Below are positions 1 to 64,000 of a DNA stretch of 64,000 bases, in pieces. Source of the stretch: Pelosinus fermentans DSM 17108. Lineage in GTDB: Bacteria; Bacillota; Negativicutes; DSM-13327. Positions within the stretch are counted from its first letter, which is position 1. The number at the start of each line of letters is the position of its first letter. The stretch covers positions 3,993,501-4,057,500 of the forward strand of contig NZ_AKVN02000001.1 in assembly GCF_000271485.2 (NCBI RefSeq), in the 5' to 3' direction. The notes below the pieces were generated by a model, which worked only from the letters and a program-made list of their open reading frames with translations, was not told where the DNA came from and made no database searches. The position numbers were made by a program, and so were the translations under genes.

Positions 1-107
1 GCAACTGCTCCAATTGTCATCCCTAGAGTAGCACCAATTGCCACCTTTCGGCGTACTTGTTTCTCACGTTTTCTTTTACCCTTCTGCAATAAATCCAATA
101 TAGACAT
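1..107 (-). CDS. YtxH-like small protein, C-terminus outside the window
   Basis: The reverse strand opens with ATG at 107, seven bases after a GGAGG at 116-120. It reads MSILDLLQKGKRKREKQVRR followed by a small-residue stretch (VAIGATLGMTIGAVA) and then leaves the window. A basic N-terminus followed by a glycine/alanine-rich hydrophobic segment is the usual opening of YtxH-domain ('gas vesicle protein'-like) general stress proteins in Firmicutes. Only 35 codons are visible, so the family is an inference. The neighbouring csbD gene on the same strand fits a stress-protein context. The alternative is an unrelated small membrane-anchored protein. Confidence 0.5.
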   Translation of the reverse strand, partial: MSILDLLQKGKRKREKQVRRKVAIGATLGMTIGAV

Positions 108-248
108 AGCCTCGTCCTCCCATCTTAATCATTAATTAGTAGATATGATATAAAATTACATCTTAGCTACTTTTTTTCCTGCGATAACTGCAATAAAGAT
201 TATTATGAAAAAAGATATACTTTTATTAAAAGTATATAAAATAAATGC

Positions 249-281
249 AAAAATACGACCAGGCATCTGTGCCTAGTCGTA
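249..281 (-). terminator. Rho-independent terminator of csbD
   Basis: A 12-bp stem (254-265 with 270-281, one G-T wobble) and 4-base loop is followed on the reverse strand by five T at 253-249. It starts eight bases beyond the csbD stop codon. Confidence 0.85.
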
Positions 282-288
282 CTCTTAT

Positions 289-489
289 TTACTTAAAGCG
301 ACTTACAAACTTTTTATATTCGTCTTCCGCTTTATCTTTGGTATAACCATATCGTTCTTGAAGAATCCCAACCAACTTTTCTGTTTTGCCTTCAAGCTGC
401 GTAATGTCATCATCAGTAAGCTTACCCCACTGCTCTTTCAGCCCGCCTTTTAACTCTTTCCATTTACCTTTTAAAATGTCCTGGTTCAT
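289..489 (-). CDS. csbD: CsbD family stress protein
   Basis: This 66-residue, highly charged protein begins MNQDILKGKWKELKGGLKEQ and has the family's repeated WK(E/Q)LKG..K..WGKLTDDD pattern, followed by LEGKTEKLVGILQERYGYTKDKAE. Length and pattern match CsbD proteins, small helical cytoplasmic proteins induced by general stress (sigma-B dependent in Bacillus, CsbD/YjbJ family). The molecular function of the family is not known. The ATG lies about nine bases after GGGAGG. It is monocistronic, with its own terminator just downstream. Confidence 0.93.
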   Translation of the reverse strand: MNQDILKGKWKELKGGLKEQWGKLTDDDITQLEGKTEKLVGILQERYGYTKDKAEDEYKKFVSRFK

Positions 490-669
490 TTTAATTCCTC
501 CCCTGTTATTTAATGGTAAGGATCTTACCTATATATTCCTTAAATCCTTTGCGATCTCCTTCGTTATAAGCAACAAGATCTATCACAAAAAACATCACTA
601 TTTTTATACACATTAGATAATAATTCCATTCCGTCTTAAAATCTAAGCATGTATCACAATTATCACGAG

Positions 670-3468
670 TCAGGATTCAACACCAGAGGAAGTCGTTTCC
701 AATAAAGATAACAATTTTAACGCAACGGATAGATCCATGCGAACCTTTAATGAATCTAAATCAACACCCAGCATTTTTTCCAAATTTCTTTTACGAAAAA
801 CAACGGTTTGTGGATGCACAAAAAGCCGTTTGCCGATTGTCTGAGCCGATGCTCCAGTTATCACTTCTTTGAGAGTGGCAAGCAATTCACTTTGCTCACA
901 TTTGCCCTCAGGATTCAATAGCATTCCCAAATGATAATTAATAAATTGTCTTGCCTGCTGGGAAGAACAGTCATTAAAAATGAACTGATAACACCCTAGT
1001 TCTTCCCAATAATGCAGCAGGTTTTCTGGATAAAGCACAGGACTGCAAAGAAGTGACAGACGTGCTTGATCATATACATCTGCAATCAAAGATGTTTGTT
1101 CAGAAGAATGAGAGATACCTCCACGAATCTGCATTCCTTGCCAAAAGCGAGTCAGCTGCTCTATGATCTCTTCTGTCACAGCCTTAGCATGTTTTAGCGA
1201 TATTCGAACATCTTTAACTGGCAGAGGATACAAAATGGCTATCCCTTCTTGGGTTTGCCAAGTTACTCCTCCCACTTGACGATGAATGTTATCAACCAAT
1301 CGATCGATGGAATACTGCCGCTCCTCCCTTTCCTCTATGGACGTATTTTGAGGCAGCTTCTGCCAGGGAATCGTCAACAAAAGAATCACAAAAGGCGGTT
1401 TTATCTTCAATTCCAATTGAGCAGCTCCTGCCACTAATTCTTCCTGAGAAATTCTTCGATGAATCACATCATTCAGCAATTCTCTGCGCTTGCGCCGCTC
1501 ATAACCATATAATTGCTCTTGTTCAGCCTTTTTCGTGGCAGTAACATCAAATCCAATAGCAGACAGCTGAAAATCACCTGTTGCGGGGTCAATTACAACA
1601 CGGTTTGTCCAATCAATCCATACTCCCTTGCCTGAAGAAGTCATATTCTCACTTAAGCGGCGCTGAAAGGAGCTATTATTATTTTTTAATCCTTCAAATA
1701 GTTCTTCCAGGTCTTTTCCCATTGAATCATAGGCAGGTGCTATCGTATCAAAAACAGACCGTCCAATCAGTTCTTCTTTGGAGAATCCAAAAAACGATAA
1801 TCCCCATTCATTCATAAAAATAATTTCACCAGAAGAATTAATGATAATCATAATGACTTTTGCAGCTTGAACTAGTTCTTTATACCGTTTATCACTTTCT
1901 TGCAGCTTCTTCTCCGCCTCGATTCTTTTGGTAATATCAATATAAAGAATCGCCAGGTGATCCTGAATCGGACTATAGGCAATAACAGAAAACCATTTTT
2001 TTAATGGAAAGGAATAGCATTCTATGGTAGTAGGTCCCTCATTTACTACCTTTTCGCACAACTTTGCCCAATTTAATTCAGGCAAGATGTTCTTTAAAGT
2101 AACCTCACTTGATTTTTTGCCGATAACATCGTTAACCGATCGGTTTGCCATACGGCAATAGGCAACATTTGCTTCTAAAATAATCGAATCAATAATGGTA
2201 TGATTATGATCTCTTATCATTCTTTCATAATTGAATCCTTCACTCATGTGCTCAAATAAATTCGTATACTTTAACTCATTGAAGAACATCTCATCCTGCA
2301 ATTGACGAACTTTAGTAATATCCCGTCCAACACACAGTACAGAAGCGATACTATTATCAGTATGAAACTCTGGCACAAGCTGCAAATGAAAAACCATTCT
2401 TTTATTATCAATAAAATGCTCTAATTCCCGTTGAATGGATTGCCCTTTATTCAGTACACCTTTGATGCCCTGCCTAATGATAATACAAAAAGCACGAGGC
2501 AGCTTAAGCTCTTCATTTGTCTTACCAATGAATGCTTCTTTGGGCATTCCTGCAATCGGTTCAATTGCCGGATTCACATACAAATACCGGCATTCCCCAT
2601 CATAACGGGCAATAAGGTCATTGGAGTTCTCCGCAAGGGCCCGGTACTTGTTTTCACTGGCGAGAACACCTTCTTCCCACAATTTTCTTTCCGTAATATC
2701 CATACAAGTTGACAAACTTTTATAATAATGACCACTATCATCTCTAACAAACAACGTACTGATCAATATAGGAAAAACGGAGCCATCTTTACGAACCATT
2801 TCTAGATCGGTCTCACCAATCTGCCCTTTTTCCATCACTCCGGCAACATATTCTTTATATATAGCACGACTCTTTTCTGTCAGTATATCCTGAAAGCAAA
2901 GTGTGCCAATTACTTCTTCTCGCCTATATCCCAGCCACTTTAGCTCCGTATCATTGATGTAAATAAAATTTCCATCTAAATGCAAGGAATGATATCCTCC
3001 AGGAGCATTTTGAAATAAATTCAGCCAATCTTCGGCCAATTGATTCCGCTCGTAATTACAGGTTTGAATCGCATCTTCTAAATCATTCACTTCTGTGATA
3101 TTCCTGACACTAATGATGAATACAGTGTCATTTTGAAATTCCATACGTCGACATTTCATTTCGACAGGAAATTCATTCCCCTCTTTGTGCAAATGAATGG
3201 TACGATAAACCAGAGGACTTTGATCCGCCGCAAACCATTTACTCTTCACGGTTTCCATTATGTCTTTAGCATGAAGGTCCTGAATATGAAGAGCTAGCAG
3301 CTCTTGGGCGGAATAACCGTAAGTATAGGATGCTAATTCATTTGCATTCCAAATACGGCCATCTGAACGGACTACCAAAATAATATCGGGAGCTTGTTCC
3401 ATTATCATTTTATAAAACTCATTATCGAATGGATTTATACTGTTGCCTTTCAAGTTACTATGCGTCAT
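670..3468 (-). CDS. Five-PAS sensory regulator with PucR/CdaR-type C-terminal HTH
   Basis: A cytoplasmic protein of 932 residues without membrane segments. The ATG at 3468 is preferred because GAGGAGG lies six bases upstream; an in-frame ATG eight codons earlier has no such site. Five PAS units can be followed by their ends (ISVRNITE, CMDITERK, VGRDITK, LYIDITKR, IGFDVTATKK), at roughly residues 20-130, 145-265, 275-390, 400-515 and 525-650. A region resembling the GGDEF-like middle domain of CdaR/PucR proteins follows at about 665-850. The C-terminal part, from LLATLKEVITGASAQTIGKR through VHPQTVVFRKRNLEKML, is the PucR-type helix-turn-helix. It probably integrates small-molecule or redox signals and activates transcription. 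The target is not evident: it is monocistronic, with no co-directional catabolic gene adjoining. The protein is much longer than ordinary PucR regulators because of the PAS array. Confidence 0.85.
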   Translation of the reverse strand: MTHSNLKGNSINPFDNEFYKMIMEQAPDIILVVRSDGRIWNANELASYTYGYSAQELLALHIQDLHAKDIMETVKSKWFAADQSPLVYRTIHLHKEGNEFPVEMKCRRMEFQNDTVFIISVRNITEVNDLEDAIQTCNYERNQLAEDWLNLFQNAPGGYHSLHLDGNFIYINDTELKWLGYRREEVIGTLCFQDILTEKSRAIYKEYVAGVMEKGQIGETDLEMVRKDGSVFPILISTLFVRDDSGHYYKSLSTCMDITERKLWEEGVLASENKYRALAENSNDLIARYDGECRYLYVNPAIEPIAGMPKEAFIGKTNEELKLPRAFCIIIRQGIKGVLNKGQSIQRELEHFIDNKRMVFHLQLVPEFHTDNSIASVLCVGRDITKVRQLQDEMFFNELKYTNLFEHMSEGFNYERMIRDHNHTIIDSIILEANVAYCRMANRSVNDVIGKKSSEVTLKNILPELNWAKLCEKVVNEGPTTIECYSFPLKKWFSVIAYSPIQDHLAILYIDITKRIEAEKKLQESDKRYKELVQAAKVIMIIINSSGEIIFMNEWGLSFFGFSKEELIGRSVFDTIAPAYDSMGKDLEELFEGLKNNNSSFQRRLSENMTSSGKGVWIDWTNRVVIDPATGDFQLSAIGFDVTATKKAEQEQLYGYERRKRRELLNDVIHRRISQEELVAGAAQLELKIKPPFVILLLTIPWQKLPQNTSIEEREERQYSIDRLVDNIHRQVGGVTWQTQEGIAILYPLPVKDVRISLKHAKAVTEEIIEQLTRFWQGMQIRGGISHSSEQTSLIADVYDQARLSLLCSPVLYPENLLHYWEELGCYQFIFNDCSSQQARQFINYHLGMLLNPEGKCEQSELLATLKEVITGASAQTIGKRLFVHPQTVVFRKRNLEKMLGVDLDSLKVRMDLSVALKLLSLLETTSSGVES

Positions 3469-3619
3469 CTTGACCTCCTCTAAGCTTTTCATTTTTCAAC
3501 TTTATGAGAAGTTATATGCTTTATTGGAGTTTATTTTAGTTTACATATTGCACGATATCATTATTGTATAAATTTGTCAATCCTTCTTTATTTTTGCCCG
3601 TTCAGCTCTTTTTTTCATC

Positions 3620-3660
3620 AAAAAACCATCCCATACTAACAACTAATTAGGATGGAATGG
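3620..3660 (-). terminator. Terminator downstream of adaA
   Basis: An imperfect stem CCAT.CCAT/ATGG.ATGG (3626-3660) is followed on the reverse strand by six T at 3625-3620. It lies about 45 bases past the adaA stop codon. Confidence 0.65.
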
Positions 3661-3706
3661 TCTACTATTCTTACCTGTACATTTTGTAATATCGATTTCA
3701 ATGCAG

Positions 3707-4273
3707 TTACCCTTTATCAGTACTGCATTGTTTTCGATATTTCTTAGGAGGTAATCCGACTTGCTTTTTAAAAAATTCATAAAAAGTCGAAAGGCTTCCA
3801 AATCCGCATAGCAATGCAATGTTTACTATCGTTAACTCTGTATTGACAAGCATCTGCTTTGCATTTTCCACCCGCAGCCGGTTAATGTATTCTACAGGTG
3901 TCATCTGAAATTGCTGGCGAAACAAATGGATAAAATGATTTTGACTGATTCCCAACTCTTTAATTTGGGCAGTAAGCCTGCCGCCGTCAGCAAAATGAGT
4001 ATCAAAAATATGTTTGGCTTTTTCAATTACATCCAGCATAGGTCGAAACGCAGTCAAATCCGGCCGGCATCTTTTGCAAGGCCGCAATCCATAAGCATAG
4101 GCTTCTTTGATTTCATCAAAGAATTCAACGTTATTTCGTATTGGTTCTTTCGATTTACACGATGGGCGGCAAAAGATACCTGTTGTTTTCACGCCATAGA
4201 AGAATATGCCGTCATAGGAATGGTCACAATGAACAACAGCATTCCACTTTTCATCTTTAGTTAGTGCTGTCAT
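3707..4273 (-). CDS. adaA: AdaA-type methylphosphotriester methyltransferase / AraC-family activator
   Basis: The first 75 residues are the Ada zinc domain, with the four cysteines C35, C39, C66 and C69 in the patterns FCRPSC and RPCKRC. In Ada proteins the first of these accepts a methyl group from methylphosphotriesters in DNA and switches on DNA binding. Residues 85-185 are an AraC-type double helix-turn-helix (IKELGISQNHFIHLFRQQF and IALLCGFGSLSTFYEFFKK). The O6-methylguanine transferase domain of enteric Ada is absent, as in Bacillus AdaA. The length of 188 is normal. It is divergent from alkD, which it probably regulates through the 196-bp shared intergenic region. Confidence 0.92.
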   Translation of the reverse strand: MTALTKDEKWNAVVHCDHSYDGIFFYGVKTTGIFCRPSCKSKEPIRNNVEFFDEIKEAYAYGLRPCKRCRPDLTAFRPMLDVIEKAKHIFDTHFADGGRLTAQIKELGISQNHFIHLFRQQFQMTPVEYINRLRVENAKQMLVNTELTIVNIALLCGFGSLSTFYEFFKKQVGLPPKKYRKQCSTDKG

Positions 4274-4469
4274 ATCGTTACCCCCATCGCTTATTTTTCA
4301 TAACGTACTCTTATTATATCAAAAATATCCTTCCAGTCTTACGGTATTTCACTTTGTAATTTTAGGTACATTCACACCAGGATATCAGTGTGATAAAATA
4401 AATCGGCAGCTATCGAAATTTTGTCATCTACGATTTTCATCAAACGTTTAAACAGAAGAAGGAGAATGT

Positions 4470-5153
4470 ATGGAGAAGACGATAAGAGAGCGTATTTGCA
4501 GTCTGGCAGATGACGAATATCGGCAGTTTCAAAGCAAATTGGTACCAGGTGTGGACAACATTTTGGGAGTACGCCTTCCAAACTTGCGAAAACTTGCCAA
4601 AGAACTTGCCAAGGGAGATTGGCGCAAGGATATAGCCCTAATGCAGGACAAGTATTATGAGGAAGTTATGCTGCAAGGCTTGATCATCGGCTATGCAAAG
4701 ACGGATATCGAGGAAATCTTACACTATGTTGCAGCTTTTGTGCCAAAAATCAACAACTGGGCAATATGTGACTGGTGCTGCGGCAGCTTTAAAATCACCG
4801 AAAACCATCTGGCAAGGGTTTGGGGGTTCCTGCAACCCTACCTGCTGTCGCAAAAAGAATATGAACTACGGTTCGGCATCGTGATGCTGCTGACTTTTTA
4901 CATAGAAGATGAGTACATCGATCGGGTTTTGCTGCTTTTAGATACTGTAAAGCATAAGGGATATTACGTTAAAATGGCAGCAGCTTGGGCCCTTTCCATC
5001 TGCTTTGTCAAATATCCCGAAAAGACGATGGCCTACTTAACGAAAAACACGCTGGATGACTTTACCTACAACAAAACACTGCAAAAAATCACCGAATCCT
5101 TCCGTGTGAACAAAGAGACAAAGATCATCATACGCAATATGAAACGCAGCTAA
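4470..5153 (+). CDS. alkD: AlkD-like DNA alkylation repair protein
   Basis: A 227-residue all-helical protein of the AlkD HEAT-like repeat family, which excises N3- and N7-alkylated purines without base flipping. Recognisable stretches are GVRLPNLRKLAKEL near residue 33, YYEEVMLQGLIIGY near 62, NNWAICDWCCGSFK near 92, the ELRFGIVMLLTFYI helix near 131, and YYVKMAAAWALS near 165. The ATG follows AGAAGGAGA by about seven bases. The gene stands alone, divergent from adaA, which suggests Ada-controlled induction by alkylation. No membrane segment or signal is present. Confidence 0.9.
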   Translation: MEKTIRERICSLADDEYRQFQSKLVPGVDNILGVRLPNLRKLAKELAKGDWRKDIALMQDKYYEEVMLQGLIIGYAKTDIEEILHYVAAFVPKINNWAICDWCCGSFKITENHLARVWGFLQPYLLSQKEYELRFGIVMLLTFYIEDEYIDRVLLLLDTVKHKGYYVKMAAAWALSICFVKYPEKTMAYLTKNTLDDFTYNKTLQKITESFRVNKETKIIIRNMKRS

Positions 5154-5235
5154 GAACACTGCGCATTCTGTAAAACATAGCCGCTTACGCGGACATAAAG
5201 GGGAGGACCATTAAAGAAACTTAACTTTCCAGGCG

Positions 5236-5273
5236 TAAAAAATAGGCATTACTCTATATGAGTAATGCCTATT
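5236..5273 (-). terminator. Strong terminator of the phosphohexomutase gene
   Basis: A perfect 14-bp stem (5241-5254 with 5260-5273) with a 5-base loop is followed on the reverse strand by a run of T (through 5237). There is no T run on the forward side, so it serves the reverse-strand gene ending at 5307. Confidence 0.85.
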
Positions 5274-5306
5274 CTAAACGTATTCAATTTGGTTTTAAAG
5301 CTGCAT

Positions 5307-6812
5307 TTAGTTTAACTTTAATACATTATAGCCCTTTAAAATTGGCAGTAATATATCTAACATATTTTTTATTCCGCCCTCGACGTCGGACTCAATATTC
5401 AGTACTAACAGGGGCTCATGCAAGGATATTCGCAGCATAAACCATCCATTACCACTGGATTCATCAGTCGATACTCGGATGCCATCATAATTCTCGGCAA
5501 CAAGGCTCCATCCTTTTACTTTCTCTACCTGCTTTTCTAGATCTTCCAGAACAGCAGCTCCTCCTGCCCGAAAATCCTTATCAAGAATAGGAATTCTAAT
5601 TTCATCACTCTCATAAGGAAACTGTAAGGTTTCGATCACACTTTGTATTTCTTTGTTGTCCTGACGTAACATCGCCATTTTGATTAGTATTTTGGCAATC
5701 AGATAAGCACCATCATCCAAGAAATAATTTTCTTTGCAGGCAGCATGACCGGAAGTTTCAATCGCCAAATGGCAGGGCTCTCCCGTGGCATTAAGCCGTT
5801 TTGCTTCGTTTATTACATTCTTATAACCTCGTTTAAAGCGACGCTGTCTCCCCCCCTGCTCTTCAATAAACCTGCGTAAGCCAGTAGAGGTGATAGAGTC
5901 CGTGACGATCACCGATTGAGGGTGCTCGTCTAGAACAATAACAGAGAGTAAAGCAATCAAGGCATTGCGATTGATTTCCACCCCATTGCTGCTGACAATG
6001 GCAGCTCGATCCACATCGGCATCAAAGATAATCCCCAAATCAGCCTTGGTCTTAAGCACTGCCGCTTTCAGTGAATCCATGGCAGCCTGATTTTCTGGAT
6101 TAGGAGAATGATTGGGGAAAGTTCCATCTGGTTCTAGAAACTGACTTCCCGTCGTATCCGCTCCTAATGGCTCCAAAACCTTTGCCGCGAAGAACCCTCC
6201 TGCACCATTGCCGGCATCGACAATAATATGGCAGCCTTGCAAAGGCTTTTCATAATTCTGCTGAGAGTTAACGCCCTTGCGAATCGTATGTACTAGCAGT
6301 TCAGAATACTCCGCAATCAAATCCTTCTCATCGACGATGCCCTTACGCTCACTACAAATAGAATCAGCTTGCGATGCATTCTCTAAAATGGCTGCAATAT
6401 CTTCCTTTTCACAACCGCCCTCTTTGGTAAAGAACTTTAGACCATTATGATAAAAGGGAAGATGACTGGCTGTTATCATGACAGCCCCATCACATTGGTA
6501 ATTTTCTAAAATAGTCGTCATGAACATGGCTGGTGTTGTACTCATACCACAATCATAAACATCACAGCCTAATTCAGCTAATCTTTCAATCAAAGCCGTT
6601 TTTAATTCCGGACCTGACAACCTCGAATCCATACCAATCGCAATCTTGCAGCTAGCTGCCTGTATGTTCTTTACCTCCAGCAGCCATTGCCTAAACCCAA
6701 AACCGATCGCTCTTACCATCGTTGACGTAAGAGTCACTGCATTCTGTGGTGTTGCAATGGCAATCCCTCGTATATCCGTGCCATTTTGCAGCCGTTTCCA
6801 ACTTTCCATCAT
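5307..6812 (-). CDS. Phosphoglucomutase/phosphomannomutase family protein (alpha-D-phosphohexomutase)
   Basis: A 501-residue four-domain phosphohexomutase that interconverts hexose 1- and 6-phosphates, supplying sugar nucleotides for envelope polysaccharides. The phosphoserine loop reads MITASHLPFYHNG (Ser116). The metal loop reads DADVDR (D264, D266, D268). The usual loop is TASHNP, so Asn to Leu is a small oddity next to the catalytic serine. The sugar-binding loop region (AIETSGHAACKEN) and a C-terminal phosphate-binding region (GIRVSTDESSGNGWFMLR) are present. The ATG at 6812 is preferred over an in-frame GTG at 6821, since AGGTG sits six bases before it. Whether glucose or mannose is the main substrate cannot be told from sequence. 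Confidence 0.88.
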   Translation of the reverse strand: MMESWKRLQNGTDIRGIAIATPQNAVTLTSTMVRAIGFGFRQWLLEVKNIQAASCKIAIGMDSRLSGPELKTALIERLAELGCDVYDCGMSTTPAMFMTTILENYQCDGAVMITASHLPFYHNGLKFFTKEGGCEKEDIAAILENASQADSICSERKGIVDEKDLIAEYSELLVHTIRKGVNSQQNYEKPLQGCHIIVDAGNGAGGFFAAKVLEPLGADTTGSQFLEPDGTFPNHSPNPENQAAMDSLKAAVLKTKADLGIIFDADVDRAAIVSSNGVEINRNALIALLSVIVLDEHPQSVIVTDSITSTGLRRFIEEQGGRQRRFKRGYKNVINEAKRLNATGEPCHLAIETSGHAACKENYFLDDGAYLIAKILIKMAMLRQDNKEIQSVIETLQFPYESDEIRIPILDKDFRAGGAAVLEDLEKQVEKVKGWSLVAENYDGIRVSTDESSGNGWFMLRISLHEPLLVLNIESDVEGGIKNMLDILLPILKGYNVLKLN

Positions 6813-7050
6813 AATTGACACCTACCTATTCTTTAAAATATCCTAAATAAAAACATACTTGCCTGCCTTTAAATTACCCTAGAGTAAAGAGATATCCAGT
6901 ATGCCAGCATGAATGTCCTGCTTCCTATATATTACCCATCAGAAAGAATATAGCTGGTCTTATCTTCATGTCCTCTCATCCAGAAACCTCTTAAACTATT
7001 ACTTAGCCATAATGAATCCAAATTCCTGCAGGCGCAATATTACTGTACTT

Positions 7051-8556
7051 TTACAATACAAAATACTTATCTATAAAGTAATTTTTGCTCATCGGCAGCC
7101 ACTCTGGAATGTCGTAAAATTTATTTTTAATCGGTCGCAGAATTTGTTCACGATAAACATCATACTTAAAATCTTTGCCTTCTACTAAGTAAAATGATAT
7201 ACCATCTAACTTTATTTCTTCAATAGTAACCTCTTGAAAATAAGGAGTGTATAAAGCTTTATCCGCCGGTTTAGTACGGAAAATAACTATATTCTTCCCG
7301 TTAAAATTCCTGAAATCAGTGTACATATCATCATGTCGTGCGTGATACGATCCTTTGCCAAAGACACTTACATATTCCTGCGTATAATAATACAGCACTG
7401 CTGATTTTGAATAACTTTCAGTGGCAAAAATGTAATCCTTAGAATATGGTTTTAGAATATTAGCCATTGCCTGTGGTTTAATATAGAATAAACTTTGCTG
7501 ATAAATCCTGCTTTGCGCTATTTGAGCAGGGGGTGAAATCAAAATATAAGATAACAAGATATTGAAAGTAAAAGTAAAAACAGCCACAAGCAATGTGGAT
7601 TTCTGGAAAGTGACTTCACTAAAATGAAAGAAAGTCAAAATGAAGAGAAATGGTAAGAACGCCAGCGGCCAATGAAGTCCAATTGGCTTTGTAAATGACA
7701 ATATCGCAAATATGCCTATTGGAACTATAAACAAGACAGAATAATATTGTCTGAGGTGGTCCGAACCAGTAATTCTCATTGCTGTTTTCGAGTCTCGGAG
7801 CAAGTAATAAATCACAACAGGCGTTAGCAAAAGCAGCAGTTGTCCTAAATAAGATAAGAAATATAAAGGCTTCAAGGCGCCCATATCTTGATTCCGATTA
7901 TATACGTTAAACATAATATTCGACCAACCATGAGTATAATTGTAGTATACGTTTAGTAGACCAAATGGCATGGCACAAATAGCCATTATGGAAAGTGCTC
8001 TAATCCCCCATCGATTACGTTGATAAATCAGCACATATACTACATAAGCAATTACGAGAACTGCTGAAAAATATTTTGATAAGAAAGCTCCGCCAAGAAA
8101 GACACCTGCTGCAATTAAGTAAAGTGGCTTATTCTTGTGCAGACCATGATAAAAACATGCAGACGAAAGGGAGACAAATAACATAAGTGGAGTGTCAGTT
8201 GTAACTAAAATATTAGCCATATTAAGTGGTGATACCAAGAATAAGATTACTGTCCAACTAGCAAGGTTCTTATTTTGGCTCTGTAACAAGATATAAATGG
8301 CAGCACCAATGACATAAGGAAAAATAAGCGGTGGAAGGCGAAGTGCATATTCACTAGAGCTAAATTTTAAAATGACGGCAAGCAGCCAGCCGACCATTGG
8401 CGGATGATCATAATAACCAAAGTCGAGGAATGTTCCCCACGTGTAAAAATAAGCCTCATCACCAGTAAGCGGAATCCCATAGGCTAGAAGTGATTTCAGA
8501 AGAAATGTCACGCCTATTGTAATATATAACAGTTTTTTACTATCCAAATTTTTCAT
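7051..8556 (-). CDS. GT39/ArnT-like membrane glycosyltransferase
   Basis: A 501-residue polytopic membrane protein. Its first loop contains GDEAYFYTWG and DFGYYDHPPMVGW, the acidic and His-Pro motifs of the PMT_2/ArnT family. These enzymes move a sugar from a polyprenyl-phosphate carrier to a lipid or protein on the outer face of the inner membrane. About ten hydrophobic segments follow, then a soluble C-terminal domain from about residue 375. ArnT itself adds 4-amino-arabinose to lipid A; here the donor and acceptor are unknown. Its promoter carries the triple TTA box shared with the adjacent OmpR-type two-component system, a layout reminiscent of PmrAB-ArnT. The first 13 codons are duplicated at 9069-9107. 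Confidence 0.88.
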   Translation of the reverse strand: MKNLDSKKLLYITIGVTFLLKSLLAYGIPLTGDEAYFYTWGTFLDFGYYDHPPMVGWLLAVILKFSSSEYALRLPPLIFPYVIGAAIYILLQSQNKNLASWTVILFLVSPLNMANILVTTDTPLMLFVSLSSACFYHGLHKNKPLYLIAAGVFLGGAFLSKYFSAVLVIAYVVYVLIYQRNRWGIRALSIMAICAMPFGLLNVYYNYTHGWSNIMFNVYNRNQDMGALKPLYFLSYLGQLLLLLTPVVIYYLLRDSKTAMRITGSDHLRQYYSVLFIVPIGIFAILSFTKPIGLHWPLAFLPFLFILTFFHFSEVTFQKSTLLVAVFTFTFNILLSYILISPPAQIAQSRIYQQSLFYIKPQAMANILKPYSKDYIFATESYSKSAVLYYYTQEYVSVFGKGSYHARHDDMYTDFRNFNGKNIVIFRTKPADKALYTPYFQEVTIEEIKLDGISFYLVEGKDFKYDVYREQILRPIKNKFYDIPEWLPMSKNYFIDKYFVL

Positions 8557-8784
8557 CCCTTCTTAACCAATTAGTACCACCTCCATAGTAACCTACTATT
8601 ATTACAGGACTCTTAAACAACGATTAGAATTGGATTAAAAAGTTCAAATTTCTCTTCCTATCTGTAAAAAAATGTTCTTATATACTTAAGAGGTTTGATT
8701 AAACGATAAGGGATAGTATTCATGCCGACGAAAGATACAACTATATTGATTGTAATTGAGACCAGTGGACGTCAGCCTCTGATT
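8520..8784. repeat. Direct repeat copy A (promoter plus both flanking gene starts)
   Basis: This segment holds the first codons of the GT39 gene, the intergenic promoter and the first codons of a response regulator. It is repeated in the same orientation at 9071-9403 with only scattered base changes, apart from a 66-base deletion in copy A between a repeated GTA. The two copies are about 550 bp apart and flank a small gene. Confidence 0.92.
8585..8637 (-). promoter_or_regulatory. Triple TTA box A and -10 element of the GT39 gene
   Basis: TTA triplets in A/T-rich half sites start at 8613, 8624 and 8635, exactly 11 bp apart (forward core CTTAAAC, ATTAGAA, ATTAAAA). On the reverse strand a TACTAT -10-like hexamer (8585-8590) follows at a fixed distance, and the same spacing recurs at box C. 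Direct repeats with an 11-bp period next to the -35 region are what OmpR-family activators such as PmrA bind. Confidence 0.7.
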
Positions 8785-8793
8785 ATTTATTAG
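8722..8793 (+). pseudogene. Truncated duplicate of the response regulator start
   Basis: An ATG at 8722 opens the same eleven codons as the intact regulator at 9275 (MPTKDTTILIV). It then jumps to codon 34 of that gene (IET.GRQ) and stops at 8791 after 23 codons. The missing 22 codons include the acidic pocket of the receiver domain. The joint is at a GTA found at both ends of the deleted stretch. No function is expected for the peptide. Confidence 0.85.
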
Positions 8794-8986
8794 GAAAAAA
8801 TTGAATTGACGGTTTTTCATAAGAGCAGACATGAACCCATTTTCCATCACAAATCAACTCGATTTTTCCGAGTTGCCTGCCTTCCCAAATCCAGGACTTG
8901 ATGACTTCTGCTACAATTATATTGGTTTTTTTCTGCGACAAGGTTGGATCCGCTACTACTGGGATACCATGAATGATTGTACACAT
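8783..8986 (-). CDS. Small protein of unknown function, 67 residues
   Basis: An open frame of 67 codons with a perfect AGGAGG eight bases before its ATG, hence probably translated. It begins MCTIIHGIPVVADPTLSQKK and continues with a mixed alpha/beta-looking, moderately charged sequence with three cysteines and no membrane segment. I do not recognise a family. It lies exactly between the two copies of the duplicated promoter segment, and its stop codon overlaps the end of copy A. It may have come in with, or been trapped by, the duplication. Confidence 0.6.
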   Translation of the reverse strand: MCTIIHGIPVVADPTLSQKKTNIIVAEVIKSWIWEGRQLGKIELICDGKWVHVCSYEKPSIQFFPNK

Positions 8987-9038
8987 TATATAAGCCTCCT
9001 ATCACTTATTTGCTAAAGAGTTGAATGATTCATTTCTA

Positions 9039-9107
9039 TTAATGGATATATTTTGCTAACCAAACTCTGGTAATATATAAAAGTTCTTTACTATCCAAAT
9101 TTTTCAT
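9039..9107 (-). pseudogene. Duplicate fragment of the GT39 gene start
   Basis: Reverse-strand ATG at 9107 opens MKNLDSKELLYIT, matching the first 13 codons of the GT39 gene (MKNLDSKKLLYIT). The match then ends and a stop follows after 22 codons. It is the left edge of repeat copy B and is not a working gene. Confidence 0.82.
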
Positions 9108-9403
9108 CCTTTGTTAACAATTAGTACTACCTCCATAGTAACCTACTATTATTACAGGACTCTTAAACAAAGATTAGAATTGGATTAAAAAGTTCAAATT
9201 TCTCTTCCTATCTGTACAAAAAAATGTTCTTATATACTTATAGATATTTGATTAAACAATAAGGGGTAGTATTCATGCCGACGAAAGATACAACTATATT
9301 GATTGTAGAAGATGAGTGGAAAATCGCCCGATTTATACAAATGGAACTGGAACACGAAGGCTTTAAAACCGTAATTGAGACCAACGGGCGTCAGGCTCTG
9401 GAT
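9071..9403. repeat. Direct repeat copy B
   Basis: Second copy of the segment at 8520-8784. Here the right end continues into the intact response regulator while the left end is a dead fragment of the GT39 start; copy A has the opposite arrangement. The ancestral order was therefore probably GT39 start, box, regulator start as one divergent promoter, later duplicated in tandem. Confidence 0.92.
9163..9187. promoter_or_regulatory. Triple TTA box B upstream of the two-component operon
   Basis: TTA triplets start at 9163, 9174 and 9185, the same 11-bp array as box A with one base changed. It lies about 90 bp upstream of the response regulator ATG and may provide autoregulation. On its reverse side only a dead GT39 fragment remains. 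Confidence 0.6.
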
Positions 9404-9967
9404 CGAATTGTCCAAGAAAACTTTGACCTCATTTTATTAGATATTATGCTGCCGGAGATGTCAGGCATAGAAGTCTGCCGCCGGGTTCGAGAGATTTCTC
9501 AAATACCGATCATCATGATTACCGCCAAAGGTGCAATTGAAGATAGAGTCACGGGGCTGGATATTGGTGCAGATGACTATCTAACCAAACCATTTGCAAT
9601 ACAAGAACTTCTGGCCAGAATCCGTGCAGCTCTGCGTAAAAATAAGGCGAGTAAGTGCCAGCTCGACCAAGGAAATTTACGCGTAAAAAATCTCGTTTTA
9701 TTTTCAAAGCGTTTTGAAGCACAGGTCAACGGGCAGCCTATCGAATTGACTAAAAAAGAATATGGTCTCCTCGAATATTTGGTACGTAATAAGCACATTG
9801 TATTAGATCGCGAACACATTCTACAGGATGTCTGGGGTTATGAATATGCAGGAAATACAAATGTAGTGGATGTTTATATTCGCTATTTGCGCAGCAAACT
9901 TGATGAACAGTTCGGGGAAAAATATATACATACAGTTAGGGGAATCGGCTATGTGGTCAAAGATTAA
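9275..9967 (+). CDS. OmpR/PhoB-family response regulator
   Basis: A 230-residue regulator with a receiver domain at 1-120 and an OmpR-type winged helix at about 130-228. The phospho-acceptor is D56 in LILLDIMLPEMSG. The acidic pair E12/D13 (LIVEDE), the switch Thr (MITAKG) and the KPF motif (YLTKPFAIQELLARI) are all present. The DNA-binding part has GQPIELTKKEYGLLEYL and the terminal VDVYIRYLRSKLDE...VRGIGYVV signature. It probably binds the 11-bp-period TTA boxes at 8613, 9163 and 12247. It overlaps the kinase gene by 17 bp, a tight operon. Copy A of the duplicated segment holds a truncated second start of this gene. Confidence 0.93.
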   Translation: MPTKDTTILIVEDEWKIARFIQMELEHEGFKTVIETNGRQALDRIVQENFDLILLDIMLPEMSGIEVCRRVREISQIPIIMITAKGAIEDRVTGLDIGADDYLTKPFAIQELLARIRAALRKNKASKCQLDQGNLRVKNLVLFSKRFEAQVNGQPIELTKKEYGLLEYLVRNKHIVLDREHILQDVWGYEYAGNTNVVDVYIRYLRSKLDEQFGEKYIHTVRGIGYVVKD

Positions 9968-11372
9968 AAAATTCACCATCTCAATGTCGATTCAATTGAC
10001 AATATTCTACATTGGTATTTTGTTCTGCATTCTGTTCATCATGAGCTTTTTTACTGTCTGGGGGGTACAATATATCTTGTTTATGCAGGCAGAAAATGAC
10101 ATTATTGCCAGTGCCAATAACATTACCAGCTATCTAGCAGCAGGTCATCCTATAGATCAACAATTATTAAGTGAAAATTTTCTTGAATCCGATATTATTC
10201 TCAGGATCTATGACGAACAAAGCAACCTAATAATAGATAATGCTCCTTATACGATTAGCACAAACAAACCTCAGATGAGAGAGCAAGAAGGCATTCAGCT
10301 TATTGAAAGTACTTTACTAAGAGAAATTCCACGCCATCCCTACGAGGTAAACCATACTCATTTTTATTACTTACAGCAATTGGTGCAACTAAATGGACAT
10401 TCATACCAATTGCATTTCATGAAAATAATCTCGGAGAAAAATGCCGTTCTAAAGACCTTATCCAATATTATGAAAGCAAGCAACCTCATCGCCCTATTTT
10501 TTATCATTACGACTGGTATCTTTATCATTCGCAATATTCTGCGCCCCATTCGAAATATAACAGCAATTGCTAAAGAGATTGAGATTAATGACTTAAGCAA
10601 ACGTATCCATGTTAAAGATAGCAATGATGAACTCCATCATTTGGCAAGAACATTTAATCATATGTTAGATCGGCTTCAGACGGGATTTGAACAACAGCAG
10701 CAGTTTGTCGCAGATGCTTCCCATGAACTGCGTACTCCCATCACGGTTATTAGCGGTTATGCCAATATGCTGGATCGTTGGGGTAAACAAGACGAATTTG
10801 CATTACAGGAAGGAATTAGCGCAATAAACTCGGAAGCAGCTAATATGTATGAGCTTATTGAAAAGTTGCTCTTCTTGGCGCGAACGGATCAGAGTAATCA
10901 GATGATCAATAAAGCTAACCTTGATATGCAAAGCCTAATTGAAGAAATAGTACAGGAAACTCAGCTTATCGCTCCAAACCATCAAATATTTCTAACTAAA
11001 AATGATTCTGCCATTATTTATGCAGATTCTGCTTCTATCAAGCAGATGTTACGAATTTTCATTGAAAACAGTATTAAATACACACCTATCGGCGGTACAA
11101 TTCGTATCGCTTCACACCAAGTAGATACTTACTTGCATATTACTATTCAAGATACTGGAATTGGCATACCGAAAGAAGAGCAATCTAAAGTTTTTGACCG
11201 TTTTTACCGGGTTGATGCATCCCGTTCAAAACTAACAGGTGGAGCCGGTCTCGGCCTTTCTATTGCACAATGCATTGCTCAGCAGCATGATATTGAGATT
11301 CATTTGACCAGTATACTAAGCGAAGGTACTACAATTACACTGCAGTTTCCCCTACCTTCCAAAAAGCAATGA
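9951..11372 (+). CDS. Sensor histidine kinase with HAMP domain
   Basis: The start ATG at 9951 (MWSKIKKFTISMS) lies inside the end of the regulator gene, with AGGGGA nine bases upstream. Upstream in-frame codons would give an implausible 27-residue extension. The protein has 473 residues. Membrane helices lie at about 16-39 and 176-195, with a 135-residue extracytoplasmic sensor between them. A HAMP domain follows at about 196-250, then the HisKA box (ASHELRTP, His258), then N (IFIENSIKYTP), G1 (DTGIGIP), F (FDRFYRVD) and G2 (GAGLGLSI) motifs of the ATPase. It phosphorylates the regulator encoded just upstream. The signal is unknown; the ArnT-like neighbour suggests envelope stress, cationic peptides or metal. 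Confidence 0.92.
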   Translation: MWSKIKKFTISMSIQLTIFYIGILFCILFIMSFFTVWGVQYILFMQAENDIIASANNITSYLAAGHPIDQQLLSENFLESDIILRIYDEQSNLIIDNAPYTISTNKPQMREQEGIQLIESTLLREIPRHPYEVNHTHFYYLQQLVQLNGHSYQLHFMKIISEKNAVLKTLSNIMKASNLIALFFIITTGIFIIRNILRPIRNITAIAKEIEINDLSKRIHVKDSNDELHHLARTFNHMLDRLQTGFEQQQQFVADASHELRTPITVISGYANMLDRWGKQDEFALQEGISAINSEAANMYELIEKLLFLARTDQSNQMINKANLDMQSLIEEIVQETQLIAPNHQIFLTKNDSAIIYADSASIKQMLRIFIENSIKYTPIGGTIRIASHQVDTYLHITIQDTGIGIPKEEQSKVFDRFYRVDASRSKLTGGAGLGLSIAQCIAQQHDIEIHLTSILSEGTTITLQFPLPSKKQ

Positions 11373-11430
11373 TTAACTGATGCAAACCAGCCCTCCTAGT
11401 GATATCCGTCAATTCGTCAAGCTTTCCATA

Positions 11431-11487
11431 CAAAAGCTCTCTCAATAAACAACTGGACGTTCATCCATCTTGTCTACTAAGAGAGCT
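11431..11487 (-). terminator. Probable terminator between convergent genes
   Basis: AGCTCTCT at 11435-11442 pairs with AGAGAGCT at 11480-11487. The long loop contains a smaller stem (GGACGTTCATCC). Four T follow on the reverse strand. It probably ends the secreted-protein gene. Confidence 0.45.
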
Positions 11488-11504
11488 GCCTATTTCCTAT
11501 ATCT

Positions 11505-12095
11505 TCAAGTAAATATTGGGTCACTGTCCTCTTTAGGGGGAGCGTTTGAATCTGCGATACTCTGATTAATCGTTTTAATTCCAGCATCTGTTGCTTTTCT
11601 CACAGCTTCCTTCACTGGGGATTTCTTACCAATGGAGGTATAGGGGAGCCATGTAGTGTTAGAGCCACGACCTGTAACATCTTCAATTAAAGTATATTTC
11701 TGGGTAATGGCATTATATAAACGAACTCTAAGTGTAGCCACCGTTTTGATATTTTTATAATATAATACATCACGATAATCGGATTTTACAGGAAGAATTT
11801 CCACAGTAAGTAAGGAATTGGTTCCTAATTCTTTAGCCAAACTGTTTAAATCTTGCTGATCTTCTAGTTGTAGTTTTTCCAGCGTATTCTCCCTTAAATC
11901 CTTACTTACAATTTCGCCACCTGGCATGTGTTTGTCTAACTTCGCAGTAATTTCACTTTTCAGTTCACTTCCATACGATTCTTTAGAACTATCCATTACT
12001 ATAAACCTTATATCTTCGGGGTTTGTAGAAGATGCATGAACTGGGAATGTCAGCATAACAAACATTGTTACAAGTATACACAAACTCTTATACAT
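11505..12095 (-). CDS. Secreted protein of unknown function, probable two-component target
   Basis: The ATG at 12095 is chosen because AAGGAG lies nine bases upstream. An earlier ATG at 12119 would put that site inside the gene and lengthen the signal peptide. The 196-residue product starts with a clear signal peptide (MYKSLCILVTMFVMLTFPVHA). The mature part includes LGTNSLLTVEILPV, VRLYNAITQKYTLIEDVTGRGSN-like strands and a final helix AVRKATDAGIKTINQSIA. This alternation faintly recalls CsgG/LpoB-type periplasmic folds, but I cannot assign a family. The promoter at 12219-12271 carries the triple TTA box, so the adjacent two-component system probably controls it. Confidence 0.75.
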   Translation of the reverse strand: MYKSLCILVTMFVMLTFPVHASSTNPEDIRFIVMDSSKESYGSELKSEITAKLDKHMPGGEIVSKDLRENTLEKLQLEDQQDLNSLAKELGTNSLLTVEILPVKSDYRDVLYYKNIKTVATLRVRLYNAITQKYTLIEDVTGRGSNTTWLPYTSIGKKSPVKEAVRKATDAGIKTINQSIADSNAPPKEDSDPIFT

Positions 12096-12218
12096 GTATA
12101 TTATCTCCTTTATTGCCATCTTTAAATTATTTTGATTATCATTACAATTGCTCTGAAGCTCAATTATGGGCCCTAAAGTAATTTTATTTATTCTCTCCTC
12201 TCAGTTAATCTTACCATT

Positions 12219-12271
12219 ATAATAGCCCTCCATTATTACACGATCATTAGACTAAGATTAGAATTAGATTA
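12219..12271 (-). promoter_or_regulatory. Triple TTA box C and -10 element of the secreted-protein gene
   Basis: TTA triplets start at 12247, 12258 and 12269, again exactly 11 bp apart (ATTAGAC, ATTAGAA, ATTAAAA). On the reverse strand TATTAT (12219-12224) follows, with 23 bp from the first TTA to the hexamer, as at box A. A conserved GTAATAAT between box and -10 is shared with box A. The surrounding sequence otherwise differs, so this is not simply another copy of the duplicated segment. Confidence 0.7.
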
Positions 12272-12301
12272 AAAATGATAGCGCGTTCAGATCGTAAAAA
12301 T

Positions 12302-12369
12302 AAAAAAGTATGTTCCTTTGGTTTGTTTAGCGATTAAACAATACCATAAAGGAGACATACTTTTTTTAC
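12302..12369 (-). terminator. Terminator of the RND efflux operon
   Basis: AAAAAGTATGT at 12303-12313 pairs with ACATACTTTTT at about 12355-12365, with further pairing of CTTT/AAAG inside. A/T runs on both sides allow it to work in both directions. It lies about 55 bases after the pump gene's stop codon. Confidence 0.75.
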
Positions 12370-12420
12370 TATGACCATCGCGCAGCGATTTCGTTTTTGG
12401 GAGACGATTCTACAGAATAA

Positions 12421-15400
12421 TTACCTAGTTACATTCTTTGAAATCTGTATGTCTACAGATTTTCCCTTACTTTTGCCGGACAGCTTAATTTTTTCTACCA
12501 CTACAAACAGAACAGGAATTAAGAATATGCCAAGAGCCGTAGCTGCAAACATACCACCTACCACTGCTGTTCCCATAGAATTTCTAGCACCTGCACCAGC
12601 ACCCGTAGCAATTGCCAACGGAACGCAACCGATAATAAAAGCTAATGATGTCATAATGATGGGACGCAGACGAATCTTTGCTGCTTCAATGGAGGCTTGA
12701 ACAATATCCATACCATTATCCACTCGTACTTTTGCAAACTCTACAATCAATATGGCATTTTTTGCTGCTAAACCAATGAGCATAACTAAAGCGATTTGCA
12801 TATATATGCTATTTTCTAAGTTCCGTGCATATTGAGTTAAGAAAGCACCAAATATGCCTACCGGAACGGTAAGTAATACTGCAAAAGGGACACTCCAGCT
12901 TTCGTACAAGGCAGCTAAGCACAAAAATGCGAAGGCAATCGCCATCCCAAATACAATGAGGGTTTGACTCCCTGAAAGTCTTTCTTCACGACTTTGACCG
13001 GACCATTCATAAGAATAGCCACTAGGCAGCGTTTTAGCAACTTCTTCCAGAGCGGCCATTGCCTGACCCGAACTATATCCAGATGCCTGAGTGGCGCTGA
13101 TTTTAACGGCTTTAAGGCCATTATATCTTGTAATGGTCGCCGGAGCATTGATGCTTGTCGGTTTTATCAGCGTATTTAATGGCACCATTGCCCCACTAGA
13201 ACTTTTCACAAACAGGTACCGTGCCGCATTAATATCTTTACGATAGGATGTTTCAGCTTGCACAATAACCTTATACGTACGACCAAATTCATTAAAATCA
13301 TTAACCTGAGATCCACCAAGAAATACCTGTAAAGCCGAAAATACATCTTCAATGGCGACTCCCATGTTTTCAGCTTTTTCCCGGTCAACCTCAAATTCAT
13401 AGCTGGGTGTATCAGCTTTAAAATTTGAAGAAATCGACCCAATCTCAGGACGCGCTTTTGCTGCAGTAACAAAAGCCTGGGACATGCTATCCAGGGCTTC
13501 CAAGGATCCCCCTTTTTGATCTTCCAGCATTAAAGTTAATCCACCCACAATTCCAAGTCCTGGTAATGCCGGAGGTGCAAAAGCAATGACTGTTGCTTCA
13601 GGCAAATGAGCGCCGGCCACAAAGGTTTGACCAATTTGAGCTTGTACAGCTAATTCAGGGCTGGTTCTCTCTCCCCACGAATCCAAGGAAACAAACATGG
13701 TTGCTACATTGGGCTTAGATCCTCCACCTAATAAATCAAACCCAGTTATAGACATAACATCGGAAACACCTGATTGAGAACTCACCTTGCCTAAAAGTTC
13801 AGACGTTGCTGCCTTCGTACGATTGGAACTGGCTGCTTCAGGTAAAGAAATAGAGGTAAGGAAGTATCCCTGATCTTCATCAGGCACAAAAGATGTAGGA
13901 ACGATCTGTGATAATCCCACAATTGAAAGACATAAAACAACCAATGCAATCATACATAAATTTGCTTTGGAGATAGCTTTAGATAAGCCATTTCCATATC
14001 TTTCAATGTTTGTTTCAAACCAGTGATTGAACTGGTCAAAAAATTTACCAACCTTTCCACTATGAGCATTTGGATCATAAGGCTTAAGTAATAATATACA
14101 AAGTGCCGGTGTCAAAGACAAAGCGACAACAGCTGATAGAGCCATCGATACCGCAATCGTTAAGGCAAATTGCTTGTATAAAATCCCCATCATGCCACCA
14201 AAAAAAGCGACTGGAATAAATACAGAAGCCAGGACAAAGGCAATCGCAATTACGGGTCCCGTCACTTCACTCATGGCTCGCCGAGTGGCTTCTACTGGAG
14301 TAAGTCCTGAGTAACGCATGTGATGTTCCACGGCCTCAATAACAACAATAGCATCATCAACGACCAGCCCAATGGCAAGTACCATGGCAAATAAAGTTAA
14401 GGTGTTAATCGTAAATCCTAATACAATGAAGGCACCAAACGTTCCGATTAATGATACTGGAATGGCTAGCATGGGAATCAATGTGGCACGCCAGCTTTGC
14501 AAAAAAAGAAAGACGACAACTAAAACCAGAAGCATTGCTTCGGCAAGGGTTTTAATAACTTCAGTCATTGATTCACTAACAAATTTAGTGCTATCCACAA
14601 CAACTGTATATTGCAAACCAGCAGGGAATGTTTGTGACGCATTCTCAAGAACTGTCTTTACATTTCCAATTGTCTCCAAAGCATTGGCATCACTGGTTAA
14701 CTTAACAGCAAACCCTGTACTAATATGACCATTTACCGTGCTGTCGCTCGCATAAGATTTGCTGCCCAGTTCAACCCGGGCTATATCTTTTATATGAACA
14801 AACGAGCCTTCGCCTGTCGAGCTAACAATGATATTCCCAAATTCCTGGGGAGTTGTTAGACGTCCTTTTACTCTCGTACTATATTGAAATTCTTGCTGAG
14901 AATCATCAGGCATTTGTCCAATAGCACCAGCAGGCGCTTGAATATTTTGCTTTTTAATAGCATCAGTAACTTGGCTTATAGAAATGCCCATTTTTGCCAT
15001 TTTTTCTGGCTGCAGCCAAATTCTCATACTATAATCCGAACCAAATTCTGATACTTCCCCGACACCTTTGACACGTTTTATCTGATCGAGAAGATAAATG
15101 CTGCCATAATTTTTTAAGAAATTCCCATCATAAGTGTCATTTGGCGACCAGAGTGTGAAAATCAGGGACATATCTTGGGATGATTTTCGAGTCGTAACAC
15201 CGACTGTCTGAACATCACTTGGTAATGAAGAAGTTGCCTCTGATACTCGATTTTGAGTCTGCACCGCTGCAGTATCGGCATCAGTTCCAGACTCAAACTG
15301 AACACTGAGGGAATAAGAACCTGAATCTGTACTGGTGGAAGACATATAAGACATTCCCTCCACCCCATTGACTTGTTGTTCAATGATCTGAGCTACAGTT

Positions 15401-15576
15401 TGATCGATGACCTCAGCATTAGCCCCTTGATAGGCTGTACTAATGGAAACGGTTGGCGGAGATATCTGAGGATACTGGGCTACAGGTAAATTAAATGCAG
15501 CGGTTACGCCTATTATTGTTATGAAAATCGATAAAACAATCGCAAAAATAGGGCGATTAATAAAAAAATTAGACAT
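12421..15576 (-). CDS. RND multidrug efflux transporter (HAE1/AcrB-like)
   Basis: A full-length inner-membrane RND pump of 1051 residues, driven by the proton gradient and exporting hydrophobic drugs from the periplasm. The N-terminus MSNFFINRPIFAIVLSI and the early QYPQISPPTVSI are family signatures. The transmembrane-4 aspartate pair is in GLVVDDAIVVIEAVE. Two large periplasmic loops follow helices 1 and 7, giving the usual twelve helices. The operon order is adaptor then pump, 12 bp apart. No outer-membrane channel (TolC/OprM) gene follows, so the pump must use one encoded elsewhere. MarR, encoded divergently, is the likely repressor. Confidence 0.95.
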   Translation of the reverse strand: MSNFFINRPIFAIVLSIFITIIGVTAAFNLPVAQYPQISPPTVSISTAYQGANAEVIDQTVAQIIEQQVNGVEGMSYMSSTSTDSGSYSLSVQFESGTDADTAAVQTQNRVSEATSSLPSDVQTVGVTTRKSSQDMSLIFTLWSPNDTYDGNFLKNYGSIYLLDQIKRVKGVGEVSEFGSDYSMRIWLQPEKMAKMGISISQVTDAIKKQNIQAPAGAIGQMPDDSQQEFQYSTRVKGRLTTPQEFGNIIVSSTGEGSFVHIKDIARVELGSKSYASDSTVNGHISTGFAVKLTSDANALETIGNVKTVLENASQTFPAGLQYTVVVDSTKFVSESMTEVIKTLAEAMLLVLVVVFLFLQSWRATLIPMLAIPVSLIGTFGAFIVLGFTINTLTLFAMVLAIGLVVDDAIVVIEAVEHHMRYSGLTPVEATRRAMSEVTGPVIAIAFVLASVFIPVAFFGGMMGILYKQFALTIAVSMALSAVVALSLTPALCILLLKPYDPNAHSGKVGKFFDQFNHWFETNIERYGNGLSKAISKANLCMIALVVLCLSIVGLSQIVPTSFVPDEDQGYFLTSISLPEAASSNRTKAATSELLGKVSSQSGVSDVMSITGFDLLGGGSKPNVATMFVSLDSWGERTSPELAVQAQIGQTFVAGAHLPEATVIAFAPPALPGLGIVGGLTLMLEDQKGGSLEALDSMSQAFVTAAKARPEIGSISSNFKADTPSYEFEVDREKAENMGVAIEDVFSALQVFLGGSQVNDFNEFGRTYKVIVQAETSYRKDINAARYLFVKSSSGAMVPLNTLIKPTSINAPATITRYNGLKAVKISATQASGYSSGQAMAALEEVAKTLPSGYSYEWSGQSREERLSGSQTLIVFGMAIAFAFLCLAALYESWSVPFAVLLTVPVGIFGAFLTQYARNLENSIYMQIALVMLIGLAAKNAILIVEFAKVRVDNGMDIVQASIEAAKIRLRPIIMTSLAFIIGCVPLAIATGAGAGARNSMGTAVVGGMFAATALGIFLIPVLFVVVEKIKLSGKSKGKSVDIQISKNVTR

Positions 15577-15588
15577 TGAAAATCCCCC

Positions 15589-16755
15589 TTATTGCTTCGC
15601 CGGAATTTGCAATGCATCCGGTTGTATCATCGTTACTTGTAATGCTGATCCGTCTTTAACTTTATTGATACCTTCCACGATAATGCGATCATTCGCCGTC
15701 AGCCCATCCTGCACTAACCACATATTTCCAATTCGTGGCCCCATAGTCACAACTCTGCTTTCCGCCTTATTATCTTCTGTTACTAGGGTAACAAATGTCT
15801 TGCTCAACAATTCCGTTACTGCTCGCTGAGGGATGAGTAAAGCCCCTTGATGTACTTCTCCCTGTGTTACTACCCTGGCAAACATACCCGGCATTAGAAT
15901 GTTTTGCGGATTACTGAAAGAAGCTTTTAGGGTAATTGTACCTGTTGTATCACTAACGCCCCTGTCGATTTGCTCAATATGACCGAGTACTGGATATTGG
16001 GTTCCATTGCTCAGCGTAAGTTTCAGATTATCCTTAAAAGTGCTTGGTAAAGTACCTTTTCCTAACTGGGTAAGGTCTAAATATTCATTTTCGCTCATAC
16101 TAAACTGAACCCATACTGGATCAATGGATGAAACTGTAGCCATTGTCGTCGACCCGGCGGCTACATAATATCCAATGCTGACATCATTCACATCAATACG
16201 GCCATCAACAGGTGAGAGTATTAACGTATCTTGCTCATCCTCTGTTGCCTGCTGCAGACTCGCTTGATTCACTTCAACTTCCGCGGCAGCTTCAGCTGCT
16301 TGGGATACCTGTGTATCTAAAGTTTGTTGTGCAATACCATTAACAGCTGCTAATTGCCTGTATCTTTCCACATCTTTTTGGATATTATTAAGTGTTGCTT
16401 TCGATTTATTTAACTGCGCTCTAGCTGAATTTATCCCGGAACGATATTGTTTATTATCAATTCGAAACAATGGCTGTCCTTTGTAGACTGTATCGCCACC
16501 ATTCACCATCTTATCTACAATATTGCCAGATACTTTCGACATGATTTTGACTTCATTTTTTGATTTTATTTGCCCCACAAATTCATAGCTCATTGGAGCA
16601 TCCTGCTGAATTACCTGCATAGCTTTCACTTCTACTGCCTGGGGCTGGGCTTCTTGATTTTTTGACAACCAACCGTTGCGAACAACAATCATTCCTATCA
16701 AAATAACCACAATTATAATTCCTATGTACAACTTCTTTGAACGTTTAATATTCAC
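15589..16755 (-). CDS. RND periplasmic adaptor (AcrA/MexA-like membrane fusion protein)
   Basis: A 388-residue protein with one N-terminal membrane anchor (YIGIIIVVILIGMIVV) and no lipobox cysteine. The halves of the biotinyl-lipoyl domain surround a coiled-coil hairpin (about residues 100-165, ARAQLNKSKATLNNIQKDVE). The lipoyl half-motif GDTVYKGQPLFRID and LILSPVDGRI are visible. Beta-barrel and membrane-proximal domains follow, ending RIIVEGINKVKDGSALQV. It links the pump to an outer-membrane channel. It is the first gene of the operon, and its upstream region holds inverted repeats that may bind MarR. Confidence 0.93.
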   Translation of the reverse strand: MNIKRSKKLYIGIIIVVILIGMIVVRNGWLSKNQEAQPQAVEVKAMQVIQQDAPMSYEFVGQIKSKNEVKIMSKVSGNIVDKMVNGGDTVYKGQPLFRIDNKQYRSGINSARAQLNKSKATLNNIQKDVERYRQLAAVNGIAQQTLDTQVSQAAEAAAEVEVNQASLQQATEDEQDTLILSPVDGRIDVNDVSIGYYVAAGSTTMATVSSIDPVWVQFSMSENEYLDLTQLGKGTLPSTFKDNLKLTLSNGTQYPVLGHIEQIDRGVSDTTGTITLKASFSNPQNILMPGMFARVVTQGEVHQGALLIPQRAVTELLSKTFVTLVTEDNKAESRVVTMGPRIGNMWLVQDGLTANDRIIVEGINKVKDGSALQVTMIQPDALQIPAKQ

Positions 16756-16806
16756 TTACTCTTCCTCCCGTATTCCAAAGCTACTCGATTATTCCTGTTA
16801 TATATT

Positions 16807-16851
16807 AACCATTTAATTAGTTATGGTTTACATCTAGATTACCGGTAAACC
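16807..16851. promoter_or_regulatory. Paired inverted repeats in the efflux promoter
   Basis: AACCAT (16807) and ATGGTT (16823) form one dyad, and GGTTTAC (16825) and GTAAACC (16845) another that overlaps it. They lie 52-96 bases upstream of the adaptor ATG, where a repressor or activator of the pump would bind. Confidence 0.4.
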
Positions 16852-16967
16852 ATTGTGCCAACCTTATAGCGTGTTCTTTGAGTCAATCATTCTATGTCAA
16901 CAGTTAATGTCTTGAACCCCTATTTATTTCATGCTATACTGTAAACAAATAAATACTGTATCTTTTT

Positions 16968-16997
16968 ATTTACAATTCACAATTATGAATTGTAAAT
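16968..16997. promoter_or_regulatory. Palindromic operator, probable MarR site
   Basis: A perfect 12-bp inverted repeat, ATTTACAATTCA and TGAATTGTAAAT, is separated by six bases. It lies 81 bp before the MarR start in the divergent intergenic region. Two ATACTGTA direct repeats (16936 and 16953) lie just to its left. MarR dimers usually bind such A/T-rich palindromes to repress themselves and the divergent operon. Confidence 0.65.
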
Positions 16998-17077
16998 ATT
17001 TATGTACTAAATGGTAAGCTTTATGATAAGCTTTTTACTCTCTCATGTCAATCTAAATAATAAGGAGTGTAATTCTT

Positions 17078-17509
17078 TTGAGCTCTACAAATACCGCTGA
17101 AACCATTCTTAAATTACTTCCTCTTCTTAATAAAAAATTTATCCGCTCAATGAACCTGGAACTTAGAACAATCCTCACTTCCATGCAAATTAATGTATTA
17201 GTTGTTTTAGTAGAAAAAAAAGCTACAATGACAGAACTCTCCAATGAAATACTTATACCAAAGCAGCAAATGACACCTCTTATCGATAAATTGGTGTCCG
17301 AAGGTTTCGTCCAAAGAGAATATGATGCGATCGATAGAAGAATTATCAGGATAAGCATAACTCCACTAGGATTGGATATACTTGTTAAAATTAAAGAAAA
17401 AGCCCTTGCAGTGTTAGAGACTAAACTAAAAAAATTGGATCAGAATGACTTGTTATGTCTAAATAAGGCTTTAACCGACATCTGTAAAATTATCAATAAG
17501 ATCACTTAG
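17078..17509 (+). CDS. MarR-family transcriptional regulator
   Basis: A 143-residue winged-helix protein. It starts at TTG 17078 with AAGGAG eleven bases upstream. The recognition region is KATMTELSNEILIPKQQMTPLIDKLVSEGF, and the wing contains REYDAIDRRIIRISITPLG, both classical for MarR. It is divergent from the RND operon and so is most likely a local drug-responsive repressor. The relevant ligand cannot be inferred. Confidence 0.9.
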   Translation: MSSTNTAETILKLLPLLNKKFIRSMNLELRTILTSMQINVLVVLVEKKATMTELSNEILIPKQQMTPLIDKLVSEGFVQREYDAIDRRIIRISITPLGLDILVKIKEKALAVLETKLKKLDQNDLLCLNKALTDICKIINKIT

Positions 17510-17633
17510 TCTAATGGACCAAATCAGCGTATTTTTGTGTCTACTGTACACCTGTAGAAGACCGTTATCGCTGGGGGACAGGGGACAAATTGATTGTCCC
17601 AAAGCGATTAAATTGCCCCTTATTCACTACTAA

Positions 17634-17692
17634 ATTAAAGGGAAGCTATCGATAATCACCTTATAACAGATTATCGATAGCTTCCCTTTAAT
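17634..17692 (+). terminator. 24-bp perfect inverted repeat, probable terminator of marR
   Basis: Two perfectly complementary 24-base arms (17634-17657 and 17669-17692) flank an 11-base loop, followed by ATTTTCT. The stem is longer than usual for a terminator. A smaller dyad GGGACAA..TTGTCCC lies at 17582-17600. Confidence 0.6.
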
Positions 17693-17827
17693 ATTTTCTA
17701 AAATCTGCTCCTTTCACTAAGAATATGCATATTATGTAATATAGTCTCTATAAATGATATTTAAATAGGAAGACTCGTATGCAGTCTTATAGACTCATTC
17801 AATTCTATATCAAAGGAAAGTGACAAT

Positions 17828-18754
17828 ATGGAACAATATGCAAGGCAGATGGCCTTTGGTGCTATTAATGTACCGTTGGCGATCTTTTGGACTAATCCAG
17901 ATGTTCAATATCGAAGGATCAGCTTAGCTGCTGCTGCTAATCCTGCGTCATGGTCACAAAGCCTGGATGTACAGCAAAGACTATGGCTGGTTAATAAAGT
18001 AAATACCATGGCAATATACGGCGAAAGAGTCGCAATACTAGATGCACAAAAGAACTGGCTGCAAGTAGCCGCAATAGGACAACGCACCAAAGATAATAAA
18101 TGGGGCCAAGCCGGCTGGGTACCGGAAAACCAGATCAGCTATAATAGTAATTATCTCGCAGAGCAATCCTGTTTACCTCAGGCTGTAGTATCTGTACCAA
18201 AGACAGCGTTATTTTGGGATACAACCTGTTGGACCCAGCCCATTAACGAACTCAGTTTCCAAGTCCGATTGCCCATCCTTTTAGAAAGGGAATCTGTTTT
18301 TAAAGTTCGTCTACCAGACGGCGGCACAGGTCATGTCTCCCGATTAGAAACAAAAAAAGTCTCTGAACTTTTCTTTTCTAGAGAATGTATTGTGGCGCAA
18401 GCCAGGCAATTTTTAGGGTTGCGCTATTTGTGGGGCGGAACTTCCTGCTATGGGTTTGATTGCTCTGGCTATACCTTTCGGCTATATCAGTCCCAAGGCA
18501 TATCCCTTTACCGCAACTCTAGACAACAATCACAAGAAGGTATCCCAATAGAGGAAAATAATCTTTTGCCCGGTGATCTCGTTTTTTTTGCAAGTGAAGG
18601 CGGTAAAGGCAACATTCATCATGTAGGCATGTGCGTGGGAAATGGCATAATGATTCATGCTCCATCGAGCAGATCTGCAATAGAAGAGAGTCGATTTGAT
18701 ATTGGTCACTATCATGAGGAATACTGGGGCGGTAGGCGTTATGTCTACTGCTGA
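17828..18754 (+). CDS. NlpC/P60 peptidase with SH3-like domains (YkfC-like)
   Basis: A 308-residue cysteine peptidase. The C-terminal NlpC/P60 domain (about 185-305) has the nucleophile C212 in GFDCSGYTFRLYQ, H265 in IHHVGMCVG and H277 in MIHAPSS. Residues 60-175 look like two bacterial SH3 domains (ERVAILDAQKNWLQV and ESVFKVRLPDGGTGHVSRL). This order matches gamma-D-glutamyl-diamino-acid endopeptidases such as YkfC, which trim muropeptides. No signal peptide is visible at the chosen start (AGGAAAG upstream), so a cytoplasmic recycling role is likely. It is monocistronic. Confidence 0.88.
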   Translation: MEQYARQMAFGAINVPLAIFWTNPDVQYRRISLAAAANPASWSQSLDVQQRLWLVNKVNTMAIYGERVAILDAQKNWLQVAAIGQRTKDNKWGQAGWVPENQISYNSNYLAEQSCLPQAVVSVPKTALFWDTTCWTQPINELSFQVRLPILLERESVFKVRLPDGGTGHVSRLETKKVSELFFSRECIVAQARQFLGLRYLWGGTSCYGFDCSGYTFRLYQSQGISLYRNSRQQSQEGIPIEENNLLPGDLVFFASEGGKGNIHHVGMCVGNGIMIHAPSSRSAIEESRFDIGHYHEEYWGGRRYVYC

Positions 18755-18792
18755 AACATGAGCATGATGTATCTCCTTCGTATATATAAAAG

Positions 18793-18836
18793 AGTACCAC
18801 CAGCTATCATTGGATAACATTGGTGATACTTTTATT
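18793..18836 (+). terminator. Terminator of the NlpC/P60 gene
   Basis: AGTACCACCA (18793) pairs with TGGTGATACT (ending 18830) with one mismatch, followed by TTTTATTG. Confidence 0.6.
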
Positions 18837-18899
18837 GTTTAAATCAACTACCCTTGGCGAATTCCTCCAGCAAGGGGTTACCTGCTCCAAATTGACTGC

Positions 18900-19779
18900 T
18901 CATTGCGGTAACTGAATGATTATTCCTTCTTGTTTGTAACGCGCATAAATTCTCTTGATGAATTCGTGGCAAATGAGCTGCTGATCCGTTACAGCTTTTA
19001 TCCGCAAGATAACATTGAAGCTAATACTGGTCCCGTTGAAACCACCGTACCGGATATAAGGTTCAAAATTTTTAACGCCGCCCTCGGTTTCTTGAAGAAT
19101 TTCTTTTGCCACCATGCAAGTAACCTTTTCCACATGATCCAAATCACTTTCATAACTGACTCCTATGGGAATGGAGATAAAACATTCTGCAAAGGGCTGA
19201 GCATAATTAGTGATGATAGCAGAAGCAATTGTTTTGTTGGGTACGACCGCCATGTTCTCAGTAGGAGTTTTTATTGTGGTATTACGCCAGTTCATATCCA
19301 CTACATGGCCTTCTTCGCCGGTCGACAGTTTAACAAAGTCACCCATCTTGATTTGCCTGGACACCAAAATGTTGATTCCGGAAAATAAAATCGCCAAAGT
19401 GTCCTGCAGCGCCAAAGCTGTAGCCAAGCCGCCAACGCCCAAAGCGGTGATCAACGGAGAGATCGAAACTCCAAAAGATTCAAGCAAAATCAATATGCCG
19501 ATGGCATAAACGGTCAAGTCGATTGCTGTGGCTATAATCGAAGTGGAAGCGAAGTTTTTGGATGCTTTCCCAAGCTTATGCTTAAGGTATTCCCTTAAAG
19601 GTTTGCTGCAGCAGGGGATAAGAGATTTTTGTTTTTGCTGCAATTATTTTGAGCAGTTTAGAAAACACCAACCGGAGTATGATGATGCCTAACGCTAAAC
19701 TAATGAAGAAAACTGCTAAATGCGATTTGAAGCCGCCGTTTGTGATTCTGATTCCTATTTCATTGAAAATTCCAAGCAT
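18900..19779 (-). pseudogene. mscS: mscS-type mechanosensitive channel, frameshifted
   Basis: The reverse-strand ATG at 19779, with GGAGG five bases upstream, starts MLGIFNEIGIRITNGGFKSH, one membrane helix and KISYPLLQQTFK, then runs to a stop near 19582. The rest of an MscS channel continues in another frame: PLREYLKHKLGKASKN, two membrane segments, the pore-helix GVGGLATALALQDTLAILFSG, and the C-terminal beta and alpha/beta domains (KLSTGEEGHVVDMNWRNTTIKT) ending at 18900. The two frames meet around 19590-19610. The joined product would be about 290 residues, normal for small MscS channels. Either a one-base indel broke the gene or the base call is wrong. The remaining sequence is otherwise well conserved, so the break, if real, is recent. 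Confidence 0.82.
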
Positions 19780-19996
19780 TGTTTCCTCCATAATACAAAA
19801 AAAACATTTACATACTATATATATTGTTTCGTTAACTATTTTCTTTTTTCCCTGCCATTGCACATTACCATTATTTGTATATAAGTATATAAGATGAAGT
19901 GATTGCTCATTTATTTGCCCATATAACAATTTTTATTTTCTCTACTGTCCGCTCCCGCTCCCACTTCTTTATATTTAAATCGTCTATTAGGTCAAT

Positions 19997-20027
19997 CTAA
20001 AAGGAATGAGCCCTGTATTCATTCCTT
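19997..20027 (-). terminator. Terminator of the UbiB-like kinase gene
   Basis: AAGGAATGA (20001) pairs with TCATTCCTT (ending 20027), with T residues following on the reverse strand. It lies 50 bases past the stop codon of the gene ending at 20077. Confidence 0.6.
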
Positions 20028-20076
20028 AAGAAGGACAAAATTAATCTCCCTTTTTATCATCTTTTTACGAATCTCA

Positions 20077-21735
20077 TCACCGACGAGAATGACGGTGCCA
20101 ATGAAGCACTCTTTCAGCCCGTTTGCGCAAATTATTTACCAATAGCAAGGCAAGAACCCCCATAATATACAGTAATAAAACGGCTATGTCTTTATGCCCG
20201 CTGCTCCAAAGCACAGCCGCTCCGATCCCTGTGCCTGTCAACAAAATAGTCCACACTAGTCGATTTGCCAAAGTCTCCTGAAACCGTAACTGTCTCAAAA
20301 CAGGTCCCATTTCCACCTTAACTTGGACATCCCCGGCACGAAGATCCCGTAAAGTCTGCTCCAGTAATGGCGGAACCTCCACCCCCGCTAAAACTACTTT
20401 TTTGGTCTTCTGCCAAACCAATTGCAGAAGTGAAAATTCTTGACCAAGAACCTGTTTTGCGTAGGGCTTAATCACTGCCAAAATATTCATATTCGGATCT
20501 AACCCTGTGGCAATCCCTGATAGGGTCCCCACAGCTCTGCCCAAAAAGGTGTAATGTACGGGAATTTGAAAGGGCTGAGAGTAAATGAATTCACGTAATT
20601 CTTCTAAAAGCCCATCAATTTTTAGTTTTCCTAGCTCCTCCAACTGCATATCTTGCAAGCCAGCCAATAACAAGGAAATTGCCTTTTGCAAACTTAAAAG
20701 ATTGGCAGCCGGCTTAATAAATCCCAATTCTTGCAAAGCATGAGACACTTCTTCAGCATTACTGTTGATTACTCCACCAATCAGTTTACGGACAGCCTTT
20801 TTGTTATGGTCTGTAATCCTGCCCACCATACCAAAATCAATAAAAATAATGCCACCATCCGGTCTCACAAATAAGTTACCGGGATGAGGGTCGGCATGGT
20901 AAAACCCGTGTATTAAAGCTTGCTTAAGGTAGGAATCGACTACATTGCCCGCCACGTTTTTTGGGCTAATTCCTGCTGCTAACAAACCGGCACGATCTGT
21001 CACCTTGTACCCCGAGACGAACTCCAGAGTCAACACCCGCTGCCTTGAATATTTCGGATAAACAGCTGGCACAGAAATCATCGGATCGTCTTGAAAATTC
21101 CTCCGGAACCGTTCAAGATTAGCCAGTTCCTGCCGATAGTCAAGTTCTTCACGAATGGTAGCACTAAATTCAGCATAGATAGCATCAAAATCAGCATACT
21201 GCTCCCATTTAGTAAAGACCTTTACCATCCAGATCACAGTTCGAAAGGCTGTGAGATCGATTTCAATAATCTTCTCAATCGATGGCCTTAATACTTTCAC
21301 CGCCACCACTTCTCCAGACAGCAAGACAGCTTGGTGTACCTGTCCAAAGGATGCCGCAGCAATGTGATTATCATCAAACTGGGCAAATAGCTCTTCCACC
21401 TTGCCCCCAAGTTCCAATTCAATTACTTCTTTGATCTTTGCACTACTCACAGGTGGTACTTGATCTTGCAGCAGAGCCAATTCTGTAATATATTCCACAG
21501 GAAGTACATCAATACGGGTACTAAAGAACTGCCCTACTTTTATCATCAATCCCTGTAGAACTAAAGCAGTCTCCCGAAAGCGAATGGCCTGATTACGATA
21601 AAGTTCAGGTAGTCGGGCCTCTATTTTAGGACCATATATTCTACGCAAAAGATTATACCAGGCAATCTCTATGAGAAATCCTGCAAACAGCTTGAAAACG
21701 GCCCCTGTCCGTCGTATTTTAGAGTGAGTTATCAT
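20077..21735 (-). CDS. ABC1/UbiB/AarF family atypical kinase
   Basis: A 552-residue protein of the ABC1 (UbiB, COQ8) family. The N-terminal KxGQ motif is in MIKVGQFFSTR. The Ala-rich nucleotide loop is AAASFGQVHQAVL, the kinase lysine lies in VVAVKVLRP, and the catalytic and metal motifs are HADPHPGN and FIDFGMVG. Two membrane segments lie at the C-terminus (about 500-540). In respiring bacteria UbiB assists ubiquinone synthesis. In an anaerobe the partner may be menaquinone or another isoprenoid lipid, which is inference. AGGAG lies eight bases before the ATG. It is monocistronic. Confidence 0.9.
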   Translation of the reverse strand: MITHSKIRRTGAVFKLFAGFLIEIAWYNLLRRIYGPKIEARLPELYRNQAIRFRETALVLQGLMIKVGQFFSTRIDVLPVEYITELALLQDQVPPVSSAKIKEVIELELGGKVEELFAQFDDNHIAAASFGQVHQAVLLSGEVVAVKVLRPSIEKIIEIDLTAFRTVIWMVKVFTKWEQYADFDAIYAEFSATIREELDYRQELANLERFRRNFQDDPMISVPAVYPKYSRQRVLTLEFVSGYKVTDRAGLLAAGISPKNVAGNVVDSYLKQALIHGFYHADPHPGNLFVRPDGGIIFIDFGMVGRITDHNKKAVRKLIGGVINSNAEEVSHALQELGFIKPAANLLSLQKAISLLLAGLQDMQLEELGKLKIDGLLEELREFIYSQPFQIPVHYTFLGRAVGTLSGIATGLDPNMNILAVIKPYAKQVLGQEFSLLQLVWQKTKKVVLAGVEVPPLLEQTLRDLRAGDVQVKVEMGPVLRQLRFQETLANRLVWTILLTGTGIGAAVLWSSGHKDIAVLLLYIMGVLALLLVNNLRKRAERVLHWHRHSRR

Positions 21736-22238
21736 ATTTTCAACTCCTATCCAGCATCAGCTATTTTTATCTTATTGTAATAACGAGACTGTCTTTTATG
21801 TCCCTTTCATCAATCATTTTGACAATCCCTTTAAATGCCTATTAAAATATTTAGCATACACAACTTTTTTGCTCTTACATACCATTATTATTGAATGCAA
21901 TAATTCATCCGCATTACAGCTGCGCTGAGCCTATGGGCTACTATAAGGATCGCAGAATCTTAAATAGTTTGTCCAGGGATGCTTGAATATAATGCGCAGT
22001 CTCCTTATCAATTAGTAACAGTTTCAAAGCTAATCAATAGTCAGCAACTTCAAAATAAAGACAAGGAAAAAATTTGTAGGAATAATGGTCCTTATTTCAA
22101 AAATTTTTAACAAAGTATGGTGCAAAAAGCGCTATCAGTGAACGTTTTGATAGTTTGAAGACACACCCTCGGATGCAAGGTCCTCTCTTGTGGCATAATA
22201 AAAACAATTCAACTGTGTATTGATTAAGGAGGCAACAT
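21736..22238. other. Intergenic region without recognised gene
   Basis: About 500 bp between divergent genes. I see no open frame with a ribosome site and no strong hairpin. It should contain the promoters of the ubiB-like gene and of the CBO0543 pair. Confidence 0.6.
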
Positions 22239-22808
22239 ATGTTACTTGCGGTAACAGGCTCTGCAGCTGAGATAGAAATACAAAAAATGCTTACTTCTGT
22301 TCATATCGAGAAATGGCTGCAGGAAGATGTATTTCAATTTAAGTGGTGGCTTCTGCTAGGATTGTTTACGTTAACCATCGCCCTGTGGTGGAGAATGCTT
22401 AATAAGGCAAGAATACCGGAAATCCTGCTATATACTGTTTTAACAACAATTGTCATGATGAGCATCGACGAATGCGGCGAAGAATTAATTCTATGGGTCT
22501 ACCCAATTTATTTACTTCCGGTATTTCCGGTTATAACAGCTATTAATTTATTATTTGTATCTCTGGTATTATCCCTTACCTACCAATACTTCCCGACTTG
22601 GAAGAGTTTTAGCTCGGCTGCTATTATCATTTCCGGCTTACTGTCTTTTATCTTTGAGCCCGCTCTGGCGTGGGCTGATTTCTATCGATTGCTGAACTGG
22701 AACTATGGCTATAGCTTCCTGCTATACATCGCTGTGGCGCTGTTCATCAGAGGAGTAGTTGTTCTTATCTTTTCCATTGCCGAAAATGCTCAAAGACATT
22801 CTAGTTAA
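22239..22808 (+). CDS. CBO0543-family membrane protein, copy 1
   Basis: A 189-residue protein with about five hydrophobic segments. It starts after TTAAGGAGGCAAC. Typical CBO0543 features are visible: an N-terminal amphipathic stretch (VHIEKWLQEDVFQFKWWLLLG), an acidic motif between helices (DECGEELILWVYP), and the C-terminal FEPALAWADFYRLLNWNYGYSFLLYI. The family is widespread in spore-forming Firmicutes and has no established function. It is followed 11 bp later by a paralogue of equal length, so the two form a tandem duplication and an operon, perhaps giving a heteromeric membrane complex. Confidence 0.82.
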   Translation: MLLAVTGSAAEIEIQKMLTSVHIEKWLQEDVFQFKWWLLLGLFTLTIALWWRMLNKARIPEILLYTVLTTIVMMSIDECGEELILWVYPIYLLPVFPVITAINLLFVSLVLSLTYQYFPTWKSFSSAAIIISGLLSFIFEPALAWADFYRLLNWNYGYSFLLYIAVALFIRGVVVLIFSIAENAQRHSS

Positions 22809-22819
22809 GGAGGCAAGCT

Positions 22820-23386
22820 ATGTTTTTCGATACCGGAATAGCTACAGCTGTAGAATTGCAGAAGCTGTTAACTTACTTGCGTATTAATGAGTGGCTGCAG
22901 GATGATCTTTTTCACTTTCGATGGTTCTTTTTGCTAGGTGTCTTTGCTTTTTCTGCCCTCGTTTGGTGGAAATTGGTGGATAAATCCCGACTGCCGGAAA
23001 TCACCTTGCATGCCGGTTTAACTGCCATCATTACTCTCGTTCTGGATGAAATGGGGGAAGAGCTGACCCTCTGGGAATATCCTGCTGATATTATTGCAAT
23101 ATTTCCGCCTTTATCAGCAGTAGACCTGGCTAGCTTACCAATGATCTACTCTCTTATTTACCAGTATTGCAAGACCTGGAAAACTTTTTTGTGGGCAACA
23201 CTGCTAATGGCGACCATATTCTGCTTTATATTGGAGCCGCTGCTGGTGTGGAGCGATTTTTATCTGATCCTTAAGTGGAAATATTATTATGGCTTCCCCA
23301 TCTATATTACAATGGCAATATTCATTAGATGGATGGTTCTTAAAATATATGCTATTGCTAGGAAAAGCAAAGAAAAGCAAGTATGA
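22820..23386 (+). CDS. CBO0543-family membrane protein, copy 2
   Basis: A 188-residue paralogue of the preceding gene, aligned over its whole length. The equivalent motifs are LRINEWLQDDLFHFRWFFLLG, DEMGEELTLWEYP and LEPLLVWSDFYLILKWKYYYG. The start has the same TTAAGGAGGCAAGC ribosome site as copy 1. The TGA stop lies inside the first bases of a very strong terminator stem. Function is unknown; the conserved acidic pair in the loop and the Trp-rich ends are the features to test. Confidence 0.82.
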   Translation: MFFDTGIATAVELQKLLTYLRINEWLQDDLFHFRWFFLLGVFAFSALVWWKLVDKSRLPEITLHAGLTAIITLVLDEMGEELTLWEYPADIIAIFPPLSAVDLASLPMIYSLIYQYCKTWKTFLWATLLMATIFCFILEPLLVWSDFYLILKWKYYYGFPIYITMAIFIRWMVLKIYAIARKSKEKQV

Positions 23387-23430
23387 CCAACTCGGTGCAA
23401 AGCTAAGCGGCTTTGCACCGAGTTGGTCAT
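23383..23430 (+). terminator. Perfect 21-bp terminator stem overlapping the stop codon
   Basis: Arms 23383-23403 and 23410-23430 are fully complementary around a 6-base loop. The stop codon of the second CBO0543 gene is in the left arm, so ribosomes ending translation must melt the stem base. The T tract is weak (CAAATTTCTCTTTT). Confidence 0.75.
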
Positions 23431-23466
23431 CAAATTTCTCTTTTGCTCTACGCTTATGTTCTTATA

Positions 23467-24927
23467 TCAAGTACCGCAAAAAGTTTGGTAAGGATGAGTA
23501 GATGGCCCAGGCAATTTGGAGTAATCAGCCTGTTCGGGGGAGTGGGCGTAGGGGCTTGAAAGAACAGCAAGAAGCCGCTCCATCACGCTGTAATCACCTT
23601 GCACTGCGGCTTCTAGTGCGGCTTCTACCCGGTGGTTGCGAGGGATTATCCCGGGATTGCTGTTTCGCATCAATTGATGGGAAGCTGCTTTCGCTTCCTG
23701 CTGCCTGCCTAATCTTGCCTGCCACCGCTCATTCCACTGAGAAAATTCAGCGGTTCCAAATAGTACCATATCTTCTGCAGTATCAAAAGTTAATGCGCGG
23801 AAAGTATTGGTATAATCCTCACGATACTTATGCATCATATTGAGGAAGTCTTCAATAAGGGATTCATCCTGTAATTCTTCATTGAATATTCCCAGTTTTG
23901 CCCTCATTCCCGCGAGCCAATTACAGCGATATAAGCCAGTAAACTCTAAAATTGCATCCTGAGCTATTTTGACAGCCTGCTCCTCATTGTCATGCAGCAG
24001 CGGCAACAGAGTTTCAGCAAATCTTGCGAGATTCCACCCGGCAATATGCGGCTGATTGCCATAGGCATAACGGCCCCTCATGTCAATAGAACTGAATACG
24101 GTTCCCGGATCATAGGCGTCCATGAAGGCGCAGGGACCATAATCAATTGTTTCGCCACTCAGAGCCATGTTGTCTGTATTCATCACCCCGTGTATAAAGC
24201 CAACCAGCTGCCATTTGGCAATCAATGCCGCCTGGCGCTTGATCACTTCCTGCAGAAGAAAAAGGTAAGGATTATCAGCAGCCTCAGCTCCCGGAAAATG
24301 CCGCTGCAATGTATAATCTGCTAAGGACTTGAGATCTTCAACTGTTCCCCATTCCGAAATGTATTGAAAGGTACCGACACGCAAGTGACTGGCAGCCACG
24401 CGGGTCAGGATGGCACCGGACTGTTCGCTTTCGCGGATTATTGACTCACCGCTTGTCACCACCGCCAGGCTGCGGGTGGTTGCAATATCAAGTGCATGCA
24501 TTGCTTCACTAATGATATATTCTCGAAGCATCGGTCCCAATGCCGCTCGACCATCACCACGGCGGGAGTATGGCGTTCTGCCTGAACCCTTGAGCTGAAT
24601 ATCAAATCGTACACCCAGGGGAGTGATCTGCTCACCAAGCAGCACAGCCCGCCCATCCCCTAACATGGTAAAATTGCCGAATTGATGCCCCGCATACGCT
24701 TGAGCAAGAGGCAAGGCACCTTCAGGAATCCGGTTGCCAGCGAGTACCGCAACGCCCTCTTTGCTTTGCAGCACCTGGACATTCAACCCCAGATCTGCTG
24801 CCAGTTGATCATTGAGAATGATCAACTTCGGCGAATGTACAGCCGTTGGATTCTGTTTGGTAAAAAGGGATTCCGGCAGACGGGCATAACTGTTGTCTAG
24901 ATTCCATCCTGTTACCATCTTTGTCAT
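23467..24927 (-). CDS. selO: SelO-type protein adenylyltransferase (YdiU/UPF0061)
   Basis: A 486-residue pseudokinase-fold enzyme that transfers AMP from ATP to Ser, Thr or Tyr of target proteins, linked to redox control in bacteria and mitochondria. Family motifs include [42 protein letters not shown] (Gly/Arg-rich nucleotide loop), [31 protein letters not shown] (catalytic Asn and Asp of the DYGP motif) and the end HPYQTFCGT. The C-terminal cysteine, third from the end, occupies the place near which eukaryotic SelO carries selenocysteine. The ATG at 24927 is five bases from AAAGGAG; an ATG three bases earlier is possible. Confidence 0.93.
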
Positions 24928-25148
24928 CATATCTCCTTTCCTTTTGGTATCCCAGTTTTATATAACAAAAAGCATAAGCATTCTATGCTTATTAGCTTAC
25001 CTTCTACACCAGCATAAGGTAGACCCTTTTAGTGTCTGCTGCTGCCAATTTTATTATACTCAATCAATGAGATCTTCCACACTGCCAACATTTTTAATCA
25101 TATAACGAAATCGTTATCCAGGATCATCCTTGACCTATTTAAAAACAA

Positions 25149-25177
25149 GACTCCGTGCTCAGAAAAGCAACGGAGCC
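25149..25177 (-). terminator. Terminator of the superoxide dismutase gene
   Basis: GACTCCGT (25149) and ACGGAGCC (25170) form an 8-bp stem with one mismatch, followed on the reverse strand by TTGTTTTT. It lies 44 bases past the sod stop codon. Confidence 0.6.
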
Positions 25178-25220
25178 TCACAATTACTGGAATCGTGTTA
25201 TTTATTTGTCTGCAAAGCCA

Positions 25221-25841
25221 TTATGTAATAGACGCTTCGTATAATCTAGCTACCTCTTTCCAGTCAATTACTTGAAAGAAGCCTTCGATATAATCCGGAC
25301 GCAGGTTTTTGTACTTTAGATAATAAGCATGCTCCCATACATCAATAGCGAGAATGGGTATCCATTTGCTGCCCGGTTCCATAAAAGGATTGTCTTGATT
25401 GGGAGTAGAGCTGATTGCCAGATTTCCTGCAGAATCGGTGGAAAGCCACGCCCATCCTGAACCAAATCGGCCAATCGCTGCAGCTTTTATTTTTTCTTTA
25501 AAATCTGCAAAACTTCCGAATACTTTCTCGATTTGTTTTGCTAAAGCCCCTGTCGGTTCTCCGCCCCCTTCAGGTGACATAATTGTAAAATAGAGATTGT
25601 GATTATAGTATCCGCCTCCATTATTCTGGATAGCAGTTCGCAGCGCTGTATCGGAAATAGCAGGAAGATTTGCCAAGATTTCCTCCACAGTCTTGCCGGA
25701 TAGCTCTGGGAGTTTTTCCAATGCTGCATTAAAATTATTGGTATACGTTGCATGATGCTTGCTATAATGCGTCCTCATGGTAAGTTCATCAATATGAGGC
25801 TCCAATGCCTCAAATCCATATTTTAATTCTACCTGTTTCAT
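25221..25841 (-). CDS. sod: Superoxide dismutase, Fe/Mn family
   Basis: A 206-residue cytoplasmic enzyme converting superoxide to oxygen and hydrogen peroxide. The four metal ligands are visible: H25 in MRTHYSKHHATY, H81 in GGYYNHNLYF, and D167 and H171 in ILAIDVWEHAYYLKY. The FGSGWAWL stretch is also typical. I cannot safely decide iron against manganese from these motifs. The ATG follows AAAGGAGGTTTCTAAG. An anaerobe with a SOD is consistent with the aerotolerance genes nearby. A Fur-like box lies about 90 bp upstream. Confidence 0.96.
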   Translation of the reverse strand: MKQVELKYGFEALEPHIDELTMRTHYSKHHATYTNNFNAALEKLPELSGKTVEEILANLPAISDTALRTAIQNNGGGYYNHNLYFTIMSPEGGGEPTGALAKQIEKVFGSFADFKEKIKAAAIGRFGSGWAWLSTDSAGNLAISSTPNQDNPFMEPGSKWIPILAIDVWEHAYYLKYKNLRPDYIEGFFQVIDWKEVARLYEASIT

Positions 25842-25930
25842 CTTAGAAACCTCCTTTGATTATCTGTTTGTATTTATATCATACTATCCTAGTAGGAAAT
25901 AGTCAATATGTTTTAGTGATTTTAATTATT

Positions 25931-25945
25931 TAATAATTATTATCA
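25931..25945. promoter_or_regulatory. Fur/PerR-like box between sod and the divergent gene
   Basis: On the reverse strand it reads TGATAATAATTATTA, matching the 7-1-7 Fur consensus TGATAATNATTATCA at all but one fixed position. It sits 90 bp upstream of the sod ATG. The A/T richness of the region makes chance matches possible. Confidence 0.45.
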
Positions 25946-26110
25946 TAGACTTTTATTGCTGATTAGCGATGCAGCATACACACCTATTATTTACTTTTAC
26001 ATATCACAACTCCCTCAGACTGCAGCTATAGGCTTTCTTTTTATGTTATGCAGGAATACTCAGTTATTTGTGGTAATAATAACTTTAATAATAAAATGAG
26101 GAGTGACATT

Positions 26111-26683
26111 GTGGTTGACATATTTTTATTAACTGCCCTTGGGGCTATTGGGGCTTTGGCTTATTCAATCTTAAAAAGCAATAAATTAAAAAAGAGAGTC
26201 CGTACTTTAGCTGTCCAGTCAGATGCTATCGTCGCCCAGATTGATGGTTTTAGAGCTTCAAGTGCGTGTACAATTGTCAATGGTATGGATTTGTCGGGAT
26301 TTCTGTATGTTGACGTAGAGTCAAAACGATTTTGCATTGTATCAACCAATATGTCATATAAACTATTTGAGCCTAACGATATTCTAGATGTTTCAATCGT
26401 TGAAAATAATCCGGCAATTATTACCGAAACACAAATTACTGATAAAATTCGCAAGGCTTTATTGGACGGTTTAAAACCTGTTAGCGGCTTGATTCGTAAT
26501 AAGAAAGACTCCAATGTAAATAATATACATGTTGTAATGCATGTAAAGGACTCCGACCATAACACGGTCATGATCAATTGCCTTCCCGTTAAGACCCAGA
26601 GGAATACTCCAGCATATGAAAATGCAATCCATATAGCTAATAGCTGGCAAGAATTATTAAAAGCATTGATGCATTCCGCTTAA
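26111..26683 (+). CDS. Membrane-anchored protein of unknown function
   Basis: The start is taken as GTG 26111, seven bases after AGGAG; an in-frame ATG at 26048 lacks such a site. The 190-residue product opens with one hydrophobic segment (VDIFLLTALGAIGALAYSIL) followed by a basic stop-transfer (KSNKLKKRVR). A soluble domain of about 160 residues follows, with alternating beta-like stretches (CTIVNGMDLSGFLYVDVE, IHVVMHVKDSDHNTVMINC) and a final helix NSWQELLKALMHS. It probably faces the cytoplasm. I do not recognise the family. It is monocistronic and divergent from sod. Confidence 0.65.
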   Translation: MVDIFLLTALGAIGALAYSILKSNKLKKRVRTLAVQSDAIVAQIDGFRASSACTIVNGMDLSGFLYVDVESKRFCIVSTNMSYKLFEPNDILDVSIVENNPAIITETQITDKIRKALLDGLKPVSGLIRNKKDSNVNNIHVVMHVKDSDHNTVMINCLPVKTQRNTPAYENAIHIANSWQELLKALMHSA

Positions 26684-26704
26684 AAATTGCATAGGAGATG
26701 AAAG

Positions 26705-26742
26705 AACGCCTGCCGAATCTGCATAGATTCTGACAGGCGTTT
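26705..26742. terminator. Bidirectional terminator between convergent genes
   Basis: AACGCCTG (26705) pairs with CAGGCGTT (26734), with additional pairing of GAATCT/AGATTC inside. TTTAAAG follows on the forward side and TTCTTTC on the reverse side. Confidence 0.65.
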
Positions 26743-26762
26743 AAAGTTGATTTCTTTGCTCA

Positions 26763-27383
26763 TTATGATTCAAAGGATAATTTCCAGAGATAGATAGACG
26801 CTACGGAGCCGTAAGGAGAATATTGTTTCTTATATTTCTCAAATTGTTCTTTTGTAATCGTTGTTAGATTATAGAGGTTCATCATGCCCCGTCTTATGGC
26901 AATATCGCCCCAGCTAACAATGTCAGGGCGTTCCATTGAATTAAGAAGCAGCATTTCTGCTGTCCAGACACCAATGCCATTTATTTGTGATAGGCGCTTG
27001 ATAACCTCTTCATCTGGCAGGTCATATAGTTCTATAAGGTTCAAACGGCTATGCATCACTGCTTCACCAATATTTTTAATATAAATCGCTTTTCTTGTAG
27101 ACATACCGCATTGCTGAATTTCCTCCACTGTGGCCAAAGCAATCTGCTGCGGAATCATCTCTTCAAAGTGGAGCTGCATTCTATGCCAGACCGTATACGC
27201 TGCCTTAACGGAAATCTGTTGTCCAACAATAGCGTAGATCAGAGCTGCAAACAGGTCCGGAATAACCTCACGATCAATCTTTCCCAATCGCTTCATCGCA
27301 GCTCCGAGTATTGGGTCGACATTTTGTAAATACTCAATTTCTCTTTGACCATATGCAAAAAACTTTGTCTTTACTGTTTCCAT
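26763..27383 (-). CDS. AlkA-type DNA-3-methyladenine glycosylase (HhH-GPD)
   Basis: A 206-residue base-excision glycosylase removing alkylated purines. The FAALIYAIVGQQIS helix opens the fold. The helix-hairpin-helix reads LSQINGIGVWTAEMLLLN (about 131-148), and the catalytic aspartate is D160 in DIVSWGDIAIRRG. The N-terminal TBP-like domain of E. coli AlkA is missing, as in many short bacterial AlkA proteins. The gene begins one base after the ogt stop codon, so the two are co-transcribed and probably translationally coupled. Together they handle N-alkyl and O-alkyl lesions. Confidence 0.9.
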   Translation of the reverse strand: METVKTKFFAYGQREIEYLQNVDPILGAAMKRLGKIDREVIPDLFAALIYAIVGQQISVKAAYTVWHRMQLHFEEMIPQQIALATVEEIQQCGMSTRKAIYIKNIGEAVMHSRLNLIELYDLPDEEVIKRLSQINGIGVWTAEMLLLNSMERPDIVSWGDIAIRRGMMNLYNLTTITKEQFEKYKKQYSPYGSVASIYLWKLSFES

Positions 27384-27384
27384 A

Positions 27385-27843
27385 CTATTTTTCCAACTTC
27401 AAAAGATATTCTTTAACCTGGAGCCCGGCAGCATAGCCAACCAAATTTCCATTTGCACCTATGACTCGATGGCATGGAATCAAAATCAACATGGGATTTT
27501 TGTTGTTAGCCATGCCAATGGCACGAGAAGCCTTTGGCTGGCCAATACTCCTTGCGACATCTTTATAGCTTCGTGTTTCACCACAGGGAATTTCTTGCAG
27601 CGCTTTCCAAACTTTCTTCTGAAATTCTGTACCTTCTGGAGCAAGAGGAAGCGTAAAGGATTTACGTTTTCCTGCAAAATATTCCATTAGCTGCTTACCT
27701 GCTTCTTTTAGCACCGCTGTTTCTTTTACAACAACCTCCTGGGGAATGTGTTCATTTTTAATAAACAAATTTGTAATTGCACCTTTGTTTTCCGCAATTC
27801 CAATTTCCCCAATATTGGTTTGATAGAAGAATATATGTTTCAT
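27385..27843 (-). CDS. ogt: Methylated-DNA-protein cysteine methyltransferase
   Basis: A 152-residue suicide enzyme that takes the methyl group from O6-methylguanine onto its own cysteine, C124, in ILIPCHRVIGANG. The helix-turn-helix reads TRSYKDVARSIGQPKASRAIG (minor-groove binding, with the arginine finger in SRAIG). The start ATG 27843 (MKHIFFYQTNIGEIG) is preferred to an in-frame GTG five codons earlier because GGGAGAGG lies just upstream. It is the first gene of the ogt-alkA operon. Confidence 0.94.
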   Translation of the reverse strand: MKHIFFYQTNIGEIGIAENKGAITNLFIKNEHIPQEVVVKETAVLKEAGKQLMEYFAGKRKSFTLPLAPEGTEFQKKVWKALQEIPCGETRSYKDVARSIGQPKASRAIGMANNKNPMLILIPCHRVIGANGNLVGYAAGLQVKEYLLKLEK

Positions 27844-27973
27844 GGCCCTCTCCCGCACTTTTATAAATTACCCATTCATTCCGTATCTTTATTGTACGTT
27901 ATACAAGCTTTAATTGTCTTGCGGAATATCACTTTTCAATTCTCACAATAATTTCTCGACATTCAATACTTCT

Positions 27974-29482
27974 TTATACCATGTCAGCTGGATACTCTGT
28001 TACTTTATTTCTAGTTTCCTTACTCATATAAAGTGCTTTATCAGCGAAAGCTAGCAACTCATCTATGGAATCACCATTTTTAGGATAAGCTGCAACACCA
28101 ATACTTACGGTACAGCCACTTAGTTTCTTGGCACACTGCAAGCGTATCTCTTCCGCATAAGAAATAACCATTGTATCGGAGACATTCCGCAAAATAATTG
28201 CAAATTCGTCTCCGCCAAACCGAAATAAGGATCGAAATCCTACAATAGATTGTGCGATAACCGTAAATTCTTTTAAAATATCATCACCGGCTAAATGACC
28301 AGAAATATCATTTTGCTTCTTAAAATTATCCAGATCCAATACCATAACACCTAATGTAGTAAGAGATCCAGCTTGCAGCTCTCCTCGCAGTAATTCCACT
28401 ATTTTATCAAAAGATCTGCGATTATAAGCTCCAGTCAATGCGTCAATATCTGCCGCTCCTTTTAAGGTACTATGAACTTCTTCTAATTTTCGAATCGTAT
28501 CATTATAGCTTTGAATCATTTCTCCGAATTCAGCCGCATAGCCAGTTAAGGCAATCTTCTTATAGTTTCCTGTCCTGACAGAGCCAAAAGCTTCTATTAA
28601 TGTCTCAAAAGGCTTCATATATCGGCGCACCGTATACGTACCAATGATGACAACTATAAAAAACGTAAATATTGACACGGCCAATATCTGGTAAAGCATC
28701 ATATTACGATACTGTGTTATCTCGGCAGTAGGTGTACCCACAATAACATACCAATCCAATTGAGGCACCTTGCTGTATCCAATATAATTTTCAATTTCAG
28801 AATAATTCTTCATAATGGTTGAACCTGTCATGCCTTGTAAACTTTCAATGATTCCCCCTTTCTTACCAATACGTTCCTGAAGTGAATGATATACTACAAT
28901 CCCTTGCTGATCAGTAATTGCAATATATCCGTTTCGGCCAAAGGATTTATTATCAAACATCATTGCCAGTTTATTATCGTACAGCCAAACAGTCGCCACA
29001 ACCACACCAACTACAGTACCATCCTCAATAATAGGGGTGGAAATCGCAACTACTTCACGACCTTGAGCACTTTTATAAACGCCGCTGATGTATGTCTCTC
29101 CCTTTATTCCATGCTGAAAATAGTCTCTTTTTGATAAATTTACTCCTGATGTCTTTTCAGGCTGACTCGAAACAGAAACATTCCCTTCTTTATCAATAAT
29201 AAATATCGTATTGACTTCGGGAATCACTGCATTTATTTTATCAAGAAGCTCTTTATCCTTTCTAAGAGAAGGATCGGATGCAATGATTGCCATGGAAGCC
29301 TCAATATTTTTAAAATAGGCTAGTAACTGCTCACTAAGATTATTTGCAGCTTTTTCGTTGGTAGCCAATAACAACGAACTGGTATTTGCAAGGAAAAATC
29401 GATCAAAAGCAATAAATTGAATAAAACTGCTAATAATGACTAATGAGCAGAGTAATAGTATGAATTTATGCAAAAATCGCAT
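27974..29482 (-). CDS. Membrane diguanylate cyclase with dCache sensor
   Basis: A 502-residue protein starting at ATG 29482 after AAAGGAGG; an upstream TTG would swallow that site. Two membrane helices (about 5-28 and 270-293) bracket a periplasmic double Cache domain with the typical stretches IDKEGNVSVSSQPEKTSGV, DYFQHGIKGETYISGVY and YIAITDQQGIVVYHS. A short HAMP-like linker follows. The GGDEF domain carries an intact FRFGGDEFAII active site, so it should make c-di-GMP. The product-inhibition motif RxxD before GGDEF is missing (VGFR in its place), so feedback control by that site is not expected. Cache domains usually bind amino acids or organic acids. It is monocistronic. Confidence 0.92.
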   Translation of the reverse strand: MRFLHKFILLLCSLVIISSFIQFIAFDRFFLANTSSLLLATNEKAANNLSEQLLAYFKNIEASMAIIASDPSLRKDKELLDKINAVIPEVNTIFIIDKEGNVSVSSQPEKTSGVNLSKRDYFQHGIKGETYISGVYKSAQGREVVAISTPIIEDGTVVGVVVATVWLYDNKLAMMFDNKSFGRNGYIAITDQQGIVVYHSLQERIGKKGGIIESLQGMTGSTIMKNYSEIENYIGYSKVPQLDWYVIVGTPTAEITQYRNMMLYQILAVSIFTFFIVVIIGTYTVRRYMKPFETLIEAFGSVRTGNYKKIALTGYAAEFGEMIQSYNDTIRKLEEVHSTLKGAADIDALTGAYNRRSFDKIVELLRGELQAGSLTTLGVMVLDLDNFKKQNDISGHLAGDDILKEFTVIAQSIVGFRSLFRFGGDEFAIILRNVSDTMVISYAEEIRLQCAKKLSGCTVSIGVAAYPKNGDSIDELLAFADKALYMSKETRNKVTEYPADMV

Positions 29483-29602
29483 TGAATCTGATCCTCCTTT
29501 CAAAAACCGTATTATTTAAGACATTATTCTGCTTTTTTCAACAAAAACCTGCTATTATCTAGGAACTGCTCCAATGGTAAAATCTAGGGACAGAGTACTA
29601 TT

Positions 29603-29650
29603 CTATAAAAAAATGGCGTCAGCAACATTTGCGACGCCATTTTTTTATAG
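29603..29650 (-). terminator. Terminator of the formate dehydrogenase/hydrogenase operon
   Basis: Perfect 18-bp arms (29603-29620 and 29633-29650) include a GACGCCAT core and run into seven A or T on either side. It starts three bases after the fdhF stop codon and can act in both directions. Confidence 0.9.
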
Positions 29651-29652
29651 AA

Positions 29653-31785
29653 TTAACAAAACATCTTTTTCTTCAGTTTGCTATATTCACTTTGTACATA
29701 ACCTTCTGCCCAATCCTGATCTTCAATAGGTTCAACTTTTACAGCACAGTATTTATACTCTGGCGTAAAAGAGATCGGGTCAAGATGATCGATGGTTAAT
29801 TCATTACAAGCACCAATCCACCAATGATAGGTCATATACACGGCACCTGTATTTACCCGCTCAGTAGAAAGTGCTCTTGCTATGACCTTCCCACGCCGGG
29901 AAGATACCCACACCAGTTCCTGATCCTTAATATTCAATGCTGCAAGATCCTCAGGACTCATTTGTATATAACCTGGCTCATCTGCCAAAACCTGTAAAGC
30001 AGCGCAGTTTCCTGTCATTGTCCGAACCGAATAATGACCAATTTCTCTTACCGTACATAATACCAATGGATATTTCTTGTCAGGCATTTCTTTCGGTGAG
30101 CGGTATTCCGATGCAAAGAGAAGTCCTTTTCCACTTGGAGTATCAAATTTATTGCCTTCATATAGATATTTTGTCCCCACGGAATCTTCACTGGTACAGG
30201 GCCACTGGATGCTCCCCAGCTCCTCCAGACGCTTATAGGTAACTCCAGCATAAATGGGACACAGCGTTCTTAGCTCTTCCCAAATTTCTTCTGTCTTACT
30301 ATATTTCATAGGATATCCCATAGCAGTTGACATCAAGGAAATGATTTCCCAATCGGGCTTCACATCGCCTTTCGGCTCAATTGCCTTATTGAATTTCTGA
30401 AACCCCCTGTCTGCTGAAGAATAAACTCCCTCATGCTCTCCCCAAGAGGTAGCTGGAAAAATAACATCTGCATGCAGTGCCGTTTTATTCATGAAAATAT
30501 CCTGGACGATAACAAGTTCCATACTGGCTAATGCTTCTCTAACGCCTGCTGCATCAGGATCGCTTTGCACAGGATCTTCACCAAATATATAGTACGCTTT
30601 CACTTTGCCTTCTTTTGCCAGATGAGGAACTTCTGTCAGGCGGTAACCAGGCTTTGCCGGTAAGGATACGCCCCAGGACTTTTCAAACTTACTCCGGATT
30701 GCGTCATCCTCCACTGATTGATAACCCGGAAATAAGTTAGGAAGTGCCCCATGATCACAGGCCCCTTGTACATTATTCTGCCCCCGCACTGGACCTACGC
30801 CTACATTCAGACGTCCTAGATTTCCTGTCAGCAAGGCTAGGGAAGACAACCCTTTTACAACATCCACGGCTTGACCAAATTGAGTAACTCCCATTCCCCA
30901 GAGAATAGTCGCACTAGGAGCTTTAGCATAGGTCCGTATGGCCTCTCGAATATCCTTCGCAGGTATTCCTGTAATACTTTCAGCATATTCCGGTGTATAC
31001 TTTGCGACATTTTTTTTGTATTCTGCAAAACCTTCTGTAAAATTTTCTACATACCGCTTGTTGTATAAACCTTCTTGAATCAAGACATTTCCGAAGGCAT
31101 TTACAAGAGCCATATTCGTACCATTCTTAATAGGCAGCCATAGATCGGCAATTTTAGCCTGCTCCGTAAAGCGGGGATCGGTAACAATCACCTTTGCCCC
31201 TTTTTCCTTTGCTTTAACGATGCGGCGCGCAACAATCGGATGGGATTCTGCCGCATTATAGCCAAAAATAAAGACGCATTTTGTATCTTCAATTTCAGGA
31301 ATGGAATTGGACATTGCCCCATTTCCTAAGGTAGCTTGCAAACCTGATACCGAAGATCCATGACAGACCCGGGCACAATGGTCAATATTATTCGTTCCCA
31401 GGGCTGCCCTAACAAATTTCTGCATAATATAATTGGCTTCATTTCCAGGGCCGCGAGCCGATCCCGTAGCCATAATTGCATCAGGACCATACTTTTCCTT
31501 AATCGCCTGCAATCTGGTTGCAGCAAAATCAATTGCCTCTTCCCAGGACACTTCCTCAAATTCATCGGTACGGCTGCGCCTTAATAGCGGTTTCATTAAG
31601 CGGGCAGTAAGGCGCTTTGAATTCTTAAGAAAATCCCAGCCATAATATCCCTTCAAACATAATTCACTTTCATTTGTACGGCCATTTCCAGGCTCAGCGC
31701 CTATAACTTCCCCATCTTTTACCGTTAAATAGATTTGACAGCCGCTGCCGCAATAAGGACATATCGTTAAGACTTTATTAGCCAT
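29653..31785 (-). CDS. fdhF: Formate dehydrogenase catalytic subunit (molybdopterin, Cys variant)
   Basis: A 710-residue molybdopterin oxidoreductase of the FdhF (FDH-H) size class. The N-terminal [4Fe-4S] cluster is held by C9, C12, C16 and C43 (CPYCGSGC and CLKG). The metal ligand is C141 in ARVCHGSSV, aligning with Sec140 of E. coli FdhF. The codon is TGT, so this is a cysteine form needing no SECIS element, and H142 follows as usual. No twin-arginine signal is present, so it is cytoplasmic. It is the last gene of an operon with two HycB-like proteins and an [FeFe] hydrogenase, the subunit set of hydrogen-dependent CO2 reductase. It should interconvert formate and CO2. A GGAGG lies seven bases upstream of the ATG. 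Confidence 0.92.
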   Translation of the reverse strand: MANKVLTICPYCGSGCQIYLTVKDGEVIGAEPGNGRTNESELCLKGYYGWDFLKNSKRLTARLMKPLLRRSRTDEFEEVSWEEAIDFAATRLQAIKEKYGPDAIMATGSARGPGNEANYIMQKFVRAALGTNNIDHCARVCHGSSVSGLQATLGNGAMSNSIPEIEDTKCVFIFGYNAAESHPIVARRIVKAKEKGAKVIVTDPRFTEQAKIADLWLPIKNGTNMALVNAFGNVLIQEGLYNKRYVENFTEGFAEYKKNVAKYTPEYAESITGIPAKDIREAIRTYAKAPSATILWGMGVTQFGQAVDVVKGLSSLALLTGNLGRLNVGVGPVRGQNNVQGACDHGALPNLFPGYQSVEDDAIRSKFEKSWGVSLPAKPGYRLTEVPHLAKEGKVKAYYIFGEDPVQSDPDAAGVREALASMELVIVQDIFMNKTALHADVIFPATSWGEHEGVYSSADRGFQKFNKAIEPKGDVKPDWEIISLMSTAMGYPMKYSKTEEIWEELRTLCPIYAGVTYKRLEELGSIQWPCTSEDSVGTKYLYEGNKFDTPSGKGLLFASEYRSPKEMPDKKYPLVLCTVREIGHYSVRTMTGNCAALQVLADEPGYIQMSPEDLAALNIKDQELVWVSSRRGKVIARALSTERVNTGAVYMTYHWWIGACNELTIDHLDPISFTPEYKYCAVKVEPIEDQDWAEGYVQSEYSKLKKKMFC

Positions 31786-31809
31786 TTGACACCCTCCATT
31801 CTTTTCCTA

Positions 31810-32328
31810 TTATCTGCTGCTCGTTACTCCAAGAGCCGCTCGTTTGCGTCTATTTTGCATCTGTTCCACCATTTTAGAACCACGGACTTCATAAAGAGCC
31901 TTTGTTGGGCAAACTTTAATACAGGAGGGGCCCCCATCTTGTTTGCGGCACAAGTCGCATTTTAGTGCCTCCACTTTACTTTCACCTTGTGCAGGCGCCG
32001 CAGTGAGCACCAAATCCATCGCACCATAAGGACACGCCATCAAACACGCCTTACAACCGATGCACCTCCCTTGAATCACTTGCACAGACTGATCTTGCTG
32101 CACGATCGCTTGAGCAGCACAAGCCTTAGCACAGGGTGCATCTTCACACTGGTGGCATTGAATCGGCGTAGTCACTTTTGCAGTCTTTACAACCCTTAGT
32201 CTTGGCGAAAAATTTTCTACAGTCAGTTTTTCAAGAGCTTGCTCCTTTTGATGCGCCATTACACAGGCAACTTCACACGTACGGCAGCCAATACATTTCC
32301 CAGGATCTGCTATTACAAAGTCATTCAT
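31810..32328 (-). CDS. HycB/HydN-like four-cluster ferredoxin subunit
   Basis: A 172-residue electron-transfer protein with four cysteine groups for [4Fe-4S] clusters: CIGCRTCEVAC, CHQCEDAPCAKAC, CIGCKACLMAC and CDLCRKQDGGPSCIKVC. The C-terminal tail (VEQMQNRRKRAALG) is basic. It would carry electrons between the formate dehydrogenase and the hydrogenase. AGGAGGTAGAAAT precedes the ATG. Only 24 bp separate it from fdhF, whereas 128 bp including a long inverted repeat separate it from the hydrogenase gene upstream in the operon. It corresponds by position to HycB3 of acetogen HDCR. Confidence 0.88.
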   Translation of the reverse strand: MNDFVIADPGKCIGCRTCEVACVMAHQKEQALEKLTVENFSPRLRVVKTAKVTTPIQCHQCEDAPCAKACAAQAIVQQDQSVQVIQGRCIGCKACLMACPYGAMDLVLTAAPAQGESKVEALKCDLCRKQDGGPSCIKVCPTKALYEVRGSKMVEQMQNRRKRAALGVTSSR

Positions 32329-32376
32329 ATTTCTACCTCCTAAGTCTTCTTTATGTATAATATATAGCCGTAAACA

Positions 32377-32449
32377 GGCAAAGGATGAGCATAACTATAA
32401 GCGTAGGTTAATTAGAACGGCGAAGCGTTAGTTATGCTCATCCTTTGCC
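32377..32449 (-). repeat. 20-bp perfect inverted repeat inside the operon
   Basis: GGCAAAGGATGAGCATAACT (32377-32396) and its exact complement (32430-32449) enclose a 33-base loop. It lies just after the hydrogenase stop codon and before the next ribosome site. No T tract follows, so an mRNA-processing or stability element is more likely than a terminator. Confidence 0.8.
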
Positions 32450-32456
32450 CTAAACC

Positions 32457-33839
32457 TCATCGACTAGGCTTATAGTGGGTATGCAAAAGTTTGTGGGATT
32501 TATGACCCAGGGGTTCTCCCAAAAACTTTTGATAAATATCTTGTATTTCTGGATTTTCATGAGACTTTCGATAGCGCTGCTCTTCATCATGCTGATAGGT
32601 GCTGGATTTACGATTTTCATAGGCTTTTCTTCCATCGACGGGCAAGAGCATTTTCGGTTGACCACCACCGCTGATACAGCCTGCCGGACAGGTCATGACC
32701 TCCATAAAGTGAAAATCAGCCTTTCCTCTTTGTATATCTTCCAAAATGGGAATTACATTTTTCAATCCTGAAACCACAACGGTTTTAAGTTTTAATGCAC
32801 CAGTATCCAATGTGACCTTCCTGACACCTTGTTCACCTCTGACACTTGTTACGTTCACATTTTCAATCGGTTCTTTGGTTATCAGTTCATAGGCAGTACG
32901 AATCGCTGCTTCCATAACACCGCCTGTTACCCCAAAAATCGTACCCGCTCCGGAGTACATGCCTAAAGGTTTATCAAAGCTTTCTTCAGGCAGAGCATTA
33001 AAATCAATCGCCGCTTCCTTAATAAGATAAGCTAATTCCCTTGTGGTTAAGACTGCATCCACATCCTGATAGCCGCTAGATTTCATCTCAGGCCGATTAG
33101 CCTCAAACTTTTTACAGGTACAGGGCATGATCGCAACGCTATACACCTCTCGGGCATCGACCCCATCAACACTCGCACCATAGGTCTTAAACATGCTTCC
33201 CGCCATTTGCTGCGGTGATTTACAGCTTGATAAATGATCAATCAGCTCAGGATATTCATTTTCCACAAACTTTACCCATGCTGGACAACAGGAGGTAAAC
33301 ATCGGCAGTGATCCGCCCTCTGTAATCCTCTTAACCAATTCACTGCCTTCTTCCATGATGGTTAAGTCAGCAGCAAAGTTCGTATCATATACTCGCGTAA
33401 AACCCAAACGCTTTAAGGCTGCAACCATTTTTCCTGGTACCAGGCTGCCAAGGGGCATTCCAAATTCTTCGGCAAGAGAGACTCTGACTGCCGGAGCGCA
33501 TTGCACCATGGAAAATTGTTTTTTGTCTGCTAATCGCTTCTTTACTTTAAAAAAGTCACCATGATAATAAGCAGCAAATAGTGGTTCTTTCACAATAGGC
33601 ATATTCCGTTCTTTCAGTCTTTGGCTGCGAGACGTCGCATACTGTTCAAAAGGAGAATCATAAGCGCTGCATATTTGCACACATTGCCCACACATGACAC
33701 ATTTAGCCACATTAACAGACTGAGGCTTACCTTCTTCACCTTCAATCGCATCTACAGGGCAGACTTCCGAGCATCGACCACATCCTGTACAAAGTTCTGC
33801 ATCTATTTTAATATTTTCTTGTAGTTTTTTAGCCACCAC
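32457..33839 (-). CDS. [FeFe] hydrogenase, HydA2-like
   Basis: A 460-residue hydrogenase. Two N-terminal [4Fe-4S] clusters are bound by C17/C20/C23/C27 and C47/C50/C53/C57. The H-cluster motifs are L1 FTSCCPAW (proton-shuttle C184, ligand C185), L2 MPCTCKKFE (C240) and L3 TCPAGCISGGGQP (C384, C388). The tail SHENPEIQDIYQKFLGEPLG is the small-subunit domain. L2 normally reads MPCTAKK, so the extra cysteine C242 is unusual. The start is GTG 33839, touching the stop of the preceding gene (TAAGTG), with GGGAGGG upstream. In the operon it should couple proton reduction or H2 oxidation to formate dehydrogenase through the HycB proteins. HydEFG maturases are not in the window. Confidence 0.92.
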   Translation of the reverse strand: MVAKKLQENIKIDAELCTGCGRCSEVCPVDAIEGEEGKPQSVNVAKCVMCGQCVQICSAYDSPFEQYATSRSQRLKERNMPIVKEPLFAAYYHGDFFKVKKRLADKKQFSMVQCAPAVRVSLAEEFGMPLGSLVPGKMVAALKRLGFTRVYDTNFAADLTIMEEGSELVKRITEGGSLPMFTSCCPAWVKFVENEYPELIDHLSSCKSPQQMAGSMFKTYGASVDGVDAREVYSVAIMPCTCKKFEANRPEMKSSGYQDVDAVLTTRELAYLIKEAAIDFNALPEESFDKPLGMYSGAGTIFGVTGGVMEAAIRTAYELITKEPIENVNVTSVRGEQGVRKVTLDTGALKLKTVVVSGLKNVIPILEDIQRGKADFHFMEVMTCPAGCISGGGQPKMLLPVDGRKAYENRKSSTYQHDEEQRYRKSHENPEIQDIYQKFLGEPLGHKSHKLLHTHYKPSR

Positions 33840-34403
33840 TTATCCCTCCCTGACCATGAATTCGTTGTGGAATCCACTCATCTTATTGGCCGCCTCAATA
33901 CGCCGCTGTGTTCGTTCTTTTACCATATCAACATATTGAAGGGCTTCACGGGGACAAGCTTTTACACATGCGGGCGCTCCCCCACATAGATCACATTTAC
34001 TAGCAACAACCTCTGGTTCATCTCGCAGACGGTCCTCTTCATCTCCTACACGTTCTTGGCGAGAAACAATCAGTTCAATGGCTCCAAAAGGACAAGCCAT
34101 TATACAGCTTTTACAACCAATACAGCCTGCTTCATCAATTACAATCCGATTGCTCTGCTCTTTAATCGCTGACACTGGACAGCTCTTTAAACAAGGAGCA
34201 TCTTCGCAATGGCGACATTGAACAGGCATTGTGATCTCAGGAGTTTTGACGAGATACAACCGTGGATTCAGGGAAAAATTCATATTCCCTACGGTCTTAA
34301 TTTCTGTATCCAAATGAGCAACAGCACAGGCTACTTCGCAGACGCGACAGCCAATGCATTTTTTAGAATCTGCCAAAACAAATGAATTCAAATTACGGCT
34401 CAA
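33840..34403 (-). CDS. HycB-like ferredoxin subunit, first gene of the operon
   Basis: Start chosen at TTG 34403 (reading MSRNLNSFVLADSKKC), nine bases after GGAGG; earlier in-frame codons lie in a repeat element. The 187-residue product has four [4Fe-4S] groups: CIGCRVCEVAC, CRHCEDAPCLKSC, CIGCKSCIMAC and CDLCGGAPACVKAC. A C-terminal helix of about 30 residues follows (YVDMVKERTQRRIEAANKM). In the filament-forming HDCR of Thermoanaerobacter kivui the HycB4 C-terminal helix mediates polymerisation; whether this tail does so is inference. It is a paralogue of the protein at 31810-32328. Its stop is immediately followed by the hydrogenase start. Confidence 0.86.
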   Translation of the reverse strand: MSRNLNSFVLADSKKCIGCRVCEVACAVAHLDTEIKTVGNMNFSLNPRLYLVKTPEITMPVQCRHCEDAPCLKSCPVSAIKEQSNRIVIDEAGCIGCKSCIMACPFGAIELIVSRQERVGDEEDRLRDEPEVVASKCDLCGGAPACVKACPREALQYVDMVKERTQRRIEAANKMSGFHNEFMVREG

Positions 34404-34448
34404 CTTCAAACGCCTCCATTCTTTACTTCTACTTAACGATAAAGATTT

Positions 34449-34526
34449 AAACACGAAGACACGAAGAGTTTGAAGAACACTGCTTATTCCCTTCGTGTTT
34501 TCTTCTGCTCTTCGCGCTTTTTAGTA
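34449..34526. repeat. CGAAG-rich imperfect palindrome, element 1
   Basis: Several ACACGAAGA/GCGAAGA units on the left (ACACGAAGACACGAAGAG) face their complements on the right (CTTCGTGTTTTCTTC, CTCTTCGCGC), ending in TTTTT. A related element is at 36224-36320. Such GCGAAG repeat palindromes are scattered in several bacterial genomes and probably mobile or selfish in origin. Confidence 0.7.
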
Positions 34527-34551
34527 TGTATGCGAAAATAAATTATGATTT

Positions 34552-34564
34552 GACTATATAAGTC
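34552..34564. promoter_or_regulatory. Possible LysR operator in the divergent promoter
   Basis: GACTATATAAGTC is a near-palindrome with a T-N11-A frame in an A/T-rich stretch, about 105 bp before the lysR start and 150 bp before the hycB start. This is where an autoregulating LysR protein would bind. Confidence 0.3.
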
Positions 34565-34668
34565 TTTCAGATTACAATTATATCAAAATTTATTCCATAC
34601 TAATAATACTAATAAGATTCATCTTCCATACTTTTTAGGTATTCGTGCTTTATAGGAGAGTGCTTTTT

Positions 34669-35571
34669 ATGATAAGTCTACGTGAAATACAATATTTTCT
34701 TGCCATTGCACAAGAAGGCAACATCACAACAGCCGCTCAGCGCTTGCATATGGCTCAGCCTCCTCTTAGCCGGCAAATGAAACAGCTGGAAGAAAATTTA
34801 GGTACAAAGCTTTTTGAACGTGGTCATCGAAAAATTCAACTTACAGAAGCAGGACGTTTGCTGCGCAATCGGGCAGAACAATTACTTAAGCTGATGGATA
34901 CAACGGTAAAAGAAATCAAAGACATCGATTCTGGTGCCTATGGAACACTATCCATCGGTACAGCCTCCTCCTCTGGAGTAACCATTTTACCAAAAGTAGC
35001 GCGTATCTTTCGCAATCACTATCCTGATTTAAAGTTTGAGCTATGGGAAGGAGAGTCAATTCGCATTATTGAACTCTTAAATGCAGGATTAATTGAAATC
35101 GGTTTAGTACGTTTCTCTTTTGATACGGATACCTATGAATCCATCGAGCTGCCTAAAGAACCTTTAGTGGCTGCCATTCATAAGGATAATACTGGACTTC
35201 TAGAAGAAGAAGGCGATTCCATCCCTTTGCAAAAGCTCATGGATCAGCCATTAATGATCCATCGTAAGTATGAAATCATTATTACAGAACATTGCCAACA
35301 AGCTGGTTTTAACCCGTATTTACTTTGTAAGAGTGATGATATCATGCCGATTTTAGCCTGGGCTGACGCGAATGTAGGCATAGCAATTGTGCCGCGGGCC
35401 GCGATTGGTCTTATTCCCAATACCAACCTGGTATTTAAGACCATTAATGATCCTTGTATCAATATTGCATCAGCCGTTATCTGGATGCGTAATCGTCACC
35501 TGTCGGCTGCTGCCCGTCATTTTCTTACTTTATTCACAAGCATTACCCAAGACCCCTCTCCTCTGCCCTAA
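34669..35571 (+). CDS. LysR-family regulator of the formate/hydrogen and Mo-cofactor genes
   Basis: A 300-residue LysR protein. The ATG at 34669 (MISLREIQYFLAIAQEGNI) has AGGAGA ten bases upstream. The helix-turn-helix is NITTAAQRLHMAQPPLSRQM at about 18-38, and the periplasmic-binding-protein-like effector domain spans about 90-295. It is divergent from the HDCR-like operon and only 25 bp upstream of mobA, which it precedes in an apparent operon with moeA. This placement suggests it couples Mo-cofactor supply to the formate dehydrogenase operon. The effector is unknown; formate or molybdate would be logical. Confidence 0.9.
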   Translation: MISLREIQYFLAIAQEGNITTAAQRLHMAQPPLSRQMKQLEENLGTKLFERGHRKIQLTEAGRLLRNRAEQLLKLMDTTVKEIKDIDSGAYGTLSIGTASSSGVTILPKVARIFRNHYPDLKFELWEGESIRIIELLNAGLIEIGLVRFSFDTDTYESIELPKEPLVAAIHKDNTGLLEEEGDSIPLQKLMDQPLMIHRKYEIIITEHCQQAGFNPYLLCKSDDIMPILAWADANVGIAIVPRAAIGLIPNTNLVFKTINDPCINIASAVIWMRNRHLSAAARHFLTLFTSITQDPSPLP

Positions 35572-35595
35572 ACTTAAAAAAGGAGATATAAAACC

Positions 35596-36249
35596 TTGAA
35601 TCAGCAGCAAATCAGTGCCGTTATCTTAGCGGGAGGCAACAGTACGCGAATGGGTCAAGACAAAGCCTCCCTCCCCTGGGGCGATCATGATATTCTACAC
35701 AGTATTATTGAATGTATGGAGAAGATCTCACAAGATATTCTTGTCATAAGCAATCAGCCCCGCAGCTTGCCTTCCTCTGTCCGGGTCTTAAGGGATATCA
35801 TTCCCCAATGCGGCCCTTTAAGCGGAATACACGCCGGTCTGCATTATGCTCAGTATGCTACTGCTTTTGTTATTAGCTGTGATATGCCTTTTGTTATACC
35901 AGAAGCTGTGCAAACGATTTTAAACTACGCAGCAGCTAACAAAGAGCGAGATGCGGTACTGCCCCTATATCACGGTAAAATACAGCCACTCTTTGCCTCT
36001 TACCAAAAAAGTTCCCTCCCAGTCATTGAACAAGCTTTGTGCGCAGGTCATTACAAAGTGTCATCTCTTTGCAGCTTGCTGAATTGCTTCTATCTATTAG
36101 AAGAATTCTGGCCGCCCACCATCAACTTGGAACTCTTATTTAAAAACTTGAATTCTTTCCCTGACTATCAACAAGCCTATATGTATAAGAAAAACGCTTC
36201 GCGTCCTTTAAAAATAAGACCTTTTGAACCGCGAAGACGCGAAGAATAG
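35596..36249 (+). CDS. mobA: Molybdenum cofactor guanylyltransferase MobA
   Basis: A 217-residue nucleotidyltransferase that adds GMP to molybdopterin to make the guanine dinucleotide cofactor used by formate dehydrogenases. The signature is VILAGGNSTRMGQDKASLPW at residues 9-28, with the metal-binding aspartate in FVISCDMPFV. It starts at TTG 35596, ten bases after AAAGGAG. The last residues (PRRREE) are encoded by the palindromic repeat at 36224, so the C-terminus has been altered by that insertion. A role for the adjacent fdhF is clear. Confidence 0.9.
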   Translation: MNQQQISAVILAGGNSTRMGQDKASLPWGDHDILHSIIECMEKISQDILVISNQPRSLPSSVRVLRDIIPQCGPLSGIHAGLHYAQYATAFVISCDMPFVIPEAVQTILNYAAANKERDAVLPLYHGKIQPLFASYQKSSLPVIEQALCAGHYKVSSLCSLLNCFYLLEEFWPPTINLELLFKNLNSFPDYQQAYMYKKNASRPLKIRPFEPRRREE

Positions 36250-36320
36250 GAAGAACACGAAGTAAACATACTCGACCTATTAACTTCGCCTCTTCGCGCC
36301 TTCGCGGTTCCGTGTTTTTG
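36224..36320. repeat. GCGAAG palindromic repeat, element 2
   Basis: GAACCGCGAAGACGCGAAGA at 36226 faces TCTTCGCGCCTTCGCGGTTC at about 36291-36310, with a CGAAG-rich interior and TTTTT at the end. It overlaps the mobA stop codon. It is related to the element at 34449-34526. Confidence 0.82.
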
Positions 36321-36374
36321 CTCCAAAAAAGCTTATAAATTCTATACTATGATAACAAAAGCAGGTGATTTAAA

Positions 36375-37586
36375 ATGATTGTACTAGAAGATGCCCTTAC
36401 CCTTTTATTAAACCATGCACCACTGCCTTGCAGTACCACGAGATACCCTCTGGCAGAGTGTTTTGGCCGTATTTTAGCAGAAGATATTACTTCCACCATG
36501 GATTTTCCCCCTTTTAATCGTTCCCCGTTAGACGGGTATGCGGTACAACTGAAAGATATTGTCCACGTGTCCCCAGAACATCCTGTCCTGCTCATGCAAA
36601 TCGAATCCGTACCTGCAGGATCAGTTCCTTGCAAAATTGTCACTTCCGGACAGGCAACACGAATCATGACGGGCGCCAAAATTCCTGAAGGTGCTGATGC
36701 CGTCGTTCGCCTAGAAGATACTCGCCTAGTCAATGATCAGATTGAAATACTGACTGCCGACAAAGCAGCAACCAATATTTGTTCTCAAGGTGAAGAAATT
36801 CGTATCAATGAGAAAGTATTAACAACAGGCACTCTCTTAGAAGAAGGAGCACTTGGGCTCTTGTCCATGTTAGGACAGGCCAATCCACTGGTCTTCCATA
36901 AACCAAAGATTTGTATCCTTGCCACAGGCAGTGAACTTTTGTCTCCTTCTGCTCCTATGAAACTTGGCAAAATTCGCGATTCCAATAGTTATATGCTATT
37001 GGCAAAAACCCTTAAGGCTGGAGGAGAGCCTGTTTTACTTGGACATGTAGAAGACAATTTATCCTCTATCATTACAAAGCTTTCTGAGCTGCCTGATCTG
37101 CCTGTATATATTACAACAGGCGGCGCTTCTGTTGGCGATTATGATTTAATGGAAAAACTATTTCAGGAACTGCAAATCCCCCTTCTCTTTAAAGGCGTAG
37201 CAATGAAGCCGGGCATGCCTGTTTTAGCTGGGGTTTGGAAAAACTCCTTACTCATTGCTCTATCTGGCAATCCCGCAGCTGGCAGTGTTTCCTTCGAGAT
37301 GCTAATCAGCCCGCTGATTCGTAAAATTACAGGATTACGGAATTGGAACCACAAAAAGACGATTGTAAAGCTTTGCGGTACCTTTACGAAAACTTCGCCA
37401 ACTCGCCGTTTTGTTTGGGCACGCTGGTTTATGAAACAAGGTTTCATCTTTGCAGAACCATTGTCTCATCAAGGTAATGGAATGCTGAAATCTGCCTTAG
37501 AAGCCAATGCATTACTTGAAATCCCAGCTCATAATTCCCCTATAAAAGACGGAACAGAGCTAGAAGCAATCCTTTTACATCTATAA
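36375..37586 (+). CDS. moeA: Molybdopterin molybdenumtransferase MoeA
   Basis: A 403-residue enzyme inserting molybdate into adenylylated molybdopterin. The N-terminal signature DFPPFNRSPLDGYAVQ (about 48-63) and RIMTGAKIPEGADAVVR are present. The MoaB-like central domain carries CILATGSELL and ITTGGASVGDYDLMEK (molybdopterin binding), then FKGVAMKPGMPVLAG and ALSGNPAAGSVSFEMLI. All domains are full length. It is the second Mo-cofactor gene downstream of lysR; the palindromic repeat lies between mobA and moeA. Confidence 0.93.
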   Translation: MIVLEDALTLLLNHAPLPCSTTRYPLAECFGRILAEDITSTMDFPPFNRSPLDGYAVQLKDIVHVSPEHPVLLMQIESVPAGSVPCKIVTSGQATRIMTGAKIPEGADAVVRLEDTRLVNDQIEILTADKAATNICSQGEEIRINEKVLTTGTLLEEGALGLLSMLGQANPLVFHKPKICILATGSELLSPSAPMKLGKIRDSNSYMLLAKTLKAGGEPVLLGHVEDNLSSIITKLSELPDLPVYITTGGASVGDYDLMEKLFQELQIPLLFKGVAMKPGMPVLAGVWKNSLLIALSGNPAAGSVSFEMLISPLIRKITGLRNWNHKKTIVKLCGTFTKTSPTRRFVWARWFMKQGFIFAEPLSHQGNGMLKSALEANALLEIPAHNSPIKDGTELEAILLHL

Positions 37587-37623
37587 AACGGGTACCATTC
37601 TTCCTAAAGGAGCGTTATTCTTA

Positions 37624-38640
37624 ATGAAAACCATACATGTAACCAATGCTGTCGGCTTAGTGCTTGGTCAAGATCTAACGAGAGTTGTCCCTGGAGAATT
37701 CAAAGGAGTAGCTTTTCACAAAGGACATATTATTCGTTCTGAAGATATTCCAGTAATGATGAACATGGGCAAGGATCATGTCTATATTTTGGAACTTGGT
37801 CCCGGAGATGTTCACGAAAATGCAGCAGCCGAGCAGCTTTCACTGCTGTCAGCAGGCGCTAATATCATTCAGGAACAAGCCAGTGAGGGCAAAGTCAAGA
37901 TGCTGGCTGATACCTTTGGCTTATTGGATATTCATATCGATAAGCTATTACAAATTAACGAGATGACCGGAGTCGCTCTATCCACTCTGCATTCTGGCAC
38001 ACTCGTCAATAAGGATGAAGTCGTTGCTACTGCCAAAATCATTCCATTAACGCTGCCACAAGACACCTTGGATCATATTGAAAGAATCTGCGCCTCTGAA
38101 AAAATCATTTCCATTAGACCCATACCAGCAAAAAAAGCTGGCTTAGTTGTTACTGGCAATGAAGTTTTTTATGGTCGTATCAAAGATCGATTTGAAGAAG
38201 TCATTCAGAAAAAAGTATCAGACTTAGGCAGCTGCCTGTCACAAACTATTTTTGTGCCAGATGATATCGAGAAAGTTTCTGCCGCAATTAAAGAACTTTC
38301 TCGCGAAAATGATTTGGTCTTTGTCACTGGCGGCATGTCTGTCGATCCTGATGACGTCACGCCCCTAGCAGTACGTCAAACTGGTGCAGAGGTTATTGTT
38401 TACGGCAGCCCCGTATTGCCGGGTGCTATGTTTCTATTCGCCTATCTTAATGATACACCCATTTTGGGTATTCCTGCTTGCGGTATGTTTAGTAAAATTA
38501 CTGTTTTAGATGTCATCCTGCCTAAAGTTCTTATTGGAGATAAAATTACGTCCCGCTTCATTGCTTCCTTAGGTCATGGAGGCTTATGCCGCACCTGTAG
38601 CGAAGGATGTCATTATCCTAATTGCTCCTTTTGCAAATAA
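37624..38640 (+). CDS. Molybdopterin-binding domain protein with C-terminal Cys cluster
   Basis: A 338-residue protein whose C-terminal half is a MoaB/MoeA-type fold: GLVVTGNEVFYGRIKDRFEE and FVTGGMSVDPDDVTPLAVRQ. The first 150 residues resemble the SAF/MoeA-N region of a group of Firmicute proteins found next to moeA. The end contains five cysteines in CRTCSEGCHYPNCSFCK, which could hold a metal or Fe-S cluster. It probably acts in molybdopterin handling, but the exact step is not known. It starts 37 bp after moeA, with AAGGAG upstream, and ends the operon. Confidence 0.8.
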   Translation: MKTIHVTNAVGLVLGQDLTRVVPGEFKGVAFHKGHIIRSEDIPVMMNMGKDHVYILELGPGDVHENAAAEQLSLLSAGANIIQEQASEGKVKMLADTFGLLDIHIDKLLQINEMTGVALSTLHSGTLVNKDEVVATAKIIPLTLPQDTLDHIERICASEKIISIRPIPAKKAGLVVTGNEVFYGRIKDRFEEVIQKKVSDLGSCLSQTIFVPDDIEKVSAAIKELSRENDLVFVTGGMSVDPDDVTPLAVRQTGAEVIVYGSPVLPGAMFLFAYLNDTPILGIPACGMFSKITVLDVILPKVLIGDKITSRFIASLGHGGLCRTCSEGCHYPNCSFCK

Positions 38641-38668
38641 TAAACGATTGCTAAACAAGACTAGAGCA

Positions 38669-38708
38669 AAGAAGTTGTTTGTACCTATCTGCAAACAGCT
38701 TCTTTTTC
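38669..38708 (+). terminator. Terminator of the lysR-mobA-moeA operon
   Basis: AAGAAGTTGTTTG (38669) pairs with CAAACAGCTTCTT (ending 38704), with one G-T pair, followed by TTTCTG. It lies about 30 bases past the stop codon. Confidence 0.8.
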
Positions 38709-38895
38709 TGTGCGAAAAAACGCTGACGAATCCCTTAAAGCAATAAAAGGAATCGAAAAAAATACTTTTCAAATTGCAGGTATCAAAATGAAAGGCAGCG
38801 AACTATTATTTAATAACATTATTCGCTATTTTTCGACTTATTTTTCAAAAACTCCATTTTTTTACATTCAACTCTTGCATTGGGGTGAACCAGTT

Positions 38896-40593
38896 TTGAA
38901 AACCTTCGTCCATAGAATTCGCAACTTCATTTTATTCATTTCCATATGGAAGATACTCTTACTCCCTGCTGGCGCATCTGCTCAAGAGATGCCCTTGCAA
39001 TTAAAATGGATACACCAATCTCAGCTTGCGGGTTATTATGCTGCTATTGAAAAAGGATTCTACCAGAACGATGGTTTGGGTGTTATTATGAATGAGGTTG
39101 TGCAAGAACAATCCTTTTTGGGCGTGGACAATTCTTCTTTAATTCGTCGACTCATTTACATTATTGGAGTTTTAACATTGGGTTTGATCTTATTTATCAT
39201 TTTTAATATCAAACTTAAAAATATGGTACGTAAACGGACATTTAGCCTGGAGAAAAAGTTTGATGAGCTCAAAGAGAAGGAAGAAATAATCCGTCACCTG
39301 GCATATTATGATACATTGACTAATCTGCCAAACCGTCTATACATGCAAGATATGATTTCAGCAAAAGCAGCCGCATCGCAAAAAGATGAAAATGGGTTCG
39401 CTGTTGTATTTGTTGACCTGGATGATTTTAAGCGAATTAATGATGCTATGGGTCATGCTGTCGGTGATGATTTTTTAAAAATAGTTACACAAAGAATACT
39501 GAGTTGTTTAAGGGATAATGATACCATTGCTCGTATCGGCGGTGATGAATTCTTTCTGTTATTACCCAACTTGGACAAAGAAAAAACAACATTGGCAGTG
39601 GAGAAAGTAATAAATGCAATTAAGGCACCATGCCTGTACCGGAAAAACCTTTATTATCTTTCAGCCAGTGCTGGGATTGCTTTTTCTCCCCAGAATGGTC
39701 AGCAATTTGATGACCTTATTAAAACCGCTGCTATGGCACTTTATGAAGCCAAGCGTCAGGGTAAAAACCGTTTTGATTTTTTCACTGAAAAAATGCAGCT
39801 CCAATCCATCAACCGTCTGGAAATGGAAATGGATTTGCACCAGGCAATCAACAATCATTCTGGATTGGTATTGCACTATCAACCTCAGATCTCTTATGAC
39901 GGCAGCATTGTGGGTGTGGAAGCTCTTGTACGCTGGAACCATCCAACGAAAGGGTTGCTGTATCCTGATTCCTTTATTCCTTTGGCGGAAGAAACGGGAC
40001 TTATTATTCCCTTAGGCGATTGGGTAACTCTTACTGCTTGCAAGCAAAATATACAATGGCAGAAATCCGGCTATCCTCCCATGAGGATTTCAGTAAATTT
40101 ATCAGTGAAACAATTTCAAAATCCCCACCTTCTGCAGAACATCCAAAGCATTTTACAAAAAACAGGCTTGCCACCTCATTTACTGGAACTAGAGATTACC
40201 GAAACGGTTGCAATTAGTCATGCGGATCTTACTCTATCTTTACTGAATTCGCTGCGCTCCATAGGAGTTCGCCTAGCCCTAGACGACTTCGGCGTAGGGT
40301 ATTCGTCTTTTATGTATTTGAGAAGTTTCCCCATTGATATTTTGAAAATTGATAAATCCTTTATCCGTGATATCACTTTAAATCAAGAAAGCCAAGCTAT
40401 TATCCAGGCCATTTTACAAGTTGCCAAAAGCCTGCGCTTCAAAGTAGTGGCAGAAGGGGTAGAAACCTCAGAACAGCTCGCTTCTCTAAAAAAGCTTGAT
40501 TGCCCTATCATGCAGGGTTATCTATTTAGCAGACCCGTACCTGCGGACAAAATCGATATCTTTTTGCAAGGCAAAAATCAATGGAATTATTAA
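38896..40593 (+). CDS. GGDEF-EAL protein with a truncated NMT1-type sensor
   Basis: The reading frame is open from 38710, but that point is inside a terminator; TTG 38896, six bases after GGGGTGA, begins a plausible signal sequence (KTFVHRIRNFILFISIWKIL...ASAQ). The mature part begins LQLKWIHQSQLAGYYAAIEK, the opening of an NMT1/THI5-like periplasmic binding domain. That domain is cut after about 40 residues and joins directly to a membrane helix (YIIGVLTLGLILFIIF). The GGDEF domain has IARIGGDEFFLL with an RDND I-site. The EAL domain has EALVRW, NLSVKQF, ITETVAI, DDFGVGYSS, KIDKSFI and VAEGVET. Both catalytic domains look intact, so it could make or degrade c-di-GMP. Length is about 565. Confidence 0.85.
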   Translation: MKTFVHRIRNFILFISIWKILLLPAGASAQEMPLQLKWIHQSQLAGYYAAIEKGFYQNDGLGVIMNEVVQEQSFLGVDNSSLIRRLIYIIGVLTLGLILFIIFNIKLKNMVRKRTFSLEKKFDELKEKEEIIRHLAYYDTLTNLPNRLYMQDMISAKAAASQKDENGFAVVFVDLDDFKRINDAMGHAVGDDFLKIVTQRILSCLRDNDTIARIGGDEFFLLLPNLDKEKTTLAVEKVINAIKAPCLYRKNLYYLSASAGIAFSPQNGQQFDDLIKTAAMALYEAKRQGKNRFDFFTEKMQLQSINRLEMEMDLHQAINNHSGLVLHYQPQISYDGSIVGVEALVRWNHPTKGLLYPDSFIPLAEETGLIIPLGDWVTLTACKQNIQWQKSGYPPMRISVNLSVKQFQNPHLLQNIQSILQKTGLPPHLLELEITETVAISHADLTLSLLNSLRSIGVRLALDDFGVGYSSFMYLRSFPIDILKIDKSFIRDITLNQESQAIIQAILQVAKSLRFKVVAEGVETSEQLASLKKLDCPIMQGYLFSRPVPADKIDIFLQGKNQWNY

Positions 40594-40643
40594 TACCCGA
40601 TCTAAAACTGTTTTATATTGCTATTATCTTATACCCATTATGC

Positions 40644-40688
40644 AAAATACCATTCACCTGCTTCTGGTAAGCAAGTGAATGGTATTTT
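40644..40688. terminator. Bidirectional terminator
   Basis: AAAATACCATTCACCTGCTT (40644) pairs with its complement ending 40688 (one mismatch), loop CTGGT, with T residues on either side. It separates the GGDEF-EAL gene from the convergent small gene. Confidence 0.88.
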
Positions 40689-40710
40689 AAAGGAGAATAA
40701 AACGGCTCCG

Positions 40711-40941
40711 TTACATTCTTCTCCAATTTTTATTTGATTCTTTAATCATGGCCGGGACTACTCTGACTGGGTGAACAGTTACAAAAAGGTATGCATCTTC
40801 TGAATGTGTTCTTTTTCTAAAGATAAATGGCAGGAATACCAATAACACAATTGCACCCACAATATATATCTCGGGCAAACTTAATATGAATAGACTGCTG
40901 ATAAAAAGAATAACCGTGATGATATACATACAAATGAACAT
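40711..40941 (-). CDS. Small membrane protein under riboswitch control
   Basis: A 76-residue protein with two close hydrophobic segments (about 1-23 and 26-42) and a cytoplasmic-looking basic tail ending KESNKNWRRM. GGAGGTG lies 11 bases before the ATG. I do not recognise a family. Its leader contains a c-di-GMP-I riboswitch at 41113-41185, a terminator at 41059-41099 and a strong promoter at 41207-41235, all in the right order. Its expression should therefore follow c-di-GMP. The convergent neighbour is a GGDEF-EAL protein. Confidence 0.72.
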   Translation of the reverse strand: MFICMYIITVILFISSLFILSLPEIYIVGAIVLLVFLPFIFRKRTHSEDAYLFVTVHPVRVVPAMIKESNKNWRRM

Positions 40942-41058
40942 TATAACTTTTTCACCTCCGATACTTCTAAACTAGTATTATCTACACTTGCTATGGCACC
41001 TAATCATCATACTCTGCTTTACTTCTTTCCATGATTCTCTACAGCTCCATATACTTAT

Positions 41059-41099
41059 AAAAGTGAACGATCAGAGATATACCCTGACCGTTCACTTTT
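41059..41099 (-). terminator. Terminator of the riboswitch expression platform
   Basis: AAAAGTGAACG (41059) pairs with CGTTCACTTTT (41089-41099), with further TCAG/CTGA pairing, followed by TTTTATAAG on the reverse strand. It starts 13 bases after the aptamer and about 118 bases before the gene. Confidence 0.85.
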
Positions 41100-41112
41100 A
41101 ATTAAACTAAAA

Positions 41113-41185
41113 CGGCAACCTGGCAATCATAGACCTCTGTCCTTAGACCCATAGCTTTGCGTCCCCATCTTTCGACAGGTTTGCC
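41113..41185 (-). ncRNA. Cyclic di-GMP-I (GEMM) riboswitch aptamer
   Basis: The reverse strand reads GGCAAACCTGTCGAAAGATG, then GGGACGCAAAGC, then GGGTCTAAGGACAGAGGTC and GATTGCCAGGTTGCCG. The GNRA tetraloop in the first arm, the invariant GACGCAAAGC core, the CTAAGGACAG receptor side and the terminal GCCAGGTTGCC all match the GEMM class I consensus, in order and spacing. The aptamer is about 73 nt, the normal size. The following terminator means ligand binding controls transcription of the 76-residue protein. Whether it is an ON or OFF switch needs the alternative pairings to be folded. Confidence 0.93.
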
Positions 41186-41206
41186 AAATATTTACTTACT
41201 TTCATC

Positions 41207-41235
41207 ATAATAATACTAAAAACTACATAAGTCAA
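41207..41235 (-). promoter_or_regulatory. Sigma-A-type promoter of the riboswitch transcript
   Basis: On the reverse strand TTGACT (41235-41230) and TATTAT (41212-41207) are separated by exactly 17 bases, about 20 bases before the aptamer. Confidence 0.8.
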
Positions 41236-41347
41236 GCATTTTTTAGGACTTAAACCCCATGATTCGAGATATAAGTCCTATTGCTCATCTATAAAAAAAG
41301 CCGTCTATCTCTCAATAAACAAGTCGAAGCCTCTTATTCTGATCCAT

Positions 41348-42037
41348 TTAGGCCTTCTTCCTTCCATGTGGACAAACCGCAACACAAATCCCACAAACAT
41401 GTCCATGGAATTGAGAGTAGTTATTTATTTTCCATAAGTCACATTTTCTAACATCAATTAATTTTTCCCTTGGTAAACTCTCATCCCAGAGATTGCCGAC
41501 AATTGCACCCGCAGGGCATGCACCGACGCATTTTTTACATGTTCCACAATAATTTGTTCCAACTAAATCATTCGTCTGAAATGGTATGTCCGTTAATACC
41601 GTAGAAATCCTAATCCTTGGACCATATTTTCTCGTTATTAAAAGAGAGCTTTTGCCGATCCACCCCAACCCGCCCCTTACGGCTGCGGCTTTATGAGGAA
41701 ATTCACCTTTAATATTGACAAAATCAGTTCTCTTGGAAGAGGGTATGGCATAAGCAAGATACCCCTTCTTATCGATTTCATTTTTTAACTGCTGTGTTAT
41801 CAAATCAAGTTTATCATTTACATTACAATATTCGTCATAATACACTTGATTCGGTCCAGTTATAATCTCATCAACTATGGTTGGCGAAAGAGGCAGTCCA
41901 ATTGTTATTGCATATGGAGTATTCTTAAATTTACAGGAAGAAATATCACCTATATAAGCAAATCCATATAATAGATTTTCAAATGTATCTATTATTTTTA
42001 TTATATCATTTTGTATTTCCAAATCAGTTGTTTGCAT
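41348..42037 (-). CDS. QueG-like double [4Fe-4S] cluster protein
   Basis: A 229-residue protein starting at ATG 42037 (MQTTDLEIQNDIIKI), after GGGAGGGG; an earlier ATG lies outside this site. The C-terminal part holds two ferredoxin-type groups, CGTCKKCVGACPAGAI and CGICVAVCPHG, plus C in RKCDLWK. The middle has HKAAAVRGGLGWIGKSSLLI, as in epoxyqueuosine reductase and related corrinoid/iron-sulfur reductases. It is shorter than QueG (about 380 residues) and lacks HEAT repeats, so it belongs to the short 'epoxyqueuosine reductase-like' group of anaerobes whose substrate is unknown. It follows the LysR gene on the same strand and is probably co-expressed. Confidence 0.8.
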   Translation of the reverse strand: MQTTDLEIQNDIIKIIDTFENLLYGFAYIGDISSCKFKNTPYAITIGLPLSPTIVDEIITGPNQVYYDEYCNVNDKLDLITQQLKNEIDKKGYLAYAIPSSKRTDFVNIKGEFPHKAAAVRGGLGWIGKSSLLITRKYGPRIRISTVLTDIPFQTNDLVGTNYCGTCKKCVGACPAGAIVGNLWDESLPREKLIDVRKCDLWKINNYSQFHGHVCGICVAVCPHGRKKA

Positions 42038-42129
42038 TGTGTTCCCCTCCCAGCTGCTATTGCTTTTATTATACTGGAGAGCGAAGTTTCTTTGAAATTG
42101 AAAAGGATTATGAATCATATAAAAAAAGC

Positions 42130-43002
42130 CTATATCATAAACGAATTTTCCTGAAGTCTTTGAATCAGAGTGTGTACTGTGGCTGAAAGATTTTTATCTT
42201 TACGAGTAATCGCAAACAGCGGGATTTTTAATTCACTCCGTTCGTTAAATAGATGAAAATTTTCATTTTCTGTATTGAGATTCTCTACCACACTTCGTGG
42301 AAGAAGCGCAATCCCTAATCCCTCCGTCATCGCATTTTTTACCGAATCAAAATCGCTATATTCAAAAGTCGAATTCAGTCTATGTTTTTGCAGCAATTCA
42401 TCACACAACATACGAAAGGTACAGCCTTGTCGAAAATTTATCACTGGATAATCATCAAGCTGTGGACACTTCTTATCTTTCATCAGCTTTTTATGTCCCG
42501 CCCAAACAAGTTCTTCCGAATGAATCATAACTGTATTTAAGTATTTCTCAGAAATAAAGTCATGGACAATACCGATATCATATTGATTATTATTAAGTCC
42601 ATTAAGCACGCAGCTTGAATTTAAGCAAATTTCTACGTTAACTTTTCCTGCATTACCGTTTATTTGTAGTTGTAGTAATGCGGGTGAAAGCAGCGAATTG
42701 ATATAGCTGGTTGATATACCAATTCTCATATCCTGAACTTCTGAAAAACAATTCATGTTGATAACTGTTTCACCATAAATTTTGAGAATTTTTTCTGAAG
42801 GGCCAATTAGATACCTGCCAGCATCGGTAATATACAGTTTTTTACCAATCCTTTCAAATAACTGCACCCCAAAATGCTCTTCCAGCGTACGAATTTGGGT
42901 TGAAACAGTTGGCTGTGTAAATGTAAGCAGCTCTGCAGCTTGCGTAATGTTCTCAAGTTTGGCAACTACGCAAAAGGTTTTCAATAAGCGAATATCCACC
43001 AT
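42130..43002 (-). CDS. LysR-family transcriptional regulator
   Basis: A 290-residue LysR protein with the helix-turn-helix ENITQAAELLTFTQPTVSTQIRTLEEHFG at about 17-45 and a normal effector domain. The effector part has GLGIALLPRSVV near residue 235. It lies 92 bp upstream of the QueG-like gene on the same strand. The target is not evident; autoregulation and control of the downstream Fe-S protein are the simplest reading. Confidence 0.87.
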   Translation of the reverse strand: MVDIRLLKTFCVVAKLENITQAAELLTFTQPTVSTQIRTLEEHFGVQLFERIGKKLYITDAGRYLIGPSEKILKIYGETVINMNCFSEVQDMRIGISTSYINSLLSPALLQLQINGNAGKVNVEICLNSSCVLNGLNNNQYDIGIVHDFISEKYLNTVMIHSEELVWAGHKKLMKDKKCPQLDDYPVINFRQGCTFRMLCDELLQKHRLNSTFEYSDFDSVKNAMTEGLGIALLPRSVVENLNTENENFHLFNERSELKIPLFAITRKDKNLSATVHTLIQRLQENSFMI

Positions 43003-43431
43003 ACACCTCGAATACTAGTTTTATTCCTACCTGTAAATCATCCATTTTATCTATTATATAGGCAGCTGGATGATTGATTACCTCATATTTATTTTTAGTT
43101 CATCTGATTGAAAACGCTCTCACTCAAAATTAAACTTTGTATATTTGCGTTTACCGCATTACTCTTACTATACCATTAAAAAACAAATTCCTGCAAAATT
43201 TCTACCTCTTGATTAGAGACTTCATCCTATTTTTTTCGATTCTAATACTGCCTATTCAAAAGTTCCCTTACTTTTGTCCTTAATTTTCGCTTCAGCCCTC
43301 ATATTGAGCCGTTTATCAGCATTTTTCCAAAGAAAAGTCGTGATTCTTTATATTTTGCACCTCTCCAATATTTGACATTTGCTTTTAAAAGGAAGAAAAT
43401 GAAAAGAAAGCTTAATGGTTGGTGATTTTTT
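43003..43431. other. Intergenic region between divergent lysR and cfa
   Basis: About 430 bp with no convincing gene. A TTGACA at about 43373 could be a -35 element for cfa, but the matching -10 is weak. Confidence 0.5.
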
Positions 43432-44628
43432 ATGAAAGCAACATCGCTTTTAGAAAAACAACTGCTAAATACCATCTTTGGGAAAATTGAACACGGCAGC
43501 CTTGGTGTCCGCTACTGGGATGGGGAAGAAATTGCTTATGGCCAAGCAAGAGGGAACATCAAACTTATGTTTAAAACGGTGCCGCGATTCAATTTTGCCA
43601 AGGATCCTGTCCTTGCCCTGGGTGAAGCCTATATGAACGGAGATCTTGATTATGAGGGGCATTTGGAGGATTTCCTTCAGTTACTCGATGCCAATCCCCA
43701 GGTTTTCGCAAAGAACGGTGTCTTAACAAAAACGGTTCAGGCAATGAGTGGGCTAACCAGTCGATTTCAAGCCAAACAAAATATTCAACATCATTATGAT
43801 CTTGGTAATGATTTCTTTTCTTTATGGCTTGATAAAACGATGAGCTATTCCTGCGCCTACTTTAAACATCCCGACGATACGCTGGAACAAGCTCAGTTGC
43901 AAAAAATCGACTATATCTTAAAGAAGTTGAATCTAAAACCGGGGGAAACCTTGCTCGACATAGGCTGCGGCTGGGGCTGGCTCATTATTAAAGCCGTGCA
44001 AACCTATGGTGTGAAAGCGGTAGGTATAACCTTGAGTGAGGAACAATTCCAAAAAAGCCAACAGCGCATTGCCAGTTTAAACCTAACCGATCAAATAACT
44101 GTTAAACTGTTAAATTATCTTGACCTGGACGAGAAAACGTACTGTTTCGATAAAATCGTCAGCGTGGGCATGTTTGAACATGTAGGTAAAAAGAACATCC
44201 CTAACTATCTTGAGAAAGTATCCAGGCTGCTGGCGCCAGGAGGTTTATCACTGCTTCATACAATTACCGATACCACTGAGAGCAAACCGGAAAATTCATG
44301 GATCAAGAAATTCATATTCCCCGGCGGTTATGTTCCTTCCTTGCGCGAAGTCGTATGGCAGCTCCCGGAATATGATTTTCATCTTCTCCATGGAGAAAGT
44401 CTCCGCATGCATTATGCCAAGACTCTTGACTGCTGGTATCATAATTTTTCTGACCACATCGATGCCGTCAAAGAGAAATTTGACGACCAATTTGTCCGAA
44501 TGTGGAGCCTCTATCTCCAAGGCTGCGCTGCTGCGTTCCGTGCTACAGGGCTGGATATTCATCAGCTTCTTTTTTCAAAAGGCTTAAATAATAATCTGCC
44601 GCTAACTTATGATCATCTACATAACTAA
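43432..44628 (+). CDS. cfa: Cyclopropane-fatty-acyl-phospholipid synthase
   Basis: A 398-residue S-adenosylmethionine enzyme that methylenates double bonds of membrane phospholipid acyl chains. The SAM site is LLDIGCGWGWLIIKAV, preceded by the family stretch HHYDLGNDFFSLWLDKTMSYSCAYF. Downstream are ITLSEEQF, VGMFEHVG and FIFPGGYVPSL. The N-terminal lipid-binding domain (1-110) is present. It is a monocistronic gene with a terminator. Such genes are often induced in stationary phase or acid. Confidence 0.93.
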   Translation: MKATSLLEKQLLNTIFGKIEHGSLGVRYWDGEEIAYGQARGNIKLMFKTVPRFNFAKDPVLALGEAYMNGDLDYEGHLEDFLQLLDANPQVFAKNGVLTKTVQAMSGLTSRFQAKQNIQHHYDLGNDFFSLWLDKTMSYSCAYFKHPDDTLEQAQLQKIDYILKKLNLKPGETLLDIGCGWGWLIIKAVQTYGVKAVGITLSEEQFQKSQQRIASLNLTDQITVKLLNYLDLDEKTYCFDKIVSVGMFEHVGKKNIPNYLEKVSRLLAPGGLSLLHTITDTTESKPENSWIKKFIFPGGYVPSLREVVWQLPEYDFHLLHGESLRMHYAKTLDCWYHNFSDHIDAVKEKFDDQFVRMWSLYLQGCAAAFRATGLDIHQLLFSKGLNNNLPLTYDHLHN

Positions 44629-44649
44629 TGCTGTTCTTCAGCTTTTATA

Positions 44650-44699
44650 AAATATCCCCAGCGAAATTCCTTTTGTAAATTTTGCTGGGGATATTTTTT
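44650..44699. terminator. Bidirectional terminator between cfa and the ABC-F gene
   Basis: AAATATCCCCAGC (44650) pairs with GCTGGGGATATTT (ending 44696), followed by TTT; A residues on the left give T on the reverse strand. Confidence 0.85.
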
Positions 44700-44702
44700 A
44701 GG

Positions 44703-46328
44703 CTATTTCAATTTTACGATTAGTTCACGATACTCCTTGTCTAAATGCTCTATGGAGTTTCTGTCTTTAGCAACAGATAATTTACTAAGCACTTCAGCCA
44801 GACGATGCTCTAGTAAAAGTTGCTCCTCTTTAGCTGAATCTCCCTTCTGTTCCTGCTTATACTGGAGATAGTCTTCATAATTTCCAGAAAAAAGCCGAAG
44901 CTTTCCAGAATCAAATAGCATGAGATGGGTAGCGATGGAATTAATAAATTTCCGGTCATGAGAGGCGAACAGTATCGTCCCTTTATACTCTGCCAACACA
45001 GCTTCAAGTGCTGCTAAAGATGGTAAATCCAAATAATTTGTTGGCTCATCCAATACTAGAACATTTGCTTGGCTCACCATAATTTGGGCTAGAGCGACAC
45101 GTGTTCTCTCGCCTCCGCTCAATACGGCAACTTTTTTATATACATCATCCCGGCGAAATAATAACTGTGCCAGCAGGCTTCTCACGAAGTTCTCATCATA
45201 GATACTATCTGTCATCACATTTGCCAGTATTGATGTACCTGGATCAAGCCCTTCAATTGCCTGGCTGAAATGCCCAAAGCGTACTTTAGGTGCGACATAG
45301 ATCCCTTCAGGATATGACAGAATCATATTCATTAACGTTGTTTTTCCGCAGCCGTTATCGCCGACCAGAGCTACCTTATAACCGCTTCCAATGCTAAATT
45401 CAGCCTGATCATACAATCTGCGACTGCCAAAGACTTTGCTTATCCCTTCTGTCCGCAGCACCATTTTGCTGCATAGATCATCGGTATTCACCAAATCAAA
45501 TACCACCTTAGGATTACTTTTGGGTTTATCCTTGATCTCTAGCTGACTCATTCGTGTTTCCATGGCTTTTACGGCTTTATCCAAGTTCGCTTTTGCTTTT
45601 TGATTCCCCATTTTGTGCAGTCGTGCTTCCGAATTTCCCATCCGGCTTGGAGTTTTTCTCATAGTCACTGCCTGCTGTCTGCGGTCGGCTGCCCCCGCCT
45701 CTAGTTTTTTCTTCTCTGCAAGATAATTTTCATATTCGCGGGCTTGCTGTGCTTTCTTCACCTCTTTTTTGGCAAGGTACTGTCGATAATTACCTGTATA
45801 AACCTTGATTTCTCCCTCTTGTATCTCCCAGATACTAGTACAAACCATGTCAAGCAATTCCCGATCGTGGGAAACAATGACAAAGGCACCTTGAAAATCT
45901 TGCAGCTTTTGCTGCACAAGTTCATTCCCCTTAATATCCAGATTTGCTGTTGGCTCATCAGCAAGCAAGAAAGCAGTGTCTTTACTAAATGCTAAAGCAA
46001 GCCGGTAGCGAGTCTTTTCTCCCCCGCTCATTGTCTTATCGTACTGCATACCAATTTGAAATTGCTGGGCAATCCCTGGATTCATGCCATCTTTCTGCTC
46101 ATAACTTTCATCTAGCTGAGCAATATAAGAAGGGGAGCGATGCTGGACGACCTTCCCCCCGTCAGGCTGCATTAAACCTGCCATGATTTTTAGCAGAGTC
46201 GTCTTCCCTACTCCATTGGAGCCGACAATGCCGATACGGTCTTTTGAATACACCTTCAAATCGTCAATTTTAAATAAACAGCGATCTCCAGCGGATTTCA
46301 CAATATTTTTTAATTCTAATAATAACAA
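44703..46328 (-). CDS. ABC-F family ATPase, probable antibiotic-resistance/ribosome-protection type
   Basis: A soluble protein with two ABC domains and no membrane part, about 541 residues from TTG 46328 (LLLLELKNIVKSAG), eight bases after AAAGGAGAGG. Domain 1 has GSNGVGKTT, MSGGEKTR and LLADEPTANLD; domain 2 has GDNGCGKTT, LSGGERTR and LVLDEPTNYLD. The charged helical linker lies near residues 205-280 (EYENYLAEKKKLEAGAADRR). ABC-F proteins of this size displace drugs from, or otherwise act on, the ribosome. The frame is also open back to ATG 46400 (MYRCVLLRSFFC), within a leader that looks like an attenuator, so a longer form is possible. Which antibiotic is involved cannot be told. Confidence 0.88.
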   Translation of the reverse strand: MLLLELKNIVKSAGDRCLFKIDDLKVYSKDRIGIVGSNGVGKTTLLKIMAGLMQPDGGKVVQHRSPSYIAQLDESYEQKDGMNPGIAQQFQIGMQYDKTMSGGEKTRYRLALAFSKDTAFLLADEPTANLDIKGNELVQQKLQDFQGAFVIVSHDRELLDMVCTSIWEIQEGEIKVYTGNYRQYLAKKEVKKAQQAREYENYLAEKKKLEAGAADRRQQAVTMRKTPSRMGNSEARLHKMGNQKAKANLDKAVKAMETRMSQLEIKDKPKSNPKVVFDLVNTDDLCSKMVLRTEGISKVFGSRRLYDQAEFSIGSGYKVALVGDNGCGKTTLMNMILSYPEGIYVAPKVRFGHFSQAIEGLDPGTSILANVMTDSIYDENFVRSLLAQLLFRRDDVYKKVAVLSGGERTRVALAQIMVSQANVLVLDEPTNYLDLPSLAALEAVLAEYKGTILFASHDRKFINSIATHLMLFDSGKLRLFSGNYEDYLQYKQEQKGDSAKEEQLLLEHRLAEVLSKLSVAKDRNSIEHLDKEYRELIVKLK

Positions 46329-46470
46329 AAAAACCTCTCCTTTTTGCCAAGAGAGGACATACGTACAGAAAAAAGAGCGCAACAACACGCACCTATACAT
46401 AATCCTCTCTAGAATTCAAATGAGCGCATGAACAGAATCCTGTATATTAATACAGAAATACTCTCTCATT
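46329..46470 (-). promoter_or_regulatory. Structured leader of the ABC-F gene (translational attenuator candidate)
   Basis: Reading the reverse strand: a short ORF MRSFEF-stop opens at ATG 46430. AGAGAGGA (46412-46405) can pair perfectly with TCCTCTCT (46357-46350). CCTCTC of the latter can instead pair with GAGAGG of the ABC-F ribosome site (about 46337). The two pairings exclude each other. Outer arms AAATGAG/CTCATTT and CTGTAT/ATACAG add structure upstream. This is the layout of leaders in which ribosome stalling frees the downstream ribosome site. Confidence 0.6.
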
Positions 46471-46936
46471 TGATTTACTAAAAAAGATTAATTGCGCATG
46501 TTCGTAATACCCTTTTCCTTCCGTTATATTCTGTGGTTCTAAACGTATTTTACCCAATACATCTGCAAATAGCAATAGAATACTCTTCCAATTTATATTG
46601 TGAACGATTAACTACTTTGACTAAGACGCTTTAACCATAAAGCAATTACTATCTTATGTTGATGAACATAAGGCAAAATACTTCTCATATTTAATTATTC
46701 ATTCAAGATCGCAACAGTTACATATTAATTCGTAAATCATTTTCTTTTTTGTGCAAAAGTTACATTTAGTTCACTGCTGAACTACCAATGTAACGAAAAA
46801 CAAATACTTTATTGCTAATAACTAAAAAATATGATAAAATCTGACTATAAATATTTTTTTCTTAATTAATAAAGTAGAATCTGGTAGAGACGATTTCGAT
46901 TATCAACGAATATTTTTCAGGTTTGAGGTTAATTTA
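46471..46936. other. A/T-rich intergenic region before the complex I operon
   Basis: About 470 bp with no recognisable gene, very A/T rich. It should hold the ABC-F promoter and the promoter of the leader transcript ending at 47018. Confidence 0.5.
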
Positions 46937-47056
46937 ATGAAACATCAAGGCAAATTCACTCTGTTTAATTTGGAATATCATATTAAGCTGTTGACAGTTC
47001 GCGTCAACAGCTTTTTTACCTACAGACGTGATGTAAAAGATTATACAAACTCGTAA
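46937..47056 (+). CDS. Possible 39-residue leader ORF before nuoA
   Basis: ATG 46937 with GAGGT nine bases upstream opens a 39-codon frame (MKHQGKFTLFNLEYHIKLLT...) that runs straight through the terminator stem at 46984-47018. A ribosome translating it would disrupt that stem. There is no family match that I recognise and it may be spurious. Confidence 0.3.
   Translation: MKHQGKFTLFNLEYHIKLLTVRVNSFFTYRRDVKDYTNS
46984..47018 (+). terminator. Intrinsic terminator in the nuo leader
   Basis: AAGCTGTTGAC (46984) pairs perfectly with GTCAACAGCTT around a 6-base loop, followed by TTTT. No annotated gene ends just before it, so it belongs to a short leader RNA or an attenuator of the complex I operon. 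Confidence 0.82.
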
Positions 47057-47075
47057 CTGGATAAACTATAAAGGA

Positions 47076-47103
47076 TTGACAGATTGTGGCTTTGATTTAC
47101 ATA
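47076..47103 (+). promoter_or_regulatory. Promoter of the complex I operon
   Basis: TTGACA at 47076-47081 and TACATA at 47098-47103 are separated by 16 bases, 50 bases before the nuoA ATG. It lies downstream of the leader terminator, so the operon can be transcribed independently of it. Confidence 0.6.
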
Positions 47104-47151
47104 GCAAGTCAACAGTTAAATTGCTAAATTACCCAAAGGGAGGAGATAATC

Positions 47152-47508
47152 ATGTTGCAGGATTATGGCCATATTGGGCTGCTACTAGTCATTGCACTAG
47201 TGTTTCCCTTTATCGCGTTAGGAACGTCGTATGTCATTCACCCGCGTCGTCCAAGTATTGAAAAATCATTGCCTTACGAGTGTGGGGTAGATACAGTCGG
47301 TACGACATGGGTTCAATTTCGGGTAAGCTATTTTTTATATGCATTAGTGTTTGTGGTATTTGATGTAGAAACTATTTTTTTATATCTTTGGGCAGTGGAA
47401 TTTCAGCAGTTAGGAACATTTGCCTTTATTGAAATGTTTATATTTGTATCCATCTTAGTATTGGGACTGGGCTATGCCTGGAAAAAGGAGGCCTTAGAAT
47501 GGAGGTAA
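47152..47508 (+). CDS. nuoA: Complex I subunit NuoA
   Basis: A 118-residue membrane subunit with three helices. The conserved loop [32 protein letters not shown] contains the acidic residues of the family near residues 43-74. AGGGAGGAG lies before the ATG. It is first of eleven consecutive genes whose ends overlap or nearly touch; it overlaps nuoB by 10 bp. Confidence 0.96.
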
Positions 47509-48020
47509 ATCATACTGGGACAAATGAGCAGCAAAACAGTGAATTATTAAAAAAGAACATTCTTTTGACCAGCATGGAAACCGTGCTGAATTGGGCAAGA
47601 AGTAACTCACTGTGGCCGTTATCTTCTGGATTAGCTTGTTGTTCGATGGAGATGATGGCTTCAGCTGCGGCTCGCTTTGATATATCGCGATTTGGTTATG
47701 AAGTTTTTCGGCCATCCCCCAGACAAGCTGATTTGTTGATTGTAGCTGGTACGTTGACTTGGAAAATGGCGGGGCCTCTCAAACGTTTGTATGAGCAGAT
47801 GCCTGAGCCCAAATATGTCATCGCAATGGGAAGTTGTGCCAATGCTGGTGGACCTTTTGCCGATTCTTATTCCGTCGTTCCGGGTGTTGATCGCATTTTA
47901 CCAGTCGATGTGTATATTCCAGGCTGTCCCCCACGTCCTGAAGCTTTAATTCAGGGCATGTTAGAACTAAAACGCAGGATTCAAAATCCTGAAGTTGCAA
48001 GGATGGATAAGCATGAGTAA
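47499..48020 (+). CDS. nuoB: Complex I subunit NuoB (N2 cluster)
   Basis: A 173-residue peripheral subunit that binds the terminal [4Fe-4S] cluster N2 at the quinone site. Ligands lie in GLACCSMEM (the characteristic tandem Cys-Cys), GSCANAGG and [10 protein letters not shown]. It begins inside the nuoA end and its own end overlaps nuoC by 8 bp, indicating coupled translation. Confidence 0.97.
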
Positions 48021-48483
48021 GCAAATGATCAGCAGTGAGTTGTTTCTTAGACTACAAGCACAGTTTTCACCAGGGGTGACTATTATTGGCGAACATTTTC
48101 AGCAGGCTTTATTGGTTGAGTCAGAGGAATTGATAGAGCTTTTAACCGTGCTTAAGACCGATCCCAACTATCAATTTAATCTATTAAGCAATCTGACGGC
48201 TGTGGATTATGTAGAATACTTTGAAGTAGTTTATCATCTTTACTCATTGCCGTTAAAACAATCGGCCACCATCAAAACACGCTGTACAAATGACCATGCC
48301 TCTGTTCCTTCGGTAACAGCCATTTGGCCGTCTGCTGATTTTCAGGAACGAGAAGTTTATGACTTGTTAGGGATTAGGTTTACTGGTCATCCCAATCTGC
48401 TGCGTATTCTAATGCCTGATGACTTTCCTGAACATCCGTTACGTAAAGCCTATCAATTTACTCCAGACGGAGAAAAGGGGTGA
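48013..48483 (+). CDS. nuoC: Complex I subunit NuoC (30 kDa)
   Basis: A 156-residue subunit starting at ATG 48013, which overlaps the nuoB stop; an upstream in-frame ATG lies further inside nuoB. The family signature [20 protein letters not shown] (about 110-129) and the end [12 protein letters not shown] are present. It is separate from NuoD, unlike the fused NuoCD of E. coli. Confidence 0.96.
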
Positions 48484-48489
48484 TAAACC

Positions 48490-49587
48490 TTGCCAAAAAC
48501 AGAAACCTATACGTTAAATATGGGACCTCAGCATCCCAGCACCCATGGTGTCTTACAGGTAGTACTGGAATTAGATGGGGAAAGAGTTGTTAAAGCGATA
48601 CCACAAATGGGCTATCTTCATCGGGGGATTGAAAAACTAGCGGAAAGTCGTACTTATACTCAGTTTATTCCTTATACAGACCGCTTAGATTATGTTTCGT
48701 CTATGGGAAATAATTTGGGCTATTGTCAAACAATTGAGAAACTTATGGCGATCTCAGTGCCTGAGCGCGCCGAATATTTGCGGGTTATTATGACGGAACT
48801 TAACAGGATTGCCAGCCATTTGATTTTTATGAGTTCAGTAGCTATTGATCTGGGAGCTACCACGGGAATGATGTTTGGATTTCGTGATCGTGAACGAATT
48901 TTGGATTTGTTTGATATGGCCTGCGGAGCAAGGCTGACTTACAGTTATATTCGTTTTGGCGGAGTCAGGGAAGATGTGCCTGCTGAATTTATAGAGGCGA
49001 CCCGTCAATTTCTAGCTGATTTCCCAGCCATGTTAACCGAACACCATACGTTATTATCTGGAAATGAAATTCTGCACCACCGCTTAAAGGGCAGTGGCAT
49101 TATAAGCGGACAACGTGCTGTAGAAACTGGTCTGACCGGGCCGACCCTGCGTGCATCCGGAGTTGATTATGATATTCGCAAAATAGAGCCTTATGGGATT
49201 TATGACCGTTTTTCCTTTTGTGTACCATTAGGAACAGTTGGTGATAATTGGGATCGTTATATGGTAAGGATGGAAGAAATGCAGCAAAGTGCTGACATTA
49301 TTGCCCAGGCGTTAGACCAGTTACCCCCAGGACCGGTGATGACCAAGATACCAAAGGTCTTGAAGCCGTTGCCTGGTGACGTTTATCATCGCATCGAAAA
49401 CCCCCGGGGTGAATTAGGTTATTATGTTGTCAGTGATGGCTCGACTAAACCCTACCGCATTCATGTGCGCCGCCCCTCATTTATTAATCTTCAAGCGCTT
49501 AATGAGATTTGTCAGGGATCATTAATTGCCGATGTGGTTGCCATATTGGCTACCTTAGACCCTCTTATGGGGGAAGTCGATTGTTAA
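48490..49587 (+). CDS. nuoD: Complex I subunit NuoD (49 kDa)
   Basis: A 365-residue subunit forming the quinone cavity with NuoB. It starts at TTG 48490 after GGGGTGA. Characteristic stretches are [43 protein letters not shown] and, at the end, [15 protein letters not shown] and [13 protein letters not shown]. These are the counterpart of the group 1 hydrogenase large-subunit ends, without the nickel cysteines. Confidence 0.96.
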
Positions 49588-49612
49588 TTTTAAGGAAGGG
49601 GGTGGGTAAAGC

Positions 49613-50653
49613 GTGCAAGAAGTAACAGGTTTGTTTATGGTTGCAACTATGTTGCGGAACATACTCGGTAAATATTTACCCAATCCTCAGTGGGTAGATA
49701 TTGTTATTACATTGATTAATATTGGAGCAATTTTCACCGTTATTTCATTATCTGCTGTCATCTTAGTTTACGCTGAACGTAAGGTGAGCGCTTATATGCA
49801 GATGCGAATAGGTCCTAACCGTGTTGGTCCTTGGGGAATCTTGCAAACTGTGGCCGACATGATTAAACTAATGTCCAAAGAAGATATTATGCCTGTTGGT
49901 GCTGATCGGTGGCTATGGATACTGGCCCCGGTGCTATTATTTATTCCTTCTGCTGCTGTGTATGTTGTATTTCCATTTGATAATCAAGCCATTTTTGCTG
50001 ATTTAAATATTGGTATATTTTATTTTATTGCCGTATCTTCCCAGGCTACTTTGCCCTTTCTCATGGCTGGGTGGGCTTCTAATAGTAAGTATGCTCTGAT
50101 TGGGGGTATGAGGACAGTAGCGCAAATGCTGAGCTATGAAATTCCTTTGGTTTTCTCAATTTTAGGAGTTGTTATGATTGTCGGTTCCATGCGGATGAGT
50201 GATATTGTTGCTGCCCAACAGCAAGTTTGGTTTATTGTGGTTCAGCCATTAGCCTTTATAATTTTTTTGATTGCGGCAACTGCCGAAACCAACCGGGCTC
50301 CCTTCGATTTGGTTGAAAGCGAATCAGAATTGGTCGCTGGTCCTTTTACTGAGTATAGCGGTATGCGCTGGGCCTTGTTTTTCTTGGCTGAATACGCCAA
50401 TCTATTTGCCGCTTCGGCCATCGCTGTTACCTTATTTCTTGGCGGCTGGAATGGTCCTTGGCTGCCAGGCTGGTTATGGTTTCTCTTAAAAACTGCACTT
50501 ATGATTTTTGTGTTTATGTGGTTACGCTGGACTTTTCCTCGCCCACGGGTAGATCAATTGATGGCCTTTGGCTGGAAAATACTCCTGCCATTATCATTGG
50601 TTAACGTTGTTCTTACCGGTATCGGCATTTATACCGTTAAATATTTCAGTTAG
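49613..50653 (+). CDS. nuoH: Complex I subunit NuoH
   Basis: A 346-residue, roughly eight-helix subunit forming the quinone entry channel. The signature [22 protein letters not shown] (about 55-76) and the acidic loop [26 protein letters not shown] are intact. It starts at GTG 49613, after AAGGAAGGGGGTG. It connects the hydrophilic arm to the proton-pumping arm. Confidence 0.96.
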
Positions 50654-50664
50654 GAGGTGCAGGT

Positions 50665-51117
50665 ATGCAAGGGAAAGGTTTATTAGCTGGAATGAGAATT
50701 ACCCTGAACCGTTTGTTTGGTAAAAAGATAACCGTTCATTATCCGGAAGAAAAAATACCCATGTCACCGCGCTTCCGAGGCGGCGAATTGGATTTGGCTC
50801 ATAATAAATGTATTGCCTGTGGCTTGTGTGCTATGGCTTGTCCGAATCAGGTGATCGAATTAACTACCAGGACAGACGAACATAAGAAACGGCACTTAAC
50901 TTCTTATATTTATCACTCAGGACGCTGTCTGTACTGTAACTACTGTATTGAGGTCTGTCCGACTGATGCGATTTGCTGGGACAAGAATTATGAAAACTCC
51001 CGTTATTTCCGGCATCAATTAGATGTTGACTGCTTAGCCATATCACGGGGAAAATCGCCAAATGCGGTTGTGGGTACAAATCCAGACGACACGGATAAAG
51101 AGGAGGGCACTACATGA
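50665..51117 (+). CDS. nuoI: Complex I subunit NuoI (two-cluster ferredoxin)
   Basis: A 150-residue subunit with two [4Fe-4S] motifs, CIACGLCAMACPN and CLYCNYCIEVCPTDAI. With NuoEFG missing from the operon, NuoI is the outermost Fe-S subunit encoded here and so the likely docking point for reduced ferredoxin or another donor. AGGAGGTG lies upstream; its end overlaps nuoJ by 4 bp. Confidence 0.96.
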   Translation: MQGKGLLAGMRITLNRLFGKKITVHYPEEKIPMSPRFRGGELDLAHNKCIACGLCAMACPNQVIELTTRTDEHKKRHLTSYIYHSGRCLYCNYCIEVCPTDAICWDKNYENSRYFRHQLDVDCLAISRGKSPNAVVGTNPDDTDKEEGTT

Positions 51118-51620
51118 GCGAGTGGGGTCTGACAGTCGCCTTTTATAGCTTAGCCACCATTACCGTTGCATCAGCGATTGGTGTGGTAAGAAAAAGTAAC
51201 TTAGTGCATAGTGCCTTATTATTGGCCTTGTGTTTTGTCGGTGTCAGTGGTTTATATGTATTGCTGCATGCCGAATTCTTAGCAGCAGTGCAACTGTTAA
51301 TTTATAGCGGGGCGGTTGCAGTTATTATGGTCTTGGGTATTATGCTGACGCAGCGGAGCAATATGAATGACACTAATCCCAGCAATGATCGCTCGCGCTG
51401 GGCAGTTGCCATATGTGGTATGTTCACTCTGGTTACTCTGAGTGTAATTGCTACAACACCGTGGCATTATTCCATTGCCATGACCATTGAAGACAGTGCT
51501 CCAGTCATAGCCCGAGTTTTATTGACGGAATATATGATTGCTTTTGAAGCGACGGCAGTACTGCTCTTGGCAGCTATGGTAGGTGCAATTGTATTGGCGA
51601 AGGGGGTGGAAGATAAATGA
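51114..51620 (+). CDS. nuoJ: Complex I subunit NuoJ
   Basis: A 168-residue membrane subunit with five helices. The family stretch [29 protein letters not shown] (about 51-79) includes the pi-bulge helix region. The ATGA overlap with nuoI and with nuoK shows tight coupling. Confidence 0.95.
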
Positions 51621-51925
51621 TTGGCTTAGTCCATTATTTAACAGTTGGGGCGTTACTTTTTACCATTGGATTATATGGAGTTCTGACTAAACGCAATATT
51701 GTGGCTATGTTAATGAGTATTGAGCTGATGCTTAATGCTGTGAATATTAATTTAGTTGCATTCTCACACTTTATAACTCCAGAACTATTAACGGGACAGG
51801 TCTTTGCGTTGTTTACCATTAGCGTAGCCGCATCCGAGGTGGCTGTGGGTCTAGCTTTGGTCTTTCGTGTTTATCATGACCGTAACACCGTGTACGCTGA
51901 TCGTTTGAATTGGCTGCGCTGGTAG
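51617..51925 (+). CDS. nuoK: Complex I subunit NuoK
   Basis: A 102-residue, three-helix subunit resembling MrpC. The conserved glutamates lie in [17 protein letters not shown] (helix 2) and [11 protein letters not shown] (helix 3), both part of the proton path. Overlaps the nuoJ stop. Confidence 0.96.
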
Positions 51926-51944
51926 TAATGGCAATAGGAAGAAG

Positions 51945-53858
51945 GTGAAAAATATGTTTAGTGAATATGCGCTCCAGCATGCCTGGCTGATTCCTTTATT
52001 GCCGGCATTATCCTTTATCGTTATTGGTTTATTACTGCGCCGAGTGCCATTATTGTCAGCGGCGGTAGCAATCAGTGTCAGTAGTCTCAGTCTGGTTTTG
52101 GCCTTTGGTGTCTGTCAGGCAGTGCTGCTTCAGGGTATTACGGTTGACAATCCGTTGATCTACCGTGTCCCATGGGTGAATATTACTGGACTTGCGATTG
52201 ATATGGGGGTCTATATTGATCCAATCTCAGCCATGATGCTGATGGTAGTTACCTTAGTCTCCTTGATGGTTCAAATTTATTCCCTTGGCTATATGCAGGG
52301 TGATCCCGGATTTGGACGATTTTATGCCTATCTGTCTTTATTCGTCGCTGCCATGCTGGGCTTAGTCATTGCTGTCAATTTTGTACAAATGTTTATCTTT
52401 TGGGAACTGGTGGGCTTATCTTCCTATTTATTAATTGGTTATTATTTTTATAAAGTGTCAGCTCGTGAGGCCGCTAAAAAAGCTTTTATTACCACACGAA
52501 TTGGTGATTTCGGGTTACTTCTTGGCATTCTTTTGCTTCAGATTATTTTTGGCACACTGGACTTTCAGCAACTTGATCTGAGTATCCCCGCCTATATACA
52601 GCAGAGTGGCACAGGACTATTAACCATAGTAGGCTTTTTGATTTTTCTCGGTCCCATTAGTAAATCAGGACAGTTTCCTTTACATGTCTGGTTGCCGGAT
52701 GCGATGGAAGGTCCGACGCCTGTGTCCGCACTGATTCATGCCGCTACTATGGTGGTGGCCGGAGTGTATTTAGTGGCCAGAGTGTTTTTCTTATTTGACT
52801 TGCTTCCCCACGTACTGGACGTAGTTGCCTGGGTAGGAGCCATTACAGCCTGCTTTGCCGCCAGTATTGCTTTGACTCAGCGGGAGATTAAGCGGATTTT
52901 AGCTTATTCTACTGTTAGCCAGTTGGGCTATATGATGCTGGCACTTGGGGTCGGTAGTGTTACGGCGTCCATGTTTCACTTGATGACTCATGCTTTTTTT
53001 AAAGCGCTGCTGTTTTTGGCAGCCGGAGCTGTTATTCATGGATTACATGATAAGAATGATATTTTTGAAATGGGCGGGTTACGTCATAAAATGCCAGTGG
53101 CCTTTGCCGCTATGACAATTGGTGTGCTTGCAATTTCAGGGATTCCACCCTTTGCAGGTTTCTTTTCAAAGGACGAAATTCTCTTGGCAGTATCAGAAGT
53201 GAGTTTGCCCTTATATGTGATCGCTGTCATCACTTCTGCAATGACAGCCTTTTATATGGCGAGATTATTGATTATCGTTTTTTTCGGACCTGAGAAACCG
53301 GATAATCATCCTCATGAGGCTCCCTTATCCATGTGTATTCCCTTGGGAGTGTTAGGAGTTTTGGCTATCATTGGCGGGTATATACCCTATAGCTATCATT
53401 TCGGTGACTGGGTGCGCTTTGGTGCCGCACATCACGCCGAGCTAAGCTGGAACGTTGCCGCCCTCTCTACGGTTTTAGCCATATTGGCCATGGCATTGGC
53501 TTGGCTTATCTATGGCAGCGGCCGGATTTCATCCGATCAACTGGCCTGGCGTTTTCTTATTTTATATAAGTTAAGTTATCACAAATACTATATTGATGAA
53601 ATATATCAGTGGCTTAATCAAACCGTAGTGGATGGATTGGGCAAGCTGTTATACTGGATTGATCTTTATATTGTGGACGGTATTGTTAACGGACTGGCTA
53701 AATTGACGCTATATTTAGGGGATGAATTGCGCAAATGGCAAACAGGGCAAGTACAACAATATGGAATGGTGTTATTGGGCGCAATTTTGCTGCTAGTGGT
53801 TTGGTTAGTAATGATTGAACCAGCGTTTAAAAGAGTCTTGCTGGGAGGTGCTGGTTAG
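51945..53858 (+). CDS. nuoL: Complex I antiporter-like subunit NuoL
   Basis: A 637-residue subunit with about sixteen helices and the long lateral helix near the C-terminus (IDEIYQWLNQTVVDGLGKLL). The pumping residues sit in the TM5 glutamate stretch MFIFWELVGLSSYLLIG, the TM7 lysine region GPISKSGQFPLHVWLPDAMEGPTPVSALIHAATMV, and the central lysine/histidine helices. It is full length. The start ATG follows GAAGAAGGTG. Confidence 0.96.
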   Translation: MKNMFSEYALQHAWLIPLLPALSFIVIGLLLRRVPLLSAAVAISVSSLSLVLAFGVCQAVLLQGITVDNPLIYRVPWVNITGLAIDMGVYIDPISAMMLMVVTLVSLMVQIYSLGYMQGDPGFGRFYAYLSLFVAAMLGLVIAVNFVQMFIFWELVGLSSYLLIGYYFYKVSAREAAKKAFITTRIGDFGLLLGILLLQIIFGTLDFQQLDLSIPAYIQQSGTGLLTIVGFLIFLGPISKSGQFPLHVWLPDAMEGPTPVSALIHAATMVVAGVYLVARVFFLFDLLPHVLDVVAWVGAITACFAASIALTQREIKRILAYSTVSQLGYMMLALGVGSVTASMFHLMTHAFFKALLFLAAGAVIHGLHDKNDIFEMGGLRHKMPVAFAAMTIGVLAISGIPPFAGFFSKDEILLAVSEVSLPLYVIAVITSAMTAFYMARLLIIVFFGPEKPDNHPHEAPLSMCIPLGVLGVLAIIGGYIPYSYHFGDWVRFGAAHHAELSWNVAALSTVLAILAMALAWLIYGSGRISSDQLAWRFLILYKLSYHKYYIDEIYQWLNQTVVDGLGKLLYWIDLYIVDGIVNGLAKLTLYLGDELRKWQTGQVQQYGMVLLGAILLLVVWLVMIEPAFKRVLLGGAG

Positions 53859-55394
53859 ATGAGCGGTTTTCCTTTGTTAACAGCAATATTATTGATCCCG
53901 ATTTGTGGCATTCTAGTGATGGCGTGCCTGCCGCGTGAAGCAAATAAAACCATCAAGCTGGTTGCTGCCACAGCAATGAGCATCGCCCTTCTCTTATCGG
54001 CTTATGCTTATTGGGCTTATGATTTTAGTCTGGGAGGGATGCAATATACTGAGAATATAGCATGGATTCCTGACTTAGGCGTAAACTATGCTTTAGGTGT
54101 GGATGGTATTTCTTTACCCCTGTTATTTTTAACTATGCTGGTCGGCGTAGCAGCGGTGTTTGTCTCCTGGAATCTGGATAGGCGTCCTAAAGAATTCTTC
54201 ATACTCTTACTGATTTTGCTCACCGGGGTAGCGGGAACTTTTATCACCCGGGATTTGTTTATCTTCTTGTTATTTTATGAGTTGGTAGTCATACCCATCT
54301 ATATTATGGTTATTATTTGGGGCTCCAGCAAGCGGGTAACCAAGGAATATGCCGGGATGAAACTGACTATCTACCTATTACTGGGGTCAGCGTTCATGCT
54401 GGTTGGGGTAATGGCCGTATATCTTAATGCTTATCCGCCGGGCTTACGAACCTTTAGTATGGAGGCTTTAGCCCAAGCCCACAGGTTAGGTCATTTATCA
54501 GAGAACTTTCAAATCTTTGCTTTTTTCCTTTTGTTGTTAGGGTTTGGTTCCCTATTATCCATGTGGCCATTTCACAGTTGGTCTCCAGATGGTTATGCGG
54601 GCGCTCCCACTGCTGTATCGATGATTCATGCCGGTGTCTTAAAAAAAATTGGCGGTTATGGTTTAATCCGGTTAGGACTGCTGGTATTGCCGCTTGGTGC
54701 TAAATTCTGGGCACCAGTCATTGCTATTCTGGCAGTTGCCAATGTACTGTATGCCGCATTTATCGCCTTGGTTCAGAAAGATTTGAAATATGTAATCGGG
54801 TATTCGTCTGTATCTCATATGGGCTATGTATTGATTGGTTTGGCCGCATTAAATGTCATTAGTATCAACGGGGCGATTGCCAATATGTTTGCCCATGGAG
54901 TAATGAGTGCATTATTCTTTGCCATGATTGGTCATGTATATGAAAAGACCCATACCCGGCATATTCCAGACCTGGGAGGTTTAGCGCATCAAATGCCGCG
55001 GATTGCTACCGGATTCATGCTGGCAGGTATGGCTTCCTTGGGACTGCCAGGCTTAATCGGATTTATTCCCGAATTTACCATCTTCGTCGGTACCTTCCCT
55101 GCCTATCCTTGGCAGGCAGTATTGGCTATTTCGGGTATTGTATTTACTGCTTTATATATTCTGCGAGTTTTGGCCAATGTGTTATTTGGACCACGGCGCA
55201 CTGAATTTGATAACTGCCCGGATGCCCGTGGCGTAGAATTAGTACCTTTAATTTTGCTAGGCACAGTTTTAGTTGTTTTTGGAATATTTCCACAAATCCT
55301 TATGGGTATGGTAAACAGTGGTGTTGAATCTATGGTGCCAATTCTTGAGGAGTTGCATACAGCACCGTCAATGCTGGGAGGGGTTTTTAAATGA
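53859..55394 (+). CDS. nuoM: Complex I antiporter-like subunit NuoM
   Basis: A 511-residue subunit with fourteen helices. The essential glutamate lies in LFIFLLFYELVVIPIYIMV, and the discontinuous helix region reads WPFHSWSPDGYAGAPTAVSMIHAGVLKKIGGYG. It follows the nuoL stop with no gap and overlaps nuoN by 4 bp. It belongs to the middle of the proton-pumping arm. Confidence 0.96.
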   Translation: MSGFPLLTAILLIPICGILVMACLPREANKTIKLVAATAMSIALLLSAYAYWAYDFSLGGMQYTENIAWIPDLGVNYALGVDGISLPLLFLTMLVGVAAVFVSWNLDRRPKEFFILLLILLTGVAGTFITRDLFIFLLFYELVVIPIYIMVIIWGSSKRVTKEYAGMKLTIYLLLGSAFMLVGVMAVYLNAYPPGLRTFSMEALAQAHRLGHLSENFQIFAFFLLLLGFGSLLSMWPFHSWSPDGYAGAPTAVSMIHAGVLKKIGGYGLIRLGLLVLPLGAKFWAPVIAILAVANVLYAAFIALVQKDLKYVIGYSSVSHMGYVLIGLAALNVISINGAIANMFAHGVMSALFFAMIGHVYEKTHTRHIPDLGGLAHQMPRIATGFMLAGMASLGLPGLIGFIPEFTIFVGTFPAYPWQAVLAISGIVFTALYILRVLANVLFGPRRTEFDNCPDARGVELVPLILLGTVLVVFGIFPQILMGMVNSGVESMVPILEELHTAPSMLGGVFK

Positions 55395-56809
55395 ATATTT
55401 CGATCTTGACCAGTGAAATCGCTATTGTCCTGTTAGCGGTGTTGATCATGTTGTTTGACCTGGTACTGCCGCGTCAGGAATCGCGCCGCAGTTTAGGCTA
55501 TTTGGCGGCCTGGGGAGTATTTGCTATATTCGTTTATACCTTTACCCAGTACGGCATGTCTGCCACCGTATATAAAGGATTATTTATTGTTGATAATTTC
55601 GCTGTGTTTTTTAAGCAGATATTTCTAATCTCGACTCTGCTGCTGTTGTTATTTTCCTTTGACTATGTTCAAGGGCTGTCCCGAAATCAGGGCGAGTTTT
55701 ATGCCTTAATGCTGTTTGCAGTGGCCGGCATGATGATTATGGCTTCAGCCAATGATTTATTAACCATCTTTGTTGGACTGGAACTTATGACAGTAATCTT
55801 TTATATCTTAGTTGGCTTTAATTTTGCAAGTGTCAAATCCAGTGAAGCAGGAATGAAATATTTGATTCTTGGTTCCGCTTCCAGTGCCGTACTGCTCTAT
55901 GGCATGAGCTGGGTCTATGGAGCTACCGGGAGTATTGCCTTACAGCAAATTAGTATGCAGGTTACTGAAGAAAATCCAGCCCTGCTCTTGGGGTTGGGCT
56001 TGATGTTAGCCGGTATTGGGTTTAAATTGGCCATTGCTCCTTTTCATATGTGGGCACCTGACATCTATGAAGGTGCACCAACGCCCATTACTGCAATGCT
56101 GGCAATGGGCTCAAAAGCGGCTGGTTTTGCAATCTTGCTCCGAATTTTCATTGCTGCTTTTTCAGCACTCCAGAGTTATTGGCTGATTGCCGTCAGCTTC
56201 ATGGCTGTGCTGAGTATGGTAGGTGGTACGGTTGTCGCTATGCGCCAGACTAATATTAAGCGTATGATTGGCTATTCTTCCATTGCTCAAGCCGGTTATA
56301 TGCTGGCAGGCTTACTGGCGGCCGATGTTGCCGGCGTACAAGGTATGTTGTTTTATACCATGCTCTATGTTTTCGCCAATGTGGGAGCCTTTGCAGTGAT
56401 TGTTGCTGTGGGTAAGCATGGTGGTTCGGATGAAATTGAGGACTTGTCGGGACTGTCCCAGAAGTCTCCCTTCTTAGCATTGTCTATGACTGTTGCCCTG
56501 CTGTCTATGGCCGGAATACCACCGATGGCAGGCTTTGTGGGGAAATTCTATATCTTTATGGCAGTCATAGAGCAAGGATATCTGTGGATGGCCATCATTG
56601 GTTTTGTCATGTCGATGATTTCCGTGTACTATTATTTGCAGGTTGTAAAAACCATGTACATGAAGGAGCCTAAAGATGAGCAACCACTTGTGATTTTGGT
56701 TCCCATTGGGCTTGCAGCCAGTATTAGCATCTTAGTTACACTGTTTTTGGGAATCTATCCTGCACCGTTAGCCAAGCTGGCCAAGGCTGCCGCTCAAACC
56801 TTGTGGTAA
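55391..56809 (+). CDS. nuoN: Complex I antiporter-like subunit NuoN
   Basis: A 472-residue subunit with fourteen helices, last gene of the operon. The family pattern is visible in LLTIFVGLELMTVIFYILVG and in APFHMWAPDIYEGAPTPITAMLAMGSKAAGFA, with the lysine in NIKRMIGYSSIAQAGYML. After it come no nuoE, F or G genes, in keeping with the eleven-subunit complexes of several anaerobes. Confidence 0.96.
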   Translation: MNISILTSEIAIVLLAVLIMLFDLVLPRQESRRSLGYLAAWGVFAIFVYTFTQYGMSATVYKGLFIVDNFAVFFKQIFLISTLLLLLFSFDYVQGLSRNQGEFYALMLFAVAGMMIMASANDLLTIFVGLELMTVIFYILVGFNFASVKSSEAGMKYLILGSASSAVLLYGMSWVYGATGSIALQQISMQVTEENPALLLGLGLMLAGIGFKLAIAPFHMWAPDIYEGAPTPITAMLAMGSKAAGFAILLRIFIAAFSALQSYWLIAVSFMAVLSMVGGTVVAMRQTNIKRMIGYSSIAQAGYMLAGLLAADVAGVQGMLFYTMLYVFANVGAFAVIVAVGKHGGSDEIEDLSGLSQKSPFLALSMTVALLSMAGIPPMAGFVGKFYIFMAVIEQGYLWMAIIGFVMSMISVYYYLQVVKTMYMKEPKDEQPLVILVPIGLAASISILVTLFLGIYPAPLAKLAKAAAQTLW

Positions 56810-56913
56810 TTTACCATCCATCAAGGAATAACGCGCAACAAAAGTTCCAGGGTATCTGTCCCTGATGTTAAACTGCATAAAAATTTCATAAACTAAGAAA
56901 CCGTATACTATAG

Positions 56914-56950
56914 CAATAATAGACTTCCCATTATGGAAAGTCTATTATTG
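56914..56950. terminator. Hairpin after the complex I operon
   Basis: CAATAATAGACTT (56914) pairs perfectly with AAGTCTATTATTG (ending 56950). No T tract follows directly on the forward strand (GGATCACCTTTTCC), so termination efficiency is uncertain. It separates nuoN from the pseudogene region. Confidence 0.55.
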
Positions 56951-56969
56951 GGATCACCTTTTCCTTGTT

Positions 56970-57182
56970 GCTTACACCTCACGTCACCTACAACAAATGA
57001 GACTACTGTAGAAACAGCCATACCAAGAATGATGGGAAGATAATCAGAAGAAACTGCTACTGCTAATACTGAAAAGTAACTTCCCGGTGAGGTGTAACGA
57101 CTAAGCCTGCATGGAAGGCTTGAAAGACAAAAGCACCTAAGACGCCGCCTGCAATAGCAGCTAAAATCATAATCGGTTTCAT
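56970..57182 (-). pseudogene. PTS EIIC fragment (mannitol/fructose type)
   Basis: In one frame from ATG 57182 the reverse strand reads KPIMILAAIAGGVLGAFVFQ and AFHAGLVVT. In the next frame it continues SPGSYFSVLAVAVSSDYLPI and ILGMAVSTVVSFVVGDV. Joined, this is the C-terminal membrane portion of a mannitol-type EIIC, where PSPGSIF is a family motif. A frameshift near 57080 and the absence of the rest show that the gene is dead. Confidence 0.72.
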
Positions 57183-57272
57183 TAATATATAAAGGAAATA
57201 TGGCCCAATAGAATTATGCTAAATAAAGGCACACAGTTAGCCTAAATTAAATTTATGTTTCTAAATCTTAAC

Positions 57273-57461
57273 CTAGAGTGCGATTCTATTATATGAGTAA
57301 ATTCTTCTCATATCAATACATATAAACATATACAAAAAATTAAGCGAAGAAATACTATATAAGGGTTTCACTAATGCATTACCACATAAGCGTATGGCCT
57401 CTTCCCAATTTCTTGCTTCACCTTCAATAGCAATATATCTAACTACATCCAAAAAAATCAC
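57273..57461 (-). pseudogene. PTS EIIA fragment
   Basis: The reverse-strand frame contains EGEARNWEEAIRLCGNALVK, matching the start of PTS EIIA type 2 domains (NWEEAIR..G..LV). The phospho-histidine region is missing and the frame then runs into unrelated sequence. Confidence 0.6.
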
Positions 57462-57642
57462 CTACCTTATAGTATAAATGCAGCTATCTTCGCCAATGGT
57501 ATGATATGAGACAATTAACATGGATACACTTGAGCACATCAAACTTCTAAACAAATTTCCCCTGCTGGCCAAGACACACATGATAGTGACATAACAAACA
57601 ACAATTAAAAGCCTCCCAAGGAAATATGTCATACCCGGAAGC

Positions 57643-57759
57643 ACCAAATCCCATTCGGAAAACGACACCTAAAATACATATCATAATTGGTAACATGACG
57701 ACAGCACCCATGCTGAGAATGCCTTGCACAATCTGCAGCAATATCTCCACAATAAGCAC
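57643..57759 (-). pseudogene. Galactitol-type PTS EIIC start fragment
   Basis: The frame from 57759 reads ILLQIVQGILSMGAVVMLPI and MICILGVVFRMGFG, the first transmembrane stretch of GatC/SgcC-like EIIC proteins. The similarity then stops. It overlaps the end of the EIIB fragment, so the two were joined by a deletion. Confidence 0.7.
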
Positions 57760-57763
57760 CTCC

Positions 57764-57835
57764 TATTTTTATTGCTTCTTGAGCAACCGTCGACATAGCT
57801 ATGCCACTACCACAAGCAACTAATATCTTTACCAT
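57764..57835 (-). pseudogene. Galactitol-type PTS EIIB start fragment
   Basis: The frame from 57835, with AAAGGAGG upstream, reads MVKILVACGSGIAMSTVAQE. This includes the phospho-cysteine loop ACGSGIA.STV of GatB-type EIIB. About 24 codons remain of roughly 95, then the frame is lost. Confidence 0.75.
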
Positions 57836-57861
57836 AAAACAACCTCCTTTCCATTTTAAAA

Positions 57862-58428
57862 TTATTCGTTGGGCAGCAATACAACTTTTATGGCCTCACC
57901 GGATTTAGTTAGCTGAATACCCTCATTAATTTTACTAAGCGGCAAAACATGTGTTAGATACTTTGTGCTTGCGCAGGCTGTGGAAGGGTTGGCAGAAATC
58001 ACTTTATCAGCACCTTTACCGTCAGTAATTCTTTTGACAGCTTCAATAAGATCTTCTTTCATACTATTGATCGTATAATCTACGTCAAATGTTTTTGCCA
58101 GCTCCAAACGATAATCATTTATTTCAATCATAATTACGATTTGTGGAACCTCTTAATTTAGCCAACTGCGAATGAAAACATCCTATTGGTCCAGCCCCAA
58201 TAATTACGATCGTATCCCCAAACGTAATGCCAATATTTTCTTGATAGGCGTATACAGCTGATAATGGTTCGCCTAAGGTTGCACTTTCAAAACTGACATT
58301 CTCAGGAATCATAAAAACAGCATCTCGTTCTATTTGCTGCTTTGTTATGGCAATATAACAGCAAATCCACCTTGCCTATCCGTATAATTACCAGGATTCT
58401 CACTGTGACCGCTGCAGCATGCTTCACA
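57862..58428 (-). pseudogene. Zinc-dependent alcohol/polyol dehydrogenase remnant
   Basis: Pieces of one MDR-family dehydrogenase lie in order but in different frames: the structural zinc region CEACCSGHSENPGNYTDRQG, then MIPENVSFESATLGEPLSAV with the Rossmann motif VIIGAGPIGCFHSQLAKLRG, then DYRLELAKTFDVDYTINS with ITDGKGADKVISANPS, then THVLPLSKINEGIQLTKSGE. The N-terminal part is gone, about 80-90 residues are missing after ANPS, and two frame changes and stops intervene. The family includes sorbitol and galactitol-phosphate dehydrogenases. Confidence 0.82.
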
Positions 58429-58903
58429 TGATTTGCTAATAAAACAAGTTCGTGTTCTTTCATTGCGTCTTCAATACCATCTGCAATATGCTTTGTACCT
58501 GGTTCTCCATATGGCAAGCAGGGAATATCTCCAAAAAGCAGACCAAACGTTGTCGAGCATTTGATAGCTATACTTTTATTACAATACGCATATGCTGTTA
58601 GATATGGCGCATGGGCATGTACTACAGCATTACAATCAGGACGTGCACGCAAAGCTGCTTCATGCAACAGATATTCACTTGATCTTTTAATGTCCCCCCA
58701 ATTTGACTGCCATCCTTCATAACAGCAATCATATCTTCTGTAAGAAACGCTTTTCTAGTGCCGGATGGAGTAATATAAAGTTCTCCTGCTGTTCTGTCTA
58801 ACATTGATAGATTGCCTTCAAGAGAATTTACCAGACCCTTGCCCTCTAAAAGTTTTGCATAATAAATAATTTCTTTTTTCAGATTATTTGAATTACTATC
58901 CAT
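58429..58903 (-). pseudogene. Class II aldolase (fuculose-phosphate type) remnant
   Basis: From ATG 58903, after GGGAG, the frame gives a class II aldolase N-terminus: AKLLEGKGLVNSLEGNLSML, ELYITPSGTRKAFLTEDM. After a slip in an A-rich run near 58690 it continues in another frame with EAALRARPDCNAVVHAHAPY (zinc-binding HAHAP), IPCLPYGEPGTKHIADGIED and LVLLANH. It then abuts the dehydrogenase remnant at about 58428, replacing its own last residues. It is a decayed gene fused by deletion to its neighbour. Confidence 0.82.
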
Positions 58904-59229
58904 ATTCGTACTCCCTATCAGTGATTTAAGCATTCATGAATTACCTATGCCCTTATTATAGTAAACGGTATAACAGCTAACAAGAATAAGCTATTGCAGA
59001 ACTATTGGCAAAGAATTTTACTTAGTATAATCTCGAGACTCTTTTTAGGAGTTATATTTATCTTTCTCATCCAGCAGTTCTCATCACTGGCAATATAACG
59101 AACCCGTAAAAGAACTAGGGGTATCGCCAACATTGTTAATATAAAAATCTGAGCTTTAAAACCATGCTCTGCCATCACTGAATGCCGGAAATGGCTGCTA
59201 CCTTGAATTAAATAAGCCCACTTTCCTTC

Positions 59230-59258
59230 TTGACATTTTCCTTTGAATATTATACATT
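59230..59258 (+). promoter_or_regulatory. Promoter of the DUF134 gene
   Basis: TTGACA (59230-59235) and TACATT (59253-59258) are separated by 17 bases. The palindrome at 59264 lies right at the expected transcription start. Confidence 0.75.
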
Positions 59259-59263
59259 ACTTA

Positions 59264-59277
59264 TGAAATATATTTCA
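59264..59277. promoter_or_regulatory. TGAAATATATTTCA operator, site 1
   Basis: A perfect 14-bp palindrome six bases downstream of the -10 element, repeated exactly at 60195-60208. Its position suggests repression by blocking initiation, probably by the DUF134 protein encoded just downstream. Confidence 0.75.
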
Positions 59278-59295
59278 CAATTGGAAAGGAGTACT

Positions 59296-59730
59296 ATGGG
59301 TCGTCCACATAAAGAACGCCGAGTTGAACAACTGCCTCCTACCACCCACTATAAACCTGTAGGGATTCCCCTGCGTGACATAGAGGAAGTCATATTAACC
59401 ATTGAAGAAATGGAAGCTATCCGTCTAGCAGATATCGAACAACTAGACCAAGCATCAGCCGCTGAACGTATGGAAGTATCGCGGCCCACTTTTCATCGCA
59501 TTGTCAATAGCGCTCATCAAAAAATAGCTGCTGCCTTGTGGCAGGGACATGCGTTACGAGTAGATGGTGGTAACTTTCGCATCGCTCACCGATTTCAAGC
59601 AGATCCGCGTCATTGTATTTGCCATACTTGTGGTCACAAATGGTCCTTACCCCATGGTACCGGACAACGTTGCCATGATTTATCCTGCCCTCAATGTCAA
59701 GCTTCCACTGTTAGTCGTGTCGATCGCTAA
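59296..59730 (+). CDS. DUF134 (UPF0251) family DNA-binding protein with zinc-finger-like tail
   Basis: A 144-residue protein starting at ATG 59296 (MGRPHKERRVEQLPP), after GGAAAGGAG; upstream in-frame codons are in the operator. The DUF134 core contains EEMEAIRLADIEQLDQASAA followed by ERMEVSRPTFHRIVNSAHQK, a sigma-70 region-4-like helix-turn-helix. The C-terminal tail has cysteine pairs CICHTCGHKW and CHDLSCPQCQ, suggesting a zinc ribbon or a redox/Fe-S sensor. It leads a cluster of Fe-S and Mrp/NifX genes and is preceded by a palindrome that recurs within the cluster, so it is probably the local autoregulator. Confidence 0.85.
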   Translation: MGRPHKERRVEQLPPTTHYKPVGIPLRDIEEVILTIEEMEAIRLADIEQLDQASAAERMEVSRPTFHRIVNSAHQKIAAALWQGHALRVDGGNFRIAHRFQADPRHCICHTCGHKWSLPHGTGQRCHDLSCPQCQASTVSRVDR

Positions 59731-59792
59731 GCATATTTCACATAATGATGAATATGCTTCAAATAAGTAATTATAATAAGGGGGGGTATTCA

Positions 59793-60167
59793 ATGTATTC
59801 CAATACAGTGATTGATCATTTTATGTCACCCCGCAATGCATGGCAAATGCCAGATGCTGATGGAATCGGAACCATAGGTGAGCCAGACTGCGGCGATCAT
59901 TGCATGATGTTTATTAAGGTTCGGGAAGAAATCATTCATGAAATCAGTTTTCTCATTTTCGGTTGTGGTGCCGCAGTTGCCTCTGGCAGCATGACAACAG
60001 TACTGGCCAAAGGAAAAAGTATTAAAGAAGCTCTAGAACTTACGGAACAAGACATCATTAACGCTCTAGACGGCTTACCCGAAGCGAAACAACACTGTTC
60101 TAATTTGGGCGTGGCTGCTTTACAAGCGGCCATCAAAGATTATCTAGCAAAACAGGGAGAAAGTTAG
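59793..60167 (+). CDS. NifU/IscU-like Fe-S scaffold protein
   Basis: A 124-residue scaffold for Fe-S cluster assembly. The three cysteine regions are GEPDCGDHCMMF, LIFGCGAAVASGSM and KQHCSNLGVAALQ, aligning with the three ligand cysteines of IscU/NifU-N. GEPDCGD is typical of the anaerobe NifU-like subgroup. The start ATG 59793 lies after an eight-G run (AAGGGGGGGT); an earlier in-frame ATG would be in the previous gene's tail region. It is probably co-transcribed with the DUF134 gene. Confidence 0.9.
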   Translation: MYSNTVIDHFMSPRNAWQMPDADGIGTIGEPDCGDHCMMFIKVREEIIHEISFLIFGCGAAVASGSMTTVLAKGKSIKEALELTEQDIINALDGLPEAKQHCSNLGVAALQAAIKDYLAKQGES

Positions 60168-60190
60168 GTTAAATAACTTTTTTTAGCCTA

Positions 60191-60212
60191 GTTATGAAAT
60201 ATATTTCATAAC
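60191..60212. promoter_or_regulatory. TGAAATATATTTCA operator, site 2 (22-bp perfect palindrome)
   Basis: The same 14-bp palindrome as site 1 (60195-60208), here extended by four matched bases on each side (GTTA...TAAC). It lies 22 bp before the next ATG, close to its ribosome site. Confidence 0.75.
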
Positions 60213-60233
60213 TTTCGAAAGGAGGTGAATACT

Positions 60234-60455
60234 ATGCCAAGAAGAGATGGAACTGGTCCGTTGGGTAATGGACCAATGGGCCGCGGTCTCGGCAGCTGCC
60301 AAGGCACAGGTTTAGAACGCAACATGCAAGGTGTCTTTGGTTTTGGCGGTAATAATGCTATGAATCAAAAATCATTAGAAGTTCAGGCAGCTCACCTAGA
60401 AGAACGAGCTGCTAGCCTACGGAACATAGCAAAACAGAACCGTAAAGCCGAGTAA
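60234..60455 (+). CDS. DUF5320-like small glycine-rich protein
   Basis: A 73-residue protein from ATG 60234, after AAAGGAGGTG. It opens MPRRDGTGPLGNGPMGRGLG, the N-terminal GTGP.G.GP.TGRG.G pattern of DUF5320 proteins. A helical, charged tail follows (LEVQAAHLEERAASLRNIAK), as expected for the family. DUF5320 genes commonly sit beside Mrp and NifX-type genes in anaerobes; the function is unknown. It has its own operator palindrome upstream. Confidence 0.82.
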   Translation: MPRRDGTGPLGNGPMGRGLGSCQGTGLERNMQGVFGFGGNNAMNQKSLEVQAAHLEERAASLRNIAKQNRKAE

Positions 60456-60536
60456 TTCTAATCACCACATCTACAAATTTGCCTGTTTCCCAGGCAAGAG
60501 TAATCTCAATTTAGCTATACCAAAGGAGGAGTCCAT

Positions 60537-61388
60537 GTGCTTATCAGTATTGCCAGTGGCAAGGGTGGAACAGGTAAAACTACGCTAGCCCTACTACTCG
60601 CCTCCATTCATTCAGATATCACCCTGATTGACTGCGACGTGGAAGAACCAAACTGTCATTTATTTCTCAAACCAGAATGGCAAGACCAAGGGCAAGAAGT
60701 TGCGGTCATGATACCACAGATTAATATAGAATTGTGTAATGGATGCGAAACTTGTTCAACTGTCTGCCTATTTAATGCCATTGCAATTTCTGGCGGAGCA
60801 GCGCTATTATTTAACGAATTATGTCATAGTTGTGGCGGTTGCATTCTAGCTTGTCAGCAAGGTGCCATTACAGAAGATAAGAAACTTATTGGCACCATCA
60901 CGACTGGAACTTCACCAATCTTTCCTGCTATTCAATTCCTAAGTGGCTCATTAGACATCGGCACCCCCAGTGCTGTGCCTCTTATTAAAGCCATAAAAGA
61001 AAAAGTCTCTCATCTTGCGGGTGATATCCTACTTGATTGTCCGCCTGGTACCTCCTGCTCTATGGTTACTGCCATCAAAGATAGTGACTTTTGCATTCTG
61101 GTCACGGAGCCCACCCCCTTTGGCAAGCACGATCTGGAATTGGCAATGAATATTACCCATCTGCTCAATATACCTACAGGTGTAGTTATTAATAAAAGTG
61201 ACGAAAATATCGGCGATGAAAGTATTGAATCTTTGTGCCACATTCGCCAAATTCCAGTATTGGCAAAAATACCCCATAGTTTTTCCTTTGCCAAAGAATA
61301 TGCTGCCGGCTTCATACCTGATGAATTTCAAGCTGTCGCCGCTACTATCTGGAGCCAACTAAATGCCAAAGGGAGTGAGGGAATATGA
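60537..61388 (+). CDS. Mrp/MinD-like P-loop ATPase with inserted ferredoxin domain, copy 1
   Basis: A 283-residue ATPase of the SIMIBI class, GTG start at 60537 after AAAGGAGGAG. The deviant Walker A is SGKGGTGKTT and Walker B-like DCDVEEPN lies at about 33-40. Two [4Fe-4S] motifs are inserted at about 66-106 (CNGCETCSTVC and CHSCGGCILAC). DCPPGTSCSMV follows. Such proteins are thought to carry or insert Fe-S clusters with NifX-like partners. Its end overlaps the next paralogue by 4 bp. Confidence 0.88.
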   Translation: MLISIASGKGGTGKTTLALLLASIHSDITLIDCDVEEPNCHLFLKPEWQDQGQEVAVMIPQINIELCNGCETCSTVCLFNAIAISGGAALLFNELCHSCGGCILACQQGAITEDKKLIGTITTGTSPIFPAIQFLSGSLDIGTPSAVPLIKAIKEKVSHLAGDILLDCPPGTSCSMVTAIKDSDFCILVTEPTPFGKHDLELAMNITHLLNIPTGVVINKSDENIGDESIESLCHIRQIPVLAKIPHSFSFAKEYAAGFIPDEFQAVAATIWSQLNAKGSEGI

Positions 61389-62302
61389 AAGAATTAGTCA
61401 TTGTCAGCGGCAAAGGCGGTACTGGCAAAACTAGCATCAGTGCTGCCCTCGCCTTTCTGTCGCCACAAAAAGTGCTAATAGATTGTGACGTAGACGCCGC
61501 TAACCTTCACTTAGTCAGCGGTGCCATCATCCGTGAAACCCATGAATTTAAAGCTGGTTTTGAACCAAATGTTGATGAAAACAAATGCACTTCTTGCGGC
61601 CAATGTACTGACTTATGTCGTTTTGGGGCCATTACTGCAGGTGTCATCACTACACCCTTTAATTGTGAGGGATGCGGCGTATGTGCCTTCAATTGCCCTG
61701 AACATGCCATTTCCATGCTGGAAAAACAAGCTGGTCATTGGTTTTTAGCTGATACTCATTTGGGTCAGTTAATCTATGCTGAACTTGGTCTATCGGTGGA
61801 GAACTCAGGAAAACTGGTTAGTAAAGTACGGCAAGAAGGCAAAAAAATTGCAAAAGCTAAGAAATTCCCTCTCATGATCACGGATGGTCCTCCAGGTATC
61901 GGTTGCCCAGCTATCGCCGCCTTATCGGGTGCCAGTTTAGCACTGGCTGTGGTAGAACCCTCCTTATCCAGCATACATGATTTAAAGCGCTTAGTCGATT
62001 TAGTTGCCCATTTCAAAATCCCCTTAGCAGTGTGCATCAATAAGAGTACACTGCATCGGGAAAATACCCGAGAAATTATCGCCTGGTGCCACAGTAAAGC
62101 CATTCCTATCATGGGCCAACTTCCCTATAGTGATGCCTTTCGCATCGCTGTCCAGTCCGGTAAAACCGTGCTAGAAATGGAGGATGCCGCTGTCATAGAA
62201 GAGATGACAAAACTATGGCATAACCTTGCAAAACGTTTAGAGGTTTCCATAACTGAAAGTAATATTGGCTTTTTTCGGAGAAAACTCCATATTTTTCAGT
62301 AA
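61385..62302 (+). CDS. Mrp/MinD-like P-loop ATPase with inserted ferredoxin domain, copy 2
   Basis: A 305-residue paralogue of the preceding gene. Walker A is SGKGGTGKTS, Walker B-like DCDVDAANLH, the ferredoxin insert CTSCGQCTDLC and CEGCGVCAFNC, and the switch region DGPPGIGCPAIA. The two proteins probably act as a heterodimer, as tandem pairs of this family usually do. The C-terminal tail of about 20 residues (SNIGFFRRKLHIFQ) is not conserved in my knowledge of the family. Confidence 0.88.
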   Translation: MKELVIVSGKGGTGKTSISAALAFLSPQKVLIDCDVDAANLHLVSGAIIRETHEFKAGFEPNVDENKCTSCGQCTDLCRFGAITAGVITTPFNCEGCGVCAFNCPEHAISMLEKQAGHWFLADTHLGQLIYAELGLSVENSGKLVSKVRQEGKKIAKAKKFPLMITDGPPGIGCPAIAALSGASLALAVVEPSLSSIHDLKRLVDLVAHFKIPLAVCINKSTLHRENTREIIAWCHSKAIPIMGQLPYSDAFRIAVQSGKTVLEMEDAAVIEEMTKLWHNLAKRLEVSITESNIGFFRRKLHIFQ

Positions 62303-62351
62303 AAGCCTCTTTATAGAATGAAGTAAACAAAAGCATCTGGAGGTACTCTAT

Positions 62352-63320
62352 TTGATATTAAACACCGGCATTGAATCTATGACTGAATCGGAAAAAGTAC
62401 TACTACAAAGCCAGCAACTACAAAAGCTAGTCGAGCGATCTTACGAAAAAACAAGTTTTTATCAAGAACGTATGCAAGCTATAGGTTTGACACCTAATGA
62501 AATTCAAACTATCAATGATATCAGCAAATTGCCCCTCATGACTTCAAAAGATTTAACCAACAACTATCCTTTTGGGCTGTTAACCATTCCAATAAGTGGT
62601 ATTGCTCGATTTCAGCAAAGAAGCGACTTCAATACCGCAGTGGGATTTACCCAACAAGATATTTCTCACCAAGTCGAAATGCTCTGCCGCACTTTAGTTG
62701 CCTGTCATATAATCACTAGTTCAGTGATTATGATTGCGCCCCAATCCTTAGACACTGACAGTATTGTATCATTACAACAAGCTGCAGAAAGTATTGGAAT
62801 TACAGTCATATCCAGTCCATTACCTAATGTAACCTCCCAAATTAAAACCCTATTGGATTTTGGTGTTACGACTATCTTTTCTACTCCTGACATTCTTTTT
62901 CAATTAGCAGATTTCTTGAAAAATGCAGGTTTTTCTACCCGCGACCTACCTCTCATGAACATTCTTTGCGAAGCACACCACTGCTCTGCTACAGTACGCA
63001 AAAGCCTGGAAGAACAATTTCAAATTCCCGTTTATACAATCTATGGGCTGGCAGAGTTAATGAATCTAGGAATCGCTGGTGAATGCCATAAGCAAAATTG
63101 GTTACACATCCACGAAGATCATTTTTATCCAGAAATAATTGACCCTCACACTGGTTCTATTATTTCTAATAACCAACCCGGTGAATTAGTGCTTACCACC
63201 CTTTCTAGAGAAGCCATGCCCCTTATTCGTTATCGCACTGGCGACATGGCTCTATTGGAACATAAACCATGTACCTGCGGCAGAACATCGGCACGGTTAA
63301 AACTAGTTACTGCTAAATAA
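62352..63320 (+). CDS. PaaK-like adenylate-forming enzyme homologue lacking the P-loop and C-terminal domain
   Basis: A 322-residue protein related to phenylacetate-CoA ligase. It retains the N-terminal LQKLVERSYEKTSFYQERMQ, LPLMTSKDLTNNYPFGLL, IYGLAELMNLGIAGEC, the Asp-containing loop PLIRYRTGDMALLE and CTCGRTSARL. Where PaaK has the ATP loop SSGTTGKP, this protein reads FQQRSDFNTAVGFTQQD. It ends at CTCGRTSARLKLVTAK, without the roughly 100-residue lid domain. Both losses argue against adenylation activity. The start is TTG 62352 after GGAGGT. It sits in an Fe-S/NifX cluster, so a binding or scaffold role may have replaced catalysis. Confidence 0.8.
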   Translation: MILNTGIESMTESEKVLLQSQQLQKLVERSYEKTSFYQERMQAIGLTPNEIQTINDISKLPLMTSKDLTNNYPFGLLTIPISGIARFQQRSDFNTAVGFTQQDISHQVEMLCRTLVACHIITSSVIMIAPQSLDTDSIVSLQQAAESIGITVISSPLPNVTSQIKTLLDFGVTTIFSTPDILFQLADFLKNAGFSTRDLPLMNILCEAHHCSATVRKSLEEQFQIPVYTIYGLAELMNLGIAGECHKQNWLHIHEDHFYPEIIDPHTGSIISNNQPGELVLTTLSREAMPLIRYRTGDMALLEHKPCTCGRTSARLKLVTAK

Positions 63321-63373
63321 GCTGCTTGATTTAGCAAATGATCTATAAAAAACGAAAGTGAGGAAAACAGACT

Positions 63374-63742
63374 ATGAAAATTGCCATTACCTCTTACGGT
63401 GAAGACCGTCACGCAGCGTTCGATTCTCGATTTGGTCGAGCCGATTTTTTTATGATCTTCGATCAGGAAAGAGACACTTGGGAAAGCTTTTCAAACAAAC
63501 AAAATCTAGAAGCTTCCCATGGAGCTGGTATCCAAGCCGGTCAAGCCATAGCCAAAACTGGAGCTAGCGTACTCATCACGGGGCATGTCGGCCCTAAAGC
63601 CTTCAAAGTACTAGAAGCAGGGAAAATCGCCATGTATTCCATAGGAGATATGAGTGGTAGCGTAGAGGATGCGCTAGCGGCTTTCCTTGAAGGAAAACTT
63701 GCAGTGATCGACGTGCCAGGTGCTATGAATCACGGTAAATAA
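63374..63742 (+). CDS. NifX/NifB-C-like dinitrogenase cofactor family protein
   Basis: A 122-residue protein of the NifX/NifY/NafY/NifB-C alpha/beta fold ([20 protein letters not shown]), with [10 protein letters not shown] and ...[20 protein letters not shown]. In nitrogen fixers such proteins carry Fe-S or FeMo-cofactor precursors. Stand-alone versions beside Mrp ATPases occur widely in anaerobes without nitrogenase and have no assigned job. No nif structural gene is in the window. GTGAGGAAA lies upstream of the ATG. Confidence 0.9.
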
Positions 63743-63785
63743 TATACTCATTTTTACAGCAAAATCAAAGGAGATGGATGTTAGA

Positions 63786-64000
63786 ATGTCTTGTAACTCA
63801 ACTACTACAGATCATGATTTTGAAGCACAAAGCCAAAAAATAAATAATTTCTTGCAGAATGTCGACCACAAGATCGTTGTCATGAGTGGTAAAGGCGGCG
63901 TCGGGAAAAGTACGATTGCCACTAACTTAGCCGTATTTCTTAGCAGCCAGGGCTATAAAGTCGGCCTATTGGACGTGGATGTACACGGTCCAAGTGTTGC
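63786..64000 (+). CDS. mrp: Mrp/NBP35 family Fe-S carrier ATPase (3' end outside the window)
   Basis: Starts at ATG 63786 ([18 protein letters not shown]) after AAAGGAG. It carries the Walker A motif [18 protein letters not shown] and Walker B-like [11 protein letters not shown], then leaves the window after 71 codons. The VHGPS sequence is specific to the Mrp/NBP35/ApbC branch of Fe-S carrier ATPases. It differs from the two ferredoxin-fused paralogues upstream. It follows the NifX-like gene after 43 bp and belongs to the same cluster. Confidence 0.9.

Follow-up and report, generated by a model that had tools for sequence, protein, structure and literature searches.

Divergent promoters tie two genes together, and the undoing of such a tie is rarely seen in sequence. 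In Pelosinus fermentans DSM 17108, two direct copies of one promoter region lie side by side, one still attached to a membrane glycosyltransferase gene of the GT39/PMT_2 type (hereafter GT39), the other to the gene of an OmpR-family response regulator, and each copy carries a stump of the other gene. Were the two genes once served by a single promoter, and did its duplication make their control independent? Here, the reciprocal stumps show the undoing of the tie, and sister genomes bracket the promoter duplication in time. The window, by which we mean the whole stretch of 64,000 nucleotides analyzed, corresponds to positions G000:C1:3993501–4057500 of the host genome (G000, 5.03 Mb); coordinates without a prefix refer to this window. 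The main comparisons were with G003, a sister species of the same genus with a one-contig genome, and with the more distant G001, in which the regulator gene is ≈92% identical. The features are listed in Table 1.

Table 1. Features of the duplicated locus, in window coordinates.
Feature	Position	Strand	Basis
GT39/PMT_2-type membrane glycosyltransferase, full length, living gene of copy A	7051–8556	-	ORF; Pfam PMT_2 2e-23
Copy A: GT39 codons 1–13, promoter, regulator codons 1–11 and 34–42	8519–8781	none	repeat comparison
Leftward -10-like element of copy A (TACTAT on minus strand), faces GT39	8585–8590	-	position -28
Operator A, four half-sites, 11-bp period	8601–8640	+	pattern search and class boxes
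Rightward -10-like element of copy A (TATACT), faces regulator stump only	8681–8686	+	candidate: consensus and conservation only
Regulator stump A, 23 codons, 66-base in-frame deletion between 8754 and 8755	8722–8793	+	same deletion in G003
Small gene, 67 aa, RBS AGGAGG	8783–8986	-	conserved unnamed class family
GT39 stub B, 22 codons, retains start codon and start region	9039–9107	-	also in G003
Copy B of duplicated segment	9070–9400	none	repeat comparison
Leftward -10-like element of copy B, faces stub B and small gene	9135–9140	-	position -28
Operator B, four half-sites, 11-bp period	9151–9190	+	pattern search and class boxes
Rightward -10-like element of copy B (TATACT), faces living regulator	9233–9238	+	candidate only
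OmpR-family response regulator, living gene of copy B	9275–9967	+	Pfam Response_reg 2e-30, Trans_reg_C 1e-28
66 bases present in copy B, missing from copy A	9308–9373	+	copy alignment
Sensor histidine kinase	9951–11372	+	Pfam HAMP, HisKA, HATPase_c
204-aa protein, signal-like N-terminus, presumed third regulator target	11505–12119	-	box and -10 in same geometry
Third intact operator, before gene 11505–12119	12235–12274	+	pattern search

The repeated segment and its genes

A first-pass annotation of this DNA had described two direct copies of a segment comprising the start of GT39, an operator box and the start of the regulator, with a 23-codon regulator stump in copy A, a 22-codon GT39 stump in copy B and 66 bases missing from the former between two GTA triplets. 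All of this was borne out almost to the base. Each copy is made up of GT39 codons 1–13 on the minus strand, the promoter between the genes and, on the plus strand, the opening codons of the regulator. When the two copies were aligned, the promoter between the two start codons gave 156 matches and 8 mismatches over 164 aligned bases (95.1% identity), while GT39 codons 1–13 were identical at 36 of 38 bases, regulator codons 1–11 at 33 of 33 and regulator codons 34–42 at 23 of 27. Two repeat blocks, of 126 and 66 nt, that keep a fixed register at 90–94% identity cannot be a product of chance. In copy A, GT39 runs for 501 codons and the regulator frame stops after 23 (MPTKDTTILIVIETSGRQPLIIY); in copy B, the regulator runs for 230 codons and the GT39 frame stops after 22 (MKNLDSKELLYITRVWLAKYIH). 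The deletion in copy A is in frame and comprises exactly 66 bases; in copy B, a GTA directly precedes this stretch and another GTA forms its end. The arrangement has the features of a partial tandem duplication, in that the copies are direct and share one locus, where each outer gene is complete only on its own flank. The copies do not directly abut, being separated by 288 bp (8782–9069) that hold the small gene.

The small gene differs at only three positions between G000 and G003, all of them synonymous, and we therefore consider it a living gene. Its protein is 100% identical in G003 and 89% identical in G001, and belongs to a family present in 42 of 250 genomes of the class, with up to six copies each. 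Searches with this protein gave no Pfam, NCBIfam or convincing PDB match, and a single-sequence AlphaFold model (pLDDT 53) was too poor for a structure search. A second member of the family (63% identical; L115:5351–5629) lies just before a gene that, by eye, resembles the LPS-transport gene LptA/OstA. A transposon-type insertion of the small gene was considered and rejected: no inverted repeats flank 8782–9069, there is no transposase ORF between the copies, and the repeated segment measures 331 bp.

GT39 retains the acidic TGDEA motif near its start and has homologues with 65–67% identity in four other genomes. It is rare, being found in only 6 of 380 class genomes and in two of the eight within the genus; the two copies in the genus are 67% identical, as distant from each other as from the copies in other families. 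In the other five carriers, it opens a gene run that continues with UDP-sugar dehydrogenase, epimerase, GT2 and GtrA. The four partner genes had no DNA-level match in this genome, where the best relative of the epimerase is only 28% identical. With these four usual successors not found, the surviving GT39 appears by these tests to be an orphan. On its left side, positions 6943–7030 match, with 80% identity, the beginning of a gene for a HAD-type phosphatase in G003 (L108:7390–7483); the gene itself is missing here, which indicates that the left flank of GT39 was rearranged as well. When genome contigs were searched with the regulator, the matches were generic members of the OmpR family and included no sister strain; the nearest with a name (64%) came from Anaerovibrio, a genus of the class Negativicutes, which fits the mention of Sporomusaceae in the first-pass annotation.

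Operators, promoters and predicted control

The box, described in the first-pass annotation as triple, is present in both copies, but consists of four half-sites with an 11-bp period rather than three units. Read toward GT39, it has the form TTTAAT-N5-TCTAAT-N5-TTTAAG-N5-TGTAAT, followed after ten bases by TACTAT. Perfect matches to the box occur exactly three times in the 5.03-Mb genome, at 8613, 9163 and 12247, all of them in this locus, while the reversed control pattern has none in the whole genome. The third box has the same -10 spacing, lies before an unrelated gene just downstream of the kinase gene and is found in G001 and G003 as well; the 204-aa protein encoded by that gene matched no Pfam family above cut-off. 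A regulatory RNA at the locus was considered and rejected, as an Rfam search there returned no regulatory RNA family.

A generic promoter and terminator scan gave no more promoter matches than shuffled sequences, and we therefore relied on comparative spacing. Of 24 non-redundant boxes from the class, 19 have a leftward -10-like hexamer at the fixed position -28. Such constant geometry speaks well for leftward promoters that are probably real and regulated through the box. On the rightward side, a TATACT-like element is found at a nearly fixed distance upstream of most regulator genes.

It had been proposed that the duplication uncoupled a shared divergent promoter into two independent ones. 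Sharing in cis has indeed ended, but independence does not follow, since the box and the leftward -10 element of either copy are intact. With both operators intact, GT39 and the regulator are presumably still co-regulated by this same regulator, which probably controls GT39, and the small gene most likely answers to it too; the shared DNA was split, presumably not the control. Nor have two one-way promoters resulted. GT39 was kept at copy A and the regulator at copy B, but copy B still faces both ways. The leftward promoter of copy A would now serve GT39, and the rightward promoter of copy B the regulator and kinase, while the leftward promoter of copy B would read the GT39 stub and then the small gene. 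Rightward transcription from copy A would cover only the stump, running toward the small gene from the opposite side.

Sister genomes and the origin of the arrangement

In G003, stump A of the regulator is present and lacks the same 66 bases (L108, about 10065–10136); it is followed by the small gene, the GT39 stub and the regulator. Upstream of stump A, however, the sequence is unrelated, and the copy A promoter and this GT39 are not found at that place. A sister genome with unrelated sequence in place of one copy had been named as an observation that would refute the duplication; since stump A is still present, we interpret the G003 sequence as a later loss and not as a refutation. The GT39 of G003, which lies elsewhere, is a different gene (67% identical) with its own box, near a second regulator–kinase pair. 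This pair (L109:8928–11022; regulator 83% identical) is close to the GT39 operon, whose promoter has the same box. In G000 and G001, the kinase gene that follows the regulator is intact. In G003 it is broken (L108:11220–11956), about 680 bases matching window positions 10603–11277 being missing, and only short reading frames remain; this species may rely on its second regulator–kinase pair.

In G001, a single promoter copy lies between the small gene and the regulator, with neither stump nor stub. This is the single-copy state by which the event was expected to be dated, although the divergent partner is the small gene instead of GT39; the small gene may thus be the older partner of the promoter. 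In the repeat, 23 informative sites unite both G000 copies and G003 B against G001, which places the duplication after the split from G001. The features found in both G000 and G003 place it before the split between these two, and the 66-base deletion would fall in the same interval. The grouping within the repeat is mixed, three sites joining G000 A with G003 B and one joining the two B copies, and some exchange between copies is therefore likely.

That GT39 and the regulator formerly shared a promoter is suggested by the GT39 start codon, which is kept opposite the regulator in both G000 and G003; promoter B would thus once have faced GT39. None of 380 class genomes examined had an intact single-copy ancestor with the order GT39–promoter–regulator. 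Elsewhere in the class, other genera have divergent genes of envelope type across the same box from this regulator, namely BacA, a methyltransferase, a VTT/DedA protein, and a small membrane protein followed by a phosphatase-like gene. A divergent partner thus seems to be the normal state of this regulator in the class, which supports a former use of the GT39 start that lies opposite it.

We consider it probable that an ancestral GT39–promoter–regulator segment was duplicated in place, leaving reciprocal stumps and retaining what is predicted to be control by the same regulator. The doubling, in direct orientation, would have involved the DNA from GT39 codon 13 to about regulator codon 42 and would have occurred in the common ancestor of the G000 species and G003, with the 288-bp stretch holding the small gene coming to lie between the copies. 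The left copy would have kept the whole of GT39 and the right copy the whole regulator; subsequently, the regulator stump of copy A would have lost its 66 bases. Two junctions have to be accounted for, one between regulator codon ≈42 and the stop codon of the small gene, the other between the 5' flank of the small gene and GT39 codon 13. A tandem duplication that captured the small-gene stretch at its junction would explain both in one event. In its simplest form, such a duplication is at odds with the outgroup, where the small gene is already the divergent partner, and an added insertion or recombination is needed.

Recombination could also have produced the whole arrangement, if DNA carrying GT39, promoter and regulator became joined beside a resident small gene, making the two promoter copies a xenologous pair. 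The single-copy order of small gene, promoter and regulator in G001, the rarity of GT39 together with the distance between its two copies in the genus, and its lack of operon partners all fit this history, which explains the small gene beside the outgroup promoter better than tandem duplication does. However, the 95% identity of the promoter copies and the 23 sites that set them apart from G001 would demand a donor as close as a sister species, and GT39 codons 1–13 at copy B would still call for an extra step. We regard such a join as rather unlikely, though worth serious consideration; in-place duplication of a GT39-facing promoter is tentatively preferred. A related and equally tentative suggestion is that the operator of this regulator acts as a docking place at which the divergent envelope gene has been exchanged repeatedly across the class. 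The present locus might then have been caught midway through an exchange, copying of the promoter having allowed the old and new partners, the small gene and GT39, to coexist, each with its own copy.

The stumps might instead be small functional frames, such as leader peptides or regulatory RNAs, and not remnants at all. Start codons and ribosome-binding regions are kept in both, and stump A is in frame in G000 and G003. Against this, stump A in G003 has no upstream operator, stub B diverges between G000 and G003 after codon 12 through frame-changing indels, and the stumps have no counterpart in Rfam; we find a function for them very improbable. An assembly duplication or chimera, which the near-identity of the copies might bring to mind, is hardly credible at all, because the copies differ at 8 of 164 promoter sites as well as by the 66-base deletion, and the order of stump, small gene, stub and regulator recurs in the separate one-contig genome of G003. 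As regards the small gene, the two stumps and copy B, the comparison with G003 excludes an assembly artifact, the other potential refutation that had been named; the copy A promoter and GT39 rest on the one G000 assembly.

Comparison with known systems

The closest parallel to the operator is the box of the PmrA/PmrB (BasR/BasS) regulon of enterobacteria, in which the verified half-sites CTTAAT and CCTAAG are five base pairs apart, TTTAAG having been published as well (PMC3973317). The two systems share an OmpR-family regulator, the geometry of the half-sites and, in relatives, target enzymes of envelope type. As in a PmrA box, hexamer half-sites are arranged head to tail, 5 bp apart, and are followed by a -10 element, but there are four of them instead of two, and the class of bacteria is a different one. 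Against the PmrA/BasR equivalog NCBIfam NF007928, the regulator scored 162.9 bits, far below the cut-off of 330. The operator thus resembles a PmrA box in how it would work, with binding by the regulator predicted, and does not make the regulator a member of that family. The locus thereby reveals a putative PmrA-like regulon of small size and sharp definition, whose operator is conserved over many genera of the class.

GT39 resembles the ArnT-like and GT39-like glycosyltransferases that use lipid-linked sugars in its PMT_2 domain and early TGDEA motif, and its relatives run with the UDP-sugar dehydrogenase, epimerase, GT2 and GtrA genes. It differs in that these partners were not found in this genome and in having no PDB sequence relative. 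A test for an ArnT aminoarabinose transferase gave only the general PMT_2 domain, with no NCBIfam family, ArnT included, up to E 0.1.

A literature search returned nothing on this locus or on divergent promoters split by duplication. Like other bacterial divergent promoters, the region studied here combines an operator and outward promoters toward two genes in one intergenic region. It differs from them in that the region is duplicated, each copy keeping one of the original genes and a stump of the other. The event is a small local rearrangement and not a new system; it belongs to a known kind of change, in which a divergent regulatory region is partly duplicated and the truncated genes decay.

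Follow-up and report, generated by a model that had tools for sequence, protein, structure and literature searches.

Introduction

Negativicutes are Firmicutes with an LPS outer membrane (diderm). Among regulators of the OmpR/PhoB family, PhoB and Bacillus PhoP have pho boxes in which 11-bp repeats replace the -35 element at a fixed distance from the -10, with four-repeat sites in B. subtilis. The repeats of the Bacillus PhoP box are of the TTAACA type and belong to the phosphate regulon.

The PmrA box consists of two half-sites with an 11-bp period, CTTAAG-N5-XTTAAT (PMC3973317), and in the PmrA-DNA crystal structure Asn188 is one of two residues that enter the major groove for base-specific recognition (PMC4660055). 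Mtb PhoP forms a tandem array on repeats of 11-bp period (a 7-bp motif and a 4-bp spacer), on which cooperative binding extends to three or four units, and such sites are bound more tightly than those with two (PMC4832192). In Burkholderia thailandensis, DedA and UppP have been tied to Ara4N transfer and to resistance to colistin or bacitracin (PMC7835334). In the open-access papers searched, no description of the regulon reported here was found, nor any paper on the control of envelope modification in Negativicutes or Pelosinus.

The two-component system and the boxes

The window, which is the whole 64-kb stretch of DNA analysed, belongs to the 5.03-Mb genome of a Pelosinus, a member of the class Negativicutes, the nearest named relatives being P. 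propionicus DSM 13327 and P. fermentans JBW45. It encodes a two-component system:

9275..9967, plus strand: OmpR/PhoB-family response regulator, 230 aa, with recognition-helix residue N196
9951..11372, plus strand: sensor histidine kinase with HAMP, HisKA and HATPase_c domains, overlapping the end of the regulator gene

Three boxes, each accompanied by the -10 hexamer of a leftward promoter, lie on either side of these genes:

8585..8590, minus strand: TACTAT, the -10 hexamer of the promoter that reads leftward from box A, at +11 relative to the end of the box
8601..8642, minus strand: box A, TTA at 8602, 8613, 8624 and 8635; predicted operator of the leftward PMT_2 gene; 41.8 bits with the matrix, and found with the genome patterns
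9135..9140, minus strand: TACTAT, the -10 hexamer of the promoter that reads leftward from box B
9151..9192, minus strand: box B, TTA at 9152, 9163, 9174 and 9185, between divergent promoters; 47.6 bits with the matrix, and found with the genome patterns
12219..12224, minus strand: TATTAT, the -10 hexamer of the promoter that reads leftward from box C
12235..12276, minus strand: box C, TTA at 12236, 12247, 12258 and 12269; 54.7 bits with the matrix, and found with the genome patterns

Boxes A, B and C are alike in being 42-bp sites of four TTA units spaced by exactly 11 bp. The original prediction described triple TTA boxes with an exact 11-bp period; its nine TTA coordinates are all exact and the period holds, but the boxes are not triple, as a fourth in-phase TTA is present at 8602, 9152 and 12236. 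It also placed TACTAT or TATTAT hexamers at a fixed spacing from boxes A and C, which is correct except in being restricted to these two, since box B has a TACTAT as well. These hexamers coincide with the -10 of the leftward promoters, and their spacing to the box is identical at all three, with GTAATAAT in between. Over ~37 loci the plus-strand consensus reads ATTAcA-N5-ATTAGAC-N3-GATTAGAAT-N2-GATTAAAAA, in which the last unit, after GATTAGAAT-N2, carries GATTA and the TTA letters are 84-96% conserved in each of the four units.

Comparison with known systems

The regulator has the domains of the OmpR/PhoB type, a receiver (PF00072, 2.2e-30) and a Trans_reg_C winged helix (PF00486, 1.1e-28). 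An analogy with PmrA had been proposed for this locus, and it is borne out for the mechanism (11-bp direct repeats, OmpR family) but not for membership of PmrA/PmrB, the NCBIfam scores being far below the cut-offs (162.9 vs 330 for PmrA and 127.4 vs 314 for PmrB). Over the aligned parts the regulator is 35% identical to E. coli BasR and the kinase 26% identical to BasS. Likeness to PmrA (BasR) lies in the OmpR/PhoB fold, in head-to-tail half-sites at 11 bp, in an Asn at the base-reading helix position (N188, corresponding to N196) and in lipid-linked sugar or envelope targets. The boxes agree with the PmrA box in period and differ from it in the half-site: the PmrA box has two units with a TTAA core, whereas here there are four with (G)ATTA. 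The kinase is also longer before its HAMP domain than PmrB.

Mtb PhoP is among the closest solved structures to the regulator and, with its tandem direct repeats of period 11, is the closest precedent for the tandem binding proposed here. Its motif and regulon are unrelated, however, and four units are not the rule there, whereas all four are conserved here. PhoB and Bacillus PhoP share 11-bp repeats that replace the -35, with a different half-site sequence, and against the PhoB model the regulator scores 207 bits (cut-off 296) and is not PhoB. The B. thailandensis findings are relevant in that DedA and UppP are box targets in other Negativicutes, although the link is here made only through the shared operator in related genomes.

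Uniqueness of the site in the genome

Three TTA at 11-bp spacing occur 7 times in the window against 2.0 expected, a number reached in 1 of 100 shuffles; such a pattern alone is weak evidence, in contrast to the full site, for which the evidence is strong. The sites used for the matrix included box B and other boxes upstream of regulators, but neither A nor C. Besides the three boxes the matrix gave no other match of at least 15 bits in the window, to which it was applied, and the best score in 6.4 Mb of Markov-generated sequence was 14.7 bits. The whole genome (5.03 Mb) was scanned with patterns instead. The four-unit pattern with up to 3 mismatches found only A, B and C (1 match for the reversed control pattern), and the pattern of box plus -10 found A, B and C at 0-1 mismatches together with 3 weaker matches (control, 0). 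Random scatter of the array across the genome, the outcome named beforehand as contrary to the original prediction, was not seen, the only good sites being A, B and C.

A triple TTA at 16817, upstream of an efflux-pump adaptor, was rejected as a fourth box on its matrix score of below 10. C1:3392196 (1 mismatch) lies inside a coding frame and is kept there in JBW45, and was therefore read as coding sequence. A box-like sequence at C1:3097125-3097177, which together with its -10-like hexamer has 2 mismatches, precedes a gene for an ABC-transporter ATPase and lies beside a different OmpR-type two-component system. This is possibly a site of another regulator.

Conservation across the Negativicutes

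Orthologous kinases (E <= 1e-90) were found in 77 of 200 genomes of the class, and only weaker relatives in a sample of 149 phylum genomes from outside it. The upstream regions of 37 of 79 regulators score above the matrix threshold. In ~35 loci from many Negativicutes families the box lies 5' of the orthologous regulator, in an orientation that never varies and 100-190 bp from the regulator start (100-132 bp in most), and in these loci the four TTA units have the head-to-tail arrangement and 11-bp period of a direct-repeat operator. As judged from their sequence, the three TTA boxes are real copies of a class-wide putative binding site. The regulon had been called local, which is true within this genome, where it is confined to the locus, and not of the class, across which it extends. 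With a 42-bp operator and a fixed -10 offset, the regulon should be readable from sequence in any Negativicutes genome.

The regulators of one large family of loci (f11; L126-L170) have the same recognition helix, but in most cases a box could not be recognised upstream of them, perhaps because the operator has shifted or been shortened there.

Covariation of the recognition helix and the box

The recognition helix of the regulator, GNTNVVDVYIRYLRSKL, is almost invariant across the class, and its residue 196 aligns with N188 of PmrA/BasR. Where a regulator with a box has N196 (n=27), the base before TTA is A in 27 of 27 cases in unit 3 and 27 of 27 in unit 4 (54/54 units). With K196 (n=4) it is G in 4/4 at unit 3 and 3/4 at unit 4 (7/8 units), although the K-type regulators form one clade, ~87% identical, and the covariation counts as a single evolutionary event. 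N- and K-type paralogues occur side by side in two genomes (G110, loci L121 and L125; G146, loci L116 and L123), each with the matching GATTA- or GGTTA-type box. This covariation is the best in-silico evidence that the regulator reads the box, and the natural pairing of N196K with a GATTA-to-GGTTA change offers a ready test case for the insulation of paralogous two-component systems.

Promoter architecture

In 44 of 51 boxes a TA...T hexamer (T at positions 1 and 6, A at position 2) starts precisely at +11 beyond the box on its minus-strand side, these being non-redundant boxes, oriented so that the minus strand reads toward the left gene, that are not phylogenetically independent. At the other offsets from 1 to 60 the hexamer was found in 0-14 boxes, mostly 0-3 (median ~1). 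The column frequencies of the -10 are T92 A86 T76 T63 A57 T92. No -35 is visible for the leftward promoter, its place being occupied by units 1 and 2. Because the -10 lies at this fixed offset, the box would replace the -35 of the left gene, as in class-II activation, where the operator sits at a fixed phase over the -35 region next to a conserved -10. All but two of the boxes with no regulator gene on the right have a leftward-transcribed gene, and the box is thus directional.

A second conserved block, at a near-constant distance from the box, lies between it and the regulator gene and reads TTCCTA/TTTTCA, an A-tract, TG and TTTTAT/TATATA. Its counterpart in the window is:

9205..9236, plus strand: probable promoter of the two-component operon, with TTCCTA (-35-like), an A-tract spacer, TG and TCTTAT/TATATA, at a conserved distance from the box

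From its sequence this block is probably the operon's own promoter. Box B lies ~49-90 bp upstream of this predicted promoter, and autoregulation is therefore likely. At 9205-9236, and to the right of the boxes in loci L050-L151, the block also shows the series CTCTTtC, A-tract, TG, TATATA, and it has no good -35. Reading the conserved block as a hairpin was considered and dropped in favour of a promoter for loci of the Sporomusa/Pelosinus type, whereas the similar-looking block of family f11 was taken, by eye, for a terminator.

Duplication history of boxes A and B

The segments that hold boxes A and B are ~90% identical over ~200 bp, a stretch that takes in the first 33 bp of the regulator gene. 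Each segment retains a scrap of a gene that is complete beside the other:

8723..8781, plus strand: what is left of the 5' end of the regulator gene on the right-hand side of box A, namely its first 33 bp and an internal fragment
9065..9107, minus strand: remnant of the PMT_2-gene 5' end to the left of box B (first codons), shared with P. fermentans JBW45

The likeness of A and B is partly shared ancestry, not selection. Box C lies outside the duplicated segment, as had been claimed; it is ~71% like that segment over 92 bp, with the identity concentrated in the box and the -10. In JBW45 the PMT_2 scrap is present, and a PMT_2 homologue (67% identical) is found elsewhere with its own box; the scrap is absent in P. 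propionicus. Because of the remnants at A and B and the scrap in JBW45, the ancestral unit was probably a PMT_2 gene and a regulator-kinase operon diverging from a single box.

A comparable case is seen in another family, in which a genome (G054) has a box with no regulator gene, beside another target gene; over 104 bp this box shares 88% identity with the regulator promoter of a second genome (G094). From these two cases we infer that growth of the regulon through duplication of the regulator's intergenic region seems to have occurred more than once. In two families boxes are found next to dead regulator fragments, which suggests a route by which the regulon gains targets.

Predicted target genes

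The genes to the left of the boxes are as follows:

7051..8556, minus strand: PMT_2-family membrane glycosyltransferase (PMT_2, 2.2e-23), predicted target of box A
8783..8986, minus strand: 67-aa ORF, the first to the left of box B, with no Pfam match and conserved in three Pelosinus species
11505..12119, minus strand: exported 204-aa protein with a lipoprotein-like fold by model, predicted target of box C

The box A gene had been named an ArnT-like transferase, a label that goes too far: the family model identifies it only as PMT_2, with no match to the NCBIfam ArnT model and none by sequence to solved ArnT. For box B the two-component operon had been given as the target, and the box does lie upstream of it, but the leftward 67-aa ORF had been omitted. 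The latter has an identical counterpart in P. fermentans JBW45 and one that is 88% alike in P. propionicus, and it may belong to the regulon as a small protein. For the exported protein at box C, the model (mean pLDDT 70, moderate) matches the folds of GNA1162, CT253, PelC, CsgG and LpoB, and homologues of this protein in other genomes (36-40% identical) have no box.

Elsewhere in the class, genes associated with boxes encode PMT/ArnT-like proteins, an ArnC-related polyprenyl glycosyltransferase, UppP/BacA, DedA (VTT) and an NAD-dependent epimerase, and further BOF-domain proteins, TolC-type OEP, an RND adaptor and pump, HtpX and DUF5666. In JBW45 the PMT_2 gene with a box of its own is the first of a series, which continues with genes for a nucleotide-sugar dehydrogenase, an epimerase-like protein, a glycosyltransferase and, as judged by eye, a GtrA-like protein. 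HupE, DUF347, DUF4405 and a methyltransferase are also associated with boxes and have no obvious envelope fit. No phosphate genes were found among the box targets, and no arn operon or eptA was recognised near the boxes. Across the class the targets have mostly envelope functions, with envelope remodelling as the common theme.

No box accompanies the RND pump in the window (12421-16755), whereas in other genomes RND-pump or TolC-type genes are preceded by boxes (L067 8163 in G006, L172 8210 and L173 8377).

Proposed mechanism and alternatives

The box lies 5' of the orthologous regulator, the -10 is fixed in 44/51 and the helix residue covaries with the base, and for these reasons we consider it very probable that the boxes serve as operators for the adjacent OmpR/PhoB-family regulator, which would class-II activate the leftward envelope genes and is likely to be autoregulated. 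The proposal that they serve a local OmpR-type system gains support from the same three features. The kinase would phosphorylate the regulator, which would then bind head-to-tail as an array of up to four monomers, each occupying an 11-bp unit, all on the same helix face. Such an array would cover the -35 region and the sequence upstream of it (about -24 to -66) in the leftward promoter, and its edge beside the -10 would aid RNA polymerase at a promoter with a good -10 and no -35. In Pelosinus this would switch on the PMT_2 glycosyltransferase (A), the small ORF (B) and the exported lipoprotein-like protein (C). We infer binding by the regulator, its oligomeric state and activation rather than repression, the last from the layout. 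The physiological role may be modification of the cell envelope under stress by cationic peptides or similar; polymyxin, Fe(III) and Mn had been put forward as candidate signals.

It is improbable that a different OmpR-family regulator or other factor binds the boxes and has the operon merely as one of its targets. OmpR-family proteins do have related sites, and the weaker box-plus-10 match at C1:3097125 lies beside another OmpR-type system, but strong boxes in the host genome are confined to this locus, and across the class the box accompanies the regulator and its base changes with the regulator's helix residue. Slightly less improbable is that the box serves repression or mainly autoregulation, copy A being an inert leftover of the duplication. 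Sites far upstream of the operon promoter can be repressive. Against this reading, a -35 partner is missing for the leftward -10 and its place is taken, at a fixed phase, by the box, as in activated promoters of the PhoB/PmrA type. Box A arose by duplication and still bears a dead regulator fragment, yet it retains a high score and an intact -10, and the layout recurs at box C, which has a gene of its own and is not part of the duplication.

That the boxes arose by chance, or are phased A/T-rich bent DNA (a UP-like element) with no specific regulator, can be given almost no weight. The region is A/T-rich, TTA is frequent in it and the triple TTA is only ~3.5x expectation, whereas the full site is 27-40 bits above random sequence, and positions other than A/T (GATTAG, GAC and the G before ATTA) are conserved over families, and the change at one position tracks the regulator helix.

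There is a wider reading, to which we give an even chance of being right. The Negativicutes would own a class-wide envelope regulon that fills the part played by PmrAB in proteobacteria, with an obligately four-unit operator, a single N196K shift that separates paralogues, and targets recruited by intergenic duplication and loss of the regulator copy.

In JBW45 (L050 8220-8960) the kinase of this system is broken into fragments, followed by a deletion that matches ~10602-11278 of the window, and a second, intact system (L051; regulator 83%, kinase 67%) is present elsewhere with its own box.

Follow-up and report, generated by a model that had tools for sequence, protein, structure and literature searches.

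A predicted Cd1-type c-di-GMP-I riboswitch ahead of a small membrane protein gene in Pelosinus fermentans

In Pelosinus fermentans DSM 17108 we found a c-di-GMP-I (GEMM-I) aptamer, followed by a separate hairpin, in front of a gene for a 76-residue membrane protein. We consider it likely that this leader is a Cd1-type OFF riboswitch which acts by transcription termination and controls the gene of one small inner-membrane protein. Promoter, aptamer, hairpin and gene follow each other in the order claimed by the original prediction, and each was located on the minus strand, from 41235 to 40711 of the window, by which we mean the whole stretch of 64,000 nucleotides that was analysed (Table 1). 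That the riboswitch controls the small membrane protein, as was also predicted, is supported by the unit's own promoter and terminators and by the linkage of the aptamer to the gene in every orthologue.

Table 1. Features of the riboswitch-controlled unit and its surroundings, in positions of the window.
Feature	Position	Strand	Basis
Inverted repeat GGACTTA-N19-TAAGTCC, just 5' of the promoter; possible operator	41246..41278	.	Sole genome occurrence; like repeats in relatives
Sigma-70-type promoter TTGACT-17-TATTAT	41207..41235	-	Kept in six leaders
c-di-GMP-I (GEMM-I) aptamer, G at position 20	41111..41195	-	RF01051; near-invariant among orthologues
GCCGUUU, aptamer 3' end; proposed antiterminator strand with the presumed ligand-contacting CC	41110..41116	-	Pairs with 41087-41093 in folds lacking the terminator 3' arm
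Partner of the antiterminator strand, within the terminator 5' arm	41087..41093	-	AACGGU invariant in six leaders
19-bp terminator hairpin, short U-tract	41058..41100	-	Folding energy; conservation; missed by simple terminator scan
Shine-Dalgarno sequence GGAGGTGA	40952..40959	-	Sequence; kept in orthologues
76-aa membrane protein; hydrophobic residues 1-41, basic conserved tail 42-76	40711..40941	-	dN/dS; hydropathy; no known family
Inverted repeat AAAATACCATTCAC...GTGAATGGTATTTT; likely terminator between convergent genes	40644..40688	.	Sequence

Aptamer and promoter

The original prediction had named a GEMM aptamer, with an Rfam covariance search as its check. When the whole window was searched with cmscan, a single Rfam family, RF01051, exceeded its gathering threshold. 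The match scored 76.4 bits against a threshold of 35 (E 3e-13) and was full length, covering model positions 1-87 of 87. Position 20 of the aptamer, which we take to be Rfam position 11 from the Vc2 structure, is a G (in GGCAAAC) in the window and in all six leaders. The G20A mutant of GEMM-I binds cGAMP (PMC6274999), and judged by its sequence the aptamer is marked by this G as c-di-GMP-type, not cGAMP-type. By every test run, the RNA is a member of the known class c-di-GMP-I (GEMM-I) and is predicted to bind c-di-GMP. The aptamer hardly varies among orthologues, so little covariation was gained from them.

The promoter scored 10/12, more than the other three promoter-like sites of the region, and was kept across all orthologous leaders. 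The inverted repeat next to it is unique in the genome, with similar ones at the equivalent place in relatives, and may be the operator of a second regulator, in this case a protein. At the other end of the unit, a likely terminator separates the small-protein gene from its convergent neighbour, so the ORF is, as far as can be read from these signals, monocistronic, with its own promoter and terminators. A short upstream ORF between hairpin and gene (MERSKAEYDD) was not conserved in P. propionicus.

Putative terminator and candidate antiterminator

The whole hairpin is downstream of the aptamer and separate from it. Its folding energy was -27.6 kcal/mol (z -11.7). Across the six leaders 99% of the cells were paired, with one compensatory pair (G-C to A-U); the shuffle control on these six sequences was not significant. 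The simple terminator scan made no call here because the U-tract (UUUUAU) is short and lies partly within the stem, and it is weaker still in two relatives.

The 3' end of the aptamer, GCCGUU, can pair with AACGGU in the 5' arm of the terminator, and this AACGGU did not vary in any of the six. When the leaders were folded without the terminator 3' arm, the last bases of the aptamer paired with AACGG in 5/6 of them. In the window the duplex reached -8.1 kcal/mol and 182 of 5000 shuffles were as strong (about 4%), the helix being short. The CC in the antiterminator strand presumably contacts the ligand, as in the Vc2 structure. At low c-di-GMP, GCCGUU would pair with the terminator 5' arm, the polymerase would read through and the protein would be made. 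At high c-di-GMP, the ligand would keep the CC in the binding site; the terminator arm should therefore be freed, the terminator would form and expression would stop. Our best prediction is that the 76-aa protein is made at low c-di-GMP, and it would then be a product of the motile state. The layout of the leader, a separate terminator and an antiterminator overlapping the aptamer 3' end, is that of the Cd1 OFF arrangement (PMC9262584), and the class I c-di-GMP switches of C. difficile work as OFF switches (PMC6200980).

The same riboswitch could have ON polarity, or act mainly on translation or RNA stability, with the protein made at high c-di-GMP. Both layouts are used in Pelosinus: in a survey of 56 leaders, drawn from five Pelosinus genomes with further orthologues added, 34 had a separate terminator (OFF-like), in 21 the terminator was made with the 3' strand of the aptamer itself (ON-like) and 1 was unclear, as classified by a crude script that misplaced some terminators. 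The weak U-tract here also speaks for this reading. However, the position of the hairpin outside the aptamer argues against it, as does the absence of any pairing between the aptamer 3' end and the terminator 3' arm in the window (0.0 kcal/mol), and we regard it as unlikely.

The 76-residue protein

Between orthologues dN/dS was 0.10-0.27; the ORF is under purifying selection and the protein is genuine. Its tail (residues 42-76) contains 8 basic and 3 acidic residues. No other part is conserved as well, with a dN of about 0.05 where dS exceeds 1. The original prediction described a two-helix membrane protein. Its membrane part stood, since residues 1-41 are hydrophobic throughout; the two helices rest on hydropathy, with maxima of a 19-residue window starting at 1 and at 17-19, whereas AlphaFold drew one helix of residues 2-41 at low confidence (pTM 0.28). 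From a Pro/Glu turn and the positive-inside rule we infer a two-helix hairpin with the tail inside. The hydrophobic first 41 residues would most likely insert in the membrane, and the conserved basic cytoplasmic tail would act on some partner.

The protein gave no match over the cut-off in Pfam, NCBIfam or PHROGs and no sequence match in the PDB. It was rightly called unrecognised, and the family is unnamed as far as the first three libraries go.

A small hydrophobic protein with a basic tail may also recall the membrane-acting toxin of a type I toxin-antitoxin pair, and in C. difficile the antitoxin RNAs of such pairs lie behind the riboswitches cdi1_4 and cdi1_5 (PMC7699646). There, however, the riboswitch drives the antisense RNA and not the toxin. 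The unit described here has a strong ribosome-binding site, no antisense promoter above 9/12 was found at the locus, and the protein is without a match to known families and most conserved in its tail. A toxin is improbable on these grounds.

Orthologues and the riboswitch-gene cassette

Orthologues were found in five Pelosinus genomes and in one mislabelled MAG contig. Among 380 genomes of the class, presence was convincing only in the five Pelosinus genomes, and the plasmid records searched gave no match. P. fermentans JBW45 encodes a 93% identical protein at the equivalent locus; the further orthologues are from P. propionicus, an uncultured Pelosinus, a P. fermentans MAG and a MAG contig labelled Neobacillus. 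This last contig (JAQSXG010000524.1, L020), which was binned as Neobacillus, has the gene content of Pelosinus and represents MAG contamination. In the UBA6563 MAG copy a run of A is longer by a single A, which shifts the frame; as the coding pattern continues beyond it, an assembly error or recent mutation is the probable cause. Other families of the class gave weak matches (in G020, G058, G059 and others) that we regard as chance; the one in G020 covered the hydrophobic part only, within a 516-aa GGDEF/HD protein whose gene coincidentally also has an aptamer.

A c-di-GMP-I aptamer of 76-77 bits lies upstream of every orthologue, the leader on the Neobacillus-labelled contig being recognised by sequence, without a model score. 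Upstream of aptamer and gene sits a LysR/Fe-S gene pair. Three Pelosinus genomes of other species (G002, G005, G006) keep the LysR and Fe-S genes, and both the aptamer and the protein are absent from that locus. In this comparison of loci, aptamer and gene are present or absent together, as a single cassette.

The neighbouring GGDEF-EAL gene

The original prediction joined the riboswitch, the adjacent GGDEF-EAL gene and the cyclase at 27974 into one c-di-GMP circuit, and this part did not hold. The GGDEF-EAL gene (38710-40593) is convergent to the small-protein gene. In three related loci (L022, L023, L024) an EamA transporter gene and an Lrp/AsnC gene stand between the two, so the adjacency is secondary; it would most simply be the result of a deletion of these two genes. 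At the JBW45 locus the EamA, Lrp/AsnC and GGDEF-EAL genes are all gone and the riboswitch cassette is retained. Since c-di-GMP diffuses and 21 GGDEF matches occur in the genome, the presence of two GGDEF genes within 64 kb means little, and nothing links the riboswitch to either cyclase of the window. A dedicated circuit in which the riboswitch senses the GGDEF-EAL enzyme locally, as the physical adjacency of the genes in DSM 17108 might suggest, is very hard to credit against this secondary adjacency, the JBW45 locus and the number of GGDEF genes.

The GGDEF-EAL protein itself has an NMT1/THI5 substrate-binding-like start which after about 40 residues jumps to a membrane helix, and this truncation is common to its relatives. 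No aptamer precedes the sensor-GGDEF protein of the window (27974-29503). G002 encodes a close relative of it, and there the gene is preceded by a GEMM-I aptamer (L061) that carries A at position 20, and by a 55-aa ORF.

Other GEMM-I leaders in Pelosinus

The genome has ten c-di-GMP-I aptamers. The targets of the other nine, named from their sequences, are mostly ordinary: four chemoreceptor genes, a GGDEF-EAL, an HD-GYP, a CpaB-like and a PRC-barrel gene, and a 49-aa ORF before a GAF-GGDEF gene. In the survey of 56 leaders, small orphan ORFs of 43, 48 (one TM), 49, 55 and 56 aa recurred as the first gene. One of them (L045, in G002, on the reverse strand at 1716-1862 in reverse-complement coordinates) encodes a 48-aa protein with a single TM, which stands alone behind a GEMM-I aptamer and a separate terminator. 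It parallels the case in the window, with no evident similarity in protein sequence. The leaders of the 49-aa (L009) and 55-aa (L061) ORFs also resemble it in that a GEMM-I aptamer is followed by a small orphan ORF; they differ by an A at position 20, and their products have no evident similarity to the 76-aa protein.

An A at position 20 shifts the preference of GEMM-I to 3',3'-cGAMP. It was present in 3 of the 10 aptamers of the genome (L003, L008 and L009, at C1:2544737, 3530473 and 102487) and in 14 of the 56 leaders of the genus, which may mean that Pelosinus uses cGAMP as well. Our search for literature on c-di-GMP riboswitches of Pelosinus found nothing beyond one method paper.

Comparison with known riboswitches

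The switch itself is of a well-known kind and teaches nothing new. One riboswitch with one small gene is an experimentally simple case for assigning a function to a c-di-GMP output protein that has no known relatives. As a tentative proposal, to which we give rather less than even weight, the 76-aa protein could be the first of a new family of small membrane effectors that are produced only when c-di-GMP is low, with the conserved tail binding and tuning a motility, chemotaxis or signalling complex. If this were true, several small proteins of Pelosinus, independent of one another, would serve as riboswitch-controlled c-di-GMP outputs.

Among the closest known arrangements is Cd1 of the C. difficile flagellar operon, which shares with the leader described here the GEMM-I aptamer, the separate terminator and an antiterminator taken from the stabilising strand of the aptamer; OFF polarity is predicted for ours. 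Unlike Cd1, it would control one small orphan membrane gene and not a flagellar operon. The original prediction presented such a target as unusual for GEMM, a view that we do not share, since c-di-GMP-I riboswitches of C. difficile already precede the small hypothetical proteins CD1424, CD1981.2, CD1990.3, CD2309 and CD3368.2 (PMC11477304). The RNA class is identical and stands there, too, in front of a small hypothetical protein; in the genomes searched, orthologues of the 76-aa protein occur only in Pelosinus. Small orphan proteins recur behind GEMM-I aptamers in both Pelosinus and C. difficile, which suggests that they form an overlooked class of c-di-GMP outputs.
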